Part shown: positions 1-64,000 of the stretch, in pieces
How positions within the stretch are numbered: position 1 is the stretch's first letter
Layout: each line of letters starts with the position of its first letter
NCBI RefSeq assembly: GCF_023167545.1
Contig: NZ_AP014647.1
Location: 1,302,001 to 1,366,000 of the forward strand
Direction of reading: 5' to 3'
DNA from: Streptococcus constellatus subsp. constellatus
GTDB lineage: Bacteria > Bacillota > Bacilli > Lactobacillales > Streptococcaceae
DNA length: 64,000 bases
Made by a program: the position numbers and the translations under genes
The notes under the pieces: generated by a model
Told to the model about the DNA's origin: nothing
The model's database searches: none
Seen by the model: the letters and a program-made list of their open reading frames with translations, nothing else

Positions 1-428
1 TCAAACAGCTCCAATCCATTATACAAATCAATGACAGACTGTGATTTTTCAAAGAAGCCACAATCTCCAAGGTACATCGCTTGATTCAGAATCTTCTGTG
101 CAATGATTGTCGTCCAGACTTCTGCTTTGACATCTTCTGACCAAGTGATTTGATTACTCAGCTGCAAACTGGAATCGTGACGTGCATAGTAGGGCATCAG
201 CATGGCTGTCGGCAAACGCTTATCATCACAAAAAATAACTAAAATATTCTCATCAACCAGCCGCTTAATCAGCATGGTTGACAGCACAATATCAGTTGTC
301 TCCAACAACAAGATATCCACCTCGGACAGATGAATCAACTCTGTCCGAGAGGCATCCTTGAAGATCAAGTGGTTATTCTTGTAGGAAAGTTTTGAATGTG
401 TATTTACAACAACTGTTCTCCATCCCAT
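1..428 (-). CDS. cas1: CRISPR-associated endonuclease Cas1, type II-A (partial, N-terminal 142 codons)
   Basis: Cas1 is the integrase subunit that inserts new spacers into the CRISPR array. Translating the minus strand from 428 gives an uninterrupted frame starting [20 protein letters not shown], the characteristic opening of streptococcal type II-A Cas1, followed by the beta-strand-rich N-terminal domain. The ATG overlaps the cas9 stop codon by one base (TGATG), so the two are translationally coupled in one operon. The frame runs off the left window edge, so the alpha-helical catalytic domain with the metal-binding Glu/His/Glu residues is not visible. Established type II-A order predicts cas2, csn2 and the repeat array further left. 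Confidence 0.93.
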
Positions 429-3400
429 CAATCTTCTCCTAACTTGCTCAAGTCAATCCGTGTTTCATAAAGACCCGTAATTGATTGGTGGATGAGGGTA
501 GCATTTAAACATTCTGTAACGGAAGTATACCTTTTACGATCAATGTTCTCACCAAAAAAGTTAAAAGCTGCTGGCGCCCCAAATGCTGTAAATGTCAATA
601 AACTGATAAAAGATTTAGCCAAACTTGATACTTCTGCATCTTTATTTTTAGAAAAAAGCATCTCGATTTTTGTTAAGTTGTTATCCGCCAACACATACTT
701 TCTTGAGAATACTGATATATATTCAAGAAGCTCCTTGAATTCATCTTTATGTTTCTCAACATATTCTCTGTGTTCAGGTTCATAATCTTTTTCAATTCGA
801 TAAGAATGGTAAAGTAAAGTTGTAAAGCGCTGAGGAATCACTAACTCATTTCCTTTTTGAAGCTCTTTTGCGCTAGCTAGCAACCTTCTGCGTTTATTTT
901 CTAATTCAAAAAGACTGTATTTCGGTAATTTTATAATTTTTTCCAACCGAACATTTCGATAACCTCTTTGTTCAAGAAAATCAACTGGATTCTTCTCAAA
1001 TCGCTTCTTTTCCATTATGGTAATCCCTACCATATCTTGGACTTTCCTCAGCTTCTTTGATTTCCCTTTTTCCACATCAGCAAATACCAGAATAGAATAA
1101 GCCACAACCGGACTGTCAAAGCCACCATATTTTTTCGGATCCCAATAACTATTCTTTGTCTTTCTCGGAATCAATTTATCAGATTCACCCTTAGGAAGAA
1201 TGGATTCTTTAGAAAAACCTCCTGTCTGCTCTTCTGTCTTCTTCACAATATTTACTTGCGGGTATGATAAGACTTTTCTTAGGATTTTAATATGTTTTTC
1301 TTTATTCCATGCAATCTCCCCATCCTCATTAGTTTGGATGTCTTCTTTTTTAAAGAAACGAAGAATATTTGAATAAAAAAGAAATTTTTCAGTAGCAGAT
1401 TTTCTTGAACGGTAACTATTGTATTTAGGGTATTCACCATAAACAAATTCTGGTTCAAGCTGAGGGTATTTGAGCAATAAAGCATTTCCAACAACGGCAT
1501 TCAGATATGCATCATGAGCGTGGTGATAATCATTTATTTCACGAACTTTATAGAGTTCAAATTCTTTACGGAAATTTGATACAAGATTAGACTTCAAGGT
1601 AATAATTTTTACATTGCGAATACGTCTTTTATTCCCGTCAAATTCTGTATTAAACCGCTCATCTAAAATTTGTGCAACATGTTTTGTGATTTGTCTTGTT
1701 TCAACTAATTGTCGCTTGATAAATCCTGCTTTATCCTCTTCAGTCAAACCACCTCGTTCTGCCTTGGTTAAATTATCAAATTTGCGTTGTGTAATCAGTT
1801 TTACTGAAAGAAGTTTGCTCCAAAATGACTTCATTTCATGAACAACTTCTATACTTGGTACATCATCAGATTTACCTCTGTTTTTGTCAGAACGAGTCAG
1901 TACACGGTTATCAAGTGAATTATCCTTAATAAAGGCTTGCGGAATAATGTGATCTATATCATATTGGCTTAGATTGTTAATATCTAAAGTTTCTCCTGTA
2001 TACATATCCTTGCCATTTTGGATATAGTACAAGAATAATCGATCATTTTGAAGTTGCTGATTTTCCACATTCTTAATATTTACAGGATTGTCCAAATTCT
2101 TCAATGAATCTTGTAATAATTTAAGACGTTGCTGAGAATTTCTACGCCCCTTATCTGTCGTTTGATTTTCACGCGCCATCTCTATGATAATATTAGCAGG
2201 GTTATGCCCCATTACTTTGACTAATTCATCAACGATTTTGACACTTTGTAAAATCCCTTTCTTTATAGCAGGACTTCCAGGTAAGTCATGCACTACATTT
2301 GCAATATCATCAACATCATCAATGATTTGTGCCCTAGCAATTTCTTCTTTAAAAGAAAGAGCATCATCATTAATCAACTGCATAAAATTACGATTAGCAT
2401 AACCATCATCGATTAGATAGTCCAATATTGTTTTCTTATTCTCTTTATTTCGGATACCATTGATCAACTTGTATGACAAGCGTCCCCAACCAGTGTAATG
2501 ACGGCGTTCCAATTTTTTCAATTGAGCCTTAGTAAAGATATCACTATACTTTTGAAGACGCTGACGAATCATTTCTCTATCTTCAAATAGAGTTAGCGTT
2601 TGAATAATATCCTCAATTGTCTTTTCATTTGCTTTATCATCTAAGAATGATTTATCTAAAATCTTACGCAAATCATGATAGGTTCCAAGACTGGAATTAA
2701 AGGCTTTATTTTCCTTATCCAGTCCAGTTAAGTTAACAATTCTAAATTCTTCAAACTCTTTATTCAAATAATTTAAAAGTTTATCTTTCGTAACTTTCCG
2801 ATTTTCTTTAAAAACATGATCAAAAATCTCTTGTTTCATATTTGTATCAAAGAATTTAGCTTCACCCTGTTCATTAACATACTTAACTTTGGTCAACTCG
2901 TTGTAAACGGTAAAGGCTTCGTATAGAGGACTGTGTTTGGGTAAGACTTTTTCTTCAGGTAAATACAAATCATTTAAAGTCATGCGTGTGATGAATTTTT
3001 CTGCTGATTTTTCTTTATCAAGAATATCATCAAAATTCCATGGCGTAATTTTTTCATCCGCCTTATATTCTGCCCAGGCAAAGCGGCTGCCTTTTCGCGC
3101 CAAAGGACCAACATAGTAAGGAATTCTAAACGTTAAGATTTTTTCAATCTTATCTTGATTTTCTTTCAAGAATGGATAGTGTTCACCTTGGCGTCGCAAG
3201 ATAGCATGCATTTCTTGCAGATGGATTTGATGCGGAATGGAACCATTATCAAATGTTCTTTGTTTTCTCAGAAAATCTTCACGATCAATTTTATCAAGAA
3301 AATCACCGCTTCCATTAATTTTTAAAAGAATTCCCTTTAAGTATTTGTAAAATTCATCTTGTTTGACACCGCTTTCAATATAACTCGCATAACCTTTTTT

Positions 3401-4465
3401 GTTTTTATCTTTGAAAATGGCATTATACTGATCAGGAGCATTCACTTTAATAAAATCTTTCAATTTTTTAAGATCTTTTTGATGTTCCTCATAGCGTTTA
3501 ACCATTGAAGCAGACAAAGGTGCTTTTGTTGAGTTATCATCTACTGTCAAAATCCCTGATAACAATATAGCATCATAAAGATTTTTAGCGGATGCAAACA
3601 GGTCCGCATATTCATCTCCAACTTCCCCAAGAAACCCTTCCAAATCTTCTTCGTATGTATCTTTAGAAAATTGCAACTTAGCATCTTCAGATAATTGGAA
3701 ATTCGTTTTAAAGTTTGGATGTAGATCCAAAGACAAAGCAATAAGATTCCCAAATAAAGTATTTTTCTTCTCAGTTGGATAATGAGCAATAAGGTTTTCT
3801 AAACGGCTAGACTTACTAACCTTTTCTGTTAGGATACTTAATGCATCAACTGTTATTTCTGATAAATGGCTTTCTTCAATAGTCTTATCATATTCTTCTA
3901 CAAAATCCTTAAATAATGCTTGAACATCTGTATTTTCAGCTTTTAAATCGCCCTCATAGAGAAAGTGACCACGGAATTTAATCATATGAGCCAAAGCCAA
4001 ATACACCAAACGCAAATCAGCTTTTTTGGACGTATCGGCTAGGTGCCTTCTCAAGTGATAGATTGTTGGAAAATCATCATGATATTTTACTTCTGCTGCA
4101 ATATTTCCAAAAATTGGATGATGCTCCCCTCTTTTATCCTCATCTACAAGAAAAGAATCATCCAAGCGTTGAAAGAAATTTTCATCTACCTTGTTCATTT
4201 CCCCAGTAAAAATTTCTTGTAAATAACGCAGACGATTTTTTCGGCGAGTATAACGGCGCCTAGCCGTCCGTTTCAAGCGTGTCGCCTCTGCAGTTTCACC
4301 ACTATCAAATAAAAGAGCACCTAATAAATTTTTCTTAATAGATTGTTTATCAGTATTTCCTAAGACTTTCATCTTTTTAGCAGGAACCTTGTAATCATCT
4401 GTAACAACAGCCCATCCAACACTATTTGTGCCGATATCAAGGCCAATAGAATATGGCTTTCCCAT
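428..4465 (-). CDS. cas9: Type II-A CRISPR RNA-guided endonuclease Cas9
   Basis: Full-length 1345 aa Cas9, the same size class as S. mutans and S. pyogenes Cas9. It cuts DNA matched by a crRNA:tracrRNA pair. RuvC residues are intact: D10, E762, H982 and D985. The HNH histidine is H839 in YDIDHIIPQ. An arginine-rich bridge helix lies at about 63-80. Near the C-terminus the DRKR motif retains R1310 and R1312, the counterparts of the S. pyogenes PAM-reading R1333 and R1335, so an NGG-type PAM is inferred. The start is supported by AAGGAG seven bases upstream of the ATG. The gene is convergent with nothing and divergent from tracrRNA; cas1 follows with one-base overlap. All catalytic residues seen are present, so it should be active. 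Confidence 0.97.
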
Positions 4466-4522
4466 AGAGAAACTCCTTTTTTAAAATTGCTTTAATTATA
4501 TTATTATTTTAACACAAAAACG

Positions 4523-4551
4523 TTTACATTTAAAGACAATTATTGTATAAT
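4523..4551 (+). promoter_or_regulatory. tracrRNA promoter
   Basis: TTTACA at 4523-4528 and TATAAT at 4546-4551 are separated by exactly 17 bases. The predicted start, about G4558, coincides with the expected 5' end of a short (about 90 nt) streptococcal tracrRNA. Confidence 0.85.
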
Positions 4552-4557
4552 GAACTT

Positions 4558-4648
4558 GTTGGAATCATTCGAAACAACACAGCAAGTTAAAATAAGGCTT
4601 TGTCCGTACTCAAGCTTGCAAAAGCGTGCACCGATTCGGTGCTTTTTT
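4558..4648 (+). ncRNA. tracrRNA of the type II-A CRISPR system
   Basis: The tracrRNA pairs with the crRNA repeat, recruits RNase III and anchors the guide in Cas9. The anti-repeat occupies about 4559-4590 and is followed by the conserved AAGTTAAAATAAGGCT core (4584-4599), the GTCCG nexus (4602-4606), a middle stem-loop (4609-4627) and the terminal hairpin GCACCGATTCGGTGC with a T run. The architecture and much of the sequence match the S. pyogenes tracrRNA. The anti-repeat is nearly the reverse complement of the S. mutans type II-A repeat, so the off-window array should carry that 36-nt repeat type. It is transcribed divergently from cas9. Confidence 0.95.
4628..4648 (+). terminator. tracrRNA terminal hairpin / intrinsic terminator
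   Basis: GCACCGATTCGGTGC (4628-4642) folds into a perfect six-pair stem followed by six T. It is both stem-loop 3 of the tracrRNA and its terminator. Confidence 0.9.
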
Positions 4649-4661
4649 CTTTCTCTTGTTT

Positions 4662-4691
4662 CAAAAAAACAGCCTTACGACTGTTTTTATT
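4662..4691 (-). terminator. Terminator downstream of sufB
   Basis: AACAG...CTGTT hairpin with A/T runs on both sides, lying between the tracrRNA and the sufB stop codon; it could serve either strand. Confidence 0.5.
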
Positions 4692-4692
4692 T

Positions 4693-6078
4693 TTATCCTA
4701 CTGAGCCTTCCATACTCATGTTAATGAGTTGGTTGAGCTCCACTGCGTATTCCATTGGAAGTTCTTTGGTGATCGGTTCCATGAAACCATTGATAATCAT
4801 AGCCGTTGCTTCTTCTTCGCTAATGCCACGGCTCATGAGATAATAAAGCTGATCCTCCGAAACCTTAGAAACCTTAGCTTCGTGTTCCAGTGCAACATTC
4901 GAATTGTGAATTTCATTAAATGGAATGGTATCTGAGCTGGATTCACCATCCATAAGAATCGTGTCGCATTCAATGTGAGACTTTGAACCAGCACTATTCT
5001 TGCCAAAACGGACTTGACCGCGATAATCTGTCTTACCTCCGTCTTTTGCAACAGACTTAGAAATTAATGTGCTAGAAGTCTTTGGCGCATTGTGATAAAC
5101 TTTACAGCCTGCATCTAAATGCTGACCATAATTAGCAAAGGACATAGAAAGGACCGAAGTTCTTGCATTACGACCATTAAGAATGCTACAAGGATATTTC
5201 ATATTGACCTTGCTGCCTAGATTTCCGTCAATCCATTCCAGAGTACCGCCTTCTTCAACCGTTCCACGCTCGGTCACCAGATTATAAACATTGTCCGACC
5301 AATTTTGAATCGTTGTATAGCGGAAGAAAGCATCCTTTTTAACAATAATTTCTACATTTGCAGCATGAAGACTATTGGTCGTATAAGTCGGCGCTGTGCA
5401 GCCCTCAATGTATTGAATAGAGCCACCCTCTTCTACGATAATGAGCGAGCGTTCAAATTGACCAGCATTTTCTCCATTGATACGAAAGTATGTCTGAACC
5501 GGCACCTGACATTGAACATTTTTTGGCACATAGATAAAGGTCCCACCCGACCAAACTGCACTGTTTAAAGCGGAAAACTTATGCTCTGCATTAGAAATGA
5601 CTGTGCCAAAGTATTTTTTCACCAAATCCGGATATTCTTGTACTGCCGTGTCGGTATCGGTAAAGATAATGCCTTGCTTGGCAAATTCTTCTTTCATGTT
5701 ATGATAGACTACCTCAGATTCATATTGAGCAACAGCTCCTGACAAAAATTGGCGCTCTGCTTCAGGAATACCCAAACGCTCAAAGGTTTTCTTTATTTCA
5801 TCTGGCACTTCATCCCAACTTCTAGCCCGATCTCCACTTAATTTTTGATAATAGATAATATCATCAAATCGTATGCCGGATAAATCTGGTCCAAAATCAG
5901 GCATGGGCAACTTATGGAACAATTCTAAAGAACGCAAACGATAATCCAGCATCCATTGCGGTTCATTTTTAATTTCAGAAATTTCACGAACAACCTCTTC
6001 TGTCAGACCCTTACCAGTCGAGAACAAAGGCTTCACATCGTCATGAAATCCAAAAGCATAATCTCGTACTTTCGTCAT
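4693..6078 (-). CDS. sufB: Fe-S cluster assembly scaffold SufB
   Basis: SufB (461 aa) forms the SufBCD scaffold that receives persulfide sulfur and iron and builds Fe-S clusters in the cytosol. The beta-helix core, the EGCTAP motif with C227 and the ECDT motif with C371 are present; these correspond to conserved cysteines of E. coli SufB. The C-terminus ends MEGSVG as in other streptococcal SufB. The start has GGGAGG seven bases upstream, and a CTGACA/TATAAT promoter with 18-base spacing precedes it. Unusually, no sufC, sufD, sufS or sufU is adjacent: the gene stands alone, with a flavodoxin gene upstream and its own promoter. It could be a second paralogue or a relocated copy of the usual last gene of sufCDSUB. 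Confidence 0.93.
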
Positions 6079-6173
6079 CTCATTCCTCCCATTGATACAA
6101 ATTATCTTCTCTTATTATACTATTCTATATTAGAAATGTCAGAATATATGCCTAAAATATAATAAATTAAGCT

Positions 6174-6206
6174 AAAAAAGACTAGGAAAATTTCCCAGCC
6201 TTCTTA
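6174..6206 (-). terminator. Flavodoxin gene terminator
   Basis: On the minus strand a GGCTGGG / CCTAGTC stem (with G-T pairs) around AAATTTT is followed by six T. Confidence 0.6.
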
Positions 6207-6211
6207 CATGA

Positions 6212-6655
6212 TTACCGTACTTTTTCGGCTAATGCTTCAGCGAATTTCTCCAGATTTTCAATATCTTCATCTTCTGCTGATAGATCGACTTTGACATTTT
6301 CAGCACCTTTTTCAGCACCTGTTGCCGCAAAAGCACGATCAAAGTCATCTACGGCCTTACAAAACTCATCATAGAATGTATCGCCCGATCCGACAACACC
6401 ATAAATCTTTCCGGTCAAGTCAAGACTAGCTAAATCTTCATAAAAATCAACAATTTCATCAGGCAACTCGCCGTCACCATATGTGTAAGAAGCAATGATT
6501 GCGATATCTGCTTCTAGAAATTCCTCTGCATCAACCGTTGTGCATTCATCAATATCTACTTCTAAACCAAGTTCTTTTAATTTATCAGCTACAATATCTG
6601 CAATTTCTTCTGTATTTCCTGTCATACTCGCAAATACAATTTTTGCTAACGCCAT
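6212..6655 (-). CDS. Short-chain flavodoxin
   Basis: A 147 aa acidic FMN-binding electron carrier. The phosphate-binding loop ASMTGNTEEIAD lies at about 9-20, with SYTYGDGELPDE near 56 and GSGDTFYDEFCKAVDDFD near 88, all typical of short-chain flavodoxins. I chose ATG at 6655 because GGAGG sits five bases upstream; a TTG four codons earlier overlaps that ribosome-binding site. A TATAAT with extended TGT lies just upstream of the gene. Its partner is not shown; the neighbouring sufB makes a role in Fe-S metabolism conceivable but unproven. It is not NrdI (wrong motif pattern). Confidence 0.9.
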   Translation of the reverse strand: MALAKIVFASMTGNTEEIADIVADKLKELGLEVDIDECTTVDAEEFLEADIAIIASYTYGDGELPDEIVDFYEDLASLDLTGKIYGVVGSGDTFYDEFCKAVDDFDRAFAATGAEKGAENVKVDLSAEDEDIENLEKFAEALAEKVR

Positions 6656-6807
6656 AATTTCCTCCAAAAAATTCTATCAATTTATTATAACATATTGAAC
6701 AAATAGTTGCACTTGAAACCTCTTGAAGGTTGGTTGCTCCTCACTTTTACTTTTTAAAATAGCTACCTTATGATACAATAAATAGAAGGTAGAGTGGAGG
6801 TTAGAAT

Positions 6808-7746
6808 ATGGAAATTTTCAAACAAATTTTACATAAAATTAAAGAATATGATACAATCATCATTCATCGTCACATGCGACCCGATCCTGATGCATTAGGA
6901 AGTCAAGTCGGTTTGAAAAAATTACTTCAAGTCAATTTTCCTGAGAAAAAGATTAAAGCAGCGGGAAAGACTGAACCTACTCTTGCTTGGCTGGCCAAAA
7001 TGGATGATGTTTTAGACGATGATTACAAACATGCTTTAGTTATTGTTTGTGATACAGCAAATACTGCTCGGATTGATGACGAACGGTACAACAAAGGAGA
7101 TTTTCTCATCAAAATCGATCATCATCCAAACGATGACATTTACGGAGACATTTCTTGGGTGGATACTAGCTCTAGTAGTGCTAGTGAGTTAATTGCTCTC
7201 TTTGCATTGGAAAATAAACTCAAACTAGATGATTATTCTGCTAAATTGCTTTATGCTGGAATTGTCGGTGATACAGGACGTTTCCTATATCCTGCCACAA
7301 CTGCCCGCACAATGGCTGTCGCAAGTAAACTTCGCGAGTATCCCTTTGATTTTGCTGCTTTGGCTCGAAAAATGGACTCTTTCAGCTATCAAATTGCTAA
7401 ACTTCAAGGCTATGTTTATGACCATTTAGAAGTTGATGAAAATGGTGCAGCTCGTGTCATCTTAACTCAGGAACTTCTCAAAGCCAATCATTTAACAGAT
7501 GCTGATACTTCCGCTATCGTTTCAGCTCCAGGGCGTATTGACAGTGTTGAACTTTGGGGAATTTTTGTTGAGCAAGAAAATGGCAATTACCGCGTTCGAC
7601 TACGGAGTAAATTTATCCCGATTAATGAAGTAGCTAAAAAACACGACGGAGGCGGTCATCCTCTTGCCAGTGGTGCCAATGCTTACTCCAAAGAAGAAAT
7701 CGAAGAAGTTTATCAAGAATTGAAAGAATTGGCAAAAAGGAAATAA
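6808..7746 (+). CDS. DHH/DHHA1 phosphoesterase, Pde2/NrnA-type nano-RNase
   Basis: A 312 aa single-domain DHH-DHHA1 protein, the length of pneumococcal Pde2. This family hydrolyses pApA (from c-di-AMP breakdown) and very short oligonucleotides to mononucleotides. Metal-binding motifs are visible: RPDPDALGS at 24-32, D82 in CDTA, DHH at 104-106 and the Asp of GDTGRF near 155. The DHHA1 substrate motif GGGHPLASG lies near 281-289. GGAGG is positioned before the ATG. The next gene, rpmE2, follows about 100 bases downstream with its own promoter. Whether it acts mainly on pApA or on nanoRNA cannot be told from sequence. Confidence 0.9.
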   Translation: MEIFKQILHKIKEYDTIIIHRHMRPDPDALGSQVGLKKLLQVNFPEKKIKAAGKTEPTLAWLAKMDDVLDDDYKHALVIVCDTANTARIDDERYNKGDFLIKIDHHPNDDIYGDISWVDTSSSSASELIALFALENKLKLDDYSAKLLYAGIVGDTGRFLYPATTARTMAVASKLREYPFDFAALARKMDSFSYQIAKLQGYVYDHLEVDENGAARVILTQELLKANHLTDADTSAIVSAPGRIDSVELWGIFVEQENGNYRVRLRSKFIPINEVAKKHDGGGHPLASGANAYSKEEIEEVYQELKELAKRK

Positions 7747-7849
7747 TTTGGTAGAAAAGACTTGTAAAATCCGCTAGAATTTGGTAAACTATCAAAGTAA
7801 CGAATCTATGGCTCGCAGAGAGACCATGGCAGAAAGGAAATTTTTAAAA
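7747..7849 (+). promoter_or_regulatory. rpmE2 promoter and leader, possible L31 ribosomal-protein leader
   Basis: TTGTAA and TAAACT are 17 bases apart upstream of about 60 bases of leader containing GCTCGCAGAGAGACCATGGC. Firmicutes L31 genes are known to have autoregulatory leader motifs; the match here is positional and by inspection only. Confidence 0.4.
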
Positions 7850-8095
7850 ATGAGAAAAGATATTCATCCTGAATACCGTCCTGTTGTCTTTATGGATACT
7901 TCAACTGGCTACAAATTCCTTAGTGGTTCTACTAAGTATTCTAGCGAAACTGTTGAATGGGAAGATGGAAACACTTATCCTTTGATCCGTGTGGAAATTT
8001 CATCAGACTCACATCCATTCTATACTGGACGTCAAAAATTCACTCAAGCAGATGGACGTGTGGATCGTTTCAACAAAAAATACGGTCTCAAATAA
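7850..8095 (+). CDS. rpmE2: 50S ribosomal protein L31 type B
   Basis: An 81 aa ribosomal large-subunit protein beginning [14 protein letters not shown]. It lacks the CxxC zinc pairs of type A L31, so it is the zinc-independent type B paralogue, which many bacteria induce on zinc starvation. The start at 7850 is chosen because the family begins with MRKDIHP and AAAGGA lies ten bases upstream; the open frame extends upstream but through the leader. A strong terminator follows at 8130-8160. Confidence 0.95.
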
Positions 8096-8129
8096 GAAAC
8101 CGCATAACGATCTTAAAAACGTTGAAAAT

Positions 8130-8160
8130 AAAGCCTTTTCCATTTTGGGAAAGGTTTTTT
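8130..8160 (+). terminator. rpmE2 terminator
   Basis: CCTTTTCC (8134-8141) pairs with GGGAAAGG (8147-8154), followed by six T. Confidence 0.85.
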
Positions 8161-8225
8161 AGTACAATCAAAAAACTTGGAATCCACTACATTATGATTT
8201 CCAAGTTTTTACTCTTTCTTCGCAT

Positions 8226-8472
8226 TCAGTATTTTAATTGTTGAATAATCAATATATGGCTATCTTTGAAACCCTATAAACTATGAGGTTCATTGGATCC
8301 CATGATTAAAAAATTTCTGGGAACAAGTTGGACTATTTCTCCAGATGCTGTAAAATCAATCTTTCCTTCTAGACAGACAACAGTCGCTAAAGCATCAGCT
8401 TTGTGTTTAGGAACTATTCTTTCTTCTCCTATCTACCATTTCTTATTGTACTTTTCTAATGCTGAAACGTTT
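8226..8472 (-). pseudogene. Cupin-domain protein relic
   Basis: The minus strand carries a cupin-like reading frame broken by two in-frame TAG codons, at 8433-8435 and 8274-8276. Between them it reads VPKHKADALATVVCLEG, then KIDFTASGE, then LIMGSNEPHSL; after the second stop it continues in frame with GFKDSHILII to a TGA at 8226. This follows the small-cupin pattern: metal-binding H in the first motif, E in SGE, and the PHSL histidine of the second. The N-terminus is absent and the remnant abuts the 3' end of the carboxypeptidase gene. No plausible plus-strand gene occupies the same interval. Confidence 0.6.
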
Positions 8473-9170
8473 TAATCCTTATAACCTCCCCCAGTAAAAC
8501 CGTAATATTCTTCTAAAGATAGCCTTGAATCTGCAATCGCTTTTGCTTCTTTTCCAACATAACGAAGATGCCATTGCTCTGGCATATATCCAGTTTCATT
8601 CTCTTTTCCATTTAGATAACGCACAACAAATCCATATTCGGCTGCATGTTTCAAAAGCCATTGACTAGCCTTTTTTTCTGTCACTAAATTTCCGTCGGTG
8701 CCAATCAAGTCAAAAGCTAAGCCTGTTTGGTGTTCACTATAGCCAGGGCGAGCAGAATAACGATCCGCTGCTTCTTTTCCATCTTTATTGACATAATTTT
8801 GATAAAGTGTCACTTGCATTTGATAGCTACGAAAACCGCTATATTGATGACTGATAGGATAACCCTCACCTTGCATGGCAGCAATCAATTCCAGCAATTT
8901 TGCTTTAGCAGTAGGATTTTCACTGGGATTATAATCTGAAGATAATGGATAATGTTTATTTGCGATAACAATTTCATCATATTTCCCTTTTACACTATAA
9001 TAAGAACCATTATAATGAACTTTTGTTTTTTTCTTTGTTTGCTCAGAGGATTTAACTTTTGCAGATACAGCTTTTCCTTCTTGTTTCGTTTCCACATTTG
9101 TTTTCTTTCCTCCACAAGCTGTCAAAAGCAACAAACTCGCTAACAATAAAATGCCAATCCTTTTTTTCAT
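8472..9170 (-). CDS. LdcB/DacB-type L,D-carboxypeptidase lipoprotein
   Basis: A 232 aa lipoprotein of the VanY/LdcB family. Residues 1-18 form a signal peptide ending in the lipobox LLTAC, with C19 lipidated. The catalytic domain shows SGFRSYQ near 113, the zinc motif SEHQTGLAFDL (H and D ligands) near 145-155, and EQWHLRYVG near 199-207. Pneumococcal DacB, of similar size, trims the terminal D-Ala from tetrapeptide stems in the wall. It is expected on the outer face of the membrane. It is monocistronic by spacing. Confidence 0.9.
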   Translation of the reverse strand: MKKRIGILLLASLLLLTACGGKKTNVETKQEGKAVSAKVKSSEQTKKKTKVHYNGSYYSVKGKYDEIVIANKHYPLSSDYNPSENPTAKAKLLELIAAMQGEGYPISHQYSGFRSYQMQVTLYQNYVNKDGKEAADRYSARPGYSEHQTGLAFDLIGTDGNLVTEKKASQWLLKHAAEYGFVVRYLNGKENETGYMPEQWHLRYVGKEAKAIADSRLSLEEYYGFTGGGYKD

Positions 9171-9276
9171 CTGTATCGCCTCATTTATAGAATTTACTAA
9201 TTTTCATTATAGGCGTAGATATACTATCTGTCAATTCAAAAAAGCATGCAATTGCATACTTTTAATTTTTTTATAG

Positions 9277-10242
9277 TTAATTATTTAGTACAACCACTTT
9301 ACCAAATCCCGCTTGACTTTCGATATAAGAATGGGCTGCTGGGATTTGCTCTAACGAAAAGATTCGTTGAGGAGATACATTGATTTTATAAGCATCAATA
9401 TAGCTAAAAAGTTCATCAATAAGCTGCTGATGCACATTTCCTGAATAAAAACTAGTCAAATAACTATTGTTTCTTATTTCTACGATTGGATCAAACTCCT
9501 CTACATACCATTTGCCACCTAATTGACCAGTGTTACAGATAATTCCTGCACTTTGAATATGGTCAAATGAATTTTTTAGAGTAGCCGGACCGACTAATTC
9601 AAGGATTTTATCAAACTTTTCCTCAGTTTGCAAAACTCCTCTTTCATCTAAAATAATTTCATCAAAGCCTTGCTGTTGAAGCAAATCTTTTTTAGCAAGA
9701 GAACGAACTGCACCAACTACACGATTCTGTGGGAATTGCGCCTTTACTAACTTTAAAAAGGCTAACCCAACACCACTCGTTGCAGCTCGGACTAAGATTG
9801 AGTCTCCCTCTTTTATCTGCATATTTTTGAAGGAGCCAAAAGCAGTATAGTAGGTCTCCGGTATTGCTGCTAATTCCGCCCAAGATAATTGACTGTCTAC
9901 AGGGTAAATCTGCTCATTTGGAAGTAATACATATTCAGCATAAGAATCGTCATACGCACGTCCCATTTTGCCCATAATAGAAACAATTTTTTACCCTTCC
10001 TGCAAATCTCTCCTTGTCGTTTCAACTACTTGTCCTACACACTCAATTCCTAAAATACGAGGGAATTGAACAGTTGGAGATAGACCTTTCCGAGTAAAAA
10101 TTTCTGAATGATTGATACCAAAACCTTTGATTTTGACTAAGGTCCATCCTTCTTTTACAGATGGGATAGCTCGTTCTTCTAGAACAAATTTCTCTGGACC
10201 GCCTGGCTCATAAATCACCATTGCTTTCATTTTATTTCTCAT
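9277..10242 (-). pseudogene. Zinc-type alcohol dehydrogenase / quinone oxidoreductase, interrupted by one nonsense codon
   Basis: An MDR-superfamily NADPH:quinone oxidoreductase-like gene of 321 codons. The N-terminal GroES-like part (about 83 codons from the ATG at 10242, which has AGGAGG eight bases upstream) ends at an in-frame TAA, 9991-9993. The same frame then continues without shift through the Rossmann part, including VRAATSGVGLAF. At the break the codons read ...CAG GAA GGG TAA AAA ATT GTT..., consistent with CAA changed to TAA. Family sequences run straight through this point. Either a recent nonsense mutation or a base-calling error. It follows proV by 38 bases, possibly in the same transcript. 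Confidence 0.85.
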
Positions 10243-10280
10243 TAGTTAAACCTCCTATTCCCTATTCGCAAACATAGATT

Positions 10281-11000
10281 TTAACTAGCTAATTCGAGCA
10301 ATTTTCTTACAAATTCATTAGCTGGCTGTTGTTTGATTTCCTCTGGTGTACCGTATTGCTGAATTTGTCCCTTGTCTAAAACGAGGATTTGTGTCCCTAA
10401 TTTCAAGGCCTCTGCTATATCATGCGTAATAAACACGACTGTAATACCTGTATCTTCATGCAGTAATTTTAATTCATGCTGTAACTGATAGCGCGTAATA
10501 GCATCCACTGCTCCAAAAGGCTCATCCATTAGCAAAATATTAGGAGTTGCAGCTAATGCACGTGCAATCCCAACTCGTTGAGCCTGTCCACCAGAAAGAG
10601 CTGCAGGATAGCGTCTTTTTAACTGAGTATCCAGGCCAAGCATAGTCAGCTTTTCGTCAATGACTCTCTCTATTTCTATCTGATTTTTCTTTTGTAAATT
10701 TAAGACAAAGGCAATATTTTCAGCGACTGTTAAATGTGGAAAAAGTCCATTCCCTTGAATTGAATAACCGATGTTACGCCGCAATTCAATCAAATCTGTT
10801 TCTTGAACATCTTGTCCATTGATAAGAATTTCCCCTTGACTCGGTTTGACTAAACCATTTATCATCTTTAACAATGTCGTTTTACCTGAACCAGAAGTTC
10901 CTACAATCGTCAGAAAGGCACCGTCTTCAATTTTCAAATCCAATTGTTTAATAATGTCTTGATTTCCATATGATTTACTGACATTTTTATATTCAATCAT
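10281..11000 (-). CDS. proV: Osmoprotectant/choline ABC transporter ATP-binding protein
   Basis: A 239 aa ABC ATPase energising uptake of a quaternary amine (glycine betaine or choline). Walker A GTSGSGKTT at about 34-42, Q-loop near 82, signature LSGGQAQR near 136, Walker B ILLMDEPFGAVD near 156 and the switch His in FITHD near 191 are all present. It is the ProV/OpuCA type without C-terminal CBS domains. The ATG overlaps the proWX stop by four bases (ATGA). The order marR-proWX-proV matches the pneumococcal choline uptake operon. Confidence 0.9.
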   Translation of the reverse strand: MIEYKNVSKSYGNQDIIKQLDLKIEDGAFLTIVGTSGSGKTTLLKMINGLVKPSQGEILINGQDVQETDLIELRRNIGYSIQGNGLFPHLTVAENIAFVLNLQKKNQIEIERVIDEKLTMLGLDTQLKRRYPAALSGGQAQRVGIARALAATPNILLMDEPFGAVDAITRYQLQHELKLLHEDTGITVVFITHDIAEALKLGTQILVLDKGQIQQYGTPEEIKQQPANEFVRKLLELAS

Positions 11001-12529
11001 TTCTTCAAAATTCCTTTCTCTACAAGATAGTCATGAGCAACTTTAGCAGGTTCTTCTTTATCATTTTCTACTTTGTGGTTCAATTCTGCCATTTTGCTAT
11101 CGTTCAAAATACCATCTAATTTAGCTAGTGCTCTTTTCAATTGAGGGTATTTTTTAAGAGTTGTTGACCGAACAACCGTTCCTGCTTGATAAGAAGGATA
11201 GATTTTTTTATCATCTTTCAAAACGACGAGATTTGCTCCATGAAGCTGTCCATCTGTAGTGAAAATATCAATTGCATCCACTCTACCAGATTTAACTGCC
11301 TGATATTTCAGTCCGCTATCCATGTCCACTTGCGACTTGAATTTCATACCATAGGTTGATTGCAATCGGGCAAAACCGTCTTCTCGACCAAAGAAGTCAT
11401 ACTCTGCACCAAAGGTTAAATTGGAACCTGCTTTTGCAAGATCACTAAAAGTTTTAATATTGTATTTTTCTGCAATATCCTTACGAACTGCCAAACCATA
11501 AGTGTTATTAAACCCAAATGTATTTGCCCATTCTAATTGATATTTTTTACGATATTGACTTTCAAGTATCTTAAATTGACTTTCATCATATGAACCTGAT
11601 TGTTTAAGAATAACTTCCCAGATTGTACCGGTGTATTCTGCATAAATATCAAAATCACCTTTCAACATAGCCGGGTGAATATTGGCAGTCCCACCACCGA
11701 CACCTTTAGTCATTTTGACCTTAAGATTGGTGTATTCTTCAATAACTTGCTTTTGCATTTCACCTAAGATATAGTTTTCTGTCTGTGGTTTGGTCGCAAT
11801 TTTCACGGTTCCGCCCATTGGATTCATTTGGAAAAATGCGATGGTTCCTGCCATCAAAAGAACTATAGAGCTGAAAACAGCTAACCATTTTTTAGATACT
11901 TTTTTATGACGTAAGATTGATTTTTCAACCAAAGAAAGAAGAAAATCAAAGACCAATGCCAATAGGGCGACTAAAACACTTCCGACCAAAGTTAGGGTTT
12001 GGTTATTAGTTGTAATCCCACGGTAAATTGCTACACCAAGACCGCCAGCACCAACGAAAGAAGCGATCCCCGCAAGAGCTATGGTCATTGTAACCATATT
12101 ACGGAAACCTGCCATCATAATCGGAAAGGCAAGGGGCAGTTGCACCTTGGTTAAAATCTGCTTGCGTGTAGAACCCATTCCTTCTGCTGCTTCAATGAGA
12201 AGCGGGTCAACACCAGAAATGCCTGTATAAGTACTCCGTACCATTGGTAACAGGGCATATAAGGTTAATGCTACAATTGCTGTCTTATTACCAATCCCCG
12301 TAATCGAAATCAGAATCCCTAAAAGTGCAATAGAGGGAATTGTATAAAGAATATTCACTAAACCAATAACGACTCCAGCCCAGCTTTTTTTGAAACTAAT
12401 AAAAATCCCAAGCCCAACTCCAAAAATCAAAGCAAGTAAGATAGACAAACCCGATATCCAGACATGATCCCAGATAAGACCTAACAGAAACTGCCATTGA
12501 TTGGTGACTAATTTGATTAACTCGTTCAT
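10997..12529 (-). CDS. proWX: Osmoprotectant/choline ABC transporter permease fused to substrate-binding domain
   Basis: A 510 aa fusion. Residues 1 to about 230 hold the membrane permease with several transmembrane helices and the EAA-type loop EAAEGMGSTRKQ. From about 235 a further helix leads into an extracytoplasmic substrate-binding domain of the OpuAC/ProX type (starting near VKIATKPQTENYILGE). The fusion removes the need for a separate lipoprotein. Pneumococcal ProWX of nearly the same length imports choline; betaine or carnitine are alternatives. Both ends overlap neighbours by four bases, so the three genes form one transcript. Confidence 0.9.
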   Translation of the reverse strand: MNELIKLVTNQWQFLLGLIWDHVWISGLSILLALIFGVGLGIFISFKKSWAGVVIGLVNILYTIPSIALLGILISITGIGNKTAIVALTLYALLPMVRSTYTGISGVDPLLIEAAEGMGSTRKQILTKVQLPLAFPIMMAGFRNMVTMTIALAGIASFVGAGGLGVAIYRGITTNNQTLTLVGSVLVALLALVFDFLLSLVEKSILRHKKVSKKWLAVFSSIVLLMAGTIAFFQMNPMGGTVKIATKPQTENYILGEMQKQVIEEYTNLKVKMTKGVGGGTANIHPAMLKGDFDIYAEYTGTIWEVILKQSGSYDESQFKILESQYRKKYQLEWANTFGFNNTYGLAVRKDIAEKYNIKTFSDLAKAGSNLTFGAEYDFFGREDGFARLQSTYGMKFKSQVDMDSGLKYQAVKSGRVDAIDIFTTDGQLHGANLVVLKDDKKIYPSYQAGTVVRSTTLKKYPQLKRALAKLDGILNDSKMAELNHKVENDKEEPAKVAHDYLVEKGILKK

Positions 12530-12978
12530 GCTTCATCCTTTCTTGATTGGCTTAAATTTACTAAAATACGCTCTAAATAAATCTCAAATTCACTGATTTC
12601 CAGATCAGAAAAACCACTGTAAAAGATTTCAATGATTTCATCAGAAATTGCATCATATTCTGCTTTTAATCCTTTTGCATAATCTGTCAGACAAATCATC
12701 TTTTTCCGCTTATCTTTTTCATGAGAACACCGTTCCACAAGCTTCATGCGAATCATTCGGTCAATCATTTTGGTTAGAGTGTTCAACGTCAAGCCAGTCT
12801 GCTCTGACAGTTCGGTTTGGCTTTGATAATCTTTTTGCCAAAGCGCGTGTAAAATACGTCCCTGTTCTCCATTAAAAGCTTGAATCCCTCGTTCTAACAA
12901 AATATGATTCATTAATCGATTAGATAAACGATGAATTTTCCCAATGTAAAATCCACTATTGACTACTTTTTTACCCAT
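12526..12978 (-). CDS. MarR-family transcriptional regulator of the proWX-proV operon
   Basis: A 150 aa winged-helix regulator; the recognition region is around TELSEQTGLTLNTLTKMIDR and the wing around CSHEKDKRKKM. I start it at ATG 12978, preceded by an AGAAAGAAG purine run, because the longer in-frame candidate starts with TTG inside the promoter -35 (TTGACA). Being the first gene of the operon with ATGA overlap to proWX, it very probably autoregulates and controls transport. Two TTCTATAT-type repeats flank the predicted transcription start. Confidence 0.88.
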   Translation of the reverse strand: MGKKVVNSGFYIGKIHRLSNRLMNHILLERGIQAFNGEQGRILHALWQKDYQSQTELSEQTGLTLNTLTKMIDRMIRMKLVERCSHEKDKRKKMICLTDYAKGLKAEYDAISDEIIEIFYSGFSDLEISEFEIYLERILVNLSQSRKDEA

Positions 12979-12984
12979 TTTTCT

Positions 12985-13047
12985 TCTTTCTAAAACATAC
13001 GATATAGAAGTTTTGTTTATTCTACTATATAGAACCTTTTTTGTCAA
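12985..13047 (-). promoter_or_regulatory. marR-proWX-proV promoter with candidate MarR operators
   Basis: On the minus strand TTGACA (13042-13047) and TAGAAT (13019-13024) are 17 bases apart. TTCTATATAGTAGAA overlaps the -10, and a second TTCTATATCGTA lies just after the start site; each forms a TTCTA...TAGAA dyad. Confidence 0.75.
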
Positions 13048-13060
13048 AGATTTGGTTTCA

Positions 13061-13087
13061 AAAAAAAGATGAGCAAGTGCTCATCTT
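13061..13087 (-). terminator. Terminator overlapping the glycosylase stop codon
   Basis: AAGATGAGCA / TGCTCATCTT perfect ten-pair stem (13066-13087) with a T run on the minus strand; the TGA at 13081-13083 lies inside the stem. Confidence 0.85.
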
Positions 13088-13665
13088 GAAATAATCTTTT
13101 GAACATTCGCCTGCAAATCTGGTATCACTTGCTCTGCAAACCAAGGATTCTTAGCCATCCAAATCTGATTTCGTGGAGATGGGTGAACAAGTGGGAAATA
13201 TTCTGGCAAATAATCTTGATAATGTTTTACCGTATCGGTTAACTTTACAGTTCCCTTTTGATGAAGATAATACTTCTGAGCATATTGGCCAATAAGAATA
13301 GTTAATTCCAGATCTGGTAACAATTCTAAAATCTGTTGATGCCATTTTTCAGCAAAACCCTTGCGAGGTGGCAAATCACCTGATTTTCCATGCCCTGGAA
13401 AATAAAAGTCCATCGGAATCGCAGCAAAATAGCCAGAATGATAAAATGTATCATAGTCAACACCCATCCATTCACGTAAGCGATCTCCACTCTTATCATT
13501 CCAATATAAACGTGTTTCCTGCGCTTTAATACCCGGAGCTTGACCAACAATATTGATCCGCGCCGACTTAGGAGCTACAAAAAGTGGCTCAATTCCTCGC
13601 TCTGTATATACTTGATTTTGTGGATCAGCTATAATAGCTTTCTTAATTTCTTCTAGCGTTTCCAT
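13081..13665 (-). CDS. Uracil-DNA glycosylase family protein
   Basis: A 194 aa member of the UDG superfamily, which excises deaminated bases from DNA. The first active-site motif appears as VGQAPG near 40-45 and the second as HPSPRN near 162-167, with a YWND segment between that marks the family variant found in lactic acid bacteria. It is distinct from the classic Ung (no GQDPYH). Ten bases separate it from the upstream NmrA-like gene, so they may be cotranscribed. The precise base specificity cannot be inferred. Confidence 0.82.
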   Translation of the reverse strand: METLEEIKKAIIADPQNQVYTERGIEPLFVAPKSARINIVGQAPGIKAQETRLYWNDKSGDRLREWMGVDYDTFYHSGYFAAIPMDFYFPGHGKSGDLPPRKGFAEKWHQQILELLPDLELTILIGQYAQKYYLHQKGTVKLTDTVKHYQDYLPEYFPLVHPSPRNQIWMAKNPWFAEQVIPDLQANVQKIISR

Positions 13666-13674
13666 TCCTTGCCT

Positions 13675-14532
13675 CTATTTTTGATAATTTTTCTTCATAT
13701 AAGTTTTCAAATCAGTTGCCTGCCGTCCTGTGATTGTCCGAAAATCATCTGTCACAATGTCCAAGCATCCTTGACTCCCAGCTTGGTAGAGAGAAGCCAG
13801 CACAACCCCAAATCCTTTGGGCTGATCATAAAGAGCAGCAAATTCTTCAACTGTCACCGGCTGGTAGTCAATTTCATGACCCGATATTTCAGACAAAAGA
13901 TCAGCTAATTCTAGCATTGTATAGTTACGACCTTGAGTCAAAATGTATGTTTTTCCTTGTAGAGCAGACGATATAGCTAGTTTGACAATGGCTACTGCAC
14001 TATCTTCCCGCGAAATAAAGCTCATTTTCGAATTTCCCATTGGATAAATGACAGCCTTGCGCTCTATTAACTCAGGTAAGTAAGGCACCAATGGATCAGC
14101 ATACATAGCATTTTTGATAATGCTGTAAGAAAATCCAGCCGATGCTAGACGAGTATTTGCATAAGCAAAGAAAGCTGCCATGTGAAATGGACTATTGACT
14201 TGATCAGCAAAAAATCCAACAAAGATAAAGTGCTTAACTCCAGCTCTTTCTGCTGCAACGACTGAATTTTCAAATTCTGGCACACGCACAATGCTTGGAT
14301 GAGAAATACTTGGAATGTAAATCAAAACATCCGTTCCGCTCCAAGCCTCGACCATAGAATCTACATCTAAATAATCAGCTGCTCTGACATCAATCCCTGC
14401 TGCTGCATATTGACTCGCTTTTTGGGGACTCCGAACAGATAACCGAATTTCATTAGTGTCTAACTGTTTCTGTGCTTCGGCAACGACCTTTTGCCCCAAT
14501 TGACCTGTCGCACTCGTAATTGTATAAATCAT
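13675..14532 (-). CDS. NmrA-like NAD(P)-binding protein (QOR2/YtfG-like)
   Basis: A 285 aa atypical short-chain dehydrogenase. The start MIYTITSATGQLG holds the TxxTGxxG dinucleotide-binding loop. The usual YxxxK catalytic pair is not evident, as in NmrA and NAD(P)H:quinone oxidoreductase 2 relatives. The start at 14532 is chosen for AAAGGGG seven bases upstream; the frame extends ten codons further without a ribosome-binding site. Possible roles are quinone reduction or redox sensing; not determinable here. Confidence 0.8.
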   Translation of the reverse strand: MIYTITSATGQLGQKVVAEAQKQLDTNEIRLSVRSPQKASQYAAAGIDVRAADYLDVDSMVEAWSGTDVLIYIPSISHPSIVRVPEFENSVVAAERAGVKHFIFVGFFADQVNSPFHMAAFFAYANTRLASAGFSYSIIKNAMYADPLVPYLPELIERKAVIYPMGNSKMSFISREDSAVAIVKLAISSALQGKTYILTQGRNYTMLELADLLSEISGHEIDYQPVTVEEFAALYDQPKGFGVVLASLYQAGSQGCLDIVTDDFRTITGRQATDLKTYMKKNYQK

Positions 14533-14587
14533 AATGTTCCCCTTTCTTTGAAAGAAACTCAACTATTTCTAGCTGAGTTTACATCCT

Positions 14588-15988
14588 TTATTTGATTAAT
14601 TCATAAATTGCTTCTGCATAAATAGCAGCAGCTCGGAACAGGTCTTCTATATCTATAAATTCATTTGCTTGGTGCATAGTATCTGTATATCCTGGGAACA
14701 TAGCACCATAAGCAACACCGCGTTTCAAGAGACGACCAAAGGTTCCTCCACCAATAATTTGTTCATGACCTTTTAAACCTGTTTGTTTTTCATACACGTT
14801 CAAAAGCGTTGTCACAAGCGGATCTTCCATTGGAACATAGTGAGGAACATGCTCGTGCTCCGACAATGTCACATTTTCCACAGGTAAGTTTTCCAATTTA
14901 GATTTGATTGATGCTGGATTGGTTCCTTGTGGATAGCGGAAATTAAGAGTAATGGTGTTGTCATCGCTTGTTTCATCAAATCGGAAGACCCCTGCATTCA
15001 TAGAAAGAACACCCATTTTTTCATCTACATAGTCCACTTTTAAGGCTTTCCCTTCGTGGTCTTCTAAAAGAATGTTTCCTGCCACTTCAAGATAGTCTTT
15101 AGCGGAATCTGCAAAATCAAACTGAGTCAGGAATTTCGCCAAATAAGTCGCACCATTAACACCAGATTGCGGTGAAGCACCATGAGCAGATTTACCAACA
15201 ATTGTAACTGTTATTTGACCATTCGGTAATTCTTGGTATTCAAAGCGAAGTCCATGTTTTTTGGCAAATTCGTCCAATTTATCTACAAGATTTGGCATAT
15301 TTCCTGATACTACTGCTGTTGCAGATTCAGGAACCATATTTTCACGAAGTCCGCCAGTAAAGCTATGCAAGCGCGCAGCTCCGCTATTTTCCCCTGCAAA
15401 ATGAAGATATTCAGTAATATTTCCTTTTTCACCATTGATAATCGGAAATTCTGCATCTGGCGAAAAACCAAAATCTGGCTCTGGCAAACCAACGTGTTTG
15501 AAATAATAGTCCATATCAGCCCAGCCAGATTCTTCATCTGTACCAACTACAAAACGAACCTTCTTAGATGTCGGCAAGCCTAATTCTTTGATAATTTTCA
15601 GTCCATAATAGCAAGCCATCGTCGGCCCTTTATCATCACTCGCACCACGCGCATAGAGTTTTCCATCTTTAATTGTTGGTGTATAAGGATCTGTATCCCA
15701 ACCGCTTCCAGCCGGCACCACATCCATGTGTGCAAAAATTCCAAGAACTTCAGCTCCTTCGCCATATTCAAAATGCCCTGCATAATTGTCCACATTCTTC
15801 GTTGAATAACCATCACGCGCAGCTAATTCTAAGAATTTTTCCAAAGCCTTAACAGGTCCAGGCCCGAAAGGATGTTCTTTATCTGCTTTCGTATCATCTC
15901 GCTCGGAGTTGATTTCCAAAAGGCTAAATAAGTCAGCCAATAGAGCATCGCGACGTTTTTCAACCTCTGCTTTAAAATCAATCGTCAT
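14588..15988 (-). CDS. pepV: Dipeptidase PepV (M20 family)
   Basis: A 466 aa zinc dipeptidase that hydrolyses Xaa-dipeptides imported from protein breakdown. Metal and catalytic motifs seen: FAHMDVVPAG (H, catalytic D), ASDDKGP (bridging D), GTDEESGW (catalytic E and ligand E), FSPDAEFP, and a C-terminal histidine in DTMHQANE. The inserted lid domain includes the KSAHGASPQ histidine. I chose ATG at 15988 with GAAAGGA upstream; the longer open frame runs back into the nitroreductase gene. Nineteen bases separate the two, which suggests cotranscription. Confidence 0.93.
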   Translation of the reverse strand: MTIDFKAEVEKRRDALLADLFSLLEINSERDDTKADKEHPFGPGPVKALEKFLELAARDGYSTKNVDNYAGHFEYGEGAEVLGIFAHMDVVPAGSGWDTDPYTPTIKDGKLYARGASDDKGPTMACYYGLKIIKELGLPTSKKVRFVVGTDEESGWADMDYYFKHVGLPEPDFGFSPDAEFPIINGEKGNITEYLHFAGENSGAARLHSFTGGLRENMVPESATAVVSGNMPNLVDKLDEFAKKHGLRFEYQELPNGQITVTIVGKSAHGASPQSGVNGATYLAKFLTQFDFADSAKDYLEVAGNILLEDHEGKALKVDYVDEKMGVLSMNAGVFRFDETSDDNTITLNFRYPQGTNPASIKSKLENLPVENVTLSEHEHVPHYVPMEDPLVTTLLNVYEKQTGLKGHEQIIGGGTFGRLLKRGVAYGAMFPGYTDTMHQANEFIDIEDLFRAAAIYAEAIYELIK

Positions 15989-16007
15989 AAAATCATATTC
16001 CTTTCTA

Positions 16008-16613
16008 TCAACGTTTTTCAATAATCTCATCCACTGGCAAACGATAGCTTGGATCCAGTTTATCATCTGTGTAGCCAACAGTAATTAAAAGTTCTGGACG
16101 GAAGCGCTCATCAATATCTAACACTTGATTGACTTTTGACTTATCAAATCCAAGGATAATATTGGAACTAATGCCCTGGTCAGTCAATGCCAACACTAAA
16201 TTCATAGCTACCAATCCAGCATTAAGAGCTAAATAATCACTCTTTTGCTGTTCGGTGTAATGACTGTACTGAATCGGAAGATTTTGCATGTAATATTGCA
16301 ATTTTTCTTCAGACATATTTTTTATACCAGCAGTACGAGCAATCTTACGAGCGCGCTGCACCAAGTCTGTATCTGTAAAGAGAGCAATCGTCACAGGCGC
16401 TTCTTTGATTTGCTCCTGATTAGCATTAAAGGCAATCTCAGCCAAGTCTGCATTTCTCTCACGCACAACTACAAATTTCCAAGGCTGGCTATTATGAGCA
16501 CTTGGCGCTAAAGTTGCAATTTCAATCGCCATTCGCACATCTTTTGGATCAACTGCTTTATCATTGAAATGTTTAGTTGCATGACGCTTTTTATTTAATT
16601 CAAGAAATTTCAT
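16008..16613 (-). CDS. Nitroreductase family FMN-dependent oxidoreductase
   Basis: A 201 aa enzyme of the NfsB/YdjA-type fold that uses FMN and NAD(P)H. The N-terminal RHATKHFNDK contains the FMN-phosphate arginine/histidine pattern; SAHNSQPWKF binds flavin; GISSNIILGFD is the C-terminal ribityl region. The ATG at 16613 has AAAGGAAA upstream and TATAAT about 30 bases before. It is the upstream partner of pepV, as in other streptococci. Physiological substrate unknown. Confidence 0.9.
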   Translation of the reverse strand: MKFLELNKKRHATKHFNDKAVDPKDVRMAIEIATLAPSAHNSQPWKFVVVRERNADLAEIAFNANQEQIKEAPVTIALFTDTDLVQRARKIARTAGIKNMSEEKLQYYMQNLPIQYSHYTEQQKSDYLALNAGLVAMNLVLALTDQGISSNIILGFDKSKVNQVLDIDERFRPELLITVGYTDDKLDPSYRLPVDEIIEKR

Positions 16614-16717
16614 AAGGACTTTCCTTTTCTTATTATACTCATTCCATTTTACCATAAATTGGAAGAGCTTGCAGGGGGTTGAGTAAAATACTCCAACAAA
16701 ATCCTACTGCTCTAACT

Positions 16718-18442
16718 CTATTTTTTATTGTTCTCTTCAATCATTTTTTTAACTTGCATACGTTGTTGAACATTAAGGTTAAGTTGATTCAATTGCTTAT
16801 CAATGCTGGACTCCTCTGTCTTATACTTCTTATCATACATCTCTAATAATTTATTACGAAGAATAGGCTCGCTGATCAAATGAATTTCTCTTAATAGTTT
16901 CTCGTCTTCGTTTCCTTCCTGTTTCTCTTCTCCGTTTAGTCTATCAATCATAGAATTAATCTTTGCTAAGGCAAAATCACCATAAATGTTATCAATCAAA
17001 TTTTCCTTCATGATTTCTTGGATATTCTTAGCGAAAGTGTTTTGAAGAACTTTACCTTCTGAATATCCAGTTTCTTGATTCTTTTCAAGCATAATCACAT
17101 TTCCTGGTTTAATATCCGAAAGCATGTAGGGAGAGTGGGTTGTGAAGACAAGCTGTAAACTTACATCTTCTCGCTGTCCTTTTCTTTTCAAGAACTCAAT
17201 AAAATTATCAATTAATTTTCGAGACCATTCTAAATGCATTCCCATTTCTATTTCATCAATTAAAAAAATGTAGTCTTTGATATCATTAAACTGTTGTTGA
17301 GAAAACAGGGCATTTGAAAACAATCTGATGAAATTTATTTCACCTGCTGACATACAGAAAGAATCAAAATTTAAAATACTTAATCCTAGATGTAAGTACC
17401 TATTTAAAAATTCACAAAGTGAATCAAATTTTTTACAAATTTTTAAAAAATTTTGATTTTGTGATAAATCTCGTGGAAACTCTACTATTATTTTTTCGTT
17501 TTCTATGCCTATAATATAATTCTTAAAAAGGAATAAAACGCTAGAAATCCTCTGAAAAACTTCAAAAAAATTTACATCATAAAACCCTTCTTTCAATAAA
17601 TAAAAATCATCTAAGTCCTTCATTTTATTTTCATAAAATTTAATATCTGATTCCCAATCATCTTTATCTTCAGATTTATAATCAGCAATTTGTGCCAATA
17701 TTGAATCTAATACAACAAGACTTTCACCTTTTTCTTTATTAGTCGCCCTTAGTGTGTCAAATATTTTATCTCTAATATTTGTAATTAAGGTTAAACAAAC
17801 TTCTTTAATAAGTTCTTTCTTATTAAAGAGAGCTTGAGTTAATGAATCAGGAGAAAAATAGGATCTAGTTAATGAAATTTTAAATTTAAAATCAGAAAAA
17901 ATTTCTTTACTATAAAACTCAGAATAGACTCTATAATAATTTTCTAACGGAGACCAATTAGCTTCCATTCCTACGGTATTATTATCTACCAACCCAGATC
18001 CACCTCCAAAAGATTGATTGTGCAAATTAAAGTAACTTATTACAGTGTTCACATTTATTTCTTGAGGTAATCCATCATCGCCATTAATTTCAAAGTTCTC
18101 ATTCTCTCGTACAGTCATATTATATTGTTTGACTTTGAATTTTTCATTATCCTTAAATACTTTAAAATAGGAATTATTATTGTTTAAATGAGAATCTGAA
18201 TTTTGTGTTACATATTTTATCAATTCCAATAAAGTTGATTTCCCAGTCCCATTTATCCCAACTATTGGTGAAATATTATAAATAGACTCTCCATAAAAGT
18301 TTTCAATATAATCTGGATTTTTATCAATTTTTAATTCATTCGTTTCAAAGTTAAAATCAACTTTATATTCGTCTGAAAAATTAAAAATCTGCTCTTTAAA
18401 AAGCTTATCATACTGCTTAATAACCAAAGCAATTAATTTCAT
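16718..18442 (-). CDS. ABC-type AAA ATPase, PtuA-like, partner of the HNH nuclease (candidate defence ATPase)
   Basis: A 574 aa RecF/SMC-like ABC ATPase. Walker A GINGTGKST lies at 62-70, an ABC-signature-like MSAGEIN at 364-370, Walker B YIFLIDEIEMG at 391-401 and the H-loop TTHSPYM at 434-440; the middle 200 residues are a helical insertion. Such OLD/PtuA-type ATPases act with nucleases in anti-phage systems. The ATG overlaps the HNH stop codon by four bases (ATGA), so the two are translationally coupled. No TOPRIM domain is seen, unlike OLD nucleases. Base composition is visibly more AT-rich than in pepV or uvrC on either side, which suggests transfer. Best fit: Septu-like ATPase with gene order reversed from canonical ptuA-ptuB. 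Confidence 0.85.
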   Translation of the reverse strand: MKLIALVIKQYDKLFKEQIFNFSDEYKVDFNFETNELKIDKNPDYIENFYGESIYNISPIVGINGTGKSTLLELIKYVTQNSDSHLNNNNSYFKVFKDNEKFKVKQYNMTVRENENFEINGDDGLPQEINVNTVISYFNLHNQSFGGGSGLVDNNTVGMEANWSPLENYYRVYSEFYSKEIFSDFKFKISLTRSYFSPDSLTQALFNKKELIKEVCLTLITNIRDKIFDTLRATNKEKGESLVVLDSILAQIADYKSEDKDDWESDIKFYENKMKDLDDFYLLKEGFYDVNFFEVFQRISSVLFLFKNYIIGIENEKIIVEFPRDLSQNQNFLKICKKFDSLCEFLNRYLHLGLSILNFDSFCMSAGEINFIRLFSNALFSQQQFNDIKDYIFLIDEIEMGMHLEWSRKLIDNFIEFLKRKGQREDVSLQLVFTTHSPYMLSDIKPGNVIMLEKNQETGYSEGKVLQNTFAKNIQEIMKENLIDNIYGDFALAKINSMIDRLNGEEKQEGNEDEKLLREIHLISEPILRNKLLEMYDKKYKTEESSIDKQLNQLNLNVQQRMQVKKMIEENNKK

Positions 18443-19416
18443 TGCTCTCCTCCTATCAATCCAATTTCTTTACTAATATCTGTAACCATTTTTGAAAGTG
18501 GTCTTTTCCCATAATTTTCTTTATCTGTGTAGTGACCTGTTATAAAGCGATTCAACTCAGCTTTTCTCAATTCATGATTTGTTTGATTTAAGATTTTTGA
18601 CAAACCATCTCTATAACTATCTGTATATACTTCTTTTTTCCAAATCAATTCATTTACTACATCAATGTGACTTTGATATAGCTCCTCTATACCCAAAATA
18701 CGAATTCCATTTTTAAAGTCAATATTACGAGAATTAATTTTGATTTTAATCTCATCGACAGACTTTGGAATGTATGTAAACTTTACATCATCGAATGGAA
18801 AACTAGTATCATAGGGACTATATTCTAAACCCTTATTTGATTTCACATGATTACAGCTATAACAACTAGGAATTAAATTGTAAAATGAAACGGAAAACAG
18901 TGGATAGCTGTCTTTTGGAAAAAAGTGGTCTAGTTGAGCAGTGTTTACTACTTTAGTCTGACCGTTAATCTCTTGTTTGCAATATCGACATTCTTTTTCA
19001 GCCTCATCAATTACTAATAATTCTTGACTACAATTATTACAATGAAGTACTTTATATGTTGAGTTTATATAATTACGATTGCAATACGGGCATACCGAAA
19101 CGTTCTTTAAATCAATTATTTTCTTCCTTAATCTCGAATCTATCTTTCCATAGGATTTTTTTAAATACTCTGTTAATTTAGGTTCATTAACGATAAAATT
19201 ATCCAAAAATTTTTTACATTCCTCTAAAAATAAATACTCCGCAGACATTATCTTTAGAAAAGCATCCTTTTCACTCTCAAGTCCTGGTATATTATCTGTG
19301 ACCCATTTATTTAATTCATTTTTAAATTCAGGATAATCTTGAAAATTCATTTTTCTATATAATGCCAAGCAAATTTTTTCAACTTCAGACGGATTTGATT
19401 TTTCTATAGGTATCAT
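18439..19416 (-). CDS. HNH endonuclease with inserted zinc ribbon, PtuB-like (candidate defence nuclease)
   Basis: A 325 aa protein. A helical N-terminus (1-105) leads into an HNH domain: CPYC 109-112, the catalytic LDHFFPK 162-168 (H164), N180, and CYSCN 185-189. Between the two HNH zinc half-sites lies a second CxxC pair, CNNC 126-129 and CRYC 143-146, looking like an extra zinc ribbon. The C-terminus is helical. ATG at 19416 has GGAGAG seven bases upstream; a longer TTG candidate lies inside the promoter -10 and cannot be translated. It is first in a two-gene operon with the ATPase. HNH plus ABC-ATPase is the signature of Septu; target and trigger are unknown. Confidence 0.85.
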   Translation of the reverse strand: MIPIEKSNPSEVEKICLALYRKMNFQDYPEFKNELNKWVTDNIPGLESEKDAFLKIMSAEYLFLEECKKFLDNFIVNEPKLTEYLKKSYGKIDSRLRKKIIDLKNVSVCPYCNRNYINSTYKVLHCNNCSQELLVIDEAEKECRYCKQEINGQTKVVNTAQLDHFFPKDSYPLFSVSFYNLIPSCYSCNHVKSNKGLEYSPYDTSFPFDDVKFTYIPKSVDEIKIKINSRNIDFKNGIRILGIEELYQSHIDVVNELIWKKEVYTDSYRDGLSKILNQTNHELRKAELNRFITGHYTDKENYGKRPLSKMVTDISKEIGLIGGEQ

Positions 19417-19449
19417 GATTGTCTCTCCATTCTGGCTCACTTCTTTCCC

Positions 19450-19481
19450 ATTATACCACAAAAGACCGTTTTCACAGTCTT
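19450..19481 (-). promoter_or_regulatory. uvrC terminator overlapping the promoter of the HNH-ATPase operon
   Basis: AAGAC (19462-19466) and GTCTT (19477-19481) form the uvrC terminator stem with a T run on the minus strand. An extended -10, TGGTATAAT, follows immediately (TATAAT at 19450-19455). Confidence 0.75.
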
Positions 19482-19533
19482 AGTTTATATATTAACTATC
19501 CAATTCTGCCAAAGGTTCTGCAACCTCTGGTAA

Positions 19534-21327
19534 TTATATTTCTTTCCGCTTGCCCAGTTCGTTCAACTTAGCCCGCACTGCCTCTGCCACTTTTCGCGGT
19601 ACGCCTACTTCGACAATTTCCTCAACACTTGCTTCTTTAATCTTAGTTAGCGATTTGAAATGCTTCATGAGATTTTGCTTGCGCTTAGGTCCCAAGCCTT
19701 CGATACCATCGAGTTGCGATGAGAAGGAATTCTTAGACCGGAGCTGGCGATGGAAGGTAATGGCAAAGCGGTGGACTTCATCTTGAATGCGTTGCAAAAG
19801 GAAAAATTCCTGTGAATTGCGAGATAATTCGACCACTTCCAACGGATCACCAAAAAGCAATTCATGAGTCTGATGCTTGTCGTTCTTTTGCAAACCAGCG
19901 ATAGGAATATCTAAGCCTAACTGATTTTGAATGACGTCTTTTGCAATATTGACTTGACCTTGGCCACCATCAATGACAATCAGATCAGGCGGTAGTAAAC
20001 CATCTCGCATGACTCGGCTATAACGGCGCTTAATCACTTCTCGCATACTGGCATAGTCATCCGGACCGATAACTGTCTTAATCTTATACTTGCGATAATC
20101 TTTTTTGCTGGGTTTGCCATTGATAAAAACCACCATAGCTGAAACAGGGCTTGTTCCCATAATATTGGAATTATCAAACGACTCAATCCGAACTGGAGTG
20201 GGAATATTGAGGAGCCGGCCTAGATTTTCAATTGCTCCTTGCGTTTTTTCAATAGATTTCTCTAATAAGTCAAACTTCTGCTGTAAACTAACTTGAGCAT
20301 TCTTAATTGCCAGATTGACCAGCTGTTTCTTTTCTCCTCGTTGAGGCTTAAGGATTTTTGTATCCACCACAGCCCGTACTGATTCCTCGTCAATATCAGA
20401 TGGAATCAAAATTTCATTGGGCACCAGATGAGATTTATTCTGATAAAATTGTCCAATATAAGTCAAAAAATCCTCGTCAGGGTCATTGTAATAAGGAAAC
20501 ATATTTACATCTCGCTCAATGAGTTTTCCTTGACGGACAAAGAAAACCTGCACACACATCCATCCTTTGTCCACATAATAGCCAAAGACATCCCGATTCT
20601 GTAAATCCCTTGCCATCACTCGTTGCTTGGTGCGAAGTGTCGCAATACTTTGAAGCAAATCTCGGTATTCAGCCGCTTTTTCAAATTCCATCTTTTCAGC
20701 AGCACTAGTCATTTTTCCTTTCAATTCATCAATAATCTTATTATCATGACCTTTGAGGAAATCTGCTACTTCTTGAGCCATCTCTTGAAAGAAATGTGGA
20801 TCATTATGGCAGATAGTATGAGCTCGACACTGTCCGATATGATAGTAGAAGCAAACTTTCTCAGGTGGATTGGTACACTTTCGGAAAGGGAAAATGCGAT
20901 CCAGTAGGCGCTTAATTTCATTCGCAGCACCTACATCAGGATACGGGCCAAAATATAAACCACTATCTTTCTTAACCTGACGTGTGATTATAAGCCGCGG
21001 ATATGTCTCATTGGTAATTTTGATAAAAGGATAGGACTTATCGTCCTTAAGCATGATGTTGTATTTGGGTTGATTTTCCTTGATAAGATTGATTTCAAGC
21101 AACAAAGCTTCAATATTAGACTCAGTGACAATAAACTCAAAATCCTCAACCTCAGACACTAACGCTTCCGTTTTAGTATCATGACTTCCGCGAAAATACG
21201 AGCGCACCCGATTGCGCAGATTCTTAGCTTTTCCTACATAGATGATCGTACCATTTTTATCCTTGTGGATATAACAGCCTGGGCTAGTCGGCAATAACTC
21301 TAATTTTGATTTAATTAAGTTGTTCAT
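19534..21327 (-). CDS. uvrC: Excinuclease ABC subunit UvrC
   Basis: A 597 aa nucleotide-excision-repair nuclease that makes both incisions at UvrB-bound lesions. The GIY-YIG domain is at about 10-95 (GCYIHKD...[18 protein letters not shown]), followed by a Cys-rich linker, the UVR motif near 200 ([15 protein letters not shown]), the RNase H-like endonuclease domain ([18 protein letters not shown]) and a C-terminal helix-hairpin-helix pair ([19 protein letters not shown]). ATG at 21327 is chosen because the -10 TATAAT ends seven bases before it; there is no Shine-Dalgarno, which suggests a leaderless message. Confidence 0.95.
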
Positions 21328-21706
21328 AATTATCATTATAGCAAAATTAGCTAAAAGGAAGTAAAAAGGAACATCGACAGCCTAAATGATTACTATAGAA
21401 AAGGGCAAGCAAATAAATATTAAAAATTTTAAGCCCATAGCTTCACTATCACAAGGTTTAAATAGGTTATTAGAAGTATACTTTAGGTTGTAGATAGAAT
21501 AAATCTGTTTTCATTGAGTATTTCTCCAGATTTACAAAACGAACAAAAGGTTGACTTGCTCCGCAATTTTTCCTACTACTTTTTAATAATTGGCTATTGT
21601 ATCAAAATTTTTTGCTATCACAAAGAAAGGCAGGGATGCTACTATCCCTGCCTTTCCATCATCAACACTACAATTGTCCTCGTTGACAATAGTTTCTGTT
21701 GTGATA
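21328..21706. other. Intergenic stretch between uvrC and ptsI
   Basis: No supported gene. It holds the uvrC extended -10 promoter (TGC-TATAAT at 21335-21340 on the minus strand) and the ptsI terminator. The AT-rich middle (21360-21600) shows nothing I recognise. Confidence 0.6.
21623..21656 (-). terminator. ptsHI terminator
   Basis: GGCAGGGAT (21630-21638) pairs with ATCCCTGCC (21645-21653), flanked by A/T runs; strong on the minus strand. Confidence 0.9.
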
Positions 21707-23440
21707 TTATTCAAAATCAAGATATTCTTTTTCAAGTTCAAGAACTTCTTCCATCGTTGCACATTCTGTAAGGGCACGTTGAGCCAGTTCTTGCATCTTC
21801 TTCGTATCCAATTTTTTCATCAAACTACGTGTACGAAGAACAGATGTGGCACTCATTGAAAACTCATCCAGACCAATACCAACTAGAAGTGGAACAGCAG
21901 TTTGATCACCCGCCATTTCACCACACATACCAGCCCACTTGCCTTCAGCATGAGCTGCTTTGACCACTCGATCCACTAAACGTAAGATAGATGGGTTGTA
22001 TGGTTGATAAAGGTAAGAAACTTGTTCATTCATACGATCTGCAGCCATTGTGTATTGAATCAAGTCATTAGTACCAATTGAGAAGAAGTCAACTTCTTTT
22101 GCAAATTGATCAGCCAACATAGCTGCTGCTGGAATTTCAATCATAATACCAACTTGAATATTGTCCGCAACTGCAACACCTTCCGCAAGCAATTTAGCTT
22201 TTTCTTCTTCCAAAATACCTTTTGCGGCACGGAATTCAGTCAACAAAGCAACCATTGGGAACATGATGCGCAATTGCCCATGAACAGATGCACGCAAAAG
22301 TGCACGTAATTGTGTGCGGAACATTGCATTTCCTGTTTCCGAAATTGAAATACGAAGCGCACGGAATCCAAGGAATGGATTCATTTCTTTTGGAAGATCA
22401 AAGTAAGGAAGCTCTTTGTCCCCGCCAATATCCATTGTACGGACAACAACTGGCTTACCATTCATGCCTTCCAAAACAGCTTTGTAAGCTTCATATTGCT
22501 CATCTTCTGTTGGGAAATCTTGGGAATCCATGTAAAGGAATTCAGTACGGTAAAGTCCGACAGCTTCAGCGCCATTAGCGTTGACACCTTCAACATCTTT
22601 TGGTGTACCGATGTTTGCAGCCAGTTCAAAATGTTTTCCGTCAGCTGTTACTGTTTCAGCATCTTTCAGTAAATCCCATTCAGCCTTTTGTTTGGCATAA
22701 GCTTCACCAGCTGCTTTAAAATCTGCAATTTGTTCTTCGGTTGGATTGATAATCACTTCCCCAGTGATACCATTTGCAGCAATCACATCACCGTCTTTCA
22801 CTAATTCGGTAATGTTATTCGTTCCAAGAACTGCAGCAATTTCAAGAGTACGAGCCATAATAGCAGAGTGACTTGTACGTCCACCGATGTTTGTTACAAA
22901 AGCTTTAACAAAATTCTTATCTAACTGAGCTGTATCAGAAGGTGTTAAATCATGTGCAATCACTACTACTTCTTCATTGATCATAGCAGGATTTGGTAGG
23001 CGAACTCCAAGCAAATGTGCAAGCACACGTTTTGTAACGTCACGAATATCAGCTGCACGTTCTTGCATGTATGGATTATCTTCCATATTTTCAAAGAGAG
23101 TGATGAACATGTCTGTTACTTCTTTCAGACCTGCTTCAGCATTCACTTTTTTTGCACGAATTGTTTCTTTAATCTGACCAATCATTTCTGGGTCAGAAAG
23201 TACCATTAAGTGAGCATCAAATACTTGAGCTGCTTCTTCTCCAAGGCTTTCTACTGCTTTCTCACGGATAACAGAAAGCTCGTTCTGTGAAGCTTCAAGA
23301 GCTACATCCAAACGAGCCTCTTCTGCATTTGTATCTTCGACTGAAGCAGTCTCAAATGATAAATCCGGTTGAACAAGTAGATATGCCTTAGCAACAGCAA
23401 CACCGTCAGATGCTGCAATTCCTTTTAGCATTTCTGTCAT
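21707..23440 (-). CDS. ptsI: PTS enzyme I (phosphoenolpyruvate-protein phosphotransferase)
   Basis: A 577 aa cytosolic enzyme that takes phosphate from PEP and passes it to HPr, feeding every PTS including the Gat system in this window. The phosphorylated histidine is H191 in [12 protein letters not shown]; the PEP-binding region includes the GFRALR and GTNDL motifs, and the catalytic Cys lies in [11 protein letters not shown]. Length is normal. It begins one base after the ptsH stop and shares its promoter. Confidence 0.97.
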
Positions 23441-23441
23441 G

Positions 23442-23705
23442 TTAAGCCAATCCTTCTTTTGTCATTGTTTCTGCGATTGCTACAATTGCATCATCAGCGT
23501 CTGCACCTTCTGCAGTAATTGTTACATCAGCCCCTTGACCAACACCAAGGCTCATAACACCCATGATTGATTTGAGGTTTACTGATTTACCTTTGTATTC
23601 AAGAGTAATATCTGAAGCAAATTTGCTAGCAGTTTGAACTAACAAAGTTGCTGGACGTGCGTGAATACCTGTTTCTGCCACAATGTGGAAATCTTTAGAA
23701 GCCAT
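23442..23705 (-). CDS. ptsH: PTS phosphocarrier protein HPr
   Basis: An 87 aa carrier that relays phosphate from enzyme I to the EIIA domains. H15 in [10 protein letters not shown] is the catalytic site and S46 in [12 protein letters not shown] is the HPr kinase site; HPr-Ser-P is the CcpA corepressor, relevant to the cre sites at 32126 and 42729. AAAGGAG precedes the ATG. First gene of ptsHI. Confidence 0.97.
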
Positions 23706-23767
23706 AGTTTGACTCTCCTTTAATGTAATCTTTTTGGGGTCTCATGTGATAACCCTTACAATTCTAG

Positions 23768-23796
23768 ATTATAACATCTTTGTAAAATTTTTTCAA
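23768..23796 (-). promoter_or_regulatory. ptsHI promoter
   Basis: On the minus strand TTGAAA (23791-23796) and TATAAT (23768-23773) are 17 bases apart, with TGT just before the -10. The rest of 23797-24036 shows no gene. Confidence 0.8.
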
Positions 23797-24013
23797 GAAT
23801 TTTATGTGTATTCAGCAAGTCTTTTTTATGAGAATTACTGAAATTTCATTAAAACGAGATTTTCACTGTCCAATTGATTGACACATTTTTAATCCATTGT
23901 TCCCTAAGGAAAGCTTAGTCTAACGAAGCCCAAAACAGGAGTTCATTCTATCTTTTTCTTTTTCCAAGAAAACACTATATCTAGTATCATGGTATTTAAA
24001 ACCCCAAAACAAA

Positions 24014-24065
24014 ACACAATATTTAGAACATAATAGTTGACAAAATTCCCTGCTTTGGATATACT
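24014..24065 (+). promoter_or_regulatory. nrdH promoter with partial NrdR-like box
   Basis: TTGACA (24037-24042) and TATACT (24060-24065) are 17 bases apart. ACACAATATTT at 24014-24024 resembles half of an NrdR box; only one box is seen, so NrdR control is uncertain. Confidence 0.65.
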
Positions 24066-24102
24066 AATTCCATACTGAATTTAAAGAAATTAGGAGTTCA
24101 TT

Positions 24103-24321
24103 ATGGTAACTATTTACTCAAAAAACAATTGCGTGCAGTGCAAAATGACAAAACGCTTCTTAGACACTAACCATGTGGAATATCGTGAAATCAATTTGGA
24201 CGAACAGCCTGAATACATCGATCATGTAAAAAGCTTAGGTTTCAATGCTGCACCGATTGTCCAAACTCCAACAGAAGCATTTTCCGGTTTTCAACCAGGT
24301 AAATTAAAAAAATTATCATAA
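24103..24321 (+). CDS. nrdH: NrdH-redoxin
   Basis: A 72 aa glutaredoxin-like protein with thioredoxin-like activity that reduces class Ib ribonucleotide reductase. The redox pair is C10-V-Q-C13. The C-terminal FSGFQPGKLKKL is the NrdH-specific segment for thioredoxin reductase contact. TTAGGAG precedes the ATG. First gene of nrdHEF; a hairpin separates it from nrdE. Confidence 0.95.
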   Translation: MVTIYSKNNCVQCKMTKRFLDTNHVEYREINLDEQPEYIDHVKSLGFNAAPIVQTPTEAFSGFQPGKLKKLS

Positions 24322-24350
24322 AATTGTTGTAATCATAGAGCTATCCAGCC

Positions 24351-24381
24351 GCTTCTATAAACCATAGAAGCTCTTTCTTTT
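24351..24381 (+). terminator. Hairpin between nrdH and nrdE
   Basis: GCTTCTAT (24351-24358) pairs with ATAGAAGC (24364-24371), followed by TCTTTCTTTT. It may be a leaky terminator or a 3'-end stabiliser that sets nrdH above nrdE. Confidence 0.6.
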
Positions 24382-24416
24382 GTAAAACAATTCAATTATT
24401 TAGAAAAAGGAACAAT

Positions 24417-26576
24417 ATGGGACTTAAACAACTCGGAGACGTGACGTATTTCCGTCTGAATAACGAAATCAACCGTCCAATCAACGGACAAATTATGCTT
24501 CACAAAGATAAGGAAGCTTTGGAGGCATTTTTTAAAGAAAATGTGGAACCAAATACCAAGCAATTCTCATCTATTACTGAAAAAATTCACTTTTTAATTC
24601 AAGAAAACTATTTAGAAAAAGAATTTATCCAACTTTATAAACCTGAATACATCGAAGAACTGGCTGCTTTTATTCGTGAGCAAGATTTCCATTTCAAGTC
24701 TTTCATGGCAGCTTATAAATTCTATAATCAATATGCTCTCAAAACAAATGACGGCGAGTATTACCTCGAAAGCATGGAAGAGCGTGTTCTTTTTAATGCG
24801 CTCTATTTTGCCAACGGTGATGAAGCAATTGCCAAAGATATTGCTAATGAAATCATTCATCAACGTTATCAACCTGCTACTCCAAGTTTCCTTAATGCCG
24901 GCCGGTCTCGTCGCGGAGAACTAGTCTCCTGTTTCCTCATTCAAGTAACGGATGATATGAACTCTATCGGTCGCTCGATCAATTCAGCTCTGCAGCTATC
25001 TCGGATTGGCGGCGGTGTTGGAATTTCCCTCAGTAATTTGCGTGAAGCTGGTGCTCCTATCAAGGGCTATGAAGAGGCCGCATCTGGAGTGGTGCCAGTC
25101 ATGAAACTTTTTGAAGACAGTTTCTCATACTCTAATCAACTAGGTCAGCGTCAAGGGGCTGGAGTAGTTTATCTCAATGTCTTCCATCCGGATATTATCT
25201 CTTTTCTTTCAACCAAGAAAGAGAATGCCGATGAAAAAGTGCGAGTGAAAACTCTTTCTTTAGGTGTTGTCATTCCAGATAAATTTTACGAATTGGCTCG
25301 CAAGAATGAAGAAATGTACCTTTTCAGTCCGTATTCTATCGAACGTGAATATGGCGTTCCGTTCGCCTATATTGATATTACCGAAAAATATGACGAATTG
25401 GTTGCCAATCCTAAGATTAACAAAACAAAGATTAAAGCTCGTGATTTAGAAACCGAGATTTCCAAGTTGCAGCAGGAATCTGGCTATCCTTACGTCGTCA
25501 ATATTGACACCGCTAATCGTGCAAATCCAGTGAATGGTAAGATTATCATGAGCAACCTCTGCTCTGAAATCTTACAAGTACAAGAACCTTCATTGTTGAA
25601 TGATGCGCAAGAATTTATCAAACTGGGAACAGATGTTTCTTGCAATCTCGGTTCTACCAATGTGGTTAATATGATGACTTCACCAGATTTTGGCAAGTCT
25701 ATCCGAACCATGACTCGTGCTCTGACTTTCGTTACAGATAGTTCCCACATCAAAGCTGTTCCAACCATTGATCATGGCAACAGCTTAGCTCATACTTTTG
25801 GGCTAGGCGCCATGGGCTTGCACAGTTACCTAGCTCAGCAATTGATAGAATATGGCTCAGCTGAATCTGTTGAGTTTACTAGTATTTACTTTATGCTCAT
25901 GAATTATTGGACCCTTGTTGAATCCAATAATATTGCCCGTGAGCGTGGTATGACCTTCCATAACTTTGAAAAGTCTGACTACGCAAGCGGTTCATACTTT
26001 GACAAATATGTGACTGGCGAATTTGTACCGAAATCTGATCGAGTGAAAAAACTCTTTCAAAATATCTTTATTCCGTCTGCCAAAGATTGGACTGAGCTGC
26101 GTGAGAAAGTCATGACAGACGGTCTTTATCATCAAAATCGCTTGGCTGTTGCGCCAAACGGATCTATCAGCTATATCAATGATGTATCTGCTTCGATTCA
26201 CCCGATTACCCAACGCATTGAAGAACGCCAAGAAAAGAAAATCGGAAAAATTTACTATCCTGCTGCCGGTCTGTCAACTGAGACTATTCCTTACTACACT
26301 AGCGCCTATGACATGGATATGCGTAAGGTCATTGATGTCTACGCTGCAGCTACTGAGCACGTGGATCAAGGGCTTTCTCTGACTCTCTTTCTACGCAGCG
26401 ATATTCCGCAAGGTCTCTATGAATGGAAAAACGAAAGTAAACAGACCACCCGCGACCTTTCTATTCTGCGCAACTATGCCTTTAACAAGGGGATCAAATC
26501 TATCTATTATGTCCGCACCTTTACAGATGACGGCGGTGAAGTCGGAGCCAATCAGTGTGAAAGTTGTGTGATTTAA
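24417..26576 (+). CDS. nrdE: Class Ib ribonucleotide reductase, alpha subunit
   Basis: A 719 aa catalytic subunit converting ribonucleoside diphosphates to deoxy forms. Active-site cysteines are seen in LVSCFLIQVTD and in the NLCSEI region; NLGSTNVVNM and the C-terminal CESC swivel cysteines, reduced by NrdH, are present. Length is normal for NrdE, which lacks the N-terminal ATP cone of NrdA. It works with NrdF encoded 400 bases downstream; nrdI is not in the window. Confidence 0.95.
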   Translation: MGLKQLGDVTYFRLNNEINRPINGQIMLHKDKEALEAFFKENVEPNTKQFSSITEKIHFLIQENYLEKEFIQLYKPEYIEELAAFIREQDFHFKSFMAAYKFYNQYALKTNDGEYYLESMEERVLFNALYFANGDEAIAKDIANEIIHQRYQPATPSFLNAGRSRRGELVSCFLIQVTDDMNSIGRSINSALQLSRIGGGVGISLSNLREAGAPIKGYEEAASGVVPVMKLFEDSFSYSNQLGQRQGAGVVYLNVFHPDIISFLSTKKENADEKVRVKTLSLGVVIPDKFYELARKNEEMYLFSPYSIEREYGVPFAYIDITEKYDELVANPKINKTKIKARDLETEISKLQQESGYPYVVNIDTANRANPVNGKIIMSNLCSEILQVQEPSLLNDAQEFIKLGTDVSCNLGSTNVVNMMTSPDFGKSIRTMTRALTFVTDSSHIKAVPTIDHGNSLAHTFGLGAMGLHSYLAQQLIEYGSAESVEFTSIYFMLMNYWTLVESNNIARERGMTFHNFEKSDYASGSYFDKYVTGEFVPKSDRVKKLFQNIFIPSAKDWTELREKVMTDGLYHQNRLAVAPNGSISYINDVSASIHPITQRIEERQEKKIGKIYYPAAGLSTETIPYYTSAYDMDMRKVIDVYAAATEHVDQGLSLTLFLRSDIPQGLYEWKNESKQTTRDLSILRNYAFNKGIKSIYYVRTFTDDGGEVGANQCESCVI

Positions 26577-26578
26577 AT

Positions 26579-26969
26579 ATGAAGAATACCCATCAATTTT
26601 TGCAAATATCTCTTTTATTTTTTAATTGATAGTTTAATTATAGATATTTGTTTTCTTATTTTTATAAATATTGTCAGCTTTCTTAACCCTAAAAGCACAG
26701 AAATAAATTTCATTACTTTTACAACTTTCTTACTAATTTTTATATATATAATTTTGAAAATTGTATCGATTAAGACTAAGAACATTTTTATCAAGATTTT
26801 ACCTATATCATATTGGCAACTACTTACTGCAGTCCATTTCTTAATAAAGATGACAGAATTCAATTCCAAACTGCCTTTAACCAGTCAAATACTTATGCTA
26901 ACGCTTACATTCATTGGAATATCATCTGTTGATAAAGTATATAATACCTATAAAAAATTGGAGGATTAA
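26579..26969 (+). pseudogene. Small hydrophobic membrane protein between nrdE and nrdF, frame broken near start (uncertain)
   Basis: The 398-base nrdE-nrdF gap holds a long open frame (26583-26969) with no usable ATG at its head. Its translation is strongly hydrophobic, with about four potential membrane segments (for example ICFLIFINIVSFL, TFLLIFIYIIL, LLTAVHFL, LMLTLTFIGI), then ends KLED. An ATG at 26579, two bases after the nrdE stop, starts a short frame (MKNTHQFLQISLLFF) that would join this one if one base changed in the T-rich run near 26616-26623. I do not recognise a family. It may be a decayed insertion gene or a frameshift; AT content is much higher than in nrdE and nrdF. Confidence 0.4.
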
Positions 26970-26974
26970 TCTAC

Positions 26975-27934
26975 TTGAAAACCTACTACAAAGCTATTAA
27001 CTGGAATGCCATCGAAGATGTCATTGACAAATCTACTTGGGAAAAACTAACCGAGCAATTCTGGCTCGACACACGAATCCCTCTTTCCAACGATTTAGAT
27101 GATTGGAGAAAATTATCAGCTAAAGAAAAAGACCTTGTTGGTAAAGTCTTTGGCGGGCTGACACTTCTTGATACCATGCAATCTCAATCTGGTGTGGAAG
27201 CTATTCGAGGAGATATTCGCACGCCTCATGAAGAAGCTGTGCTAAACAATATCCAATTCATGGAGTCTGTTCATGCTAAGTCCTATTCATCTATTTTTTC
27301 GACTCTTAACACAAAATCAGAAATTGACGAAATCTTTGAATGGACCAATACCAATCCTTATTTACAAAAGAAAGCTGAGATCATCAATGAGATTTACCTC
27401 AATGGAAATGCACTCCAAAAAAAAGTCGCTTCAACTTTCCTTGAAACCTTTCTTTTCTACTCTGGTTTTTTCACACCTCTTTACTATCTTGGGAATAACA
27501 AATTAGCCAATGTCGCTGAAATCATCAAATTGATTATCCGTGACGAATCCGTTCACGGTACTTATATCGGCTACAAGTTTCAACTTGGTTTCAACGAATT
27601 GTCAGAAGAAGAACAAGAAACATTCCGAGAATGGATGTACGACCTGCTATACACCCTCTACGAAAATGAAGAACTCTATACAAAAACACTCTATGACGCC
27701 ATAGGATGGACAGATGAAGTTATGACGTTCTTGCGCTACAATGCTAATAAGGCGCTCATGAATCTCGGACAAGATCCACTTTTCCCTGACACAGCTGACG
27801 ATGTCAATCCGATTATCATGAATGGTATCTCAACTGGAACTTCTAACCACGATTTCTTTTCTCAAGTTGGAAATGGTTATCTTCTTGGTGAAGTTGAAGC
27901 CATGCAAGATGACGATTACAATTATGGATTATAA
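26975..27934 (+). CDS. nrdF: Class Ib ribonucleotide reductase, beta subunit
   Basis: A 319 aa radical-generating subunit. Ligands of the di-manganese/iron site are visible: D66, E97 and H100, with the radical tyrosine Y104 in ESVHAKSYSS; the later DESVHGTYIG provides the other Glu and His. The start is a TTG (KTYYKAINW follows) with GGAGG ten bases upstream; no ATG is available in register, and homologues begin at this residue. The TTG start may lower its translation. It closes the nrd operon and is followed by a long Y-shaped terminator. Confidence 0.94.
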   Translation: MKTYYKAINWNAIEDVIDKSTWEKLTEQFWLDTRIPLSNDLDDWRKLSAKEKDLVGKVFGGLTLLDTMQSQSGVEAIRGDIRTPHEEAVLNNIQFMESVHAKSYSSIFSTLNTKSEIDEIFEWTNTNPYLQKKAEIINEIYLNGNALQKKVASTFLETFLFYSGFFTPLYYLGNNKLANVAEIIKLIIRDESVHGTYIGYKFQLGFNELSEEEQETFREWMYDLLYTLYENEELYTKTLYDAIGWTDEVMTFLRYNANKALMNLGQDPLFPDTADDVNPIIMNGISTGTSNHDFFSQVGNGYLLGEVEAMQDDDYNYGL

Positions 27935-27968
27935 AACACCTGCTCATTAAAATAACATTTGATAACAT

Positions 27969-28029
27969 AAAAACACGAATGAGGTAACACCAGCAAATAG
28001 CTGGAACCAAAATTCCATTCGTGTTTTTA
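27969..28029. terminator. Bidirectional terminator between nrdF and CPBP protease gene
   Basis: AAAAACACGAATG and CATTCGTGTTTTT (27969-27981, 28016-28028) pair around an inner CCAGC...GCTGG stem (27990-28004); A and T tails serve both converging genes. Confidence 0.85.
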
Positions 28030-28057
28030 TTGTAATGATTGCACTATTTTTAGATCA

Positions 28058-28759
28058 CTATTGAAACATCGCAATCAGCATGATTATAGCTGCTGGTGTA
28101 TTGTTTAAGATATGTACAGCGATTGAATCTTTCAGATTTCCCCGACGTGCAAATGCGACATAAAGCACTAATCCCATTGCAAAATATAATGGAAATTCTG
28201 TCCATTTTGAAATATGAGGAAGTGCAAAAATGATAGATGTTATGAGCGCTGCCACTATTTTTTGATCTTTTTCAAAGAAAAAGATCGTCGCAAAACCGCG
28301 AAACACCAGTTCTTCAATTATCGGAGCTATCACTGCAACCGTCATCACATATAACAAAGCAAAAAAGATGTGATCAACTGACATAATTTTTCCTAGATTT
28401 TGTAAAGCGTTATCGTTGCTAGTTGTACTTTGCCCTGTTAACAGAATATTTAGATAAGTTCCAACTACTGCTACCACTCTCGCCACTAAAAAGAATAACA
28501 AGGCTTTTCCAAAATCTCCCCAAGAAAACGACAGAACTTTGACGTCTTTTGAGATATGTGTTTGGTATCTTCTCCATAAAGTGCGGATAGCAAAAAACAC
28601 GAGCACAAGGTAGGCTAAAACTAGTAAAATTTCTGTATATATTGGTAGATTTTGTCCTTTTGCTAAGAATAACATAGGAATGCCATTGATGACCATAACT
28701 AAAACAATTAATCCCAATAATTTTAAAATTCCAAGTCCTATATGGGCTATTTTTTTCAT
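28058..28759 (-). CDS. CPBP family intramembrane glutamic endopeptidase
   Basis: A 233 aa membrane protein of the CAAX protease and bacteriocin-processing family (Abi). About six to eight hydrophobic segments are seen. The three motifs are present: EELVFRG (E-E-x-x-x-R), FALPH, and HILNN. Members process or protect against small peptides, or act in self-immunity. The ATG at 28759 has AGGGAG upstream; a longer frame begins seven codons earlier. No bacteriocin gene is adjacent, so its substrate is open. Confidence 0.88.
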   Translation of the reverse strand: MKKIAHIGLGILKLLGLIVLVMVINGIPMLFLAKGQNLPIYTEILLVLAYLVLVFFAIRTLWRRYQTHISKDVKVLSFSWGDFGKALLFFLVARVVAVVGTYLNILLTGQSTTSNDNALQNLGKIMSVDHIFFALLYVMTVAVIAPIIEELVFRGFATIFFFEKDQKIVAALITSIIFALPHISKWTEFPLYFAMGLVLYVAFARRGNLKDSIAVHILNNTPAAIIMLIAMFQ

Positions 28760-28839
28760 TAAAGATTCTCCCTTTCTCACTAGTTATTTTACAGTGTTTA
28801 CGGCTTATTTAAAATTATTTTTCACCATAGAAAAGTTCA

Positions 28840-29523
28840 TCACATTGACGTATAGTGGATAAATACTACAATTGCAATGGGAAGATATTGAATCTCACGT
28901 AAGCTAAGCGAGATGACAAAGATGAAAACGTAAAGTACTGGCAAAATAAACTGATTTAACTGAAAAAGGATTTTAAAGTTCTGCTTATAATACGCTTCTC
29001 GTTCTGCTTCATCATAAGTTTTCATAAATATTAAAATGTCTTCAGGAAATGCAAACGTTGGTAGTTTAAAATGCCAAACCTGCTCAATTGTTTTTTAGAG
29101 GTAATATTGCCCATATATGACGAAAGACAAGGTTAAATAAGAAAACAAACTGATTCTAAGTGAAAAACTATTTTTAGTGATAGCTAAACTAAGTGAAGTT
29201 AGTATATCAAAAATTACCAAAATTGTCATCACATCTAGGGAAATGGTGCCGTATTCCAGATTTTTAAACATCTTCTGGTAAAGCTGCTCAATTAACTCAT
29301 TTTCTTTTCTTGATTCCGATTGTTTCTGAATTTTCCGACTAGAAGATAGTAAATAAATCATCGTGCAGAATAAAATCAGATTGAGCAAACGAATAATCCA
29401 TCCTAAAAGTGTACTATTTAAAAAAGTTGGAAAATGGAAAGTTTCGAGTCAGCTATTGGCTACAAAAATTCCCATCAAAACACTGACTATCATCAAATCA
29501 CTAATTTTCATCCATTTTTTCAT
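28840..29523 (-). pseudogene. Multi-pass membrane protein (DUF3169-like), two in-frame stops
   Basis: From the ATG at 29523 (GGAG eight bases upstream) one frame of 228 codons runs to 28840, interrupted by TGA at 29449-29451 and TAA at 29095-29097. No frameshift is needed to join the three parts. The pieces contain several hydrophobic helices, a charged cytoplasmic loop (ESRKENELIEQLYQKMF) and the DEAEREAYYKQNF segment. The start overlaps the end of the XRE gene by 23 bases, the usual arrangement of XRE-regulator/DUF3169 pairs. Family naming is by that context and look, not by search. Confidence 0.75.
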
Positions 29524-29728
29524 TACTATTCTCCTCTAGATAAACTACATTTTCTACGTTTTCTCCAAAAATATGAGCAATCTTTAAGGCAATAATAACA
29601 GATGGAGCATACTCTCCCTGTTCGATTAAACTGACGGTTTGTCGAGAAATTCCTGCTTTTCTGGCTAGTTCTGTTTGATTGAGCCTATCTCTTGCTCGAA
29701 GTTCCTTGAGCCGATTTCTCAACTTCAT
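29501..29728 (-). CDS. XRE-family HTH regulator (short, single domain)
   Basis: A 75 aa Cro/CI-type repressor: MKLRNRLKELRA, then the helix-turn-helix TELARKAGISRQTVSLIEQG at about 20-39, and a typical EYAPSVIIALKIAHIFG tail. GAAAGGAG precedes the ATG at 29728. The downstream membrane-protein partner is broken. A TTGTCA-TTT-TGACAA palindrome upstream is a likely autoregulatory operator. Confidence 0.92.
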   Translation of the reverse strand: MKLRNRLKELRARDRLNQTELARKAGISRQTVSLIEQGEYAPSVIIALKIAHIFGENVENVVYLEENSNEKMDEN

Positions 29729-29766
29729 ACCATATTCTCCTTTCACAATTTTATTACAACATATAT

Positions 29767-29781
29767 TTGTCATTTTGACAA
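29767..29781. promoter_or_regulatory. Palindromic candidate operator for the XRE regulator
   Basis: TTGTCA TTT TGACAA, perfect six-base arms, 39 bases upstream of the XRE start codon. Confidence 0.5.
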
Positions 29782-29855
29782 TTATTATTATCAAAATAAA
29801 TATTATCATTTTCAATTTATAGTATACAGCTATCCAATCCATATAAAAATCCCCC

Positions 29856-29881
29856 AAAGTTAGTTTGTATCCAACTTTGAA
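29856..29881 (-). terminator. Terminator of the C69 peptidase gene
   Basis: On the minus strand CAAAGTT...AACTTTG forms a stem followed by GGGGATTTTT. Confidence 0.65.
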
Positions 29882-29918
29882 GGAATTCTTCAAGATGATA
29901 TTGACTTTCTTGCTTCAA

Positions 29919-32000
29919 CTATTCATTATTCTTTTTTGAACGTTTTGCTAAGATAAAGATCACAATTCCTAAAATAACGATCCCTACTAAACCAAGGAAA
30001 GTCACTTTTTCACCAGTTGATGGAAGAAAACCACGTTTGTTTTGCTTTGGCGCTTCTTTTACAACTTTATAATTTATTTTGTAAGTAGAGAAGTGAGTTG
30101 TTTTAAAGCTAATCGTTTTATCTTTATTGAGAACAAAGTCAAATTTTTCTGCTTGTTTACCATCTTTCATAGCATAAACAGATTCCACCGTAGCACCTTG
30201 TTTCACTGGTACTGTCACTAATGTGGAGCTAACTTGTGACACTGCTTCACCTTTTGGATTGGTCAAAGTAATATCATAGCTATCTGCATTTTCTTCAATT
30301 GTCTTTTTAACTGCTAATTTGAGATTAGCCTTTACTAAATCTGCATTTTGCAAACGAACACCTGTAGCTGTATCCACTAAGGTATCAGAAGTATCGTTTG
30401 GTTTTGGTTTTTCAACATCTGATGAACTAGATGTAGAAGTTTCGTTTGTACTTGACGAAGATTGAGATGTAGACGAAGTTGAAGATGACTCACTTGTACT
30501 TGAAGATGGTTCTGTGCTAGAACTTGGCGGTGTTTGCTCATTTTTGATCTTTTCTTCCATTTCAGCTTCTAGAGCTTTCATCTCTTTAAAGACTTTTTCC
30601 GCACGTGCCATACTAGCTGCAGTCACTTCTTCTGACGAAGCTCCGCCTGCAGCTGCGTATTGTTCGTCAGCCTTAGCTTGTTCTTCAATCCATTGTGCTT
30701 CTAAAGCTTTCCATTTTTCCTGTACACTATTGCCAAATAATTTTTGGTGTTTAGCCGCCATATCGTAAATGTGAGATGCAACCCAATACCACGAATTTTT
30801 GTCGTACTTCGTTGTATCAACTTGGTAAGCTGAATACGTATTGGTAATATTTCCATAATATGGTAGATATGGAGCGAAACGAGGACTCCCAACAGAAAGC
30901 CACATCGTACCACCACCCATGCTAGCAGGGATATTATCTTTCAATTGGAAAATGTGTGCTTCCATTACGTTTGGGTTGCCAAGCGGATATTTATAGACTG
31001 GATCTACTTTTCCACGTTGAGGAATGCCTTTACCGTCTAATTCCATTTGGTCTAGTGGTTTGAATTGCGTTCCTTCAAAACGGTTCCGCTGCATCCGCAT
31101 CACATCTGCAACACTGATTTTCTTATTGCTAGATTGCAATAAATCAAAATATTTATCATCATAATTGACTGGTGCGTCTGGATTCAAAGCCTTAATACCT
31201 GCCCAAGCACGCGAACGATCTGCCTCTGACATTGGTGGATTATAAGATTGGGAAATATGGAATTTACCATCAATCTCCTTGTAAGAATTAGCATCACGCG
31301 CTACCTTTTCAACATTTTCTGAAGCAATGACATTTTCCTTGTCATTAAAATCAACACTTCCTAAGAAGAAAGTATTAGGGAAAACACTATATTTATCATC
31401 GGGATATTTAATGGCAACATATTGGTGGCCAGAGAGGATTTCCATGTACCAAACACCCGTTTTATCCGCAATCGTCACGATATTGCCTTCAGCAGCACCT
31501 TGCTTTTTGACAATCTCCGCGATGAGTTCCACACCTTCACGAGCCGTTTTTACATGTGGTAAAACGACTGTAGTCATAATAGACTCTGCTAAGCCTTTTT
31601 CAACATAAGGATCAACTTTTTGAATAGCTTTATTTGCTTTTGCAGAAACAGTGGCTGATATAGATACTCCATGTTCATTGAAGCCTACTTCGTCAAAAAT
31701 ACCTTCTTTTGGCGTGACGTCTGAAACCGAAGTGTATTTATAACTCCGAGCAGGTAACTGCCATTCAAAACCATTGGCTTCATCAATCAGCTTTGCACCT
31801 GCTTTATTGTCCTTAGCTGGATGGACTTTATAGACTTTATTATGATGAGGCTCCAAATCCTCTGTACGACCATACAAAGTCGAACCATCTGCTGTCAAGT
31901 TCTTCCCAACAATAAAACCTGTACAAGCTTCAACTGCTTGGAAAGGAAAGAGAATGAGAGCAGATAATAAAATTGTTAAACGAAAAATCAATTTTTTCAT
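29919..32000 (-). CDS. LPXTG-anchored C69-family dipeptidase
   Basis: A 693 aa secreted peptidase. Residues 1-25 form a signal peptide; C26 in EACTGFIVGK becomes the N-terminal nucleophile after processing, as in the Ntn-hydrolase C69 (PepD) family. The catalytic region extends to about 480, then a coiled segment, a Ser/Thr-rich spacer (about 505-545), a further beta-like domain, and the sortase signal LPSTG with hydrophobic tail and KRSKKNNE. It should be wall-attached. The promoter (TTGCTA-17-TATACT) overlaps a perfect cre site, so glucose repression through CcpA is predicted. Substrate is presumably short peptides. Confidence 0.92.
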   Translation of the reverse strand: MKKLIFRLTILLSALILFPFQAVEACTGFIVGKNLTADGSTLYGRTEDLEPHHNKVYKVHPAKDNKAGAKLIDEANGFEWQLPARSYKYTSVSDVTPKEGIFDEVGFNEHGVSISATVSAKANKAIQKVDPYVEKGLAESIMTTVVLPHVKTAREGVELIAEIVKKQGAAEGNIVTIADKTGVWYMEILSGHQYVAIKYPDDKYSVFPNTFFLGSVDFNDKENVIASENVEKVARDANSYKEIDGKFHISQSYNPPMSEADRSRAWAGIKALNPDAPVNYDDKYFDLLQSSNKKISVADVMRMQRNRFEGTQFKPLDQMELDGKGIPQRGKVDPVYKYPLGNPNVMEAHIFQLKDNIPASMGGGTMWLSVGSPRFAPYLPYYGNITNTYSAYQVDTTKYDKNSWYWVASHIYDMAAKHQKLFGNSVQEKWKALEAQWIEEQAKADEQYAAAGGASSEEVTAASMARAEKVFKEMKALEAEMEEKIKNEQTPPSSSTEPSSSTSESSSTSSTSQSSSSTNETSTSSSSDVEKPKPNDTSDTLVDTATGVRLQNADLVKANLKLAVKKTIEENADSYDITLTNPKGEAVSQVSSTLVTVPVKQGATVESVYAMKDGKQAEKFDFVLNKDKTISFKTTHFSTYKINYKVVKEAPKQNKRGFLPSTGEKVTFLGLVGIVILGIVIFILAKRSKKNNE

Positions 32001-32125
32001 ATATTTCTCCTTTTATCATTGCATGTTGAATACATCAACTTTTTATAAATAAGAGCAATGCACACTCTTATCACCTTTTTAAAACCGTATACCTTAAATT
32101 TAGTATACTATTTTAAATCTATTTT

Positions 32126-32139
32126 AGCAAGCGCTTTCA
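32126..32139 (-). promoter_or_regulatory. cre site (CcpA) at the C69 peptidase promoter
   Basis: Minus strand TGAAAGCGCTTGCT matches the catabolite-responsive element consensus at every constrained position and overlaps the TTGCTA -35. Confidence 0.75.
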
Positions 32140-32187
32140 TGTATAATTTATGTATTGATTATTCTTTTTGTCCTAACATTTACAATA

Positions 32188-32214
32188 AAAAACCAGGAAA
32201 TCATTCCTGGGTAC
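32188..32214 (-). terminator. Terminator overlapping the DJ-1-like stop codon
   Basis: CCAGGAA / TTCCTGG stem with a T run on the minus strand; the TGA at 32201-32203 lies inside. Confidence 0.8.
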
Positions 32215-32842
32215 ATCGTTCATATTGTGAAATCTTTTGCAGTATTTTTTGGTAATCGCTTGCTTCTAAATGATAAGTTAATTCCTCTGGGCTGTAGAAA
32301 TTTTTTCTCAAAAAGAAATCGCTCGGTAATTCTAATCCTAAAGTATCCAAAACAGTCTGAGAAAATATTGTATAGGCAAATCCAATAGCTGTGATAACAT
32401 TCTTATCTTTTACAACTGGCTGATGGAGTATATTTTCTTTTTCCAAAAAAGAAAAATAGTCTACTAACTCCATATATAAACCGCCTGTATAATATCGATT
32501 TCTCAATAAACCAGCTTTTCCCAAAAACATAGGTGACGAAGAAATGGCAGTTACTATTGTTCGCTTGATATCTACATTTTTCAAAAAAGAGATGAGTCTA
32601 GAATCATAGAGACTAACAAAAGGCTCCTGTGTACCTGGCAATATGATACAATCATACACTACACCTTGAACTTCTTTAAAAGTAAAATCCGGAATAACTT
32701 GTAATCCTTCTTCACTTGTATAAATTTTCTTTTCTGAAGCAAGATAGTCCAAAGACTGCCCAAAAGAAAGACAAAGAATGGATGTCAAAGTTGTGATTTC
32801 CTGCAATGAGCACGCTGGATACAGTAAAACTGCTATTTTCAT
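32201..32842 (-). CDS. DJ-1/PfpI superfamily protein
   Basis: A 213 aa protein with the class I glutamine amidotransferase-like fold: MKIAVLLYPACSLQE at the start and IILPGT near 68. At the nucleophile elbow, where catalytic members carry Cys, the sequence is AISSSPMFLGKAGLL, so the usual cysteine is replaced by serine and protease or glyoxalase activity is unlikely. It may bind a ligand. ATG at 32842 follows AAAGGAG. Neighbours give no functional hint. Confidence 0.8.
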   Translation of the reverse strand: MKIAVLLYPACSLQEITTLTSILCLSFGQSLDYLASEKKIYTSEEGLQVIPDFTFKEVQGVVYDCIILPGTQEPFVSLYDSRLISFLKNVDIKRTIVTAISSSPMFLGKAGLLRNRYYTGGLYMELVDYFSFLEKENILHQPVVKDKNVITAIGFAYTIFSQTVLDTLGLELPSDFFLRKNFYSPEELTYHLEASDYQKILQKISQYERCTQE

Positions 32843-32972
32843 AGAGGCTCCTTTTAGAAACATAGATCAAATGTTTGCTACACTTGCTTTGCCAGATATA
32901 CAAATTCCATTTCATTCTGTACGATTGCTGCTATCCAGATAGGCGTATAGTTATCATCCTTTATAAGAGATT

Positions 32973-33713
32973 TTATTTTCTATGCTTTTCAGGATCCCAA
33001 ACAAAGCTTGCGATAAAACTAAAAACAAATGTCAACAAGCCAACAACAAGGGATAGTAAGAGGGCAATCAAACGTGGCAACAGCAATAATATATTCGGAC
33101 TTTTTTTCACTTCAAGAGCTGCTACTTCTGCATCTAAACGATCAAATTCTGTCTGAATGCGACGGGCGACTTCTTCCACGCCTTCATCATTCATCTTTTT
33201 GATATCCGAAATATCAATCGGCTGGCCAAAATCCATGTCCACACGCTCACCTTTTGCTAAACCTTTCAGGCTCATCGGTCCGACATAAACGGCCGGAAGA
33301 ATCCGTACCTTTGCCATTTTGGCAATCAAAGCTACTCCTCCTTTAACATCCTTAGAATGACGGCTGCCACTTGGAAACATAATCAACGAGCGGTTGCTTG
33401 ATTTCAGCATTTTTACAGGGTATTTGATAGCGGATGCTCCAGGATTTTCACGGTCAATCGGAAAAGCACCACACATCCGAATCCACCAACCAAAAACGCG
33501 ATTCGTGAATAATTCTTTTTTTGCCATAAAAATAAATTGCTTGGGTCTTGTAGCGAAAGCCATATAAACAGGATCCCACCAGGTACGGTGCGGTGCTACC
33601 AAAATATAATTTTCCTCTTGGTCAGGAATATTCTCCAGATGATGTAAATGAGCATTACCATTTATAGCCCATAAAATCAACATCACTAATCCTCTTAAAT
33701 ATCTGTAGAACAT
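32973..33713 (-). CDS. plsC: 1-acyl-sn-glycerol-3-phosphate acyltransferase
   Basis: A 246 aa membrane-associated enzyme of phospholipid synthesis that acylates lysophosphatidate to phosphatidate. The HX4D motif is HRTWWD near 42-47, the substrate motif FPSGSRHSKD near 114 (in place of FPEGTR), and a C-terminal pair of hydrophobic helices follows. GGGAGAGG precedes the ATG, TATAAT lies 25 bases upstream. Divergent from the P-type ATPase gene. Confidence 0.92.
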   Translation of the reverse strand: MFYRYLRGLVMLILWAINGNAHLHHLENIPDQEENYILVAPHRTWWDPVYMAFATRPKQFIFMAKKELFTNRVFGWWIRMCGAFPIDRENPGASAIKYPVKMLKSSNRSLIMFPSGSRHSKDVKGGVALIAKMAKVRILPAVYVGPMSLKGLAKGERVDMDFGQPIDISDIKKMNDEGVEEVARRIQTEFDRLDAEVAALEVKKSPNILLLLPRLIALLLSLVVGLLTFVFSFIASFVWDPEKHRK

Positions 33714-33825
33714 AACCTCTCCCTTCTTATTTCTTCCATTATACCTTATCCAATTCTTGCTCGCAAACTTTTTTCGTCATAAAAGTGTCGCAGCCGAATG
33801 GATTCTATTAGAAATTTTACTAAAA

Positions 33826-33851
33826 AAATGGTATGATTATCCTCATGAACA
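33826..33851 (+). promoter_or_regulatory. Extended -10 promoter giving a probable leaderless P-type ATPase message
   Basis: TGG-TATGAT (TATGAT 33832-33837) ends seven bases before ATG 33845; no Shine-Dalgarno is present, and the first in-frame ATG lies inside the -10. Confidence 0.55.
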
Positions 33852-36187
33852 TGAAAGAATTTACGGGATTAACCCACCAACAAGTCCAAGAAAAAATTGC
33901 TCAAGGACTTACCAATGATTTTACAGCCAATACGAGTACCAGCACCTGGCAAATCATCAAGCGCAATGTTTTTACGCTATTTAATGCACTAAATTTTGCA
34001 ATTGCCCTGGCGCTTGTTGCTGTGCAAGCATGGAGCAACTTGGTTTTCTTTGCTGTTATCTGCTTCAATGCCCTCTCTGGTATCGTGACAGAATTGCGAG
34101 CTAAACACATGGTCGACAAACTGAATCTTTTAAACAAAGAAAAGATAACGGTCATTCGCGATGGTAAATCTAGTCAAATCAATCCAGAAGACTTAGTCTT
34201 GGATGACTGTATTCAACTGGCTACGGGGGAGCAGATTCCAAGTGACGCAACTGTTTTAGACGGTTTTGCAGAAGTGAACGAAGCCATGTTGACAGGTGAA
34301 AGTGACCTTGTTCAAAAGGAGATTGGGGAGCAATTGCTCTCAGGAAGTTTTCTTGCCAGCGGGCGTGTTATTGCCAAAATCACTCATGTAGGCTCTGATA
34401 ATTATGCTTCTAAACTGATGCTAGAGGCTAAGACTGTCAAACCAATCAATTCTCGTATCATGAAATCCATGGACAGGATTGCAGGTTTTACAGGAAAAAT
34501 CATTATCCCTTTCGGAATTGCGCTCTTTCTAGAAGCTCTCTTTGTAAAACATTTACCTGTCAAAGACTCAGTTGTCAATACCTCAACGGCTCTTCTGGGA
34601 ATGCTACCAAAAGGAATTGCTCTTTTAACGATTACTTCTCTTTTAACAGCTGTCATCAAGCTGGGCTTACGAAAAGTCCTCGTACAAGAAATGTACTCCG
34701 TTGAAACATTGGCCCGTGTTGATATGCTCTGTCTTGATAAGACAGGTACCATTACACAAGGGAAAATGCACATTGAAACCTTCAGCCCACTCACAGAAGA
34801 TTTTTCAGAACAAGCCATCTCTGACATTCTTAGTGCTTATATCACTGCAAGCGATGACAATAATCCAACTGCCCAAGCCATTCGCAAGCAATTTACTACT
34901 CCGACTGACTATCAAACAAGTAATATGATTCCATTTTCGAGTGACCGTAAATGGGGAGCTATGGAAATGTCGGACTTAGGTACTGTCTTTCTCGGTGCGC
35001 CTGAAATGCTCTTTCATGAAGAAATTGAGCTAGCACAGGAAGCTCAAAAGCGTGGTTCGCGTGTGCTCGCTTTAGCTATTAGTCCTGAACGCATTGACCA
35101 TAAACACATTCACTTACCAAGTAGCATTCAACCCATTGCCATTTTAGAAATCACAGATCCGATTCGTGACGGAGCAGCTGATACTTTGGAATACTTACGC
35201 TCACAAGAAGTGGGCTTAAAAATCATCTCAGGTGACAATCCAATTACTGTATCAAACATTGCTGCAAAAGCTGGTTTTTCAAATTACCAAAGTTATGTTG
35301 ACTGTTCAAAAGTAACGGATCAAGAATTGATTGAGTTGACAGAAAAGACAGCTATCTTTGGCCGCGTTTCTCCTCATCAAAAGAAACTTATCATTCAAAC
35401 CCTGAAAAAAGCAGGGCATACCACAGCAATGACTGGTGACGGAGTCAATGATATTCTAGCCTTACGGGAAGCAGACTGCTCCATTGCCATGGCTGAAGGG
35501 GATCCTGCAACACGACAAGTTGCCAATCTGGTGTTGCTTAATTCTGATTTTAACGATGTACCTGAAATTCTCTTTGAAGGACGCCGCGTCGTTAATAATA
35601 TCGCCCGCATTGCACCAATTTTCCTCATAAAAACAACTTATTCGTTCATTTTGACAATCATTTGTATTTCCAGTATCTTACTGGGTCGAGCAGAATGGCT
35701 CTTAGTCTTTCCATTTATCCCCATTCAAATCACCTTGATCGACCAATTTGTTGAAGGTTTGCCGCCCTTTGTCCTCACCTTTGAGCGGAATATCAAACCT
35801 GTTGAACAAGATTTCCTTAAAAAAGCAATTTTCAAGGCGCTACCTAGCGGGCTAATGGTCGTCTTTAGCGTTTTATTTGTCAGTATTTTCGGTGGATTGC
35901 ATAGTTGGTCACAACTAGAAATCTCAACTTTGCTTTATTATTTATTAGGCTCTATCGGATTTCTATCTGTTGTCCAAGCCTGCCTTCCGCTCAATCTCTG
36001 GCGGATTCTACTTATCCTCTGGTCGCTCATTGGCTTCTTCGGAACAGCCATTATCCTGCAAAAGTACATTGAAATCACTACCTTAACCAGCAACAGTTTG
36101 CCAATCTATTTCATTCTGATGCTCCTCTTTACAATTACTTTTATTGTTGTGACACACAGACAGAATGAACGGGAACAGAATTTGTAA
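33845..36187 (+). CDS. Cation-transporting P-type ATPase (HAD-IC), ion unknown
   Basis: A 780 aa P-type ATPase. Numbered from ATG 33845, TGES lies at 150-153, the phosphorylated Asp in DKTGTITQG at 298, and the hinge TGDGVNDILAL near 535; ten or so membrane segments are arranged 2-2-6. Unlike Ca2+ or Mg2+ pumps, the M4 ion motif PEGL reads PKGI (255-258), so the usual acidic ligand is replaced by lysine. The N-terminal region lacks heavy-metal CxxC domains. The start is chosen relative to the -10. It probably moves a cation or polyamine-like substrate; none is assigned. Confidence 0.88.
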   Translation: MNMKEFTGLTHQQVQEKIAQGLTNDFTANTSTSTWQIIKRNVFTLFNALNFAIALALVAVQAWSNLVFFAVICFNALSGIVTELRAKHMVDKLNLLNKEKITVIRDGKSSQINPEDLVLDDCIQLATGEQIPSDATVLDGFAEVNEAMLTGESDLVQKEIGEQLLSGSFLASGRVIAKITHVGSDNYASKLMLEAKTVKPINSRIMKSMDRIAGFTGKIIIPFGIALFLEALFVKHLPVKDSVVNTSTALLGMLPKGIALLTITSLLTAVIKLGLRKVLVQEMYSVETLARVDMLCLDKTGTITQGKMHIETFSPLTEDFSEQAISDILSAYITASDDNNPTAQAIRKQFTTPTDYQTSNMIPFSSDRKWGAMEMSDLGTVFLGAPEMLFHEEIELAQEAQKRGSRVLALAISPERIDHKHIHLPSSIQPIAILEITDPIRDGAADTLEYLRSQEVGLKIISGDNPITVSNIAAKAGFSNYQSYVDCSKVTDQELIELTEKTAIFGRVSPHQKKLIIQTLKKAGHTTAMTGDGVNDILALREADCSIAMAEGDPATRQVANLVLLNSDFNDVPEILFEGRRVVNNIARIAPIFLIKTTYSFILTIICISSILLGRAEWLLVFPFIPIQITLIDQFVEGLPPFVLTFERNIKPVEQDFLKKAIFKALPSGLMVVFSVLFVSIFGGLHSWSQLEISTLLYYLLGSIGFLSVVQACLPLNLWRILLILWSLIGFFGTAIILQKYIEITTLTSNSLPIYFILMLLFTITFIVVTHRQNEREQNL

Positions 36188-36265
36188 AATTTAACCTATA
36201 GCAGTAAGAAAAACCGTACATTTTTGTCTTACTGCTTTTTTTATTGCTTCTTTTCCTCTACATCA

Positions 36266-36285
36266 TGATATAATAAGGGTATATG
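36266..36285 (+). promoter_or_regulatory. Extended -10 promoter of trmN6, probable leaderless message
   Basis: TGA-TATAAT (TATAAT 36269-36274) ends eight bases before ATG 36283, leaving no room for a ribosome-binding site. Confidence 0.6.
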
Positions 36286-37029
36286 GCAGAAATTCTTTTA
36301 AAAGACGGTGAGCGAATCAATCAGCTCTTTTCTACTGACGTCAAAATTATCCAAAATCGAGAGGTCTTTAGCTATTCAGTAGATAGCGTGCTCCTCTCCC
36401 GCTTTCCAAACTTACCTAAGCGTGGTCTTATCGTGGATCTCTGTGCCGGAAATGGTGCTGTTGGACTTTTTGCAAGCACGCGCACGCAAGCCCAAATCAT
36501 TGCTGTTGAGATTCAAGAACGTCTCGCAGATATGGCCCAGCGCTCTATTGAGCTAAATAATCTAACCAGCCAAATGCAGGTCATTCAAGATGATTTGAAA
36601 TATCTCACCAGATATATCAGTGGTAGCAAAGTAGACATGATCCTCTGCAATCCGCCTTATTTTAAAGTAGATGAACATTCTAATCTCAATGCAAGCCGAC
36701 ATTATTTGCTTGCACGTCATGAAATTGCGACAAATTTGGAAGAAATCTGTCAAATTTCTCAACGGGTTTTAAAATCAAACGGACGTTTAACAATGGTCCA
36801 TCGTCCTGAACGCTTCCTTGATATTATTGAGACCATGACAGCTCACAATTTAGCTCCGAAACGTATTCAGTTTGTTTACCCAAAGGCAAATCGAAAAGCC
36901 AATATGCTTCTCATTGAAGCTATCAAAGACGGCTCTCGCGACGGACTAAAAATCCTGCCACCGCTTTTCATTCATAATGAAGATGGCAGCTACACTCCAG
37001 AAATTCATGAGATTTACTATGGAAATTAA
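36283..37029 (+). CDS. trmN6: tRNA1(Val) A37 N6-methyltransferase-like (TrmN6/YfiC)
   Basis: A 248 aa class I SAM-dependent methyltransferase. Motif I is [13 protein letters not shown] near 50-62, the acidic loop EIQERL follows, and the catalytic NPPY is at about 124-127, the signature of N6-adenine methyltransferases. Family members methylate A37 of tRNA-Val. The next gene overlaps its end, a pairing (yfiC with a YazA-type GIY-YIG gene) common in Firmicutes. Apparently leaderless start. Confidence 0.9.
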
Positions 37030-37276
37030 AGCCTATATGTACGTTCTGGAATGTTCCGATGGCTCTCTTTACACAGGTTACACGACCGATATCAAAAAAC
37101 GACTTCATAAACACAATGCTGGAAAGGGTGCCAAATACACACGTGCACGATTACCCGTTACGCTTTTGTACCAAGAAGAATTTCCTGACAAACCTTCTGC
37201 CATGTCAGCTGAAGCCCTCTTTAAAAGAAAAACACGACAACAAAAATTAGAATATATTGCAGATAAGAAAAAGTAG
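37019..37276 (+). CDS. GIY-YIG domain protein, YazA/UPF0213 type
   Basis: An 85 aa single GIY-YIG nuclease-fold domain: [16 protein letters not shown] carries the two motif halves, and the R of KRLHKHN and the E of SAEALFKRK match catalytic positions. The ATG at 37019 overlaps the last eleven bases of trmN6, so translation is coupled. Function of this family is not established; DNA or RNA processing is possible. Terminator immediately downstream. Confidence 0.9.
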
Positions 37277-37302
37277 AAAGTTTTATTGCTTTCTACTTTT
37301 TT
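37268..37302 (+). terminator. trmN6 / GIY-YIG terminator
   Basis: AAAAAGTAGAAAG (37268-37280) pairs with CTTTCTACTTTTTT (37289-37302); overlaps the stop codon region. Confidence 0.9.
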
Positions 37303-37310
37303 GCAATGAT

Positions 37311-37939
37311 TTACTTAATACTTTGCTTAGAGAGAACAGCAACAAATACACTTAGAAAAACAACGCCAATACCAGCTAGATATGACATGCTAGTACCGGT
37401 ACTTGGTAATATTTAGCTAATTTTTCGTCGCTTGTAGTAGGCAAAGTTTCTTTGGTTTTATTTATTTGAGAGGTCTCTTCATTTTTATTAGACAAATCAG
37501 AATCTGTCAATCCAGCATGAGAGTTTCCTCCTTTTTGTTCTTTGTTATTAGAATTTTCCTTTATTTTTTTACCATCTTCATGCTGAACAGTAGAAGAAGA
37601 CTGGTTTTCTAGTGGTACAAGTGCTTGAATGGCAGTCTGTAAAGCTTCACTTTCTGCATTAACTTCTGCTTGTGTTGTATCATTTTTTTGTAAAACAGCC
37701 TGCGCCTCTTCTACTTGAACTTTCAATTTAGTAAGCGAATCTTTTGTATAATGTGTACCTTTTGTCAATTTTTCTTTTGCAACAGAAATTGCTGTTGCCA
37801 AATCTGTTTTATCCACATCTTCTTTGGTTAAAAGCAAATCGTCAATCATCCCCCAAGAACCTTTATTTGCTTTCACAGTCACTCCCAATGTCACCTCTGT
37901 CTCTTTTGTCAATGTAAAGCTCAATTTCTTACTTTGTTT
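37311..37939 (-). pseudogene. C-terminal remnant of an LPXTG surface glycoside hydrolase
   Basis: The minus strand holds about 180 codons (37376-37939) beginning in mid-domain with SFTLTKETEVTLGV and GSWGMIDD, a carbohydrate-binding-like module end, then a FIVAR-type helical domain (TDLATAISVAKEKLTKG onward), a polar spacer and LPTTS. A frameshift near 37408 puts the real anchor in another frame: LPSTGTSMSYLAGIGVV, hydrophobic stretch, SKQSIK, stop at 37311. The N-terminal catalytic part is missing; an in-frame TAA at 37940-37942 precedes it. Such tails belong to surface galactanases and related hydrolases. Confidence 0.75.
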
Positions 37940-38006
37940 TTAAAAAATTATACAAAATGATAATAATGTTTAATTTTGAACTCTTTCATTTCATATTTGA
38001 AAAAGC

Positions 38007-38540
38007 TCACTTCTGTGCAATCCCATTTGGAATAATGATTTCTTGAAGAAGTTTCTCTTCTTCCTTGATACGATTATATAAAACAAAAGCATAAAAAGGA
38101 AACAAGACACAAAATGAAAGAAGTGCATGGCAAAGCAGTGCTAAACCAATCAACTCTGGAATGATATTCAAGAAATAATTTGGATGTTTGACATAGCGGA
38201 AAAGCCAATGATCAACAAATTTATGATTCTTAACCAGCATCAATTTTACAGTCCAAATGTCACCTAAGAGCTGTGTCACAACATAAAGCATGAACATGGA
38301 AAATACTAATAGTCCTAGCCCCACGCTACTGAGCGCATCAAAACGAACCTGACGTATTGTGGCTTCAACAAAGCAAGAAAGATAAAATAAAATATGAAGA
38401 ATAGTGATGTACTTGGTATTTTGTACCCCAAATTCTTGACCGCCATTTGCTAGTATCGCTTTCTCATTTTTAATAGATATTTTCAAAAATACCAATCGAA
38501 ATACAAATACAGCTAAAACAATGAGTCCTGATAAAGTCAT
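38007..38540 (-). CDS. Isoprenylcysteine carboxyl methyltransferase (ICMT)-family membrane protein
   Basis: A 177 aa protein with four to five membrane segments. The C-terminal VKHPNYFLNIIPELIG and RIKEEEKLL motifs are those of the ICMT/NnrU-like SAM-dependent membrane methyltransferases. Bacterial substrates are unknown. AAGGAGG lies four bases before the ATG. It sits alone between two decayed carbohydrate genes. Confidence 0.8.
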   Translation of the reverse strand: MTLSGLIVLAVFVFRLVFLKISIKNEKAILANGGQEFGVQNTKYITILHILFYLSCFVEATIRQVRFDALSSVGLGLLVFSMFMLYVVTQLLGDIWTVKLMLVKNHKFVDHWLFRYVKHPNYFLNIIPELIGLALLCHALLSFCVLFPFYAFVLYNRIKEEEKLLQEIIIPNGIAQK

Positions 38541-38675
38541 ACGACCTCCTTATAAAAACAAAATTAACTTCATTATATAAAGAGAAGATTCTATGAGTCA
38601 ATACTTTTAAAAAATATCATACAGATTTTAGGAAATCTTTACATAAATCATACTTTCAAAGCAGGACAATAGAAA

Positions 38676-38701
38676 AGTGACAGCTCTATTGAACTGTCAC
38701 T
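38676..38701 (-). terminator. Terminator of the former lacG gene
   Basis: AGTGACAG / CTGTCACT perfect eight-pair stem followed on the minus strand by TTTTCTATT. Confidence 0.8.
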
Positions 38702-38720
38702 CAATATAAAAACAACTTAG

Positions 38721-39190
<470 letters not shown>

Positions 39191-39191
39191 G

Positions 39192-39299
39192 GGATTATAT
39201 ACCTGTTTACACAACTACAAAGTATAGTTGTCAAATTTACAAAAATCTTATTTTAAGATACTATATATTGTGATTAGGGTAAAGTGCTATATAGTTCCC
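39192..39299. repeat. Small inverted-repeat element (MITE-like), copy A
   Basis: About 108 bp bounded by imperfect inverted ends: GGGATTATATA at 39192-39202 and TATATAGTTCCC at 39288-39299, with TTTAC/GTAAA also shared internally. The core (39220-39275) recurs, inverted, at 50651-50712. No coding capacity. It lies exactly where lacG homology stops. Confidence 0.65.
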
Positions 39300-39306
39300 T
39301 AAAAAT

Positions 39307-40239
39307 TTACAAACTTGTTAGTTTCATTTCCTGAATAATCCTTTTCACATCTTCTAGCTCTACTTTGGGAGTCCATTGCAAACAGTTAGCTGTCGCATAA
39401 GCACAGGCACGAATAACGGCTTCTCTATCAACTAATCCTTTATTTTCTAATGAATAACAGAGACTACCTAAGAAGAAATCACCTGAAGCAATTGGATTTT
39501 TAACTTGAATTTTTGGAAAAGTGAGCTGAAAAATATCATCTTGCAAACGCGCAACAACTCCCTTTTCTCCCATTGTTACAATGAAATATGGAATTTCAGC
39601 GTATTCTTTGAGAAGATTCACTGCTTCTTCTGCCGATTCAACTGATCGCCCTGTTAATTCTGCTAATTCTTCATCGTTAATTTTTACAACTTTAGGCTTA
39701 GCTGGAAGAGCTGCTTCCAAAGCTGCACCACTAGTATCTACTACTAAATTCACATCTTCTGGCAAAAGACGACCAATTTGCGCGATATAATCATCCGGCA
39801 TCCCTTTCATCAAAGAACCAGAAAAAACAACACTATCACCAGATTGAACGTGGCTTAGAAGCCTTGTCGTAAAATGTTCTAACAATTCCTCACTCAGCTC
39901 AAATCCTGCTTCGTACACAAGGTAGTTTTTTCCTGATTCTGTATCAACCATAATCGTGCACGTACGTGTATTCTTATCAACTTCTGTCACAACTAATGGA
40001 ATTTGATTTTCTTTATTTAGTTGCTGAAGATATTCCCCCATTTTGCCGCCTAGCATTGTGTGAATACAAAAATTCACTTGCTCTTCGCCTTTCTCGCAAT
40101 TCAAAACATAAGCAACATTAAAACTTTTTCCGCCAGCATTTTCGTACACTTGAATTGGTCGATTGACCACATTTTCTTTAAAATGGCTAAGTAAAACAGT
40201 CCGATCCAAAGCTGGATTGGGACAAACCAAATGAATCAT
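39307..40239 (-). CDS. lacC: PfkB-family tagatose-6-phosphate kinase (LacC-like)
   Basis: A 310 aa sugar-phosphate kinase making tagatose-1,6-bisphosphate for LacD. The first PfkB signature region is ENAGGKSFNVAYVL near 34-47 and the second PIASGDFFLGSL near 252-263; the ring replaces the usual GAGD by ASGD, keeping the catalytic Asp. ATG at 40239 follows AAAGGA; the frame extends seven codons earlier. It is the last intact gene of gatABC-lacC; a hairpin at 40263-40296 separates it from gatC. 1-Phosphofructokinase is the alternative, but context argues for LacC. Confidence 0.88.
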   Translation of the reverse strand: MIHLVCPNPALDRTVLLSHFKENVVNRPIQVYENAGGKSFNVAYVLNCEKGEEQVNFCIHTMLGGKMGEYLQQLNKENQIPLVVTEVDKNTRTCTIMVDTESGKNYLVYEAGFELSEELLEHFTTRLLSHVQSGDSVVFSGSLMKGMPDDYIAQIGRLLPEDVNLVVDTSGAALEAALPAKPKVVKINDEELAELTGRSVESAEEAVNLLKEYAEIPYFIVTMGEKGVVARLQDDIFQLTFPKIQVKNPIASGDFFLGSLCYSLENKGLVDREAVIRACAYATANCLQWTPKVELEDVKRIIQEMKLTSL

Positions 40240-40262
40240 CTTTTTTCCTTTCTTTTTCACGT

Positions 40263-40296
40263 AAAAGCCAGACTATTTCAAAAGGAATAGCCTAGC
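40263..40296 (-). terminator. Hairpin between gatC and lacC
   Basis: Imperfect GGCTATTCC...GAAATAGTCTGGC stem followed by TTTT on the minus strand; may reduce or stabilise transcription into lacC. Confidence 0.5.
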
Positions 40297-40307
40297 TTAT
40301 TGTTATT

Positions 40308-41783
40308 TTATTTTGCATTTGCAGCGTATTCTTCATTTCGCTTAATCATTTGCTTTCTATACCAAGCAAAAATTCCGATATAGAATGCTAAGAAAAGAAG
40401 CACTCCAATAATCGCTTTAACATCACCTGTTGTCGCATTTCCAATTGTCCAGCCGAATAGTTTTTCAATCGGTCCTTCAAGAGTAGAGTGAGTAATTAAT
40501 TGTGTGCTTGCTACACCTTTAGGGAACGCATCTACACCTTTCGCTAAATCAGTAACAAATGGTGCAATAAGGGTTCCTGAAAGAAGGAACAATGGAAGCA
40601 GTAAGGTTCCAAAAACAATCATCCGAATCAATTTACCGCGTGTGACAACCAGAAGGGCTGGTGTGACTCCCATAGCGATAATTCCTGCCAACGGTAAAAT
40701 TCCATTTCCAACTTTTGATAAAAGAATAGCTTCAACGAGCATGATTGGAGCCAGTACATTAGCACATGCCCAAATTTCAGCGCGACCAGCGATAAATGGC
40801 CAGTCAAGACCAATGTTGAATTTACGACCCTGCAAACGTTTCGTTGCAACATTTGTAATACCTTGCGACAGTGGTTCTACGGCTGCGATAAACCAAGAAC
40901 CAATCAATGAGAACAATTCCAAGCAGACACCAGCAGTCAAACCAAGCGATAACCAACTTTTGATAACCAATTCCCATGATTTAGCTTCTTCTACACCTGC
41001 AACTGGATGCGGTGTTCCCATCACTCCAATAACAATACCGAGAATAAAACCAATGAAAAATTTAGAACCCCAGAAACCGATTTTCTTATTGAGCTTTGCA
41101 GCGTCAAAGTCATATTTATCAAGCCATGGAAAAAATTTATCAAAAATTTTATCCAACACCATAATAACTGGATTCATCATATAATTCATGTGAGTTGAAG
41201 TCATCGGCGAAGAACTTGGTGCATTGAGCAAGTCGTCAAAAGTTGGTTTCATCAAGTCTGAATTGATGATTTTCATCACTCCGACTAGCACAACCGCTAA
41301 GGTGGCAACAAAGAGAGAAACACCCTGACTCACACCGTTATTATCAGCATACCATTTAATCAACAGACCAGTAATTGACAAATGCCAAATGTCAAAAATA
41401 TCAACATCTAGAGTATTTGTTTTCTTGGTAACTAACATAACTACATTTACAATGAGCATGATGAGCAAGAAATAAAGTGTCCAAGCCGAACCCCAAGTAA
41501 TCGTTGCCAAAGGCGCCCATCCAACATCTGTAATGTTCAATTTAATCCCTGTATTTTCAACAAATTTTGTCAATGAAGCAGAGAAAGCACCGTTCAACAT
41601 TCCGATGATGGCTCCAATACCAGTAAGAGCAATAGCCAATTTAATACCGCCTTCAAGTGCTTTTGAAAATTTTACTCCAAAAAGTAAAGCCAAAGCAGTC
41701 AAAACAATCAGCATAATAATTGGTGCACCCATATCTAGTATGGGTTTAAAAAATTTATTAGCTAAGTCAATAATGACATTCAT
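40308..41783 (-). CDS. gatC: PTS EIIC, Gat family (galactose/galactitol)
   Basis: A 491 aa integral membrane permease of the galactitol-type PTS with about ten to twelve hydrophobic segments and GAPIIMLI, GWTIGNATTG motifs. It transports and phosphorylates its sugar with GatB and GatA. The tagatose-6-phosphate genes around it suggest galactose as substrate, as for the Gat-type EII of S. gordonii, rather than galactitol. GGAGG precedes the ATG. Confidence 0.92.
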   Translation of the reverse strand: MNVIIDLANKFFKPILDMGAPIIMLIVLTALALLFGVKFSKALEGGIKLAIALTGIGAIIGMLNGAFSASLTKFVENTGIKLNITDVGWAPLATITWGSAWTLYFLLIMLIVNVVMLVTKKTNTLDVDIFDIWHLSITGLLIKWYADNNGVSQGVSLFVATLAVVLVGVMKIINSDLMKPTFDDLLNAPSSSPMTSTHMNYMMNPVIMVLDKIFDKFFPWLDKYDFDAAKLNKKIGFWGSKFFIGFILGIVIGVMGTPHPVAGVEEAKSWELVIKSWLSLGLTAGVCLELFSLIGSWFIAAVEPLSQGITNVATKRLQGRKFNIGLDWPFIAGRAEIWACANVLAPIMLVEAILLSKVGNGILPLAGIIAMGVTPALLVVTRGKLIRMIVFGTLLLPLFLLSGTLIAPFVTDLAKGVDAFPKGVASTQLITHSTLEGPIEKLFGWTIGNATTGDVKAIIGVLLFLAFYIGIFAWYRKQMIKRNEEYAANAK

Positions 41784-41850
41784 AAATAAATCCTCCCGAT
41801 CATATTTTATTGAATTGTATTTTTTATTTTATTAAGCTCTATTAAAGAAT

Positions 41851-42156
41851 TTAGTGCAAACCATGCTCTTTGATAGTTGCCTCAATATTGTCATAGACAG
41901 GCGCGCTCATAGCTGGAATCCGAAACAAGATAGGCCCTGCTTCAATAACAGGAATTCCTGGTTCAAAGCCTAAATCTGTCGCTGCTATCGGCGTGAAAAT
42001 ATCATAACCTTTTATCAAGTCTTCATTGACATCTTTGACCATGACAGCATCACATTGGACATCATAACCACGATTAGAAAGTTCTTCTTCAAGAGCACTC
42101 TTGATTTGATGGCTAGAATTTACCCCCGCTCCACAGGCTGCTAAAATTTTAATCAT
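41851..42156 (-). CDS. gatB: PTS EIIB, Gat family
   Basis: A 101 aa cytosolic EIIB. C8 in LAACGAGVNSS is the phosphorylated cysteine within the typical P-loop. It passes phosphate from GatA to the incoming sugar. TCCTCC complement (GGAGGA) lies upstream of the ATG. Middle gene of gatABC. Confidence 0.93.
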   Translation of the reverse strand: MIKILAACGAGVNSSHQIKSALEEELSNRGYDVQCDAVMVKDVNEDLIKGYDIFTPIAATDLGFEPGIPVIEAGPILFRIPAMSAPVYDNIEATIKEHGLH

Positions 42157-42188
42157 TTTAAAATCCTCCGTTTTTTATTTTTAATAGT

Positions 42189-42668
42189 TTAATCCTTGAT
42201 TGTTTCTGATAAATAATGAAATATTTTTTCAGAATTGTTTAATTGTGATAGCGCATACAATTTTCCATCTGCTGTAAAGAAATCCATTAGCTGCGCTAAA
42301 ATATTGGTCTGGCTCGCATTAGAATTATTGATAATAAAGAATAAGAGCGAAACCTCCACTTCTTTTGTAGGAGCAATCATATTATGAAAGATGACTGATT
42401 GTTCTAACCGTACCACTACTACTTTTTCTGCCAAATTGTGTGCTATATCCGTATGTGGAATAGCTACATTAGGTAAACCTTTTCCCAAAAATTCCATGTC
42501 AAGTCCTGTCGGAAATGACTTTTCTCGCTCAATCAAAGCCTTTTTATAAGAAGAGGTCACAATCTTCCTTTTTTCAAGAAGATCCGCAACTTGGCTAAAA
42601 AGATGCTCTTTATTGTCAGCTTGCAGACAAAAGACTAAATCTTTATCAAAAAAATGATTAAGTCCCAT
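42189..42668 (-). CDS. gatA: PTS EIIA, fructose/mannitol-galactitol type
   Basis: A 159 aa EIIA of the PTS_EIIA type 2 family. H72 in VAIPHTDIAHNL is the phosphorylated histidine receiving phosphate from HPr. GGAGAAG precedes the ATG. First gene of the left-facing gatABC-lacC operon, with a strong promoter and cre site just upstream. Confidence 0.93.
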   Translation of the reverse strand: MGLNHFFDKDLVFCLQADNKEHLFSQVADLLEKRKIVTSSYKKALIEREKSFPTGLDMEFLGKGLPNVAIPHTDIAHNLAEKVVVVRLEQSVIFHNMIAPTKEVEVSLLFFIINNSNASQTNILAQLMDFFTADGKLYALSQLNNSEKIFHYLSETIKD

Positions 42669-42714
42669 CTTATCTTCTCCTTCTGTTTGTTTGTTCTATT
42701 TTGTTTACAAAATC

Positions 42715-42743
42715 ATTATATAATTATTTGAAAGCGTTGTCAA
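42715..42743 (-). promoter_or_regulatory. gatABC-lacC promoter with overlapping cre site
   Basis: Minus strand TTGACA (42738-42743) and TATAAT (42715-42720) are 17 bases apart. TGAAAGCGTTGTCA at 42729-42742 on the plus strand matches the cre consensus and overlaps the -35, predicting CcpA repression. Confidence 0.85.
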
Positions 42744-42744
42744 T

Positions 42745-42805
42745 AGTTTATTGTGTTTTGTTTTGTTGTTTTATATTTGACATTGTTTGTTTCAGGCGTT
42801 ATAAT
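42745..42805 (+). promoter_or_regulatory. lacAB promoter and candidate LacR operator
   Basis: TTGACA (42777-42782) and TATAAT (42800-42805) are 17 bases apart. The T/G-rich stretch before it, with TTGTTGTTTTATATTTG, resembles TTTGTTTTATTTG upstream of lacD; a shared LacR site is inferred. Confidence 0.75.
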
Positions 42806-42836
42806 ATTGTTGTAAAATAAAAAAGGAGGTATAAAC

Positions 42837-43268
42837 ATGAAAGTTATACTAGGGACAGACCTTGATGGTTTTGAGTTAAAAAATAAAGTGAAAACTCATT
42901 TGCTTCAGCTCGGTTATGAGATAAAAGACCTTAATGAGCAAGAAGGGGCTGTTGATTTTATAGATTCAACAGTTGCCCTTGTAGAAGAATTACGAAAAGA
43001 TGATACTACTCGTGGTATTTTGTTTGACCGTTTTGCTGTCGGCTCTTACATGGTCGCAAATAAGCATAGAGGTATTATCTGTGCTGCTGTTTCAGATGAA
43101 CATTCGGCCATGATGACAATTCGTCACAATTCTACTCGTATCATCACTCTCGGATCTGCAATTCTTGGTGAAGAATTAGCCAATGCCTGCGTGGATGCGT
43201 ATTTAACTGCAGATTATGATGCGGGTCGTCACCAAGTACGGATTGATATGTTAAATAGATTGTGCTAG
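42837..43268 (+). CDS. lacA: Galactose-6-phosphate isomerase subunit LacA
   Basis: A 143 aa RpiB/LacAB-fold subunit. With LacB it isomerises galactose-6-phosphate to tagatose-6-phosphate. It starts MKVILGTDLDGFELKNKVK, and keeps the FDRFAVGSYM and NSTRIITLGSAILGEELA segments of LacA; the RpiB active Cys is absent here as expected (it lies in LacB). AAGGAGG precedes the ATG. Twelve bases separate it from lacB. Confidence 0.95.
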   Translation: MKVILGTDLDGFELKNKVKTHLLQLGYEIKDLNEQEGAVDFIDSTVALVEELRKDDTTRGILFDRFAVGSYMVANKHRGIICAAVSDEHSAMMTIRHNSTRIITLGSAILGEELANACVDAYLTADYDAGRHQVRIDMLNRLC

Positions 43269-43280
43269 GAGGGAAATGCT

Positions 43281-43799
43281 ATGAAAATTGCACTTGGTTG
43301 TGATCACATTGTCACAGATACAAAAATGAAAATCTCTGAACACCTAAAAGAGCTTGGACATGAAGTCATTGATGTCGGTACCTATGATTTTCACCGTACT
43401 CATTATCCCATCTTTGGACGCCTAATCGCAGAAAATGTCGTTTCCGGAAATGCCGATCTTGGAATTGCTCTTTGTGGAACCGGTGTCGGAATTTCTGCTT
43501 CTGCCGACAAAGTTCCTGGTACACGTGTAGCCCTCGTTGGAGATGTCTTAACAGCACGATATGCCAAAAAAGAGCTTAATGCCAATATCATTGCTTTCGG
43601 CGGACGCATTCTGGGACAAAATCTCATTAACAATATTGTTGATGTCTTTCTAGAAACCAAATACGAACCAACAAAAACTAATCAAAAATTAATTGAAAAA
43701 ATTGACAAGGTCATTGAAGTAAACCCTGAAATTGCAAAAAATAATCATATCTTTGACGAAGAAAATGCCAAATGGGATCGTGGCGAATACCATGATTGA
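43281..43799 (+). CDS. lacB: Galactose-6-phosphate isomerase subunit LacB
   Basis: A 172 aa partner of Lac[16 protein letters not shown] at the N-terminus, the active-site cysteine in [15 protein letters not shown], and FGGRILG are typical. GGAGGG precedes the ATG. In the usual lac operon lacC and lacD would follow; here a defective IS lies 36 bases downstream and lacC has the opposite orientation on the other side of gatABC. Confidence 0.95.
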
Positions 43800-43834
43800 T
43801 AAAAAACATATAAAAACCAGCTTAGATATATGGT

Positions 43835-44955
43835 ACTAGCTCCATAAAATGAGACATAAGAAAACCACTTCTGTTGAAATCTAGGAAACTAGAAACAGGA
43901 GTGTTTTATTATGCTCAAAAAAACCTATTCAGTGGAAACTAAGTTAGCCTGTATCGAAATGAAGAAGGCAGGTAAGTCTAACAAGGTCATTACGGCAAAG
44001 GTCTGGAGGAGCTATCTAAAGTAGAACAACTACGACTACAGGTACAACTCTTAAAAAAGTATCAGAACTTGATAAGGCAATCGACAAAGTAAACCTTATC
44101 AAGCTGGTGGAAGAATACAAGAAAATCTATCCTGTGTCAGTTATCCTGGACTGTTTCGGCGTCAAACGCTCAACTTTCTACCGTTGGAAAGCAAGAGGCG
44201 AAAAACTTGAGAAGAGAGACGAGGTTGTAGAGAAAATCGAGCAACTCTGTATGGAACATCATTTTATCTACGGCTATCGTACTATTACACGACTACTTAA
44301 GAAAATCCATGGACTAATCGTTAATCGCAAGAAAGTCTATCGAATTATGAAGGAAAGAGGTTGGCTCTGTCGTGCACGTCCTAAGAAGGTGCCAAATATA
44401 GATCAGCCTTACTATGTGACAGAGAATAAGCTAGATCGTGATTTCTAAGTAGAAAAACCACTGGAGAAGCTAGTCACAGACATTACCTATCTCTACTTTG
44501 TCTACCTATCTTCCGTCATGGATCTCTACAATCGTGAGATTGTAGCTTACACCATTTCAGATTGTCAAAATACTAACTTTGTACTGGATACGCTCAATCA
44601 ATTGGAATTGCCTAAGGGAGCACTTTTACACAGAGATCAGAGCTCTGTTTACACCTCGAAAGCTTATTACCAAGCTTGCACAGAAAAAGGCATCACCCGC
44701 TATATGTCCCGTAAGGGAACACCAGCAGATCATGCCTGTATCGAATGGTTTCATTCTGTTCTCAAGTCTGAAACCTTCTATCTCCATAACTGGAGAAACT
44801 TAACCAAAGATAGTATAACAGATATTGGCGAAAAATACATCACATTTTATAATGAAAGTAGAATTCAACAGAGATTAAACGACCAATCTCCCACAGAGTA
44901 CAGAAGAGCGACTGCCTAATAGTGTTTTTCTACTGTCCCATTTTCGAGGTGCAGT
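43835..44955 (+). mobile_element. IS3-family (IS150-type) element, defective copy 1
   Basis: About 1.1 kb. The right end ACTGCACCTCGAAAATGGGAC (reverse strand, to 44955) has a weaker inverted match at the left end, where AAAATGAGACATAAG begins. orfA starts at 43911 (KTYSVETKLACIEMKKAGKS) but an internal deletion and a one-base difference near 44003 break it. orfB (44107-44919) carries the DDE region (MDLYNREIVAYTISD, LLHRDQSSVYTS, EWFHSVLKSE) but has TAA at 44446-44448 after ENKLDRDF, and a 12-base deletion relative to copy 2 near 44500. No target duplication is recognisable. Not autonomous. Confidence 0.9.
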
Positions 44956-44981
44956 GCCAAATCTAGGCTTGCTTTATCTAT

Positions 44982-45728
44982 TTATAAAACATTTGTATAA
45001 GATTGGTACTTTTCCTTTACTTTAGGCGAAATATCATCATCCGTAATCACAGCATCTAAATCATCCAATCGATAGAAACAATAGAAAGAATAGCTATCAA
45101 ATTTGCTATTATCCGCCACAATGTACTTTTCAATTGCATTGTTCAAAATAATGGCATCCCCATTTCCTTCTTCTTCGTTGGCCGTCGTAACATTGTGACC
45201 ATCAATCCCATTCACACCAATAAAGGCCTTCGAAACCTTGATTTCTTTTAACAATTTATTGGCAAATTGCCCAACAAATGTTTGCGTCTTGACACGATAA
45301 CGACCTCCAATCAGAATAATATCACAATTAGGGTTGTCTTTTAATTTTTCAAAAATAGGAAGAGAATTTGTCACAATACTGACACTTTTATCAGCTAAAT
45401 AATCTCCGATAAAATCCGTTGTCGTTCCTGAACCGATAAAAACCGTATCACCTGAAGAAATCAAATTTGCACATTTTTGAGCAATTGTTCGTTTTTCTTC
45501 AATATTTAACATCGTTTTTTCTGTATGGGAAGCTTCATTCAAGCCGTTTTTTACTTTTTTATGAGCTCCTCCATGAACCCGTGTCAGCAGGCCTTGTTTT
45601 TCTAGATCAATCAGATCACGACGTATCGTCATGTCCGTCACATCCAGCAGTTCTTTTAATTTCTTGACAGAAACAACTCCTTGCTGATCCAATTCTTGGA
45701 GAATAACTCTATGTCGTCCTTCTTTCAT
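44982..45728 (-). CDS. lacR: DeoR-family repressor LacR
   Basis: A 248 aa repressor of the tagatose pathway. N-terminal helix-turn-helix VSVKKLKELLDVTDMTIRRD with the DeoR signature RRDLIDLEKQGLLTRVHGG, then the sugar-phosphate sensing domain (GSGTTTDF near 98, ILIGGRYR). The expected inducer is tagatose-6-phosphate. AAAGGAG precedes the ATG. Divergent from lacD with T/G-rich operator-like sequence between; it also presumably acts at the gatA-lacA intergenic region. Confidence 0.9.
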   Translation of the reverse strand: MKEGRHRVILQELDQQGVVSVKKLKELLDVTDMTIRRDLIDLEKQGLLTRVHGGAHKKVKNGLNEASHTEKTMLNIEEKRTIAQKCANLISSGDTVFIGSGTTTDFIGDYLADKSVSIVTNSLPIFEKLKDNPNCDIILIGGRYRVKTQTFVGQFANKLLKEIKVSKAFIGVNGIDGHNVTTANEEEGNGDAIILNNAIEKYIVADNSKFDSYSFYCFYRLDDLDAVITDDDISPKVKEKYQSYTNVL

Positions 45729-45841
45729 TTTGTCTCCTTTCTAACTTATATTATAATTAGATTCCTCAAATATATTATACAACAATTTATTCATTTTGAA
45801 AAATTAAAAACAAGATTTTTTTCATTTTTGTCAGTTATTGT

Positions 45842-45870
45842 TTGACTTTGTTTTATTTGTGCTTTATAAT
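45842..45870 (+). promoter_or_regulatory. lacD promoter
   Basis: TTGACT (45842-45847) and TATAAT (45865-45870) are 17 bases apart; the spacer TTGTTTTATTTGTGCTT carries the candidate LacR site shared with lacAB. Confidence 0.8.
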
Positions 45871-45900
45871 GAAATCATATAAAATAAAAGGAGTCTGGGA

Positions 45901-46851
45901 ATGACAACAAAACAAGAAAAATTAAACCGTTTATGTGATAAAAATGGAATTATTGGTGCTTTAGCCATTGACCAACGTGGTGCACTTCGTCGCATGCTGG
46001 GAGAAGATACGCCTGTTGCTGAATTAGAAAATTTTAAAGTTTTAGTTTCCAAATATTTAACTCCCTATGCATCCTCTATCCTACTGGATCCTGAACTCGG
46101 CTGGAAAGCGGCTGGGACTCGTGACAAAAATGCAGGACTATTAGTAGCTTATGAAAAAAACGGCTATGATAAAACCGTACTCGGTCGCTTCCCTGACCTT
46201 GTTGAAAATGTATCAGTGCAGCGTTTAAAAGCAAATGGTGCTGATGCTGTGAAAGTCTTACTCTATGTAGACATTGACGAAGGTAAAGAAGTTAATGACA
46301 TTAAAGAAGCTTTTATTGAACGGATCGCTTCTGAATGCAAAGCCGAAGAAATGCCATTTTTCTTGGAGCTAGTTTCTTATGATGCCCATATAACAGATGA
46401 AAAAGAATACGCAACATTAAAACCACGTAAGGTGATTGACGCAATGAAAGTCTATTCACAAGAACGATTTGGAGTAGATATTCTGAAAGTTGAAGTTCCC
46501 GTTAATATGAAATACGTTGAAAGTTTCGCTGAAGGAGAAATTTTGTATAGCAGAGAAGAAGCTGCTGCTTTCTATAAAGAGCAGAACGAAGCAACACATT
46601 TGCCGTTTATATTCTTATCCGCCGGTGTATCAGCTCAACTTTTCCAAGAAACACTTCGATTTGCTAAAGATTCCGGCTCGACATTCAACGGTGTCCTTTG
46701 TGGACGCGCTACTTGGGCCGGCGCTACAAAAGCTTATCAAGAAGGTGGAGAAGCAACTACTATAAAATGGCTTGAAACTGTTGGTAAACAAAACATTGTC
46801 GAATTAAATGCGGTTCTCCAAGAGACAGCTACACCTGTTGTATTTAAATAA
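45901..46851 (+). CDS. lacD: Tagatose-1,6-bisphosphate aldolase
   Basis: A 316 aa class I aldolase (a few residues shorter than most LacD) that splits tagatose-1,6-bisphosphate into glyceraldehyde-3-phosphate and dihydroxyacetone phosphate. ALAIDQRGALRRML near the N-terminus, the Schiff-base lysine in the VDILKVEVPVN region, and the GVLCGRATW phosphate site are present. AAAGGAG lies seven bases before the ATG. It has its own promoter, separated from lacAB by IS copy 1 and lacR, and an IS follows within its terminator. Confidence 0.93.
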   Translation: MTTKQEKLNRLCDKNGIIGALAIDQRGALRRMLGEDTPVAELENFKVLVSKYLTPYASSILLDPELGWKAAGTRDKNAGLLVAYEKNGYDKTVLGRFPDLVENVSVQRLKANGADAVKVLLYVDIDEGKEVNDIKEAFIERIASECKAEEMPFFLELVSYDAHITDEKEYATLKPRKVIDAMKVYSQERFGVDILKVEVPVNMKYVESFAEGEILYSREEAAAFYKEQNEATHLPFIFLSAGVSAQLFQETLRFAKDSGSTFNGVLCGRATWAGATKAYQEGGEATTIKWLETVGKQNIVELNAVLQETATPVVFK

Positions 46852-46875
46852 CTTTGTATCTCCTTATAAAAACAT

Positions 46876-47789
46876 AAAAAGACGAAGACACTACACCCCC
46901 AAAATGAGACATAAGAAAACCACTTCTGTTGAAATCTAGGAAACTAGAGACAGGAGTAGTTTATTATGCTCAAAAAAGCCTATTCAGTGGAAACTAAGTT
47001 GGCCTGTATCGAAATGAAGAAGGCAGGTAAGTCTAACAAGGTCATTACGGTAAAGGTTCTGGAGGAGCTATCTGAAGTAGAACAACTACGACTACTTAAG
47101 AAAATCCATGGACTAATCGTTAATCGCAAGAAAGTCTATCGAATTATGAAGGAAAGAGGTTGGCTCTGTCGTGCACGTCCTAAGAAGGTGCCAAATATAG
47201 GTCAGCCTTACTATGTGACAGAGAATAAGCTAGATCGTGATTTCTAAGTAGAAAAACCACTGGAGAAGCTTGTCACAGGCATTACCTACCTCTACTTTGG
47301 GAACTGTAAACTCTACCTATCTTCCGTCATAGATCTCTATAATCGTGAGATGGTAGCTTACACCATTTCAGATTGTCAAGATACTAACTTTGTACTGGAT
47401 ACGCTCAATCAATTGGAATTGCCTAAGGGAGCACTTTTACACAGAGATCAGAGCTCTGTTTACACCTCGAAAGCTTATTACCAAGCTTGCACAGAAAAAG
47501 GCATCACCCGCTATATGTCCCGTAAGGGAACACCAGCAGATCATGCCTGTATCGAATGGTTTCATTCTGTTCTCAAGTCTGAAACCTTCTATCTCCATAA
47601 CTGGAGAAACTTAACCAAAGATAGTATAACAGATATTGGCGAAAAATACATCACATTTTATAATGAAAGTAGAATTCAACAGAGATTAAACGACCAATCT
47701 CCCACAGAGTACAGAAGAGCGGCTGCCTAATAGTGTTTTTCTACTGTCCCATTTTCGAGGTGCAGTTCCGAATGTTTATTCGCCTTTTT
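46876..47789 (+). terminator. lacD terminator split by IS copy 2
   Basis: AAAAAGACGAA (46876-46886) and TTCGCCTTTTT (47779-47789) are complementary bar one pair and lie on the two sides of the IS, as if the element landed in the loop. Confidence 0.5.
46890..47766 (+). mobile_element. IS3-family (IS150-type) element, defective copy 2
   Basis: About 0.88 kb, same orientation and nearly identical to copy 1. Inverted ends: ACTACACCCCCAAAATGAGAC at the left against ACTGCACCTCGAAAATGGGAC from the right. A further deletion between short CGACTAC repeats joins orfA (from 46966) directly to the middle of orfB (KKIHGLIVNRKKVYR). The same TAA after ENKLDRDF (47245-47247) is present. The GNCK segment missing from copy 1 is kept here. 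No target duplication is recognisable. Confidence 0.9.
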
Positions 47790-47801
47790 ATTATTATATA
47801 G

Positions 47802-49346
47802 TTATTTATCACCTTTATTCCGAATCACAAAACCTGTTTTCTTCTCACTTGAAGTATTGCGTGGTTTCTTGTGCTCTTTGCGATAGCGTTTTTCTTTGTC
47901 AAAATACTCATTGCGACCGCCCTTTTTGTAATTGCCACGTCTGCTACCACGTTCACGACGATTTCCACCTTTATTATTCCGATTCCCCTTATTGGCACCA
48001 GAAACATATTTAAACGGTAGTGGTTTCTCACGCGCAATTTCCACTTCTGGAAGAGTATCTGGATCTTGCACCGTTAGGCTCAAGATATATAAGGCTAACT
48101 CTTCTGGCGTAAATTCAGCTGCTAGCTTACGAGCATCTTTACCAAATTTCTCAAAATTGCTACGAATGGTCTCATCTGCAAAATCTCGCTCAATCTTTTT
48201 GAGGGCTACTTTTTTCTTAGCTTGAAAGGCTTCTTCTGCAGTTGCTGGCTTCATACCTTTCATGCGTTTCTTGGTCAGATTTTCGATAATCTGCAGATAG
48301 CCCATTTCATTTGGAGCTACGAAAGTGATAGACTGACCTGACTTACCAGCACGACCAGTCCGACCAATCCGGTGAACATAGCTTTCTGGATCCTGCGGAA
48401 TGTCGTAGTTGTAGACATGGGTCACACCAGAAATATCCAATCCACGTGCAGCTACATCTGTTGCAACAAGAACGTCTAGATTGCCATTCTTGAAATCACG
48501 AAGTACACGGAGGCGTTTTCCTTGGTCTAAATCGCCATGAATCCCTTCTGCTCGGAAACCACGAATCTTGAGACCACGAGTCAATTCATCTACTCGGCGT
48601 TTGGTACGCCCAAAAACAATAGAAAGTTCTGGCTGCTCTACATCCATAAGACGTGTCATGGTATCAAATTTTTCATTTTCCTTGACGCGGATATAGTACT
48701 GGTCTACCAGCTCAGTAGTCAGCTCTTTAGCTGCAATTTTCACATGTGTTGGTTCTTTCATAAACTTCACACCAATCTGCTTGATAGCATCCGGCATGGT
48801 TGCTGAAAAGAGAAGGGTCTGACGGTCTTCTGGCACACGGGAAATGATAGACTCAATATCTTCCAAAAAGCCCATGTTAAGCATTTCGTCTGCTTCATCT
48901 AAAATAAGCGTTTCTACATGATTGAGTTTCAACGCCTTACGCTTAATGAGGTCTAATAAACGCCCTGGGGTTCCTACGACAATGTGAGCACCTGATTTCA
49001 AAGCTTTAATTTGCTTTTCAATGCTAGACCCGCCATAAACTGAGCGGACTTTGACACCCTTACTACGACCAAATCTAAAGAGTTCTTCTTGACTCTGTAC
49101 TGCTAATTCACGAGTCGGTGCAATAATCAGTGCCTGAACAGTTGGATCCTCTGTATCAATCTTTTCCAGAGTAGGAAAACCAAACGCAGCTGTTTTTCCA
49201 GTACCAGTCTGGGCTTGTCCAATGACGTCTTTTCCTGCCATAGCCAGCGGAATGGTCTGTTCTTGAATCGGGCTAGCTTCTACAAAACCAGCTTTGTCAA
49301 TTTCTGCTAACAATTCAGCAGACAAATGTAATTCATTAAATTTCAA
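47802..49346 (-). CDS. cshA: DEAD-box ATP-dependent RNA helicase CshA
   Basis: A 514 aa helicase acting in RNA decay and ribosome assembly, notably in the cold. Q motif at the N-terminus (GFVEASPIQEQTIP), Walker A AQTGTGKT near 44-51, PTRELA, TPGR, DEAD in LILDEADEML, SAT, and HRIGRTGR in the second RecA domain. The C-terminal tail is very basic (KGGNRRERGSRRGNYKKGG). The purine run AGAAAGAAGAAAAA precedes the ATG. The 155-base leader has a terminator-like hairpin, see separate entry. Confidence 0.95.
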   Translation of the reverse strand: MKFNELHLSAELLAEIDKAGFVEASPIQEQTIPLAMAGKDVIGQAQTGTGKTAAFGFPTLEKIDTEDPTVQALIIAPTRELAVQSQEELFRFGRSKGVKVRSVYGGSSIEKQIKALKSGAHIVVGTPGRLLDLIKRKALKLNHVETLILDEADEMLNMGFLEDIESIISRVPEDRQTLLFSATMPDAIKQIGVKFMKEPTHVKIAAKELTTELVDQYYIRVKENEKFDTMTRLMDVEQPELSIVFGRTKRRVDELTRGLKIRGFRAEGIHGDLDQGKRLRVLRDFKNGNLDVLVATDVAARGLDISGVTHVYNYDIPQDPESYVHRIGRTGRAGKSGQSITFVAPNEMGYLQIIENLTKKRMKGMKPATAEEAFQAKKKVALKKIERDFADETIRSNFEKFGKDARKLAAEFTPEELALYILSLTVQDPDTLPEVEIAREKPLPFKYVSGANKGNRNNKGGNRRERGSRRGNYKKGGRNEYFDKEKRYRKEHKKPRNTSSEKKTGFVIRNKGDK

Positions 49347-49440
49347 TTTTTTCTTCTTTCTAAAAGGCAGTACGAAGCTACCTTATAAGACATTTTGGCT
49401 CTTCTTTTTATTAAAAATATGGTTTCTCAAATCGGAATAC

Positions 49441-49515
49441 TAAAAAAGCGCCAACTTGGTCGCTAGTTACCATTAAACAGAAAAGCTTTTAGTTTTTGCA
49501 ACCTACTTAGTATAA
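49441..49515 (-). promoter_or_regulatory. cshA promoter and candidate transcription attenuator in the leader
   Basis: Extended -10 TGT-TATACT (TATACT at 49510-49515, minus strand) starts a leader. About 40 bases on, AGCG-A-CCA / TGG-CGCT (49447-49464) forms a stem followed by TTTTTT, i.e. an intrinsic terminator before the gene. Upstream ACTAAAAGC could instead pair with the GCTTTTTTAGT that includes the U tract, giving an antiterminator. Confidence 0.5.
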
Positions 49516-49686
49516 CATAAAGAATAGTAAAAAGATAGAACTGATAGCGTTTTACTTGAAAATTAATTAGAAGTCTAATAGATACTATGATAAAATTAGC
49601 TTCTTCTCTTCTTTATACTTCCTTTAGATATTTAATTATAAAGAAATATTTAAAATGAGAACCATATAAAACAATTTACACTAATC

Positions 49687-49693
49687 ATATAGT
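49687..49693. repeat. Target-site duplication, left
   Basis: ATATAGT, repeated at 50651-50657 on the other side of the IS982-family element. Confidence 0.75.
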
Positions 49694-50650
49694 ACTCACG
49701 TTGCTAGTTGACAAAAAATTCTAAATGGTAGGCTAAAAGAACCTGTTCAATCTCCAATTGCCATTCTGCTAAAGACCTAACAATCGGGTGCTCAATGTCA
49801 AACATTGCATTTAGAACAAAGATTCAAGTTTCAATAGTTCCTCGAATGGCTAGAATTGCAGGAATGTTACGCTCATCAATGCCCTCCATATTTTTACGAA
49901 GCGGCGTCCAAAGATGAATCCCCTTTGCCTCCAAGCGTTCTTTCAACTCTTTACTTAGGTATCCCAAATCTCCTAAAACGCGAGAATAAGGGACACGGTC
50001 TCCAGCAATTCTTCTGCTACCTGAATATCATGGACTGAGGCAAGGGTAACCAGATAATCCAAAATATAGCCCGACTCTGTCACCGCCAAATGCACTCTCA
50101 AACCGTAAGACCACATCTTTTTGGAAGCACAGTAGCCAATGTTGACCACCTTATTCAAGACCTTAATCCGATGATTTCTGACAGGCTGGAAAAGGAGGAT
50201 TGGAAAGCTGTCAATGATGACCAATTCATCAAAATCCAGTTGATTGAAATAGGGGCGAATCAACCGAAGCAGGGGCGTCAGATAACGAGCACGGAGATAA
50301 AAGCGGCTTCTCTCCAGTCCGGTGAATCCGAAGAAATTGCAAATCAATTGGTAAAACCTTCGCTGTGACTTCATTCCAATTTCTGCCTGGAACAGCATTA
50401 AGGTCAAAACAGAAACATCTGAAACCTTGCATTGCTCTACATTCTTACGATGAACCAGCTCATCAGGAGCGATCTTTTGATATAAGTCACATCAGACTTC
50501 ACGAAGCTGTGGCATACTGAGTTGAAGAGGATGACGACTCGGTGTATAATGGAAAGTGTCCATTTGGTTTACCTCTCTGCTTTTTTTCTTCACTTGCAGT
50601 GTACACCAAATGGGCTTTTTTGTGAAGTAAAATCAACTAGCAACAGGGGT
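49694..50650 (-). mobile_element. IS982-family insertion sequence, degenerate
   Basis: 957 bp flanked by a 7-base duplication ATATAGT. Inverted ends share TTGCTAGTTGA. The transposase reads on the minus strand from ATG 50563: MDTFHYTPSRHPLQLSMPQL, a TGA at codon 24, then VIIDSFPILLFQPVRNHRIKV and ASVHDIQVAEELLE, a frameshift, GDLGYLSKELKERLEAKG and LWTPLRKNMEG, then another TGA after RGTIET and the family's FDIEHP end. At least three lesions, so inactive, although the ends still match and the duplication is intact. Confidence 0.88.
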
Positions 50651-50793
50651 ATATAGTATTTTAAAACAAGACTTCTGTAAATTTGACAACTATACTTTGT
50701 GCCTATGTAAACAATATATCATTTCTTTTAAAATTTATCGGGACAAAACTAGAAACGATTATGATTTTGCTTCACTTCCTCATCTAGACAATT

Positions 50794-51701
50794 TTATTGT
50801 TTATTTACAAATCGCTTTAGAAACTGAACAAGAATAATCCAGAGTATAAAACTAATAAGCACAATATAGAGCCAAGCATTCTTATCACTTGACCAAGGCA
50901 GTGGCACATTCATTCCAAAGAATCCTGTAATAACTGCCAATACTGCCAATAAGACTGAAATAATAGTTAATAGAGCTAAATTATCGTTTAGATTGTTGTT
51001 CAAAATATTGTTGTACGAGCCTGACAATTGATTGAGAACTTGAGCAATCAAATCTGTCATAGCGACGAGTTGACGAGCTTCAATCATGACATCATCAAAC
51101 TGCTCTTTTTCAATCTCATCTAAATGGCGATAAATGGCATGGCCTTTAATATGCTCCAAAAGCATGCGGTTCTGCTTGGTAGCAGCAACCAGATAGACCA
51201 TAGAGGTTTCTAAATCAGCTAAAGCAAAGAGATTTTTTTAGTGGTTGTTTGGTGCAAAAGATGATTGATGTTATCTTTTGTTTCGTCCATTTGTTCAATC
51301 ACAGGATAATAAGAATTACACACTAATTCTAAACTAGCAAATAGAAATTTGTAAACTGTAACTGGTTCATGGTGTTCAACATAATTTTTCATCATATCTA
51401 CAACATAAGTATTTTCCTTATTGCTAATGGTAATGAGCCGATCCTGCTGTACCACAAAGGTCATAGGGACTGTTTCATAGTAATTTTTAGCTCTTTTTAA
51501 ATTGAGTACATTGAAAATAAAAACAACTGTTCCTGTCTCACGATTGTAGTCCATGTGGGCGCGTTCATTTTTATCCAGTGCATACTCAATTGTTTCTTCA
51601 TCAATATTGTATTTTGTATAAGAACCTGGGTGTTGACTCAAAATATCTGCATCCAAATTTATCCAGGCCATTCCACTCTGTAATTTCTTTTCGATAAACA
51701 C
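50794..51701 (-). pseudogene. corA: CorA-family divalent cation transporter, one-base frameshift
   Basis: A Mg2+ channel gene of about 302 codons starting GTG at 51701 (AAAGGGG upstream). The N-terminal cytosolic domain reads normally to HQTTTKK, then a seven-A run (51233-51239) shifts the frame; adding one A restores NLFALADLETSMVYLVAA and the rest, including two membrane helices and the selectivity motif GMN (FFGMNVPLP) near the C-terminus. A single homopolymer indel, so sequencing error, slippage-based phase variation or real loss are all possible. Confidence 0.88.
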
Positions 51702-51880
51702 TACTTTCCCCTTTCACTATCAATGGAAAAGGACTGAGAGAAGAAAGCTCAATCCTTAGGAAAATTTAATATATACAATTCAGTAAATTTTTATATCCCG
51801 TAGCAACTAATTTAGCGAGCCGATTTTATTATAACTATGATGCTGCTATACACGGTCTGTAATCAGATAGTTTTGGTACG

Positions 51881-53425
51881 TCACATCTTCTCTTCTAACT
51901 TGACATCCGGATACTTGTCCGCAAACCAGCGAAGAGCAAAGTCATTTTCAAAAAGAAAGACAGGCTGGTCAAAGCGATCTTTAGCTAAGATATTGCGACT
52001 TGAGGACATACGCTCATCCAGGTCATCTGGTGAAATCCACCGAACTGTCTTTTTACCCATTGGGCTCATAACCACTTCAGCATTGTATTCATTTTCCATG
52101 CGATGCTTGAAGACCTCAAACTGGAGCTGACCGACAGCTCCTAGCATATACTTGCCAGTTTGGTAATTGGTATAAAGCTGAATGGCCCCCTCTTGTACCA
52201 GCTGTTCAATCCCCTTATGGAAGGATTTTTGCTTCATGACATTCTTGGCTGCAACCTTCATAAAAATCTCTGGTGTAAAGGTTGGCAAAGGTTCAAATTC
52301 AAACTTGTTCTTGCCCACAGTCAGGGTATCACCAACCTGATAAGTCCCGGTATCGTAAACTCCGATGATATCACCTGCCACAGCATTGGTGACATTTTCC
52401 CGGCTTTCGGCCATAAACTGGGTGACATTAGACAGCTTAGCGGACTTTCCGGTACGAGGCAGGTTGACACTCATACCGCGCTCAAACTCACCAGAAACGA
52501 TACGGACAAAGGCAATACGATCGCGGTGGCGCGGATCCATATTGGCCTGAATTTTAAATACAAAACCTGAAAAGTCTGGGCTGAGCGGCTCGACTACCTC
52601 ACCGTCTGTCTTCTTATGGCCATGTGGTTCCGGAGCAAACTTAAGGAAAGTTTCTAAGAAAGTCTGCACGCCAAAGTTGGTCAAGGCTGAACCGAAGAAA
52701 ACCGGGGTCAATTTACCAGCTAAAATCGCTTCTTCTGAAAATTCATTTCCAGCTTCTTGTAAGAGTTCGATATCCTCCTTGACCTGATCATAGAAAGGAT
52801 TGGAAGCAAAAAGTTTATCCCCATCTTCCAAAGAAGCAAAACGCTCATCGCCTTTGTACAGTTCTAGACGTTCATTATAGAGATCATAGAGACCCTCAAA
52901 ACTTTTTCCCATACCGATTGGCCAGTTCATTGGGTAGCTAGCAATGCCTAGAATTTCTTCCAGTTCTTCCAGTAGATCTAAAGGTTCGCGGCCATCTCGA
53001 TCCAGCTTGTTCATAAAGGTGAAGACTGGGATATTGCGATGTTTGACAACCTCAAAGAGCTTCTTGGTCTGTGCCTCAATACCTTTAGCTGAGTCAATGA
53101 CCATGACCGCTGCATCCACCGCCATCAAGGTTCGATAAGTATCTTCTGAAAAATCCTCATGCCCCGGCGTATCCAGAATATTAACCCGTTTGCCATCGTA
53201 ATCAAACTGCATGACAGAGGACGTCACAGAAATTCCCCGCTGCTTCTCAATATCCATCCAGTCGGACTTGGCAAAGTTTCCAGTCTTTTTCCCCTTGACT
53301 GTCCCAGCCTCACGAATCTCGCCCCCAAAGTAGAGCAGCTGCTCAGTAATGGTCGTCTTCCCTGCGTCCGGGTGGGAAATAATAGCAAAAGTCCGTCGCT
53401 TCTTAATTTCTTCTTGTAAAGTCAT
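51881..53425 (-). CDS. prfC: Peptide chain release factor 3
   Basis: A 514 aa translational GTPase that recycles RF1/RF2 from the ribosome. G1 SHPDAGKTT near 18-26, switch [20 protein letters not shown] (G4) and the RF3-specific C-terminal region ([19 protein letters not shown]) are present. Full length. AAAGAAAGAGAAAAAG precedes the ATG. Apparently monocistronic. Confidence 0.96.
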
Positions 53426-53616
53426 CTTTTTCTCTTTCTTTCATTTTAGAATAATCGTGAATGTTAGCATCTACTTTTTATCTTTACATCGGAATCCTTG
53501 ATCCTTTCAACTTATCCATTATAGCGGATTTAGCACTTTTTTTCAATAATCTAGAGAAGATAAAAATCGCCCTCTCGGGCGATTAATTTTATTTTTTTCG
53601 ATAGTCGAGACTTCTA

Positions 53617-53937
53617 TTAAAATCTCACAAGCACACTAGCAAAGAGAAAAATCGCTAAGATAACCATTAACATCAGTAAATAGATTAACCGTTGTTTCCT
53701 CGTTTGAAGTTCTTCTGTTTCTTCTGCTGTCATGGAAAAAACGGCCTTGTTCCGTTTTAATAGGTACAAAATCAATCCTTCTCCTCGTTGACCACCAGTC
53801 GTTAAGAAAGCCCAAAATTTGGGGTGTTTCATCCCGCGAACCGCAGCATCTAATTCAACCAATTTAAATAATTGATAAACAAACAGTCCGTTTGTTACGA
53901 TAAGCAAACCAATCAAGGTCAACAGATACCAAGTCAT
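53617..53937 (-). CDS. Small two-helix membrane protein, unknown function
   Basis: A 106 aa protein with an N-terminal membrane helix (about 4-25) and a C-terminal one (about 84-104), joined by a basic loop with GMKHPKFWAFLTTGGQRGEG. I do not recognise a family. AGGAGG precedes the ATG, and it starts eleven bases after the XRE gene, so the two form an operon. Confidence 0.75.
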   Translation of the reverse strand: MTWYLLTLIGLLIVTNGLFVYQLFKLVELDAAVRGMKHPKFWAFLTTGGQRGEGLILYLLKRNKAVFSMTAEETEELQTRKQRLIYLLMLMVILAIFLFASVLVRF

Positions 53938-53948
53938 GATAAAACCTC

Positions 53949-54356
53949 CTATATTTTGCGAATAATCTGCACCAAGATATACCCACTTGTCCCAGTCACC
54001 AGCGCCACCGCTAACAAGGTCAACAGATAACTCTTAGAGATTGGAGTGACAAAAATGAAGAAAAGGAATAATAAACAAATATTACATATAAAGGCTAGTA
54101 AAATCTTTCGATTACTCTTAACAGTATTAGTGGAATCTTCTAAGTGCTGAATCATATGCTCATATCCTTTCAACAATTCATCCAAACTAACCTGATACAA
54201 ATCACTTAACTGTAAAACATATAAAATATCCGGATAAAATTTTTCTGTTTCCCAATTTGAGATAGTTTGTCTAGATACATTTAATTCTTCTGCGACACTT
54301 TCTTGTGTCAGGCCACATATTTGCCGCGCTTCTTTTAATTTTTTACCAATTTCCAT
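53949..54356 (-). CDS. XRE-family regulator with C-terminal membrane segments
   Basis: A 135 aa protein: HTH TQESVAEELNVSRQTISNWE at about 17-36 with the usual SLDELLKG end near 64, then two hydrophobic stretches (about 85-103 and 110-130), so the DNA-binding domain is probably tethered to the membrane. GGAGAG precedes the ATG. Cotranscribed with the small membrane protein downstream, suggesting a regulator and partner acting on membrane state. Confidence 0.85.
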   Translation of the reverse strand: MEIGKKLKEARQICGLTQESVAEELNVSRQTISNWETEKFYPDILYVLQLSDLYQVSLDELLKGYEHMIQHLEDSTNTVKSNRKILLAFICNICLLFLFFIFVTPISKSYLLTLLAVALVTGTSGYILVQIIRKI

Positions 54357-54491
54357 TATCTCTCTCCTATCTTTCTACTTTTATTTTACTATTTTCTTTC
54401 ATAAAATCTAGCAAAATTTTTTTACATTGCACAAAATAGTGGAAAAAATCCTGCCAAGTAAATTTGACAGGAAAATAAATATTGAGATGTA

Positions 54492-55177
54492 TCAGTTTGA
54501 AATTATTTTTGATTTCTTTTTCCATCGCCTTTTAAATATTTCATCAAGAAGAATTAAGGTGACAGACAGTATGGTTGAAACAACCAAATAATTAAACAAA
54601 ATATTCTCCCCTTTAATAAAAGGTGGGTGTGTCATAAGACCATAGTTGCCACCTGTCAAATGATTAACCCCTACTAAAAATAAATCTAATGCAAAAGTAT
54701 AAAAAAGAATCTGATATTTTTTTAGTGCTTTCTTATCATACGAATTCATCAGATACACAAGGGAATTACCCAGCAAGGCATAATGAGCAATCAAGAAAGA
54801 AAAGCTCGTAATATGCGGAAGAAAATCATAAGGGTCAAAGACCGGATAGCCCAAAGCAAATACCGCACCGCTTACTCCCATTAAAGCAAAATACTGTTTG
54901 ATTCGCCAGTTGTCTGGTAAAAAAACAACAGCAAGCATGGCTAAACGACAATGATAAAGGGGTAAACTATTGGCTAGTGGTAATCGAAAGCCAATATACC
55001 ATGTATAAAGAACAACTAACTGTATAATTTATCCATTTAAACGTTTCTACAATATATGGATTATCATGATTTTTTACAGCAGTATAAATAGACAAAGATA
55101 AATGCAATCATCAAACCATGCCAAAACATCGGTATCAGGGACGGTTCTGTTTTGTGAGTCGTTAAAAAACTATTCAC
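54492..55177 (-). pseudogene. YwaF/TIGR02206-like membrane protein, decayed tandem copy
   Basis: A relic paralogue of the gene at 55184. From a GTG at 55177 it reads NSFLTTHKTEPSLIPMFWHG, shifts frame after VYLYCC, continues as NHDNPYIVETFKWINYT, shifts again to LPLYHCRLAMLAVVFLPD and then stays open to 54492 (FDPYDFLPHITSFSFLIAH, HLTGGNYGLM). The open C-terminal part could look like a 148 aa gene but lacks its N-terminal helices. Confidence 0.8.
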
Positions 55178-55183
55178 TATAAC

Positions 55184-55888
55184 TTAATTTTCCTGTCTGA
55201 CTGTTTCTTCTTGTTCTTGCTTAAGCTGTATTTGTTTAAAGACCAGAGAAATCATCCAAATAGCTAAAATCAGAGGCAATGACACCAACAGATAATTGCT
55301 AATTATCCCATGATCACCTACTAAAGGCGGCTCCTTCAAAAAACCATAATTTCCACCACTCACAAAATTTACAAATAATAACAAGAGATTCATAGCAAAA
55401 CTAATCTCTACAATTCTCCGCAAGTCCAATTGCTTACTATCATAATGATTCATCAAATACGTGAGAGAATTCCCCAAAAGAGCATAGTGACCAATCAGAT
55501 AGGATACTAAGGTAATATGAGGAAAAGTAAATGGATCAAACAAAGGATAAATCAAGGCACAAATAGGCCCAAATACTCCTAAAAGAGCAAAATATTGTTT
55601 ATAAACTGAGGAATCAGGCAGAAACAAAATAGCAAACATCGCCAATCTACAATGATAAAAAGGAAGTGCCTCAGATAGTGGTGACAAAGTGGCGACATAC
55701 CAGCTATAAAGCATTAGAATTTGGAATCCTTGTACAAATTTTAAAATAATTTGATAACGCTTATTTTGATGATATTTTACAGCACTGTACATGATGTAAA
55801 TGATTCCCAAAAACATCATTCCATACCAAAACGGGGTTAATTGTGGTGCCTCTGTTTTATGACTTGTAAAAAATTCTTGTAAATTCAT
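55184..55888 (-). CDS. YwaF/TIGR02206-family integral membrane protein
   Basis: A 234 aa protein with about six to seven membrane helices and the family hallmarks: LPFYHCRLAMF near 75-85, FDPFTFPHITLVSYLIGH, and NFVSGGNYGFL. Function of the family is unknown. The gene lies six bases after DUF1697 and six bases before its decayed copy, so all are in one transcript from murF. Confidence 0.85.
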   Translation of the reverse strand: MNLQEFFTSHKTEAPQLTPFWYGMMFLGIIYIMYSAVKYHQNKRYQIILKFVQGFQILMLYSWYVATLSPLSEALPFYHCRLAMFAILFLPDSSVYKQYFALLGVFGPICALIYPLFDPFTFPHITLVSYLIGHYALLGNSLTYLMNHYDSKQLDLRRIVEISFAMNLLLLFVNFVSGGNYGFLKEPPLVGDHGIISNYLLVSLPLILAIWMISLVFKQIQLKQEQEETVRQEN

Positions 55889-55894
55889 CTCTTA

Positions 55895-56443
55895 CTAATC
55901 CATCCTATTGATTAATTTTTTTATTATAGTTAGTTTTCTCGTTGTGGCAACAGTCCCTAGTTTCTTTTCGAGAAAATTATTATTTAACTTCTTTATTCTA
56001 GCATCTCTTGGTAGATACATATAAAGGCAAGTTTCTCCAACTGCAAATATTTCATCTGTAAAGTTCATTTCTCTCACTTCTGTCAATCGCTCTGTCGAAA
56101 TATGACTGTTTGTAAAAACCAGATGAATCCGTGATGAATCCAATTCCTCAGGGAAAGGATTTTGCAAGATAGCTTTTTCTAAATCCGATTTTTCTTTTAC
56201 AATAATGGCTAAATTTGCGCCGATTTTCTCTAAAATCAATTGATGAATATGTCGAGCCAATTCTTTAGCAGATATACTCGTTTCACAAATCACATTACCT
56301 GATTGAATATAGCTTGAAACATTATCTAAACTAGATGTTTCCAACAATTGAACTAAGTCACTCATCTTAGGAATTCGATTTGGTCCCATAGGCATCACAC
56401 CGCGAAGAAGAGCAAGATACTGCACCTGATGCTTACACCTCAT
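55895..56443 (-). CDS. DUF1697 family protein
   Basis: A 182 aa cytosolic protein with the DUF1697 pattern: YLALLRGV and NRIPKMSDLVQLLE at the start, YIQSGNVICE near 45, and the C-terminal TVATTRKLTIIKKLI (the family's TTRNWNT-like region). The start overlaps the murF 3' end by eleven bases. Role unknown. Confidence 0.87.
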   Translation of the reverse strand: MRCKHQVQYLALLRGVMPMGPNRIPKMSDLVQLLETSSLDNVSSYIQSGNVICETSISAKELARHIHQLILEKIGANLAIIVKEKSDLEKAILQNPFPEELDSSRIHLVFTNSHISTERLTEVREMNFTDEIFAVGETCLYMYLPRDARIKKLNNNFLEKKLGTVATTRKLTIIKKLINRMD

Positions 56444-57803
56444 TCTCCAATTCCTCTACTAGGTTAGCTAAATTCATAGAGTTACTTCCTTTTATCAACA
56501 CTTGATCTGCTGGTTGGAGCACTTTTTTAATCGCTTTTACTAAGGCCGGAAACTGGTCTTTTTCAGCATTTTTTACAAAATAATGAACTTTCTCTGGTGG
56601 GAAAATTTCCTGAGCATAGGCAAAAAGCGCAGCCATATCCTCTCCGTAGAGAAATATTTCTGAGAGAATTTCCGGATTTAGACTAGTTATCATAGCACCA
56701 TGCATTTGTTTAGACTCAGCCCCCAGCTCCTTCATATCAGCCAAAACAACCACTTTCTGACCATTTTCATTACAAGGAATCGTTGAAAAAGTCTCCAAAA
56801 TCAGACGCATAGCTGTTGGATTCGCATTATAAACATCTGAGAGGATATCAGCTCCATTTTTAGCTTTTTTCCATTCAGTGCGATTTCGCGTTAATTCAAG
56901 GGTCAAAAAAGCTTTTTGAATGACCTCTTCTGTCACCCCTTCTTTTAAAGCTACATAGGTTGCAACCATAGCATTAGTCGCATTGTATTTTCCAGTTACT
57001 GGAAGGTCAATAGCACTAGTTAAAAAGTTGGTCTCAAAGGTCAAGCTATCTTTTCGTTCTTCTAATTTTGTTAGACAAATATCTTCGTCTGGACCAAAAC
57101 GAACAACATTTTGCTGACTTGGTAAAAAGTCATTGATAATTTTGTCCGCTGGGACAACTAAAAGAGCCCCATTTTTCATACCGTCAGCGATTTGTAGCTT
57201 TCCTTTTGCAATTTCATGACGGCTTTTAAAAAATTCTAGATGTGCTTCACCAATTAAAGTCACTATGCCTACTTTTGGCTGAGCGATAGTAGATAAAAGA
57301 TGAATATCCCCCATGTGATCCTGCCCCATTTCCAGAACCAACTTTTCAGTATCATCTGGCATATGCAAGATCGTATAAGGAAGACCAATTTCATTATTGT
57401 AGTTTCCTTGCGTTTTGTAAGTCTTATAAGCCATTGACAAGAGGTGAGCCAGCATGTCTTTGGTCGTCGTCTTACCATTAGAACCTGTGACTGCAAAAAC
57501 ATCTACCTTCATCTTTTCCAGATAATACCGTGCCAAATGCTGCAGTGCTGCTAATACATCATCTACTAAAATATAAGGATAGTCTTCCAATTCTTTTTCT
57601 GACAAGGTTGCCACAGCTCCATTTTCAAACGCTGTCGCAATAAAGTCATGCCCATCACGCGCGCCCTTAAGAGGCAGAAACAAATCTCCCTCTCCAATCA
57701 ATCGGCTGTCAAATTCTGCCTTTCTAAATGTACAATCTGGAAATAGATGAACATCATTTTTAGCTTTCAAAACAGAAGCCACTTCATAGAACGTTAATTG
57801 CAT
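56433..57803 (-). CDS. murF: UDP-MurNAc-tripeptide--D-Ala-D-Ala ligase
   Basis: A 456 aa ATP-dependent Mur ligase that adds the D-Ala-D-Ala dipeptide, made by Ddl encoded just upstream, to UDP-MurNAc-tripeptide in the cytosol. The ATP site is GSNGKTTTKDM near 106-116; the DVYNANPT motif near 325 and the C-terminal domain (LADMKELG) follow. AGGGG precedes the ATG and a TGGTATAAT lies upstream, so it has its own promoter after the ddl terminator. Confidence 0.95.
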   Translation of the reverse strand: MQLTFYEVASVLKAKNDVHLFPDCTFRKAEFDSRLIGEGDLFLPLKGARDGHDFIATAFENGAVATLSEKELEDYPYILVDDVLAALQHLARYYLEKMKVDVFAVTGSNGKTTTKDMLAHLLSMAYKTYKTQGNYNNEIGLPYTILHMPDDTEKLVLEMGQDHMGDIHLLSTIAQPKVGIVTLIGEAHLEFFKSRHEIAKGKLQIADGMKNGALLVVPADKIINDFLPSQQNVVRFGPDEDICLTKLEERKDSLTFETNFLTSAIDLPVTGKYNATNAMVATYVALKEGVTEEVIQKAFLTLELTRNRTEWKKAKNGADILSDVYNANPTAMRLILETFSTIPCNENGQKVVVLADMKELGAESKQMHGAMITSLNPEILSEIFLYGEDMAALFAYAQEIFPPEKVHYFVKNAEKDQFPALVKAIKKVLQPADQVLIKGSNSMNLANLVEELENEV

Positions 57804-57910
57804 TTTTATCCCCTACTTATCTTAAATATCTCTAACTCTCTCATTATACCACAGAAAAACCGACTTTTACAGATTCACTAAAAGATATAGCAAAATAACA
57901 GAAAAAAATG

Positions 57911-57943
57911 AAAAGACAGGAGCAATGTTATTCCTGTCTTGTT
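57911..57943 (-). terminator. ddl terminator
   Basis: AAGACAGGA (57913-57921) / TCCTGTCTT (57932-57940) stem with T-rich sequence on the minus strand. The 120 bases between it and the ddl stop show no gene. Confidence 0.75.
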
Positions 57944-58065
57944 TTATGACTGCAAAAAGCTCTTATATTGATGCTATGGCTAATTGCTCAAAGCAAAGCT
58001 TTAAGATTCAGACAAAGCTTACGACTTATTCGCTTTTCAAACTTGGAAGAGTACCTGCTCTTATC

Positions 58066-59118
58066 TCATAGTAAATGCTTTTCACGTTTTGTAAACATTT
58101 CTTGAGCTAACCGAACCAATTTTTCAATCAAATCCGTATAAGAAATGCCCATATTTTCCCAAAGCAGGGGATACATAGACCACTGTGTGAATCCAGGCAT
58201 CGTGTTTAACTCATTAAGGAAAATCTCGCCCTTATCAGTATAAAAGAAATCGCAGCGAGCTAAACCAACACCGCCAATAGCATGGAAAGCTTTTTCTGCA
58301 TATTGCCGCATAGTGACAATGACATCTTCAGAGAGTTTTGCAGGAATATCCATGGTGATTTTGTTGTCAATGTACTTGGCTTCGTAGTCATAGAAAGCAA
58401 CATCTTTCACTACCTCACCTGGCCAACTGCTTTTGGCTCCTTCATTTCCAAGTAAACCAACTTCAATTTCACGCGCATTGACACCTTGCTCAATCAAGAC
58501 ACGGCTATCATATTTGAAAGCCAATTCAAGAGCAGAACGCAATTCATCTTGATTTTCAGACTTAGAAATGCCGACACTAGAGCCCATATTTGACGGTTTT
58601 GTAAAAACTGGATAAGTTAGATTTGCCTCTACTTCTGCAATCTTTTCGTCTATATTTTCCCCTTCAATCACTGCTACATAGGGAACTTGCGGAATGCCAG
58701 CAGAAGCTAACACTCGTTTTGTTGTGATTTTGTCCATGGCAACACTAGAAGAAAGGATATTACAACCCACATAAGGCATTTTCAACACTTCAAGAAATCC
58801 TTGGATAGACCCGTCTTCTCCCATTGGACCATGAAGAACGGGGAACACAGTAGCACCTTCTTCGTAAATATCACTCGGCTTCATTTTTTGACTCTCAATG
58901 ACGGTATCATTTGTCATCAATTTTTCATCATCAGCAGGTTTGCTTGAAAATTCTTGCGTCTTGATAAAATCACCTGCTTGTGTGATGAAATAAGTCTTGA
59001 CAAAAAATTTGTCATAATTAATCGCACGCATGACACTCTCTGCTGATAAGACAGAGACTTTTCTTTCCGCACTGCGTCCGCCGTAAAGAAGAATGATTTG
59101 TTGTTTTGACATTTTCAT
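58066..59118 (-). CDS. ddl: D-alanine--D-alanine ligase
   Basis: A 350 aa ATP-grasp ligase. [18 protein letters not shown] near the N-terminus, ATP loop [11 protein letters not shown], and [11 protein letters not shown] at the magnesium site. The omega-loop has YEAKYIDNK with the tyrosine typical of D-Ala-D-Ala (vancomycin-sensitive) enzymes rather than D-lactate ligases. I take ATG 59118 with GAAGG six bases upstream; ATG 59112 is the alternative. An extended -10 TGGTATACT is upstream. Confidence 0.95.
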
Positions 59119-59199
59119 ACCTAACCTTCTCATCTTAAAAGAAATCTACAAATTTAATCGCCTTTTAGTATACCATATTTTAGCTTGTTTTTGAACAGA

Positions 59200-59235
59200 A
59201 ACAGAGCTTTCATTTTCTTTTAAACAAAGCTCTAT
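59200..59235 (-). terminator. recR terminator
   Basis: AGAGCTTTG...GAAAGCTCT stem on the minus strand followed by GTTTCTGTT; moderate. Confidence 0.5.
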
Positions 59236-59242
59236 CACCCTT

Positions 59243-59839
59243 TTACAACTCCGTACGATTCTCAATAGCTCGAAGCAAAGTCACTTCATCTGCATATTCA
59301 ATATCAGATCCAACTGCTAATCCACGGGCTAGTCGCGTCACTTTGATACCAGCTGGCTTTAACACCCGCGAGATATACATGGAAGTTGCTTCTCCATCTG
59401 CTGTAGCATTGGTCGCTACAATCACTTCAGCCACCTCACTATCCATTAACCGTGTAATCAAACTTTTCAGATTGATGTCATCAGGTCCGACACCATTCAT
59501 AGGAGAAATCAATCCTTGCAAAACATGGTATAAACCATGGTATTCTTGGATATTTTCCATAGCAGATACATCTCGACTATCTTCTACAACCAAAATAGTA
59601 GATTGATCACGGGTCTCATCGGTACAGATAGCACAAGGATCATCATCCGTTAAATTGCCACAAATAGAGCAATAGGTTAGCTCACGTTTGGCTGCAAGTA
59701 AATTTTTAGCAAATTCATTGACATCATCATCACTCATGCCAATCGTATAAAAAGCCAAGCGTGTTGCTGTTTTTATGCCAATTCCTGGTAATTTTGAAAA
59801 ACTTTCAATTAATTTCGCAATCGGTGTTGGATAAAGCAT
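59243..59839 (-). CDS. recR: Recombination protein RecR
   Basis: A 198 aa RecF-pathway protein that, with RecO and RecF, loads RecA at gaps. N-terminal helix-hairpin-helix ([16 protein letters not shown]), C4 zinc finger ([16 protein letters not shown]) near 57-72, and a Toprim domain ([10 protein letters not shown]) are present. GAGAGGG precedes the ATG. It follows pbp2B by ten bases, the standard streptococcal pairing. Confidence 0.96.
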
Positions 59840-59849
59840 AATTCCCTCT

Positions 59850-61904
59850 CTAATTCATCGGATGCTGTTGATGATATAAATTAATAATATCACGTGTAAT
59901 GCTATGGCTAACGGTTGAAGATAAGTCTGTATTATGTGGAAAAACAACTGCAACTGCAATTTGCGGATTGTTACTTGGTGCATAAGCAACAACGTTTGTA
60001 TTGATGGCTTCCTGTTTTCCATTATTGACAAACGTTTCTGCTGTCCCTGTTTTCGCACTGATTGGCACTGCTTCACCTTGAGATAAAGTATGCCCTGTTG
60101 TAAAGCCGCTTGTTCCATGTACTACTTGGTAAAAACCTCGACGAATCAAATCCATGTTGTCTTTTGAAATGTCCACTTTATTTAACTCTTTGGTGGCTTT
60201 TCCTTCAATTAATTTTCCAAGACCACCTTTTTCATTATTGTCATAAATTCCTTCCACTAAGTGTGGTGCGATACGAGTACCACCATTAGCTACCGTTGCA
60301 GCATACTGAGCTAATTGCATCGGTGTATAGTTATCAAACTGGCCAAAAGCATTGGTTAAATAGTTTGCAAACGTATATTTTTTAGGAGTATAGCCTTCGG
60401 ACTCACTTGGTAAATCAATTCCTGTAGATGCTCCTAATCCATATTGCGCAAAAGTTTTACGCAATTTGTCCATAGAGGAATTCAAATTTTTCAAATCAAT
60501 CGTCATATTAGGCGAATAAGGGGTTCCCATCATATTCAACGCTAGTTGAACCATATAAGTATTGGATGAATATTCTAATGCCTCTAAAGCTGTAATTTGT
60601 CGAGGGCCATACTGAGTAAACCAAGAAGTGATTGCTGAGGAACCTCCAAAAGAAATCGGTTGATCTGTCAGAACTTGGTTACCTGTGATAGCTCCACTTC
60701 CCCAACCTGCTGTCAAAGTCGCACCCTTAACAACCGAACCAGGCACAAAGTTATTCATAATGGTACCAAGTGAATCGGCTGTCAATTCTCCAGTATCAAT
60801 ATTATGTTTTAAACCCGCCATTGCTAGAATAGCACCCGTTTTTGGATTCATAGCAACAGCATAAACACCCTCAGAATATGTCGCATGACCGTTCGCTAAT
60901 TCTGCACTGAAATACCTTCTCAAAATATCTTCCACACCATTTTGGAAAGTCAAATCCATCGTTAATTTCAGATTATTTCCCTTACTACCATTGGAAATAT
61001 TTTTCACGCTTTCCATATTTCCATTTTTATCAAGATTGATTTCTTTGACTGCGCGTTTTCCTTGAAGTGTAGACTCATATTGTTTTTCCAAATAACTCGT
61101 CCCAACACGATCATTAAGAGAATAGCCTTTTTTCAAATAAGCATTCACTTCTTCTGCGGGTAGCCCTGCCTTTTCACTTGAAACGCTTCCGATGATAGAA
61201 GCCAAAGAAGTATCCAACACTTTCCTGTCCCAGCTGGTGGTAATACTGATACCAGACAGTTCTTTCGAGCTAGAGGCGATTGTCGCAATTTGGTCAGGAG
61301 ACAAATCGTCTGTTCGGATATTTCCCGTCTCAAAATTTGCAATAGCATTCATTTGACTAAACAAATAAATAACTTTTTTATCTTCATTTGAGTAGTTTAA
61401 TTTGACCACATCAACACTTTTAACGGCATTACTATAAATCTTCGACTCTGTCAAACGATTTCCATCTGCACTATACTTTTTATTTTTAGGCAGTTGATTG
61501 ACGACCTTCTTATAAACCTCGCTATCTGCCAAATAATAATCGACCTGTTGTCGCTCAGTAACGTCTGCATTGGAAATGGAAACTAACGGCAGTAATTTTT
61601 GAGCAATTTCTTTAATCGTTTCAGCTCTCATTTTATTGCTACGCGTAAAGGAAACGACTTGCTTGGTTGTATTTTCCACCAAAGGTTTTCCACTTGCATC
61701 ATAAATTTGCCCACGAACAGAGCTAGTTGTTACTTTGGTTTTGCTGGCAGTCGCCAATTTTTTTGTATAAAATTCCCTATGCACAACTTGCATATAGCCC
61801 AAACGAACAATCAAACTCATAAACAATAAAATCACAATCCCAAATAACAAATTGAGCCGTCTAGGAATGGAATGACTATCAAATTTTCTTTTTTTCTTAA
61901 ACAT
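59850..61904 (-). CDS. pbp2B: Penicillin-binding protein 2B (class B transpeptidase)
   Basis: A 684 aa peptidoglycan transpeptidase of peripheral elongation. Cytosolic basic tail, membrane helix [19 protein letters not shown] near 17-35, dimerisation domain ([17 protein letters not shown]), then the transpeptidase: serine motif SVVK, SSN in YSSNTYM, and KTGTAE. The residue after SSN is Thr, as in penicillin-sensitive pneumococcal PBP2b (T446). ATG 61904 gives the family length; the longer frame starts upstream of the extended -10 TGGTACAAT. Forms an operon with recR. Confidence 0.94.
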
Positions 61905-62028
61905 GTTTTCTCTCATTCTAGTCAAAATGCTACCTTTTATTGTACCACAAATCCAAGAAAATGAAGTCAAGTAAAATGGAAACACTGATAAAAAACACAG
62001 CTAAACCAATTAGAATTTTGCACAATAT

Positions 62029-62054
62029 CAAAAAGCTCTGTTTACGCAGAGCTT
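62029..62054 (-). terminator. gpmA terminator
   Basis: AAGCTCTG (62033-62040) / CAGAGCTT (62047-62054) stem followed by T's on the minus strand. Confidence 0.85.
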
Positions 62055-62072
62055 CTTAATATTTTATTGGGC

Positions 62073-62765
62073 TTATTTTCCAAGATAGTATTCTTTTACA
62101 AGATTCAATTTATCATCAAATTCAAATACAAGCGGTGGGAAATTAGGAATTTCCACATTCATGATTTCATCATCTGATAATTGTTTGATGTGTTTTACAA
62201 GAGCGCGGATTGAGTTACCATGCGCACCTACAAACACATTTTTACCATCTTTCAAAGCTGGAGCAATTTTATCTTCCCAGAATGGAAGAGCACGTTCCAA
62301 AGTAACTTTCAAGTTTTCCGCATCTGGAATCACTGAATCATCAAGGTTTGCATAGCGACGGTCAGTATGTGCTGAATATTGATCATCTTTTGCCATAGCT
62401 GGTGGCAATACATCATAAGAACGACGCCAAATATGAACTTGTTCGTCACCCCATTTTTCAGCTGCTTCAGCTTTATTTTGACCTGTCAAACCGCCATAAT
62501 GACGTTCATTCAAGCGCCATGATTTTTCAACTGGCACCCAAAGTTGACCTGCCGCTTCAAGAGCAAGATTTGTTGTTTTGATAGCACGTGTCAAAACAGA
62601 TGTGTAAGCTTGGTCAAACTCAATACCAGCTTCTTTAATCAATTTACCAGCATCAATCGCTTGTTGCGTCCCTTTTTCAGACAAATCAACATCAGCCCAA
62701 CCAGTAAAGAGGTTAGCTTTATTCCATTCAGACTCACCATGGCGAGCAAAAACTAATTTTACCAT
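62073..62765 (-). CDS. gpmA: 2,3-bisphosphoglycerate-dependent phosphoglycerate mutase
   Basis: A 230 aa glycolytic enzyme interconverting 3- and 2-phosphoglycerate through a phosphohistidine. The RHGESEWN motif (H9) at the N-terminus, RHYGGLTG near 88, and [10 protein letters not shown] with the second His near 183 are present. AAAGGAGA precedes the ATG. Monocistronic. Confidence 0.97.
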
Positions 62766-62902
62766 TAGATATCTCCTTTGATTTTTGAAAACTGTCTTAC
62801 AGTCATTTTATATTTTACAAAATTTTTCATAAAAAATCTAGTAGCAATAGGAGAATATTTGATTTTTACTGTTTTCTTTATTCAAACAGTGTATCTATTT
62901 AC

Positions 62903-63364
62903 TCAGCTATCTCCTAAACAATCAGCACAAATTCCATATATCAGCACTTTGGTTTTTGTGATCTTATAACCTGTCTGCTTTTCAGCTTCACGTCTCAGAT
63001 CAGGTAGGTCCACATCTTCAAAGTCTGCAATTCGTCCACATTTTTCGCAGACAATATTCAGATGTTCATGCCCCATAAAATCAAAATAGGTCGTATTGTC
63101 ATTCTTTATCTTGATTTCTTCCACAAAACCCTCTTCAATCAATACTTTCAGATTATTATAGACCGTTGCTAGGCTCATGTTAGGAAACTCAGGCCTCAAA
63201 TCTTGATAAATCTTTTCTGCACTAGGATGCGCATGCGTCCAAATCATATAGGCAATAACCGCCTTTCGAGTCTCTGTAATACGCACACCTTTCACTTTTA
63301 ACCGTTGAATAACATTTTCATAATCACTTTGATCTTTAATTTCTAAATAAGGATGTAAATTCAT
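62903..63364 (-). CDS. perR: Fur-family regulator, PerR type
   Basis: A 153 aa metal-dependent repressor. Winged helix around AVIAYMIWTHAHPSAEKIYQ and MSLATVYNNLKVL; regulatory-site histidines in FDFMGHEHLNI; structural zinc in CEKCG and CADC. Streptococci usually have one Fur homologue acting as PerR, controlling peroxide and metal genes, so that name is preferred over Fur or Zur. No Shine-Dalgarno stands out; TTATATCATG lies upstream. Confidence 0.88.
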   Translation of the reverse strand: MNLHPYLEIKDQSDYENVIQRLKVKGVRITETRKAVIAYMIWTHAHPSAEKIYQDLRPEFPNMSLATVYNNLKVLIEEGFVEEIKIKNDNTTYFDFMGHEHLNIVCEKCGRIADFEDVDLPDLRREAEKQTGYKITKTKVLIYGICADCLGDS

Positions 63365-63477
63365 GCCTACCTACTCATAATTGTTTTTTCTTATTATATC
63401 ATGAAATTAAGAGAATACGTATTTAGAATGATTGTAAATAAATGCAAATGATCAGCTTTTGTCTTTCAAAACATAAG

Positions 63478-63523
63478 AAAAACCTATTGCACAACGCCGA
63501 AACGTTGATACAATAGGCTTTTT
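63478..63523 (-). terminator. HU gene terminator
   Basis: AAAAACCTATTG (63478-63489) and CAATAGGCTTTTT (63511-63523) pair around an inner CAACG...CGTTG stem. Confidence 0.88.
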
Positions 63524-63532
63524 ATCGTTGAA

Positions 63533-63808
63533 TTATTTAACAGCGTCTTTAAGAGCTTTACCTGCTTTGAATGCTGGCACTTTAGAAGCTGCGATTGTGA
63601 TTTCTTTACCAGTTTGTGGGTTACGACCTTTACGAGCTGCACGTTCACGAACTTCAAAGTTACCAAAACCGATCAATTGAACTTTTTCACCAGCTGAAAG
63701 GAATTCAGTTACTGCTGCAAATACCGCATCAACTGCTGCTGCTGAATCTTTCTTAGTCAATTCTGTAGCTTCTGCTACTTTTGCAATCAAATCTTGTTTG
63801 TTAGCCAT
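63533..63808 (-). CDS. hup: DNA-binding protein HU
   Basis: A 91 aa nucleoid protein that bends and compacts DNA as a homodimer. The signature [18 protein letters not shown] near 46-63 with the intercalating proline is present, after a helical dimerisation half. TTGGAGG precedes the ATG. Only HU gene expected in a streptococcus. The DegV gene lies upstream, as in pneumococcus. Confidence 0.97.
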
Positions 63809-63936
63809 TTAACAAATCCTCCAAAATATTTTATGAATTAGTAGTCACTAACTCTAACAAGTATTATCATATCTAAAAAATGTTATTAGGTCAAGCACAA
63901 AACGAACTTTTTTCAATTTTTCCAAAAATATCAAAC

Positions 63937-64000
63937 TTATTCATAGCGAACGAGGATTGCCCACGCATTTTCACCTGTATGTGTTTGAATAATAGAACCA
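63937..64000 (-). CDS. DegV family protein (partial, C-terminal end)
   Basis: The last 20 codons of a minus-strand gene entering from the right: SIIQTHTGENAWAILVRYE then TAA at 63937-63939. The THTGENA segment resembles the fatty-acid-headgroup-binding HTG motif at the end of DegV (FakB-type) proteins, and DegV-HU adjacency is known in streptococci. Too little is visible for more. Confidence 0.65.
   Translation of the reverse strand, partial: GSIIQTHTGENAWAILVRYE

Follow-up and report, generated by a model that had tools for sequence, protein, structure and literature searches.

Two adjoining minus-strand genes lie in the window, by which we mean the whole 64,000-nucleotide stretch of Streptococcus constellatus subsp. 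constellatus DNA that was analysed. The first (18439..19416, 325 aa) encodes an HNH nuclease and the second (16718..18442, 574 aa) an ABC/SMC-like ATPase; their open reading frames are coupled by an ATGA overlap (18439..18442, minus strand), formed by the HNH stop and the ATPase start. The pair sits between uvrC (19534..21336, minus strand; Pfam and site comparison) and a nitroreductase/pepV pair, the nitroreductase being the downstream flank (16008..16613, minus strand; Pfam) and pepV an M20 peptidase. Besides uvrC, the nitroreductase and the peptidase, Pfam places a MarR regulator, UDG and an NmrA-like protein among the six flanking genes. At 28.0% GC the pair lies below uvrC (40.4%), the nitroreductase (38.3%) and the whole window (36.9%). 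An earlier sequence-only reading had described two genes joined by an ATGA overlap, set among housekeeping neighbours and far more AT-rich than both flanks; its coordinates and motifs are exact, and Pfam and the GC values agree with the rest of that description.

The HNH protein carries the motifs CPYC (aa 109), LDHFFPK (162) and CYSC (185), with two more CxxC pairs at 126 and 143. It is a short-type allele, having an extra CxxC...CxxC insert (aa ~120-156) within the HNH region. The ATPase carries GINGTGKS (62), SAGE (365), LIDEIE (394) and TTHSPYM (434). Walker A, S-x-G-E and DE are invariant among 18 aligned ATPases, and the H-switch histidine, H436, is kept in 17 of them. The ATPase of locus L045 reads TTYSP for TTHSP, with Tyr replacing this histidine in an otherwise intact frame. 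In L040 (10020-11750) and L043 (7153-8992) the ATPase is interrupted and appears as two open frames, while the HNH frame is open. These copies, with an interrupted ATPase or an H-switch Tyr, may be inactive.

Before the HNH gene come, in order, a stem-loop (19464-19479), TTTTG and an extended -10, TGGTATAAT (19450-19458); together (19450..19479, minus strand) they are the likely promoter region of the pair. The stem-loop and TGNTATAAT are kept in 9 of 12 uvrC-site copies, with stems that vary in sequence yet pair; loci L037-L039 have a different leader, without this arrangement. The sequence-only reading had placed the pair's own promoter on the uvrC terminator. A terminator scanner, whose rule requires five T, made no call at the stem-loop. 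An Rfam search of 16000-20000 gave no RNA match at the locus. In L036 a 201-aa ORF (10164-10769) separates uvrC from the pair's stem-loop and promoter, suggesting movement of the stem-loop with the module and not with uvrC.

Both proteins have their best defence-profile matches in PDC-M62, a candidate system of PADLOC-DB 2.0.0 composed of an M62A ATPase and an M62B HNH protein. The ATPase matches PDC-M62A at 4.7e-55, the next non-M62 profile being AbiLi at 3.5e-18; the HNH protein matches PDC-M62B at 1.8e-41, followed by PDC-M01B at 5.1e-14. All 18 aligned ATPases match the M62A profile and all 19 aligned HNH proteins the M62B profile. Matches to the Septu profiles are weaker, though still significant (PtuA 7.6e-17, PtuB 1.6e-11). 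The predicted fold of the HNH protein resembles PtuB, and that of the ATPase may resemble PtuA. Foldseek gave 43 PDB matches for the ATPase model at E<=0.001, all of them to entries of retron I-A or of Septu PtuA(B); the model is poor (pLDDT 64, TM ~0.2 to PtuA) and the likeness is one of topology only. For the HNH model plain Foldseek gave no PDB match (best E 1.7), and the PtuB fold was matched by a VIA-align second look only. The proposal that the pair is a Septu subtype or a separate ATPase-HNH defence family is thus supported by homology: the best matches belong to an already catalogued defence candidate, not to a characterised non-defence family.

A scan of a species-genome collection found 103 HNH relatives, of which 79 distinct loci were kept, in Streptococcus, Paenibacillus, Lachnospiraceae, Clostridium, Campylobacterota, Bacteroidota and others. 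Viral contigs added 11 relatives; 10 of the 11 are paired with an ATPase, all ATPase-first. Among these 90 loci, 84 have an ATPase gene on the same strand and no more than 400 bp away, ahead of the HNH gene in 71 and behind it in 13, a count on which the possibility of chance ORFs was rejected. Three of the other six (L193, L200 and L206) are at the ends of available sequence; in L147 and L150 the ATPase gene is farther upstream, and L140 has none. The ATPase match of L192 is a 102-aa fragment. A quick tree of 108 HNH proteins holds 83 ATPase-first rows, 19 HNH-first rows (17 Streptococcus, 2 Paenibacillus) and 6 of unknown order, and needs two order changes. Because HNH-first lies within ATPase-first diversity in this tree, the reversed order is, judged by the tree, derived. 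Distant ATPase-first PDC-M62 pairs, with ATPases of up to 965 aa, also occur at other sites in streptococci (L049-L052 and L195; S. suis, S. hillyeri and others).

PtuB references were collected with TIGR02646, since the PtuB1 model PDLC00345 found too few (1 of 250 Bacilli genomes). TIGR02646 found 12 loci in 9 of 299 genomes, 8 above the family cut-off and 4 below; L213, from the PDLC00345 search, makes 13, and as L213 and L220 are the same place, 12 are distinct. All 12 are ATPase-first. The sequence-only reading, which saw a reversed Septu order, was correct in that the HNH gene comes first here; what needed amending is that this order is a derived one, in the streptococcal branch plus two Paenibacillus rows.

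The pair might still be plain Septu, a divergent true PtuAB with its order flipped, PDC-M62 being merely a label. The predicted folds and the significant PtuA and PtuB profile matches are in keeping with this. The border between PDC-M62 and PtuB is evidently not sharp, because the window-family HNH profile also picks up a reference PtuB, L225, at 1.4e-14; and, in the accessible part of a report on the B. cereus group, 203 PDC-M62 calls coincide with Septu calls (PMC11811056). However, neither protein reaches the curated Septu cut-offs (NCBIfam): the HNH protein scores 20.1 against 52.15 bits for TIGR02646 and 19.0 against 150 for PtuB (NF041761), and the ATPase 30.3 against 500 for PtuA (NF041760), a strict test, as that model is the one of retron Ec78. 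In the HNH tree a branch with 100% SH-aLRT sets the 12 TIGR02646-type references apart from every PDC-M62B row, with long-branch warnings for the PtuB rows. We consider plain Septu unlikely.

An HNH match at E<=0.001 was found in 35 of 284 Streptococcus species genomes, and a pair at or near uvrC, counted on maps, in 13. In ten of these (G000, G263, G192, G158, G151, G241, G132, G088, G296 and G146) the pair follows uvrC immediately or with one small ORF between them; in G061, G058 and G254 there are small genes upstream of it. The uvrC of G061 is on the same contig, past the small-gene array, and the HNH gene of G058 is cut by contig ends; the uvrC of G254 is on another contig, and the place of the pair was read from its flank of metallophosphoesterase (MPE), nitroreductase and pepV. 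G108, the closest relative found (uvrC 97%), has no insert: ~120 bp separate its uvrC from its nitroreductase gene. The site is empty as well in G043 and G089 (uvrC 94%). Homology to these three empty sites resumes downstream of the pair at 16652..16674 (minus strand; junction alignment). Core-gene status was rejected on these empty sites in close relatives, together with the 13 of 284 genomes. The survey of the uvrC junction that the sequence-only reading proposed found empty sites and other cargo too.

That other cargo was seen in 40 further genomes, picked for having no close HNH match at uvrC, so that the pair is absent from them by construction; an MPE (by Pfam) directly follows uvrC in 28. 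Long arrays of small genes (~100-200 aa) follow uvrC in L083-L086, L089, L090, L119 and L047. Three array genes of L083 were scanned with Pfam: one is a SUKH/SMI1-KNR4 protein, a family known for toxin-immunity genes, and two had no match. Insertion at the 3′ end of uvrC seems to be general; no report on the uvrC site was found in the open literature searched. In L081 (G234, 227-2385) uvrC itself is in two pieces (residues 4-255 and 262-596) ~400 bp apart, owing either to an insertion within uvrC or to an assembly fault. The genes after uvrC in L037, L114 and L121 we take to be rsmH/ftsL/pbp2X, in place of the nitroreductase. Because L037 has the pair directly after uvrC although its downstream genes differ, the anchor of the site is uvrC and not the downstream gene.

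Fourfold sites were compared in uvrC and in the HNH gene. The window uvrC is 36-41% identical to that of eight other species at these sites, whereas HNH segments are 69-100% identical in the seven of those eight that carry the short HNH (10-37 sites per segment). The near relative L040 has the opposite pattern, 67% for uvrC and 18-57% for the HNH body. Because identity contrasts between the two genes, and does so in opposite directions, the pair has evidently moved between species.

Such spread, with compact promoter and two-gene cargo at one site, empty sites and a nuclease effector, is also what a selfish or toxin-antitoxin-like nuclease module would show, kept by addiction or by invasion of the uvrC site, with phage defence incidental. 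Also in keeping with such a module, retron-Eco7 PtuAB expressed without its partners stops growth, according to the available text of PMC11555353. But no integrase or transposase is among the six flanking genes (Pfam), and an interrupted ATPase beside an open HNH gene, as in L040 and L043, is incompatible with addiction to an ATPase antitoxin. A module of this kind seems distinctly improbable.

The pair is a mosaic of four blocks, all on the minus strand; the cassette pattern shows only on comparison of copies, beyond the reach of a reading of one sequence. The HNH body (aa 1-282, 18571..19416) has three alleles at the site: short, long and G296-type. Against the long allele of L047, nucleotide identity is 35-67% to about +880 and then 87-100% in the constant block that follows. 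The first constant block (18227..18570) consists of HNH aa 283-325 and ATPase aa 1-72, 78-92% and 85-97% identical, respectively, to other alleles at the nucleotide level. The ATPase core follows (aa 73-430, 17153..18226), of type A here and B, C or D elsewhere, with 43-45% nucleotide and 20-24% amino acid identity to the other types. The second constant block is the ATPase C-terminus (aa 431-574, 16718..17152); aa 434-500 are 93-99% identical between all types and aa 520-574 only 65-75%; in this last stretch, with 14-71% of 6-7 silent sites identical, no excess stands out clearly. Against L034, nucleotide identity is 82-97% from the promoter through the HNH gene and ATPase start, 35-57% in the core (one step at 70%), then 78-97%, declining at the very end. 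Against L047 the core is mostly 58-88% identical (steps at 48% and 28%). Against L040 identity is 58-80% up to +940 and 80-100% thereafter.

Core types were also drawn from 176 ATPases, that is 185 (174 among the matches listed and 11 loci) minus nine without both ends. Among these proteins, aa 73-430 form three discrete clusters at 35% amino acid identity (82, 59 and 35 members) and four at 50%; proteins named S. anginosus fall in two of the core clusters. Three cluster representatives are 80-87% and 97-98% identical at their ends and 23-25% in their cores. Over 13 loci, which exclude L041/L129 as a distant HNH-first pair at another site, the short HNH allele occurs with cores A, B, C and D, the long allele with A, B and D, and the G296-type with A; 8 of 12 possible combinations were found, and the four-gamete test is satisfied. 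The ATPase core and the HNH body look like cassettes, apparently exchangeable between constant blocks. We found no cassette exchange in Septu-like systems in the open literature searched.

Fast point mutation of the core, without exchange, could be argued from the catalytic motifs, since signature and Walker B residues are retained in all core types, and from the sampling, since types drawn among the matches listed could have intermediates. It was rejected on the stepwise identity profiles: nucleotide identity drops to 43-45% in the core and is mostly 85-97% in the blocks on either side, the 176 proteins fall into discrete types, and cores combine freely with HNH alleles. Divergence by point mutation is highly improbable. 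SMC/RecF-like ATPases act in repair and the pair adjoins uvrC, but a repair function tied to uvrC is hardly credible for genes that no more than 13 of 284 species genomes carry at or close to uvrC, with relatives at other sites and on viral contigs and with their own promoter-like site.

In the reading that we favour, with a probability of about 0.7, the two genes are a mobile phage-defence module that belongs to the candidate family PDC-M62 and works much as Septu or retron PtuAB, with a cassette-swapped core and HNH body. Against defence, none of the six flanking genes scanned has a PADLOC match to another defence gene. By analogy, the PtuA-like ATPase would assemble with the PtuB-like HNH nuclease, presumably toxic, and hold it quiet; upon infection it would release or activate the nuclease, which would cut nucleic acid, DNA or a tRNA, and so stop phage growth. 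In the available portions of two papers, Septu EcB88 needs both its Walker and its HNH residues and cuts tRNA-Tyr, retron-Eco7 PtuAB depletes tRNA-Tyr, and DNA is the reported target of other PtuAB (PMC13096335, PMC11555353). In the open literature searched, PDC-M62 itself is named by one paper and no anti-phage activity or mechanism was found for it; the accessible part of a survey of defence loci in S. thermophilus does not mention Septu.

In oral streptococci the module is found mainly just downstream of uvrC and would spread between species by homologous exchange, with the HNH body and the ATPase core (the lobe of signature and Walker B, together with inserts) replaced as cassettes. Since both ends of the ATPase and the C-terminal 43 aa of the HNH protein are constant in every combination of cassettes, these constant blocks would most simply be the docking surfaces between the two proteins. 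The exchanged core would most simply carry trigger recognition, so that a swap would alter what is sensed. A further, tentative step, to which we give slightly less than an even chance, is a combinatorial immune locus: between constant docking ends, a sensor core of at least four types and a nuclease body of at least three alleles would be swapped independently between species at one site by homologous exchange, and populations would hold different specificities of phage recognition and killing.

Four different cores between near-identical ends, and different nucleases paired with one and the same core, make a natural swap experiment. Comparing natural alleles could separate trigger from effector, which bears on phage sensing and on the residues of nuclease docking. 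For the database candidate PDC-M62 the locus is also a concrete test case, and it points to the uvrC 3′ end as a site of cargo exchange in streptococci. PDC-M62 was already catalogued as a candidate, and the likeness to PtuAB follows from known folds; new, as far as the open literature searched shows, are two things: an HNH-first branch of streptococci at uvrC, and an exchange in which ATPase core and HNH body change independently of each other.

Among known systems, PDC-M62 is closest, both proteins matching its profiles best and the two genes being adjacent; the window pair differs from most relatives, which are ATPase-first, in the HNH-first order of the streptococcal branch, in the short HNH with its extra CxxC insert and in cassette exchange. 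Septu (PtuA and PtuB) is likewise a two-gene ATPase and HNH system, with a similar predicted fold for PtuB and perhaps for PtuA, but the window proteins are under its curated cut-offs and on the opposite side of the HNH tree, and all 12 distinct reference PtuB loci (8 of 12 over the TIGR02646 cut-off) have the other gene order. Complex chains of the type I-A retron (reverse transcriptase, msDNA and PtuAB; Ec78, Ec83) are the best structural matches; a retron was rejected because the six flanking genes hold no reverse transcriptase by Pfam or PADLOC, as the sequence-only reading had observed, and the locus has no Rfam RNA. The M01B protein of the PADLOC candidate PDC-M01 matches the window HNH protein, but far more weakly than M62B, and no M01A is among the best 25 ATPase profile matches. 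AbiL, PARIS (AriA) and HEC-01 share the broad ATPase class (AbiLi as above, AriA 3.7e-15, HEC-01A 7.9e-11). The ATPase partner in AbiL and PARIS is a TOPRIM-type protein, whereas the window ATPase is partnered with an HNH nuclease. PtuXYZ, a proposed locus, also joins a PtuA-like ATPase to nuclease partners, but as described in the available part of its report it has three genes, with DUF262 and PIN/BECR proteins and without a PtuB-like HNH (PMC11980606). The proposed swapping of cores and nucleases may be likened to the way in which type I restriction systems exchange their specificity subunits.
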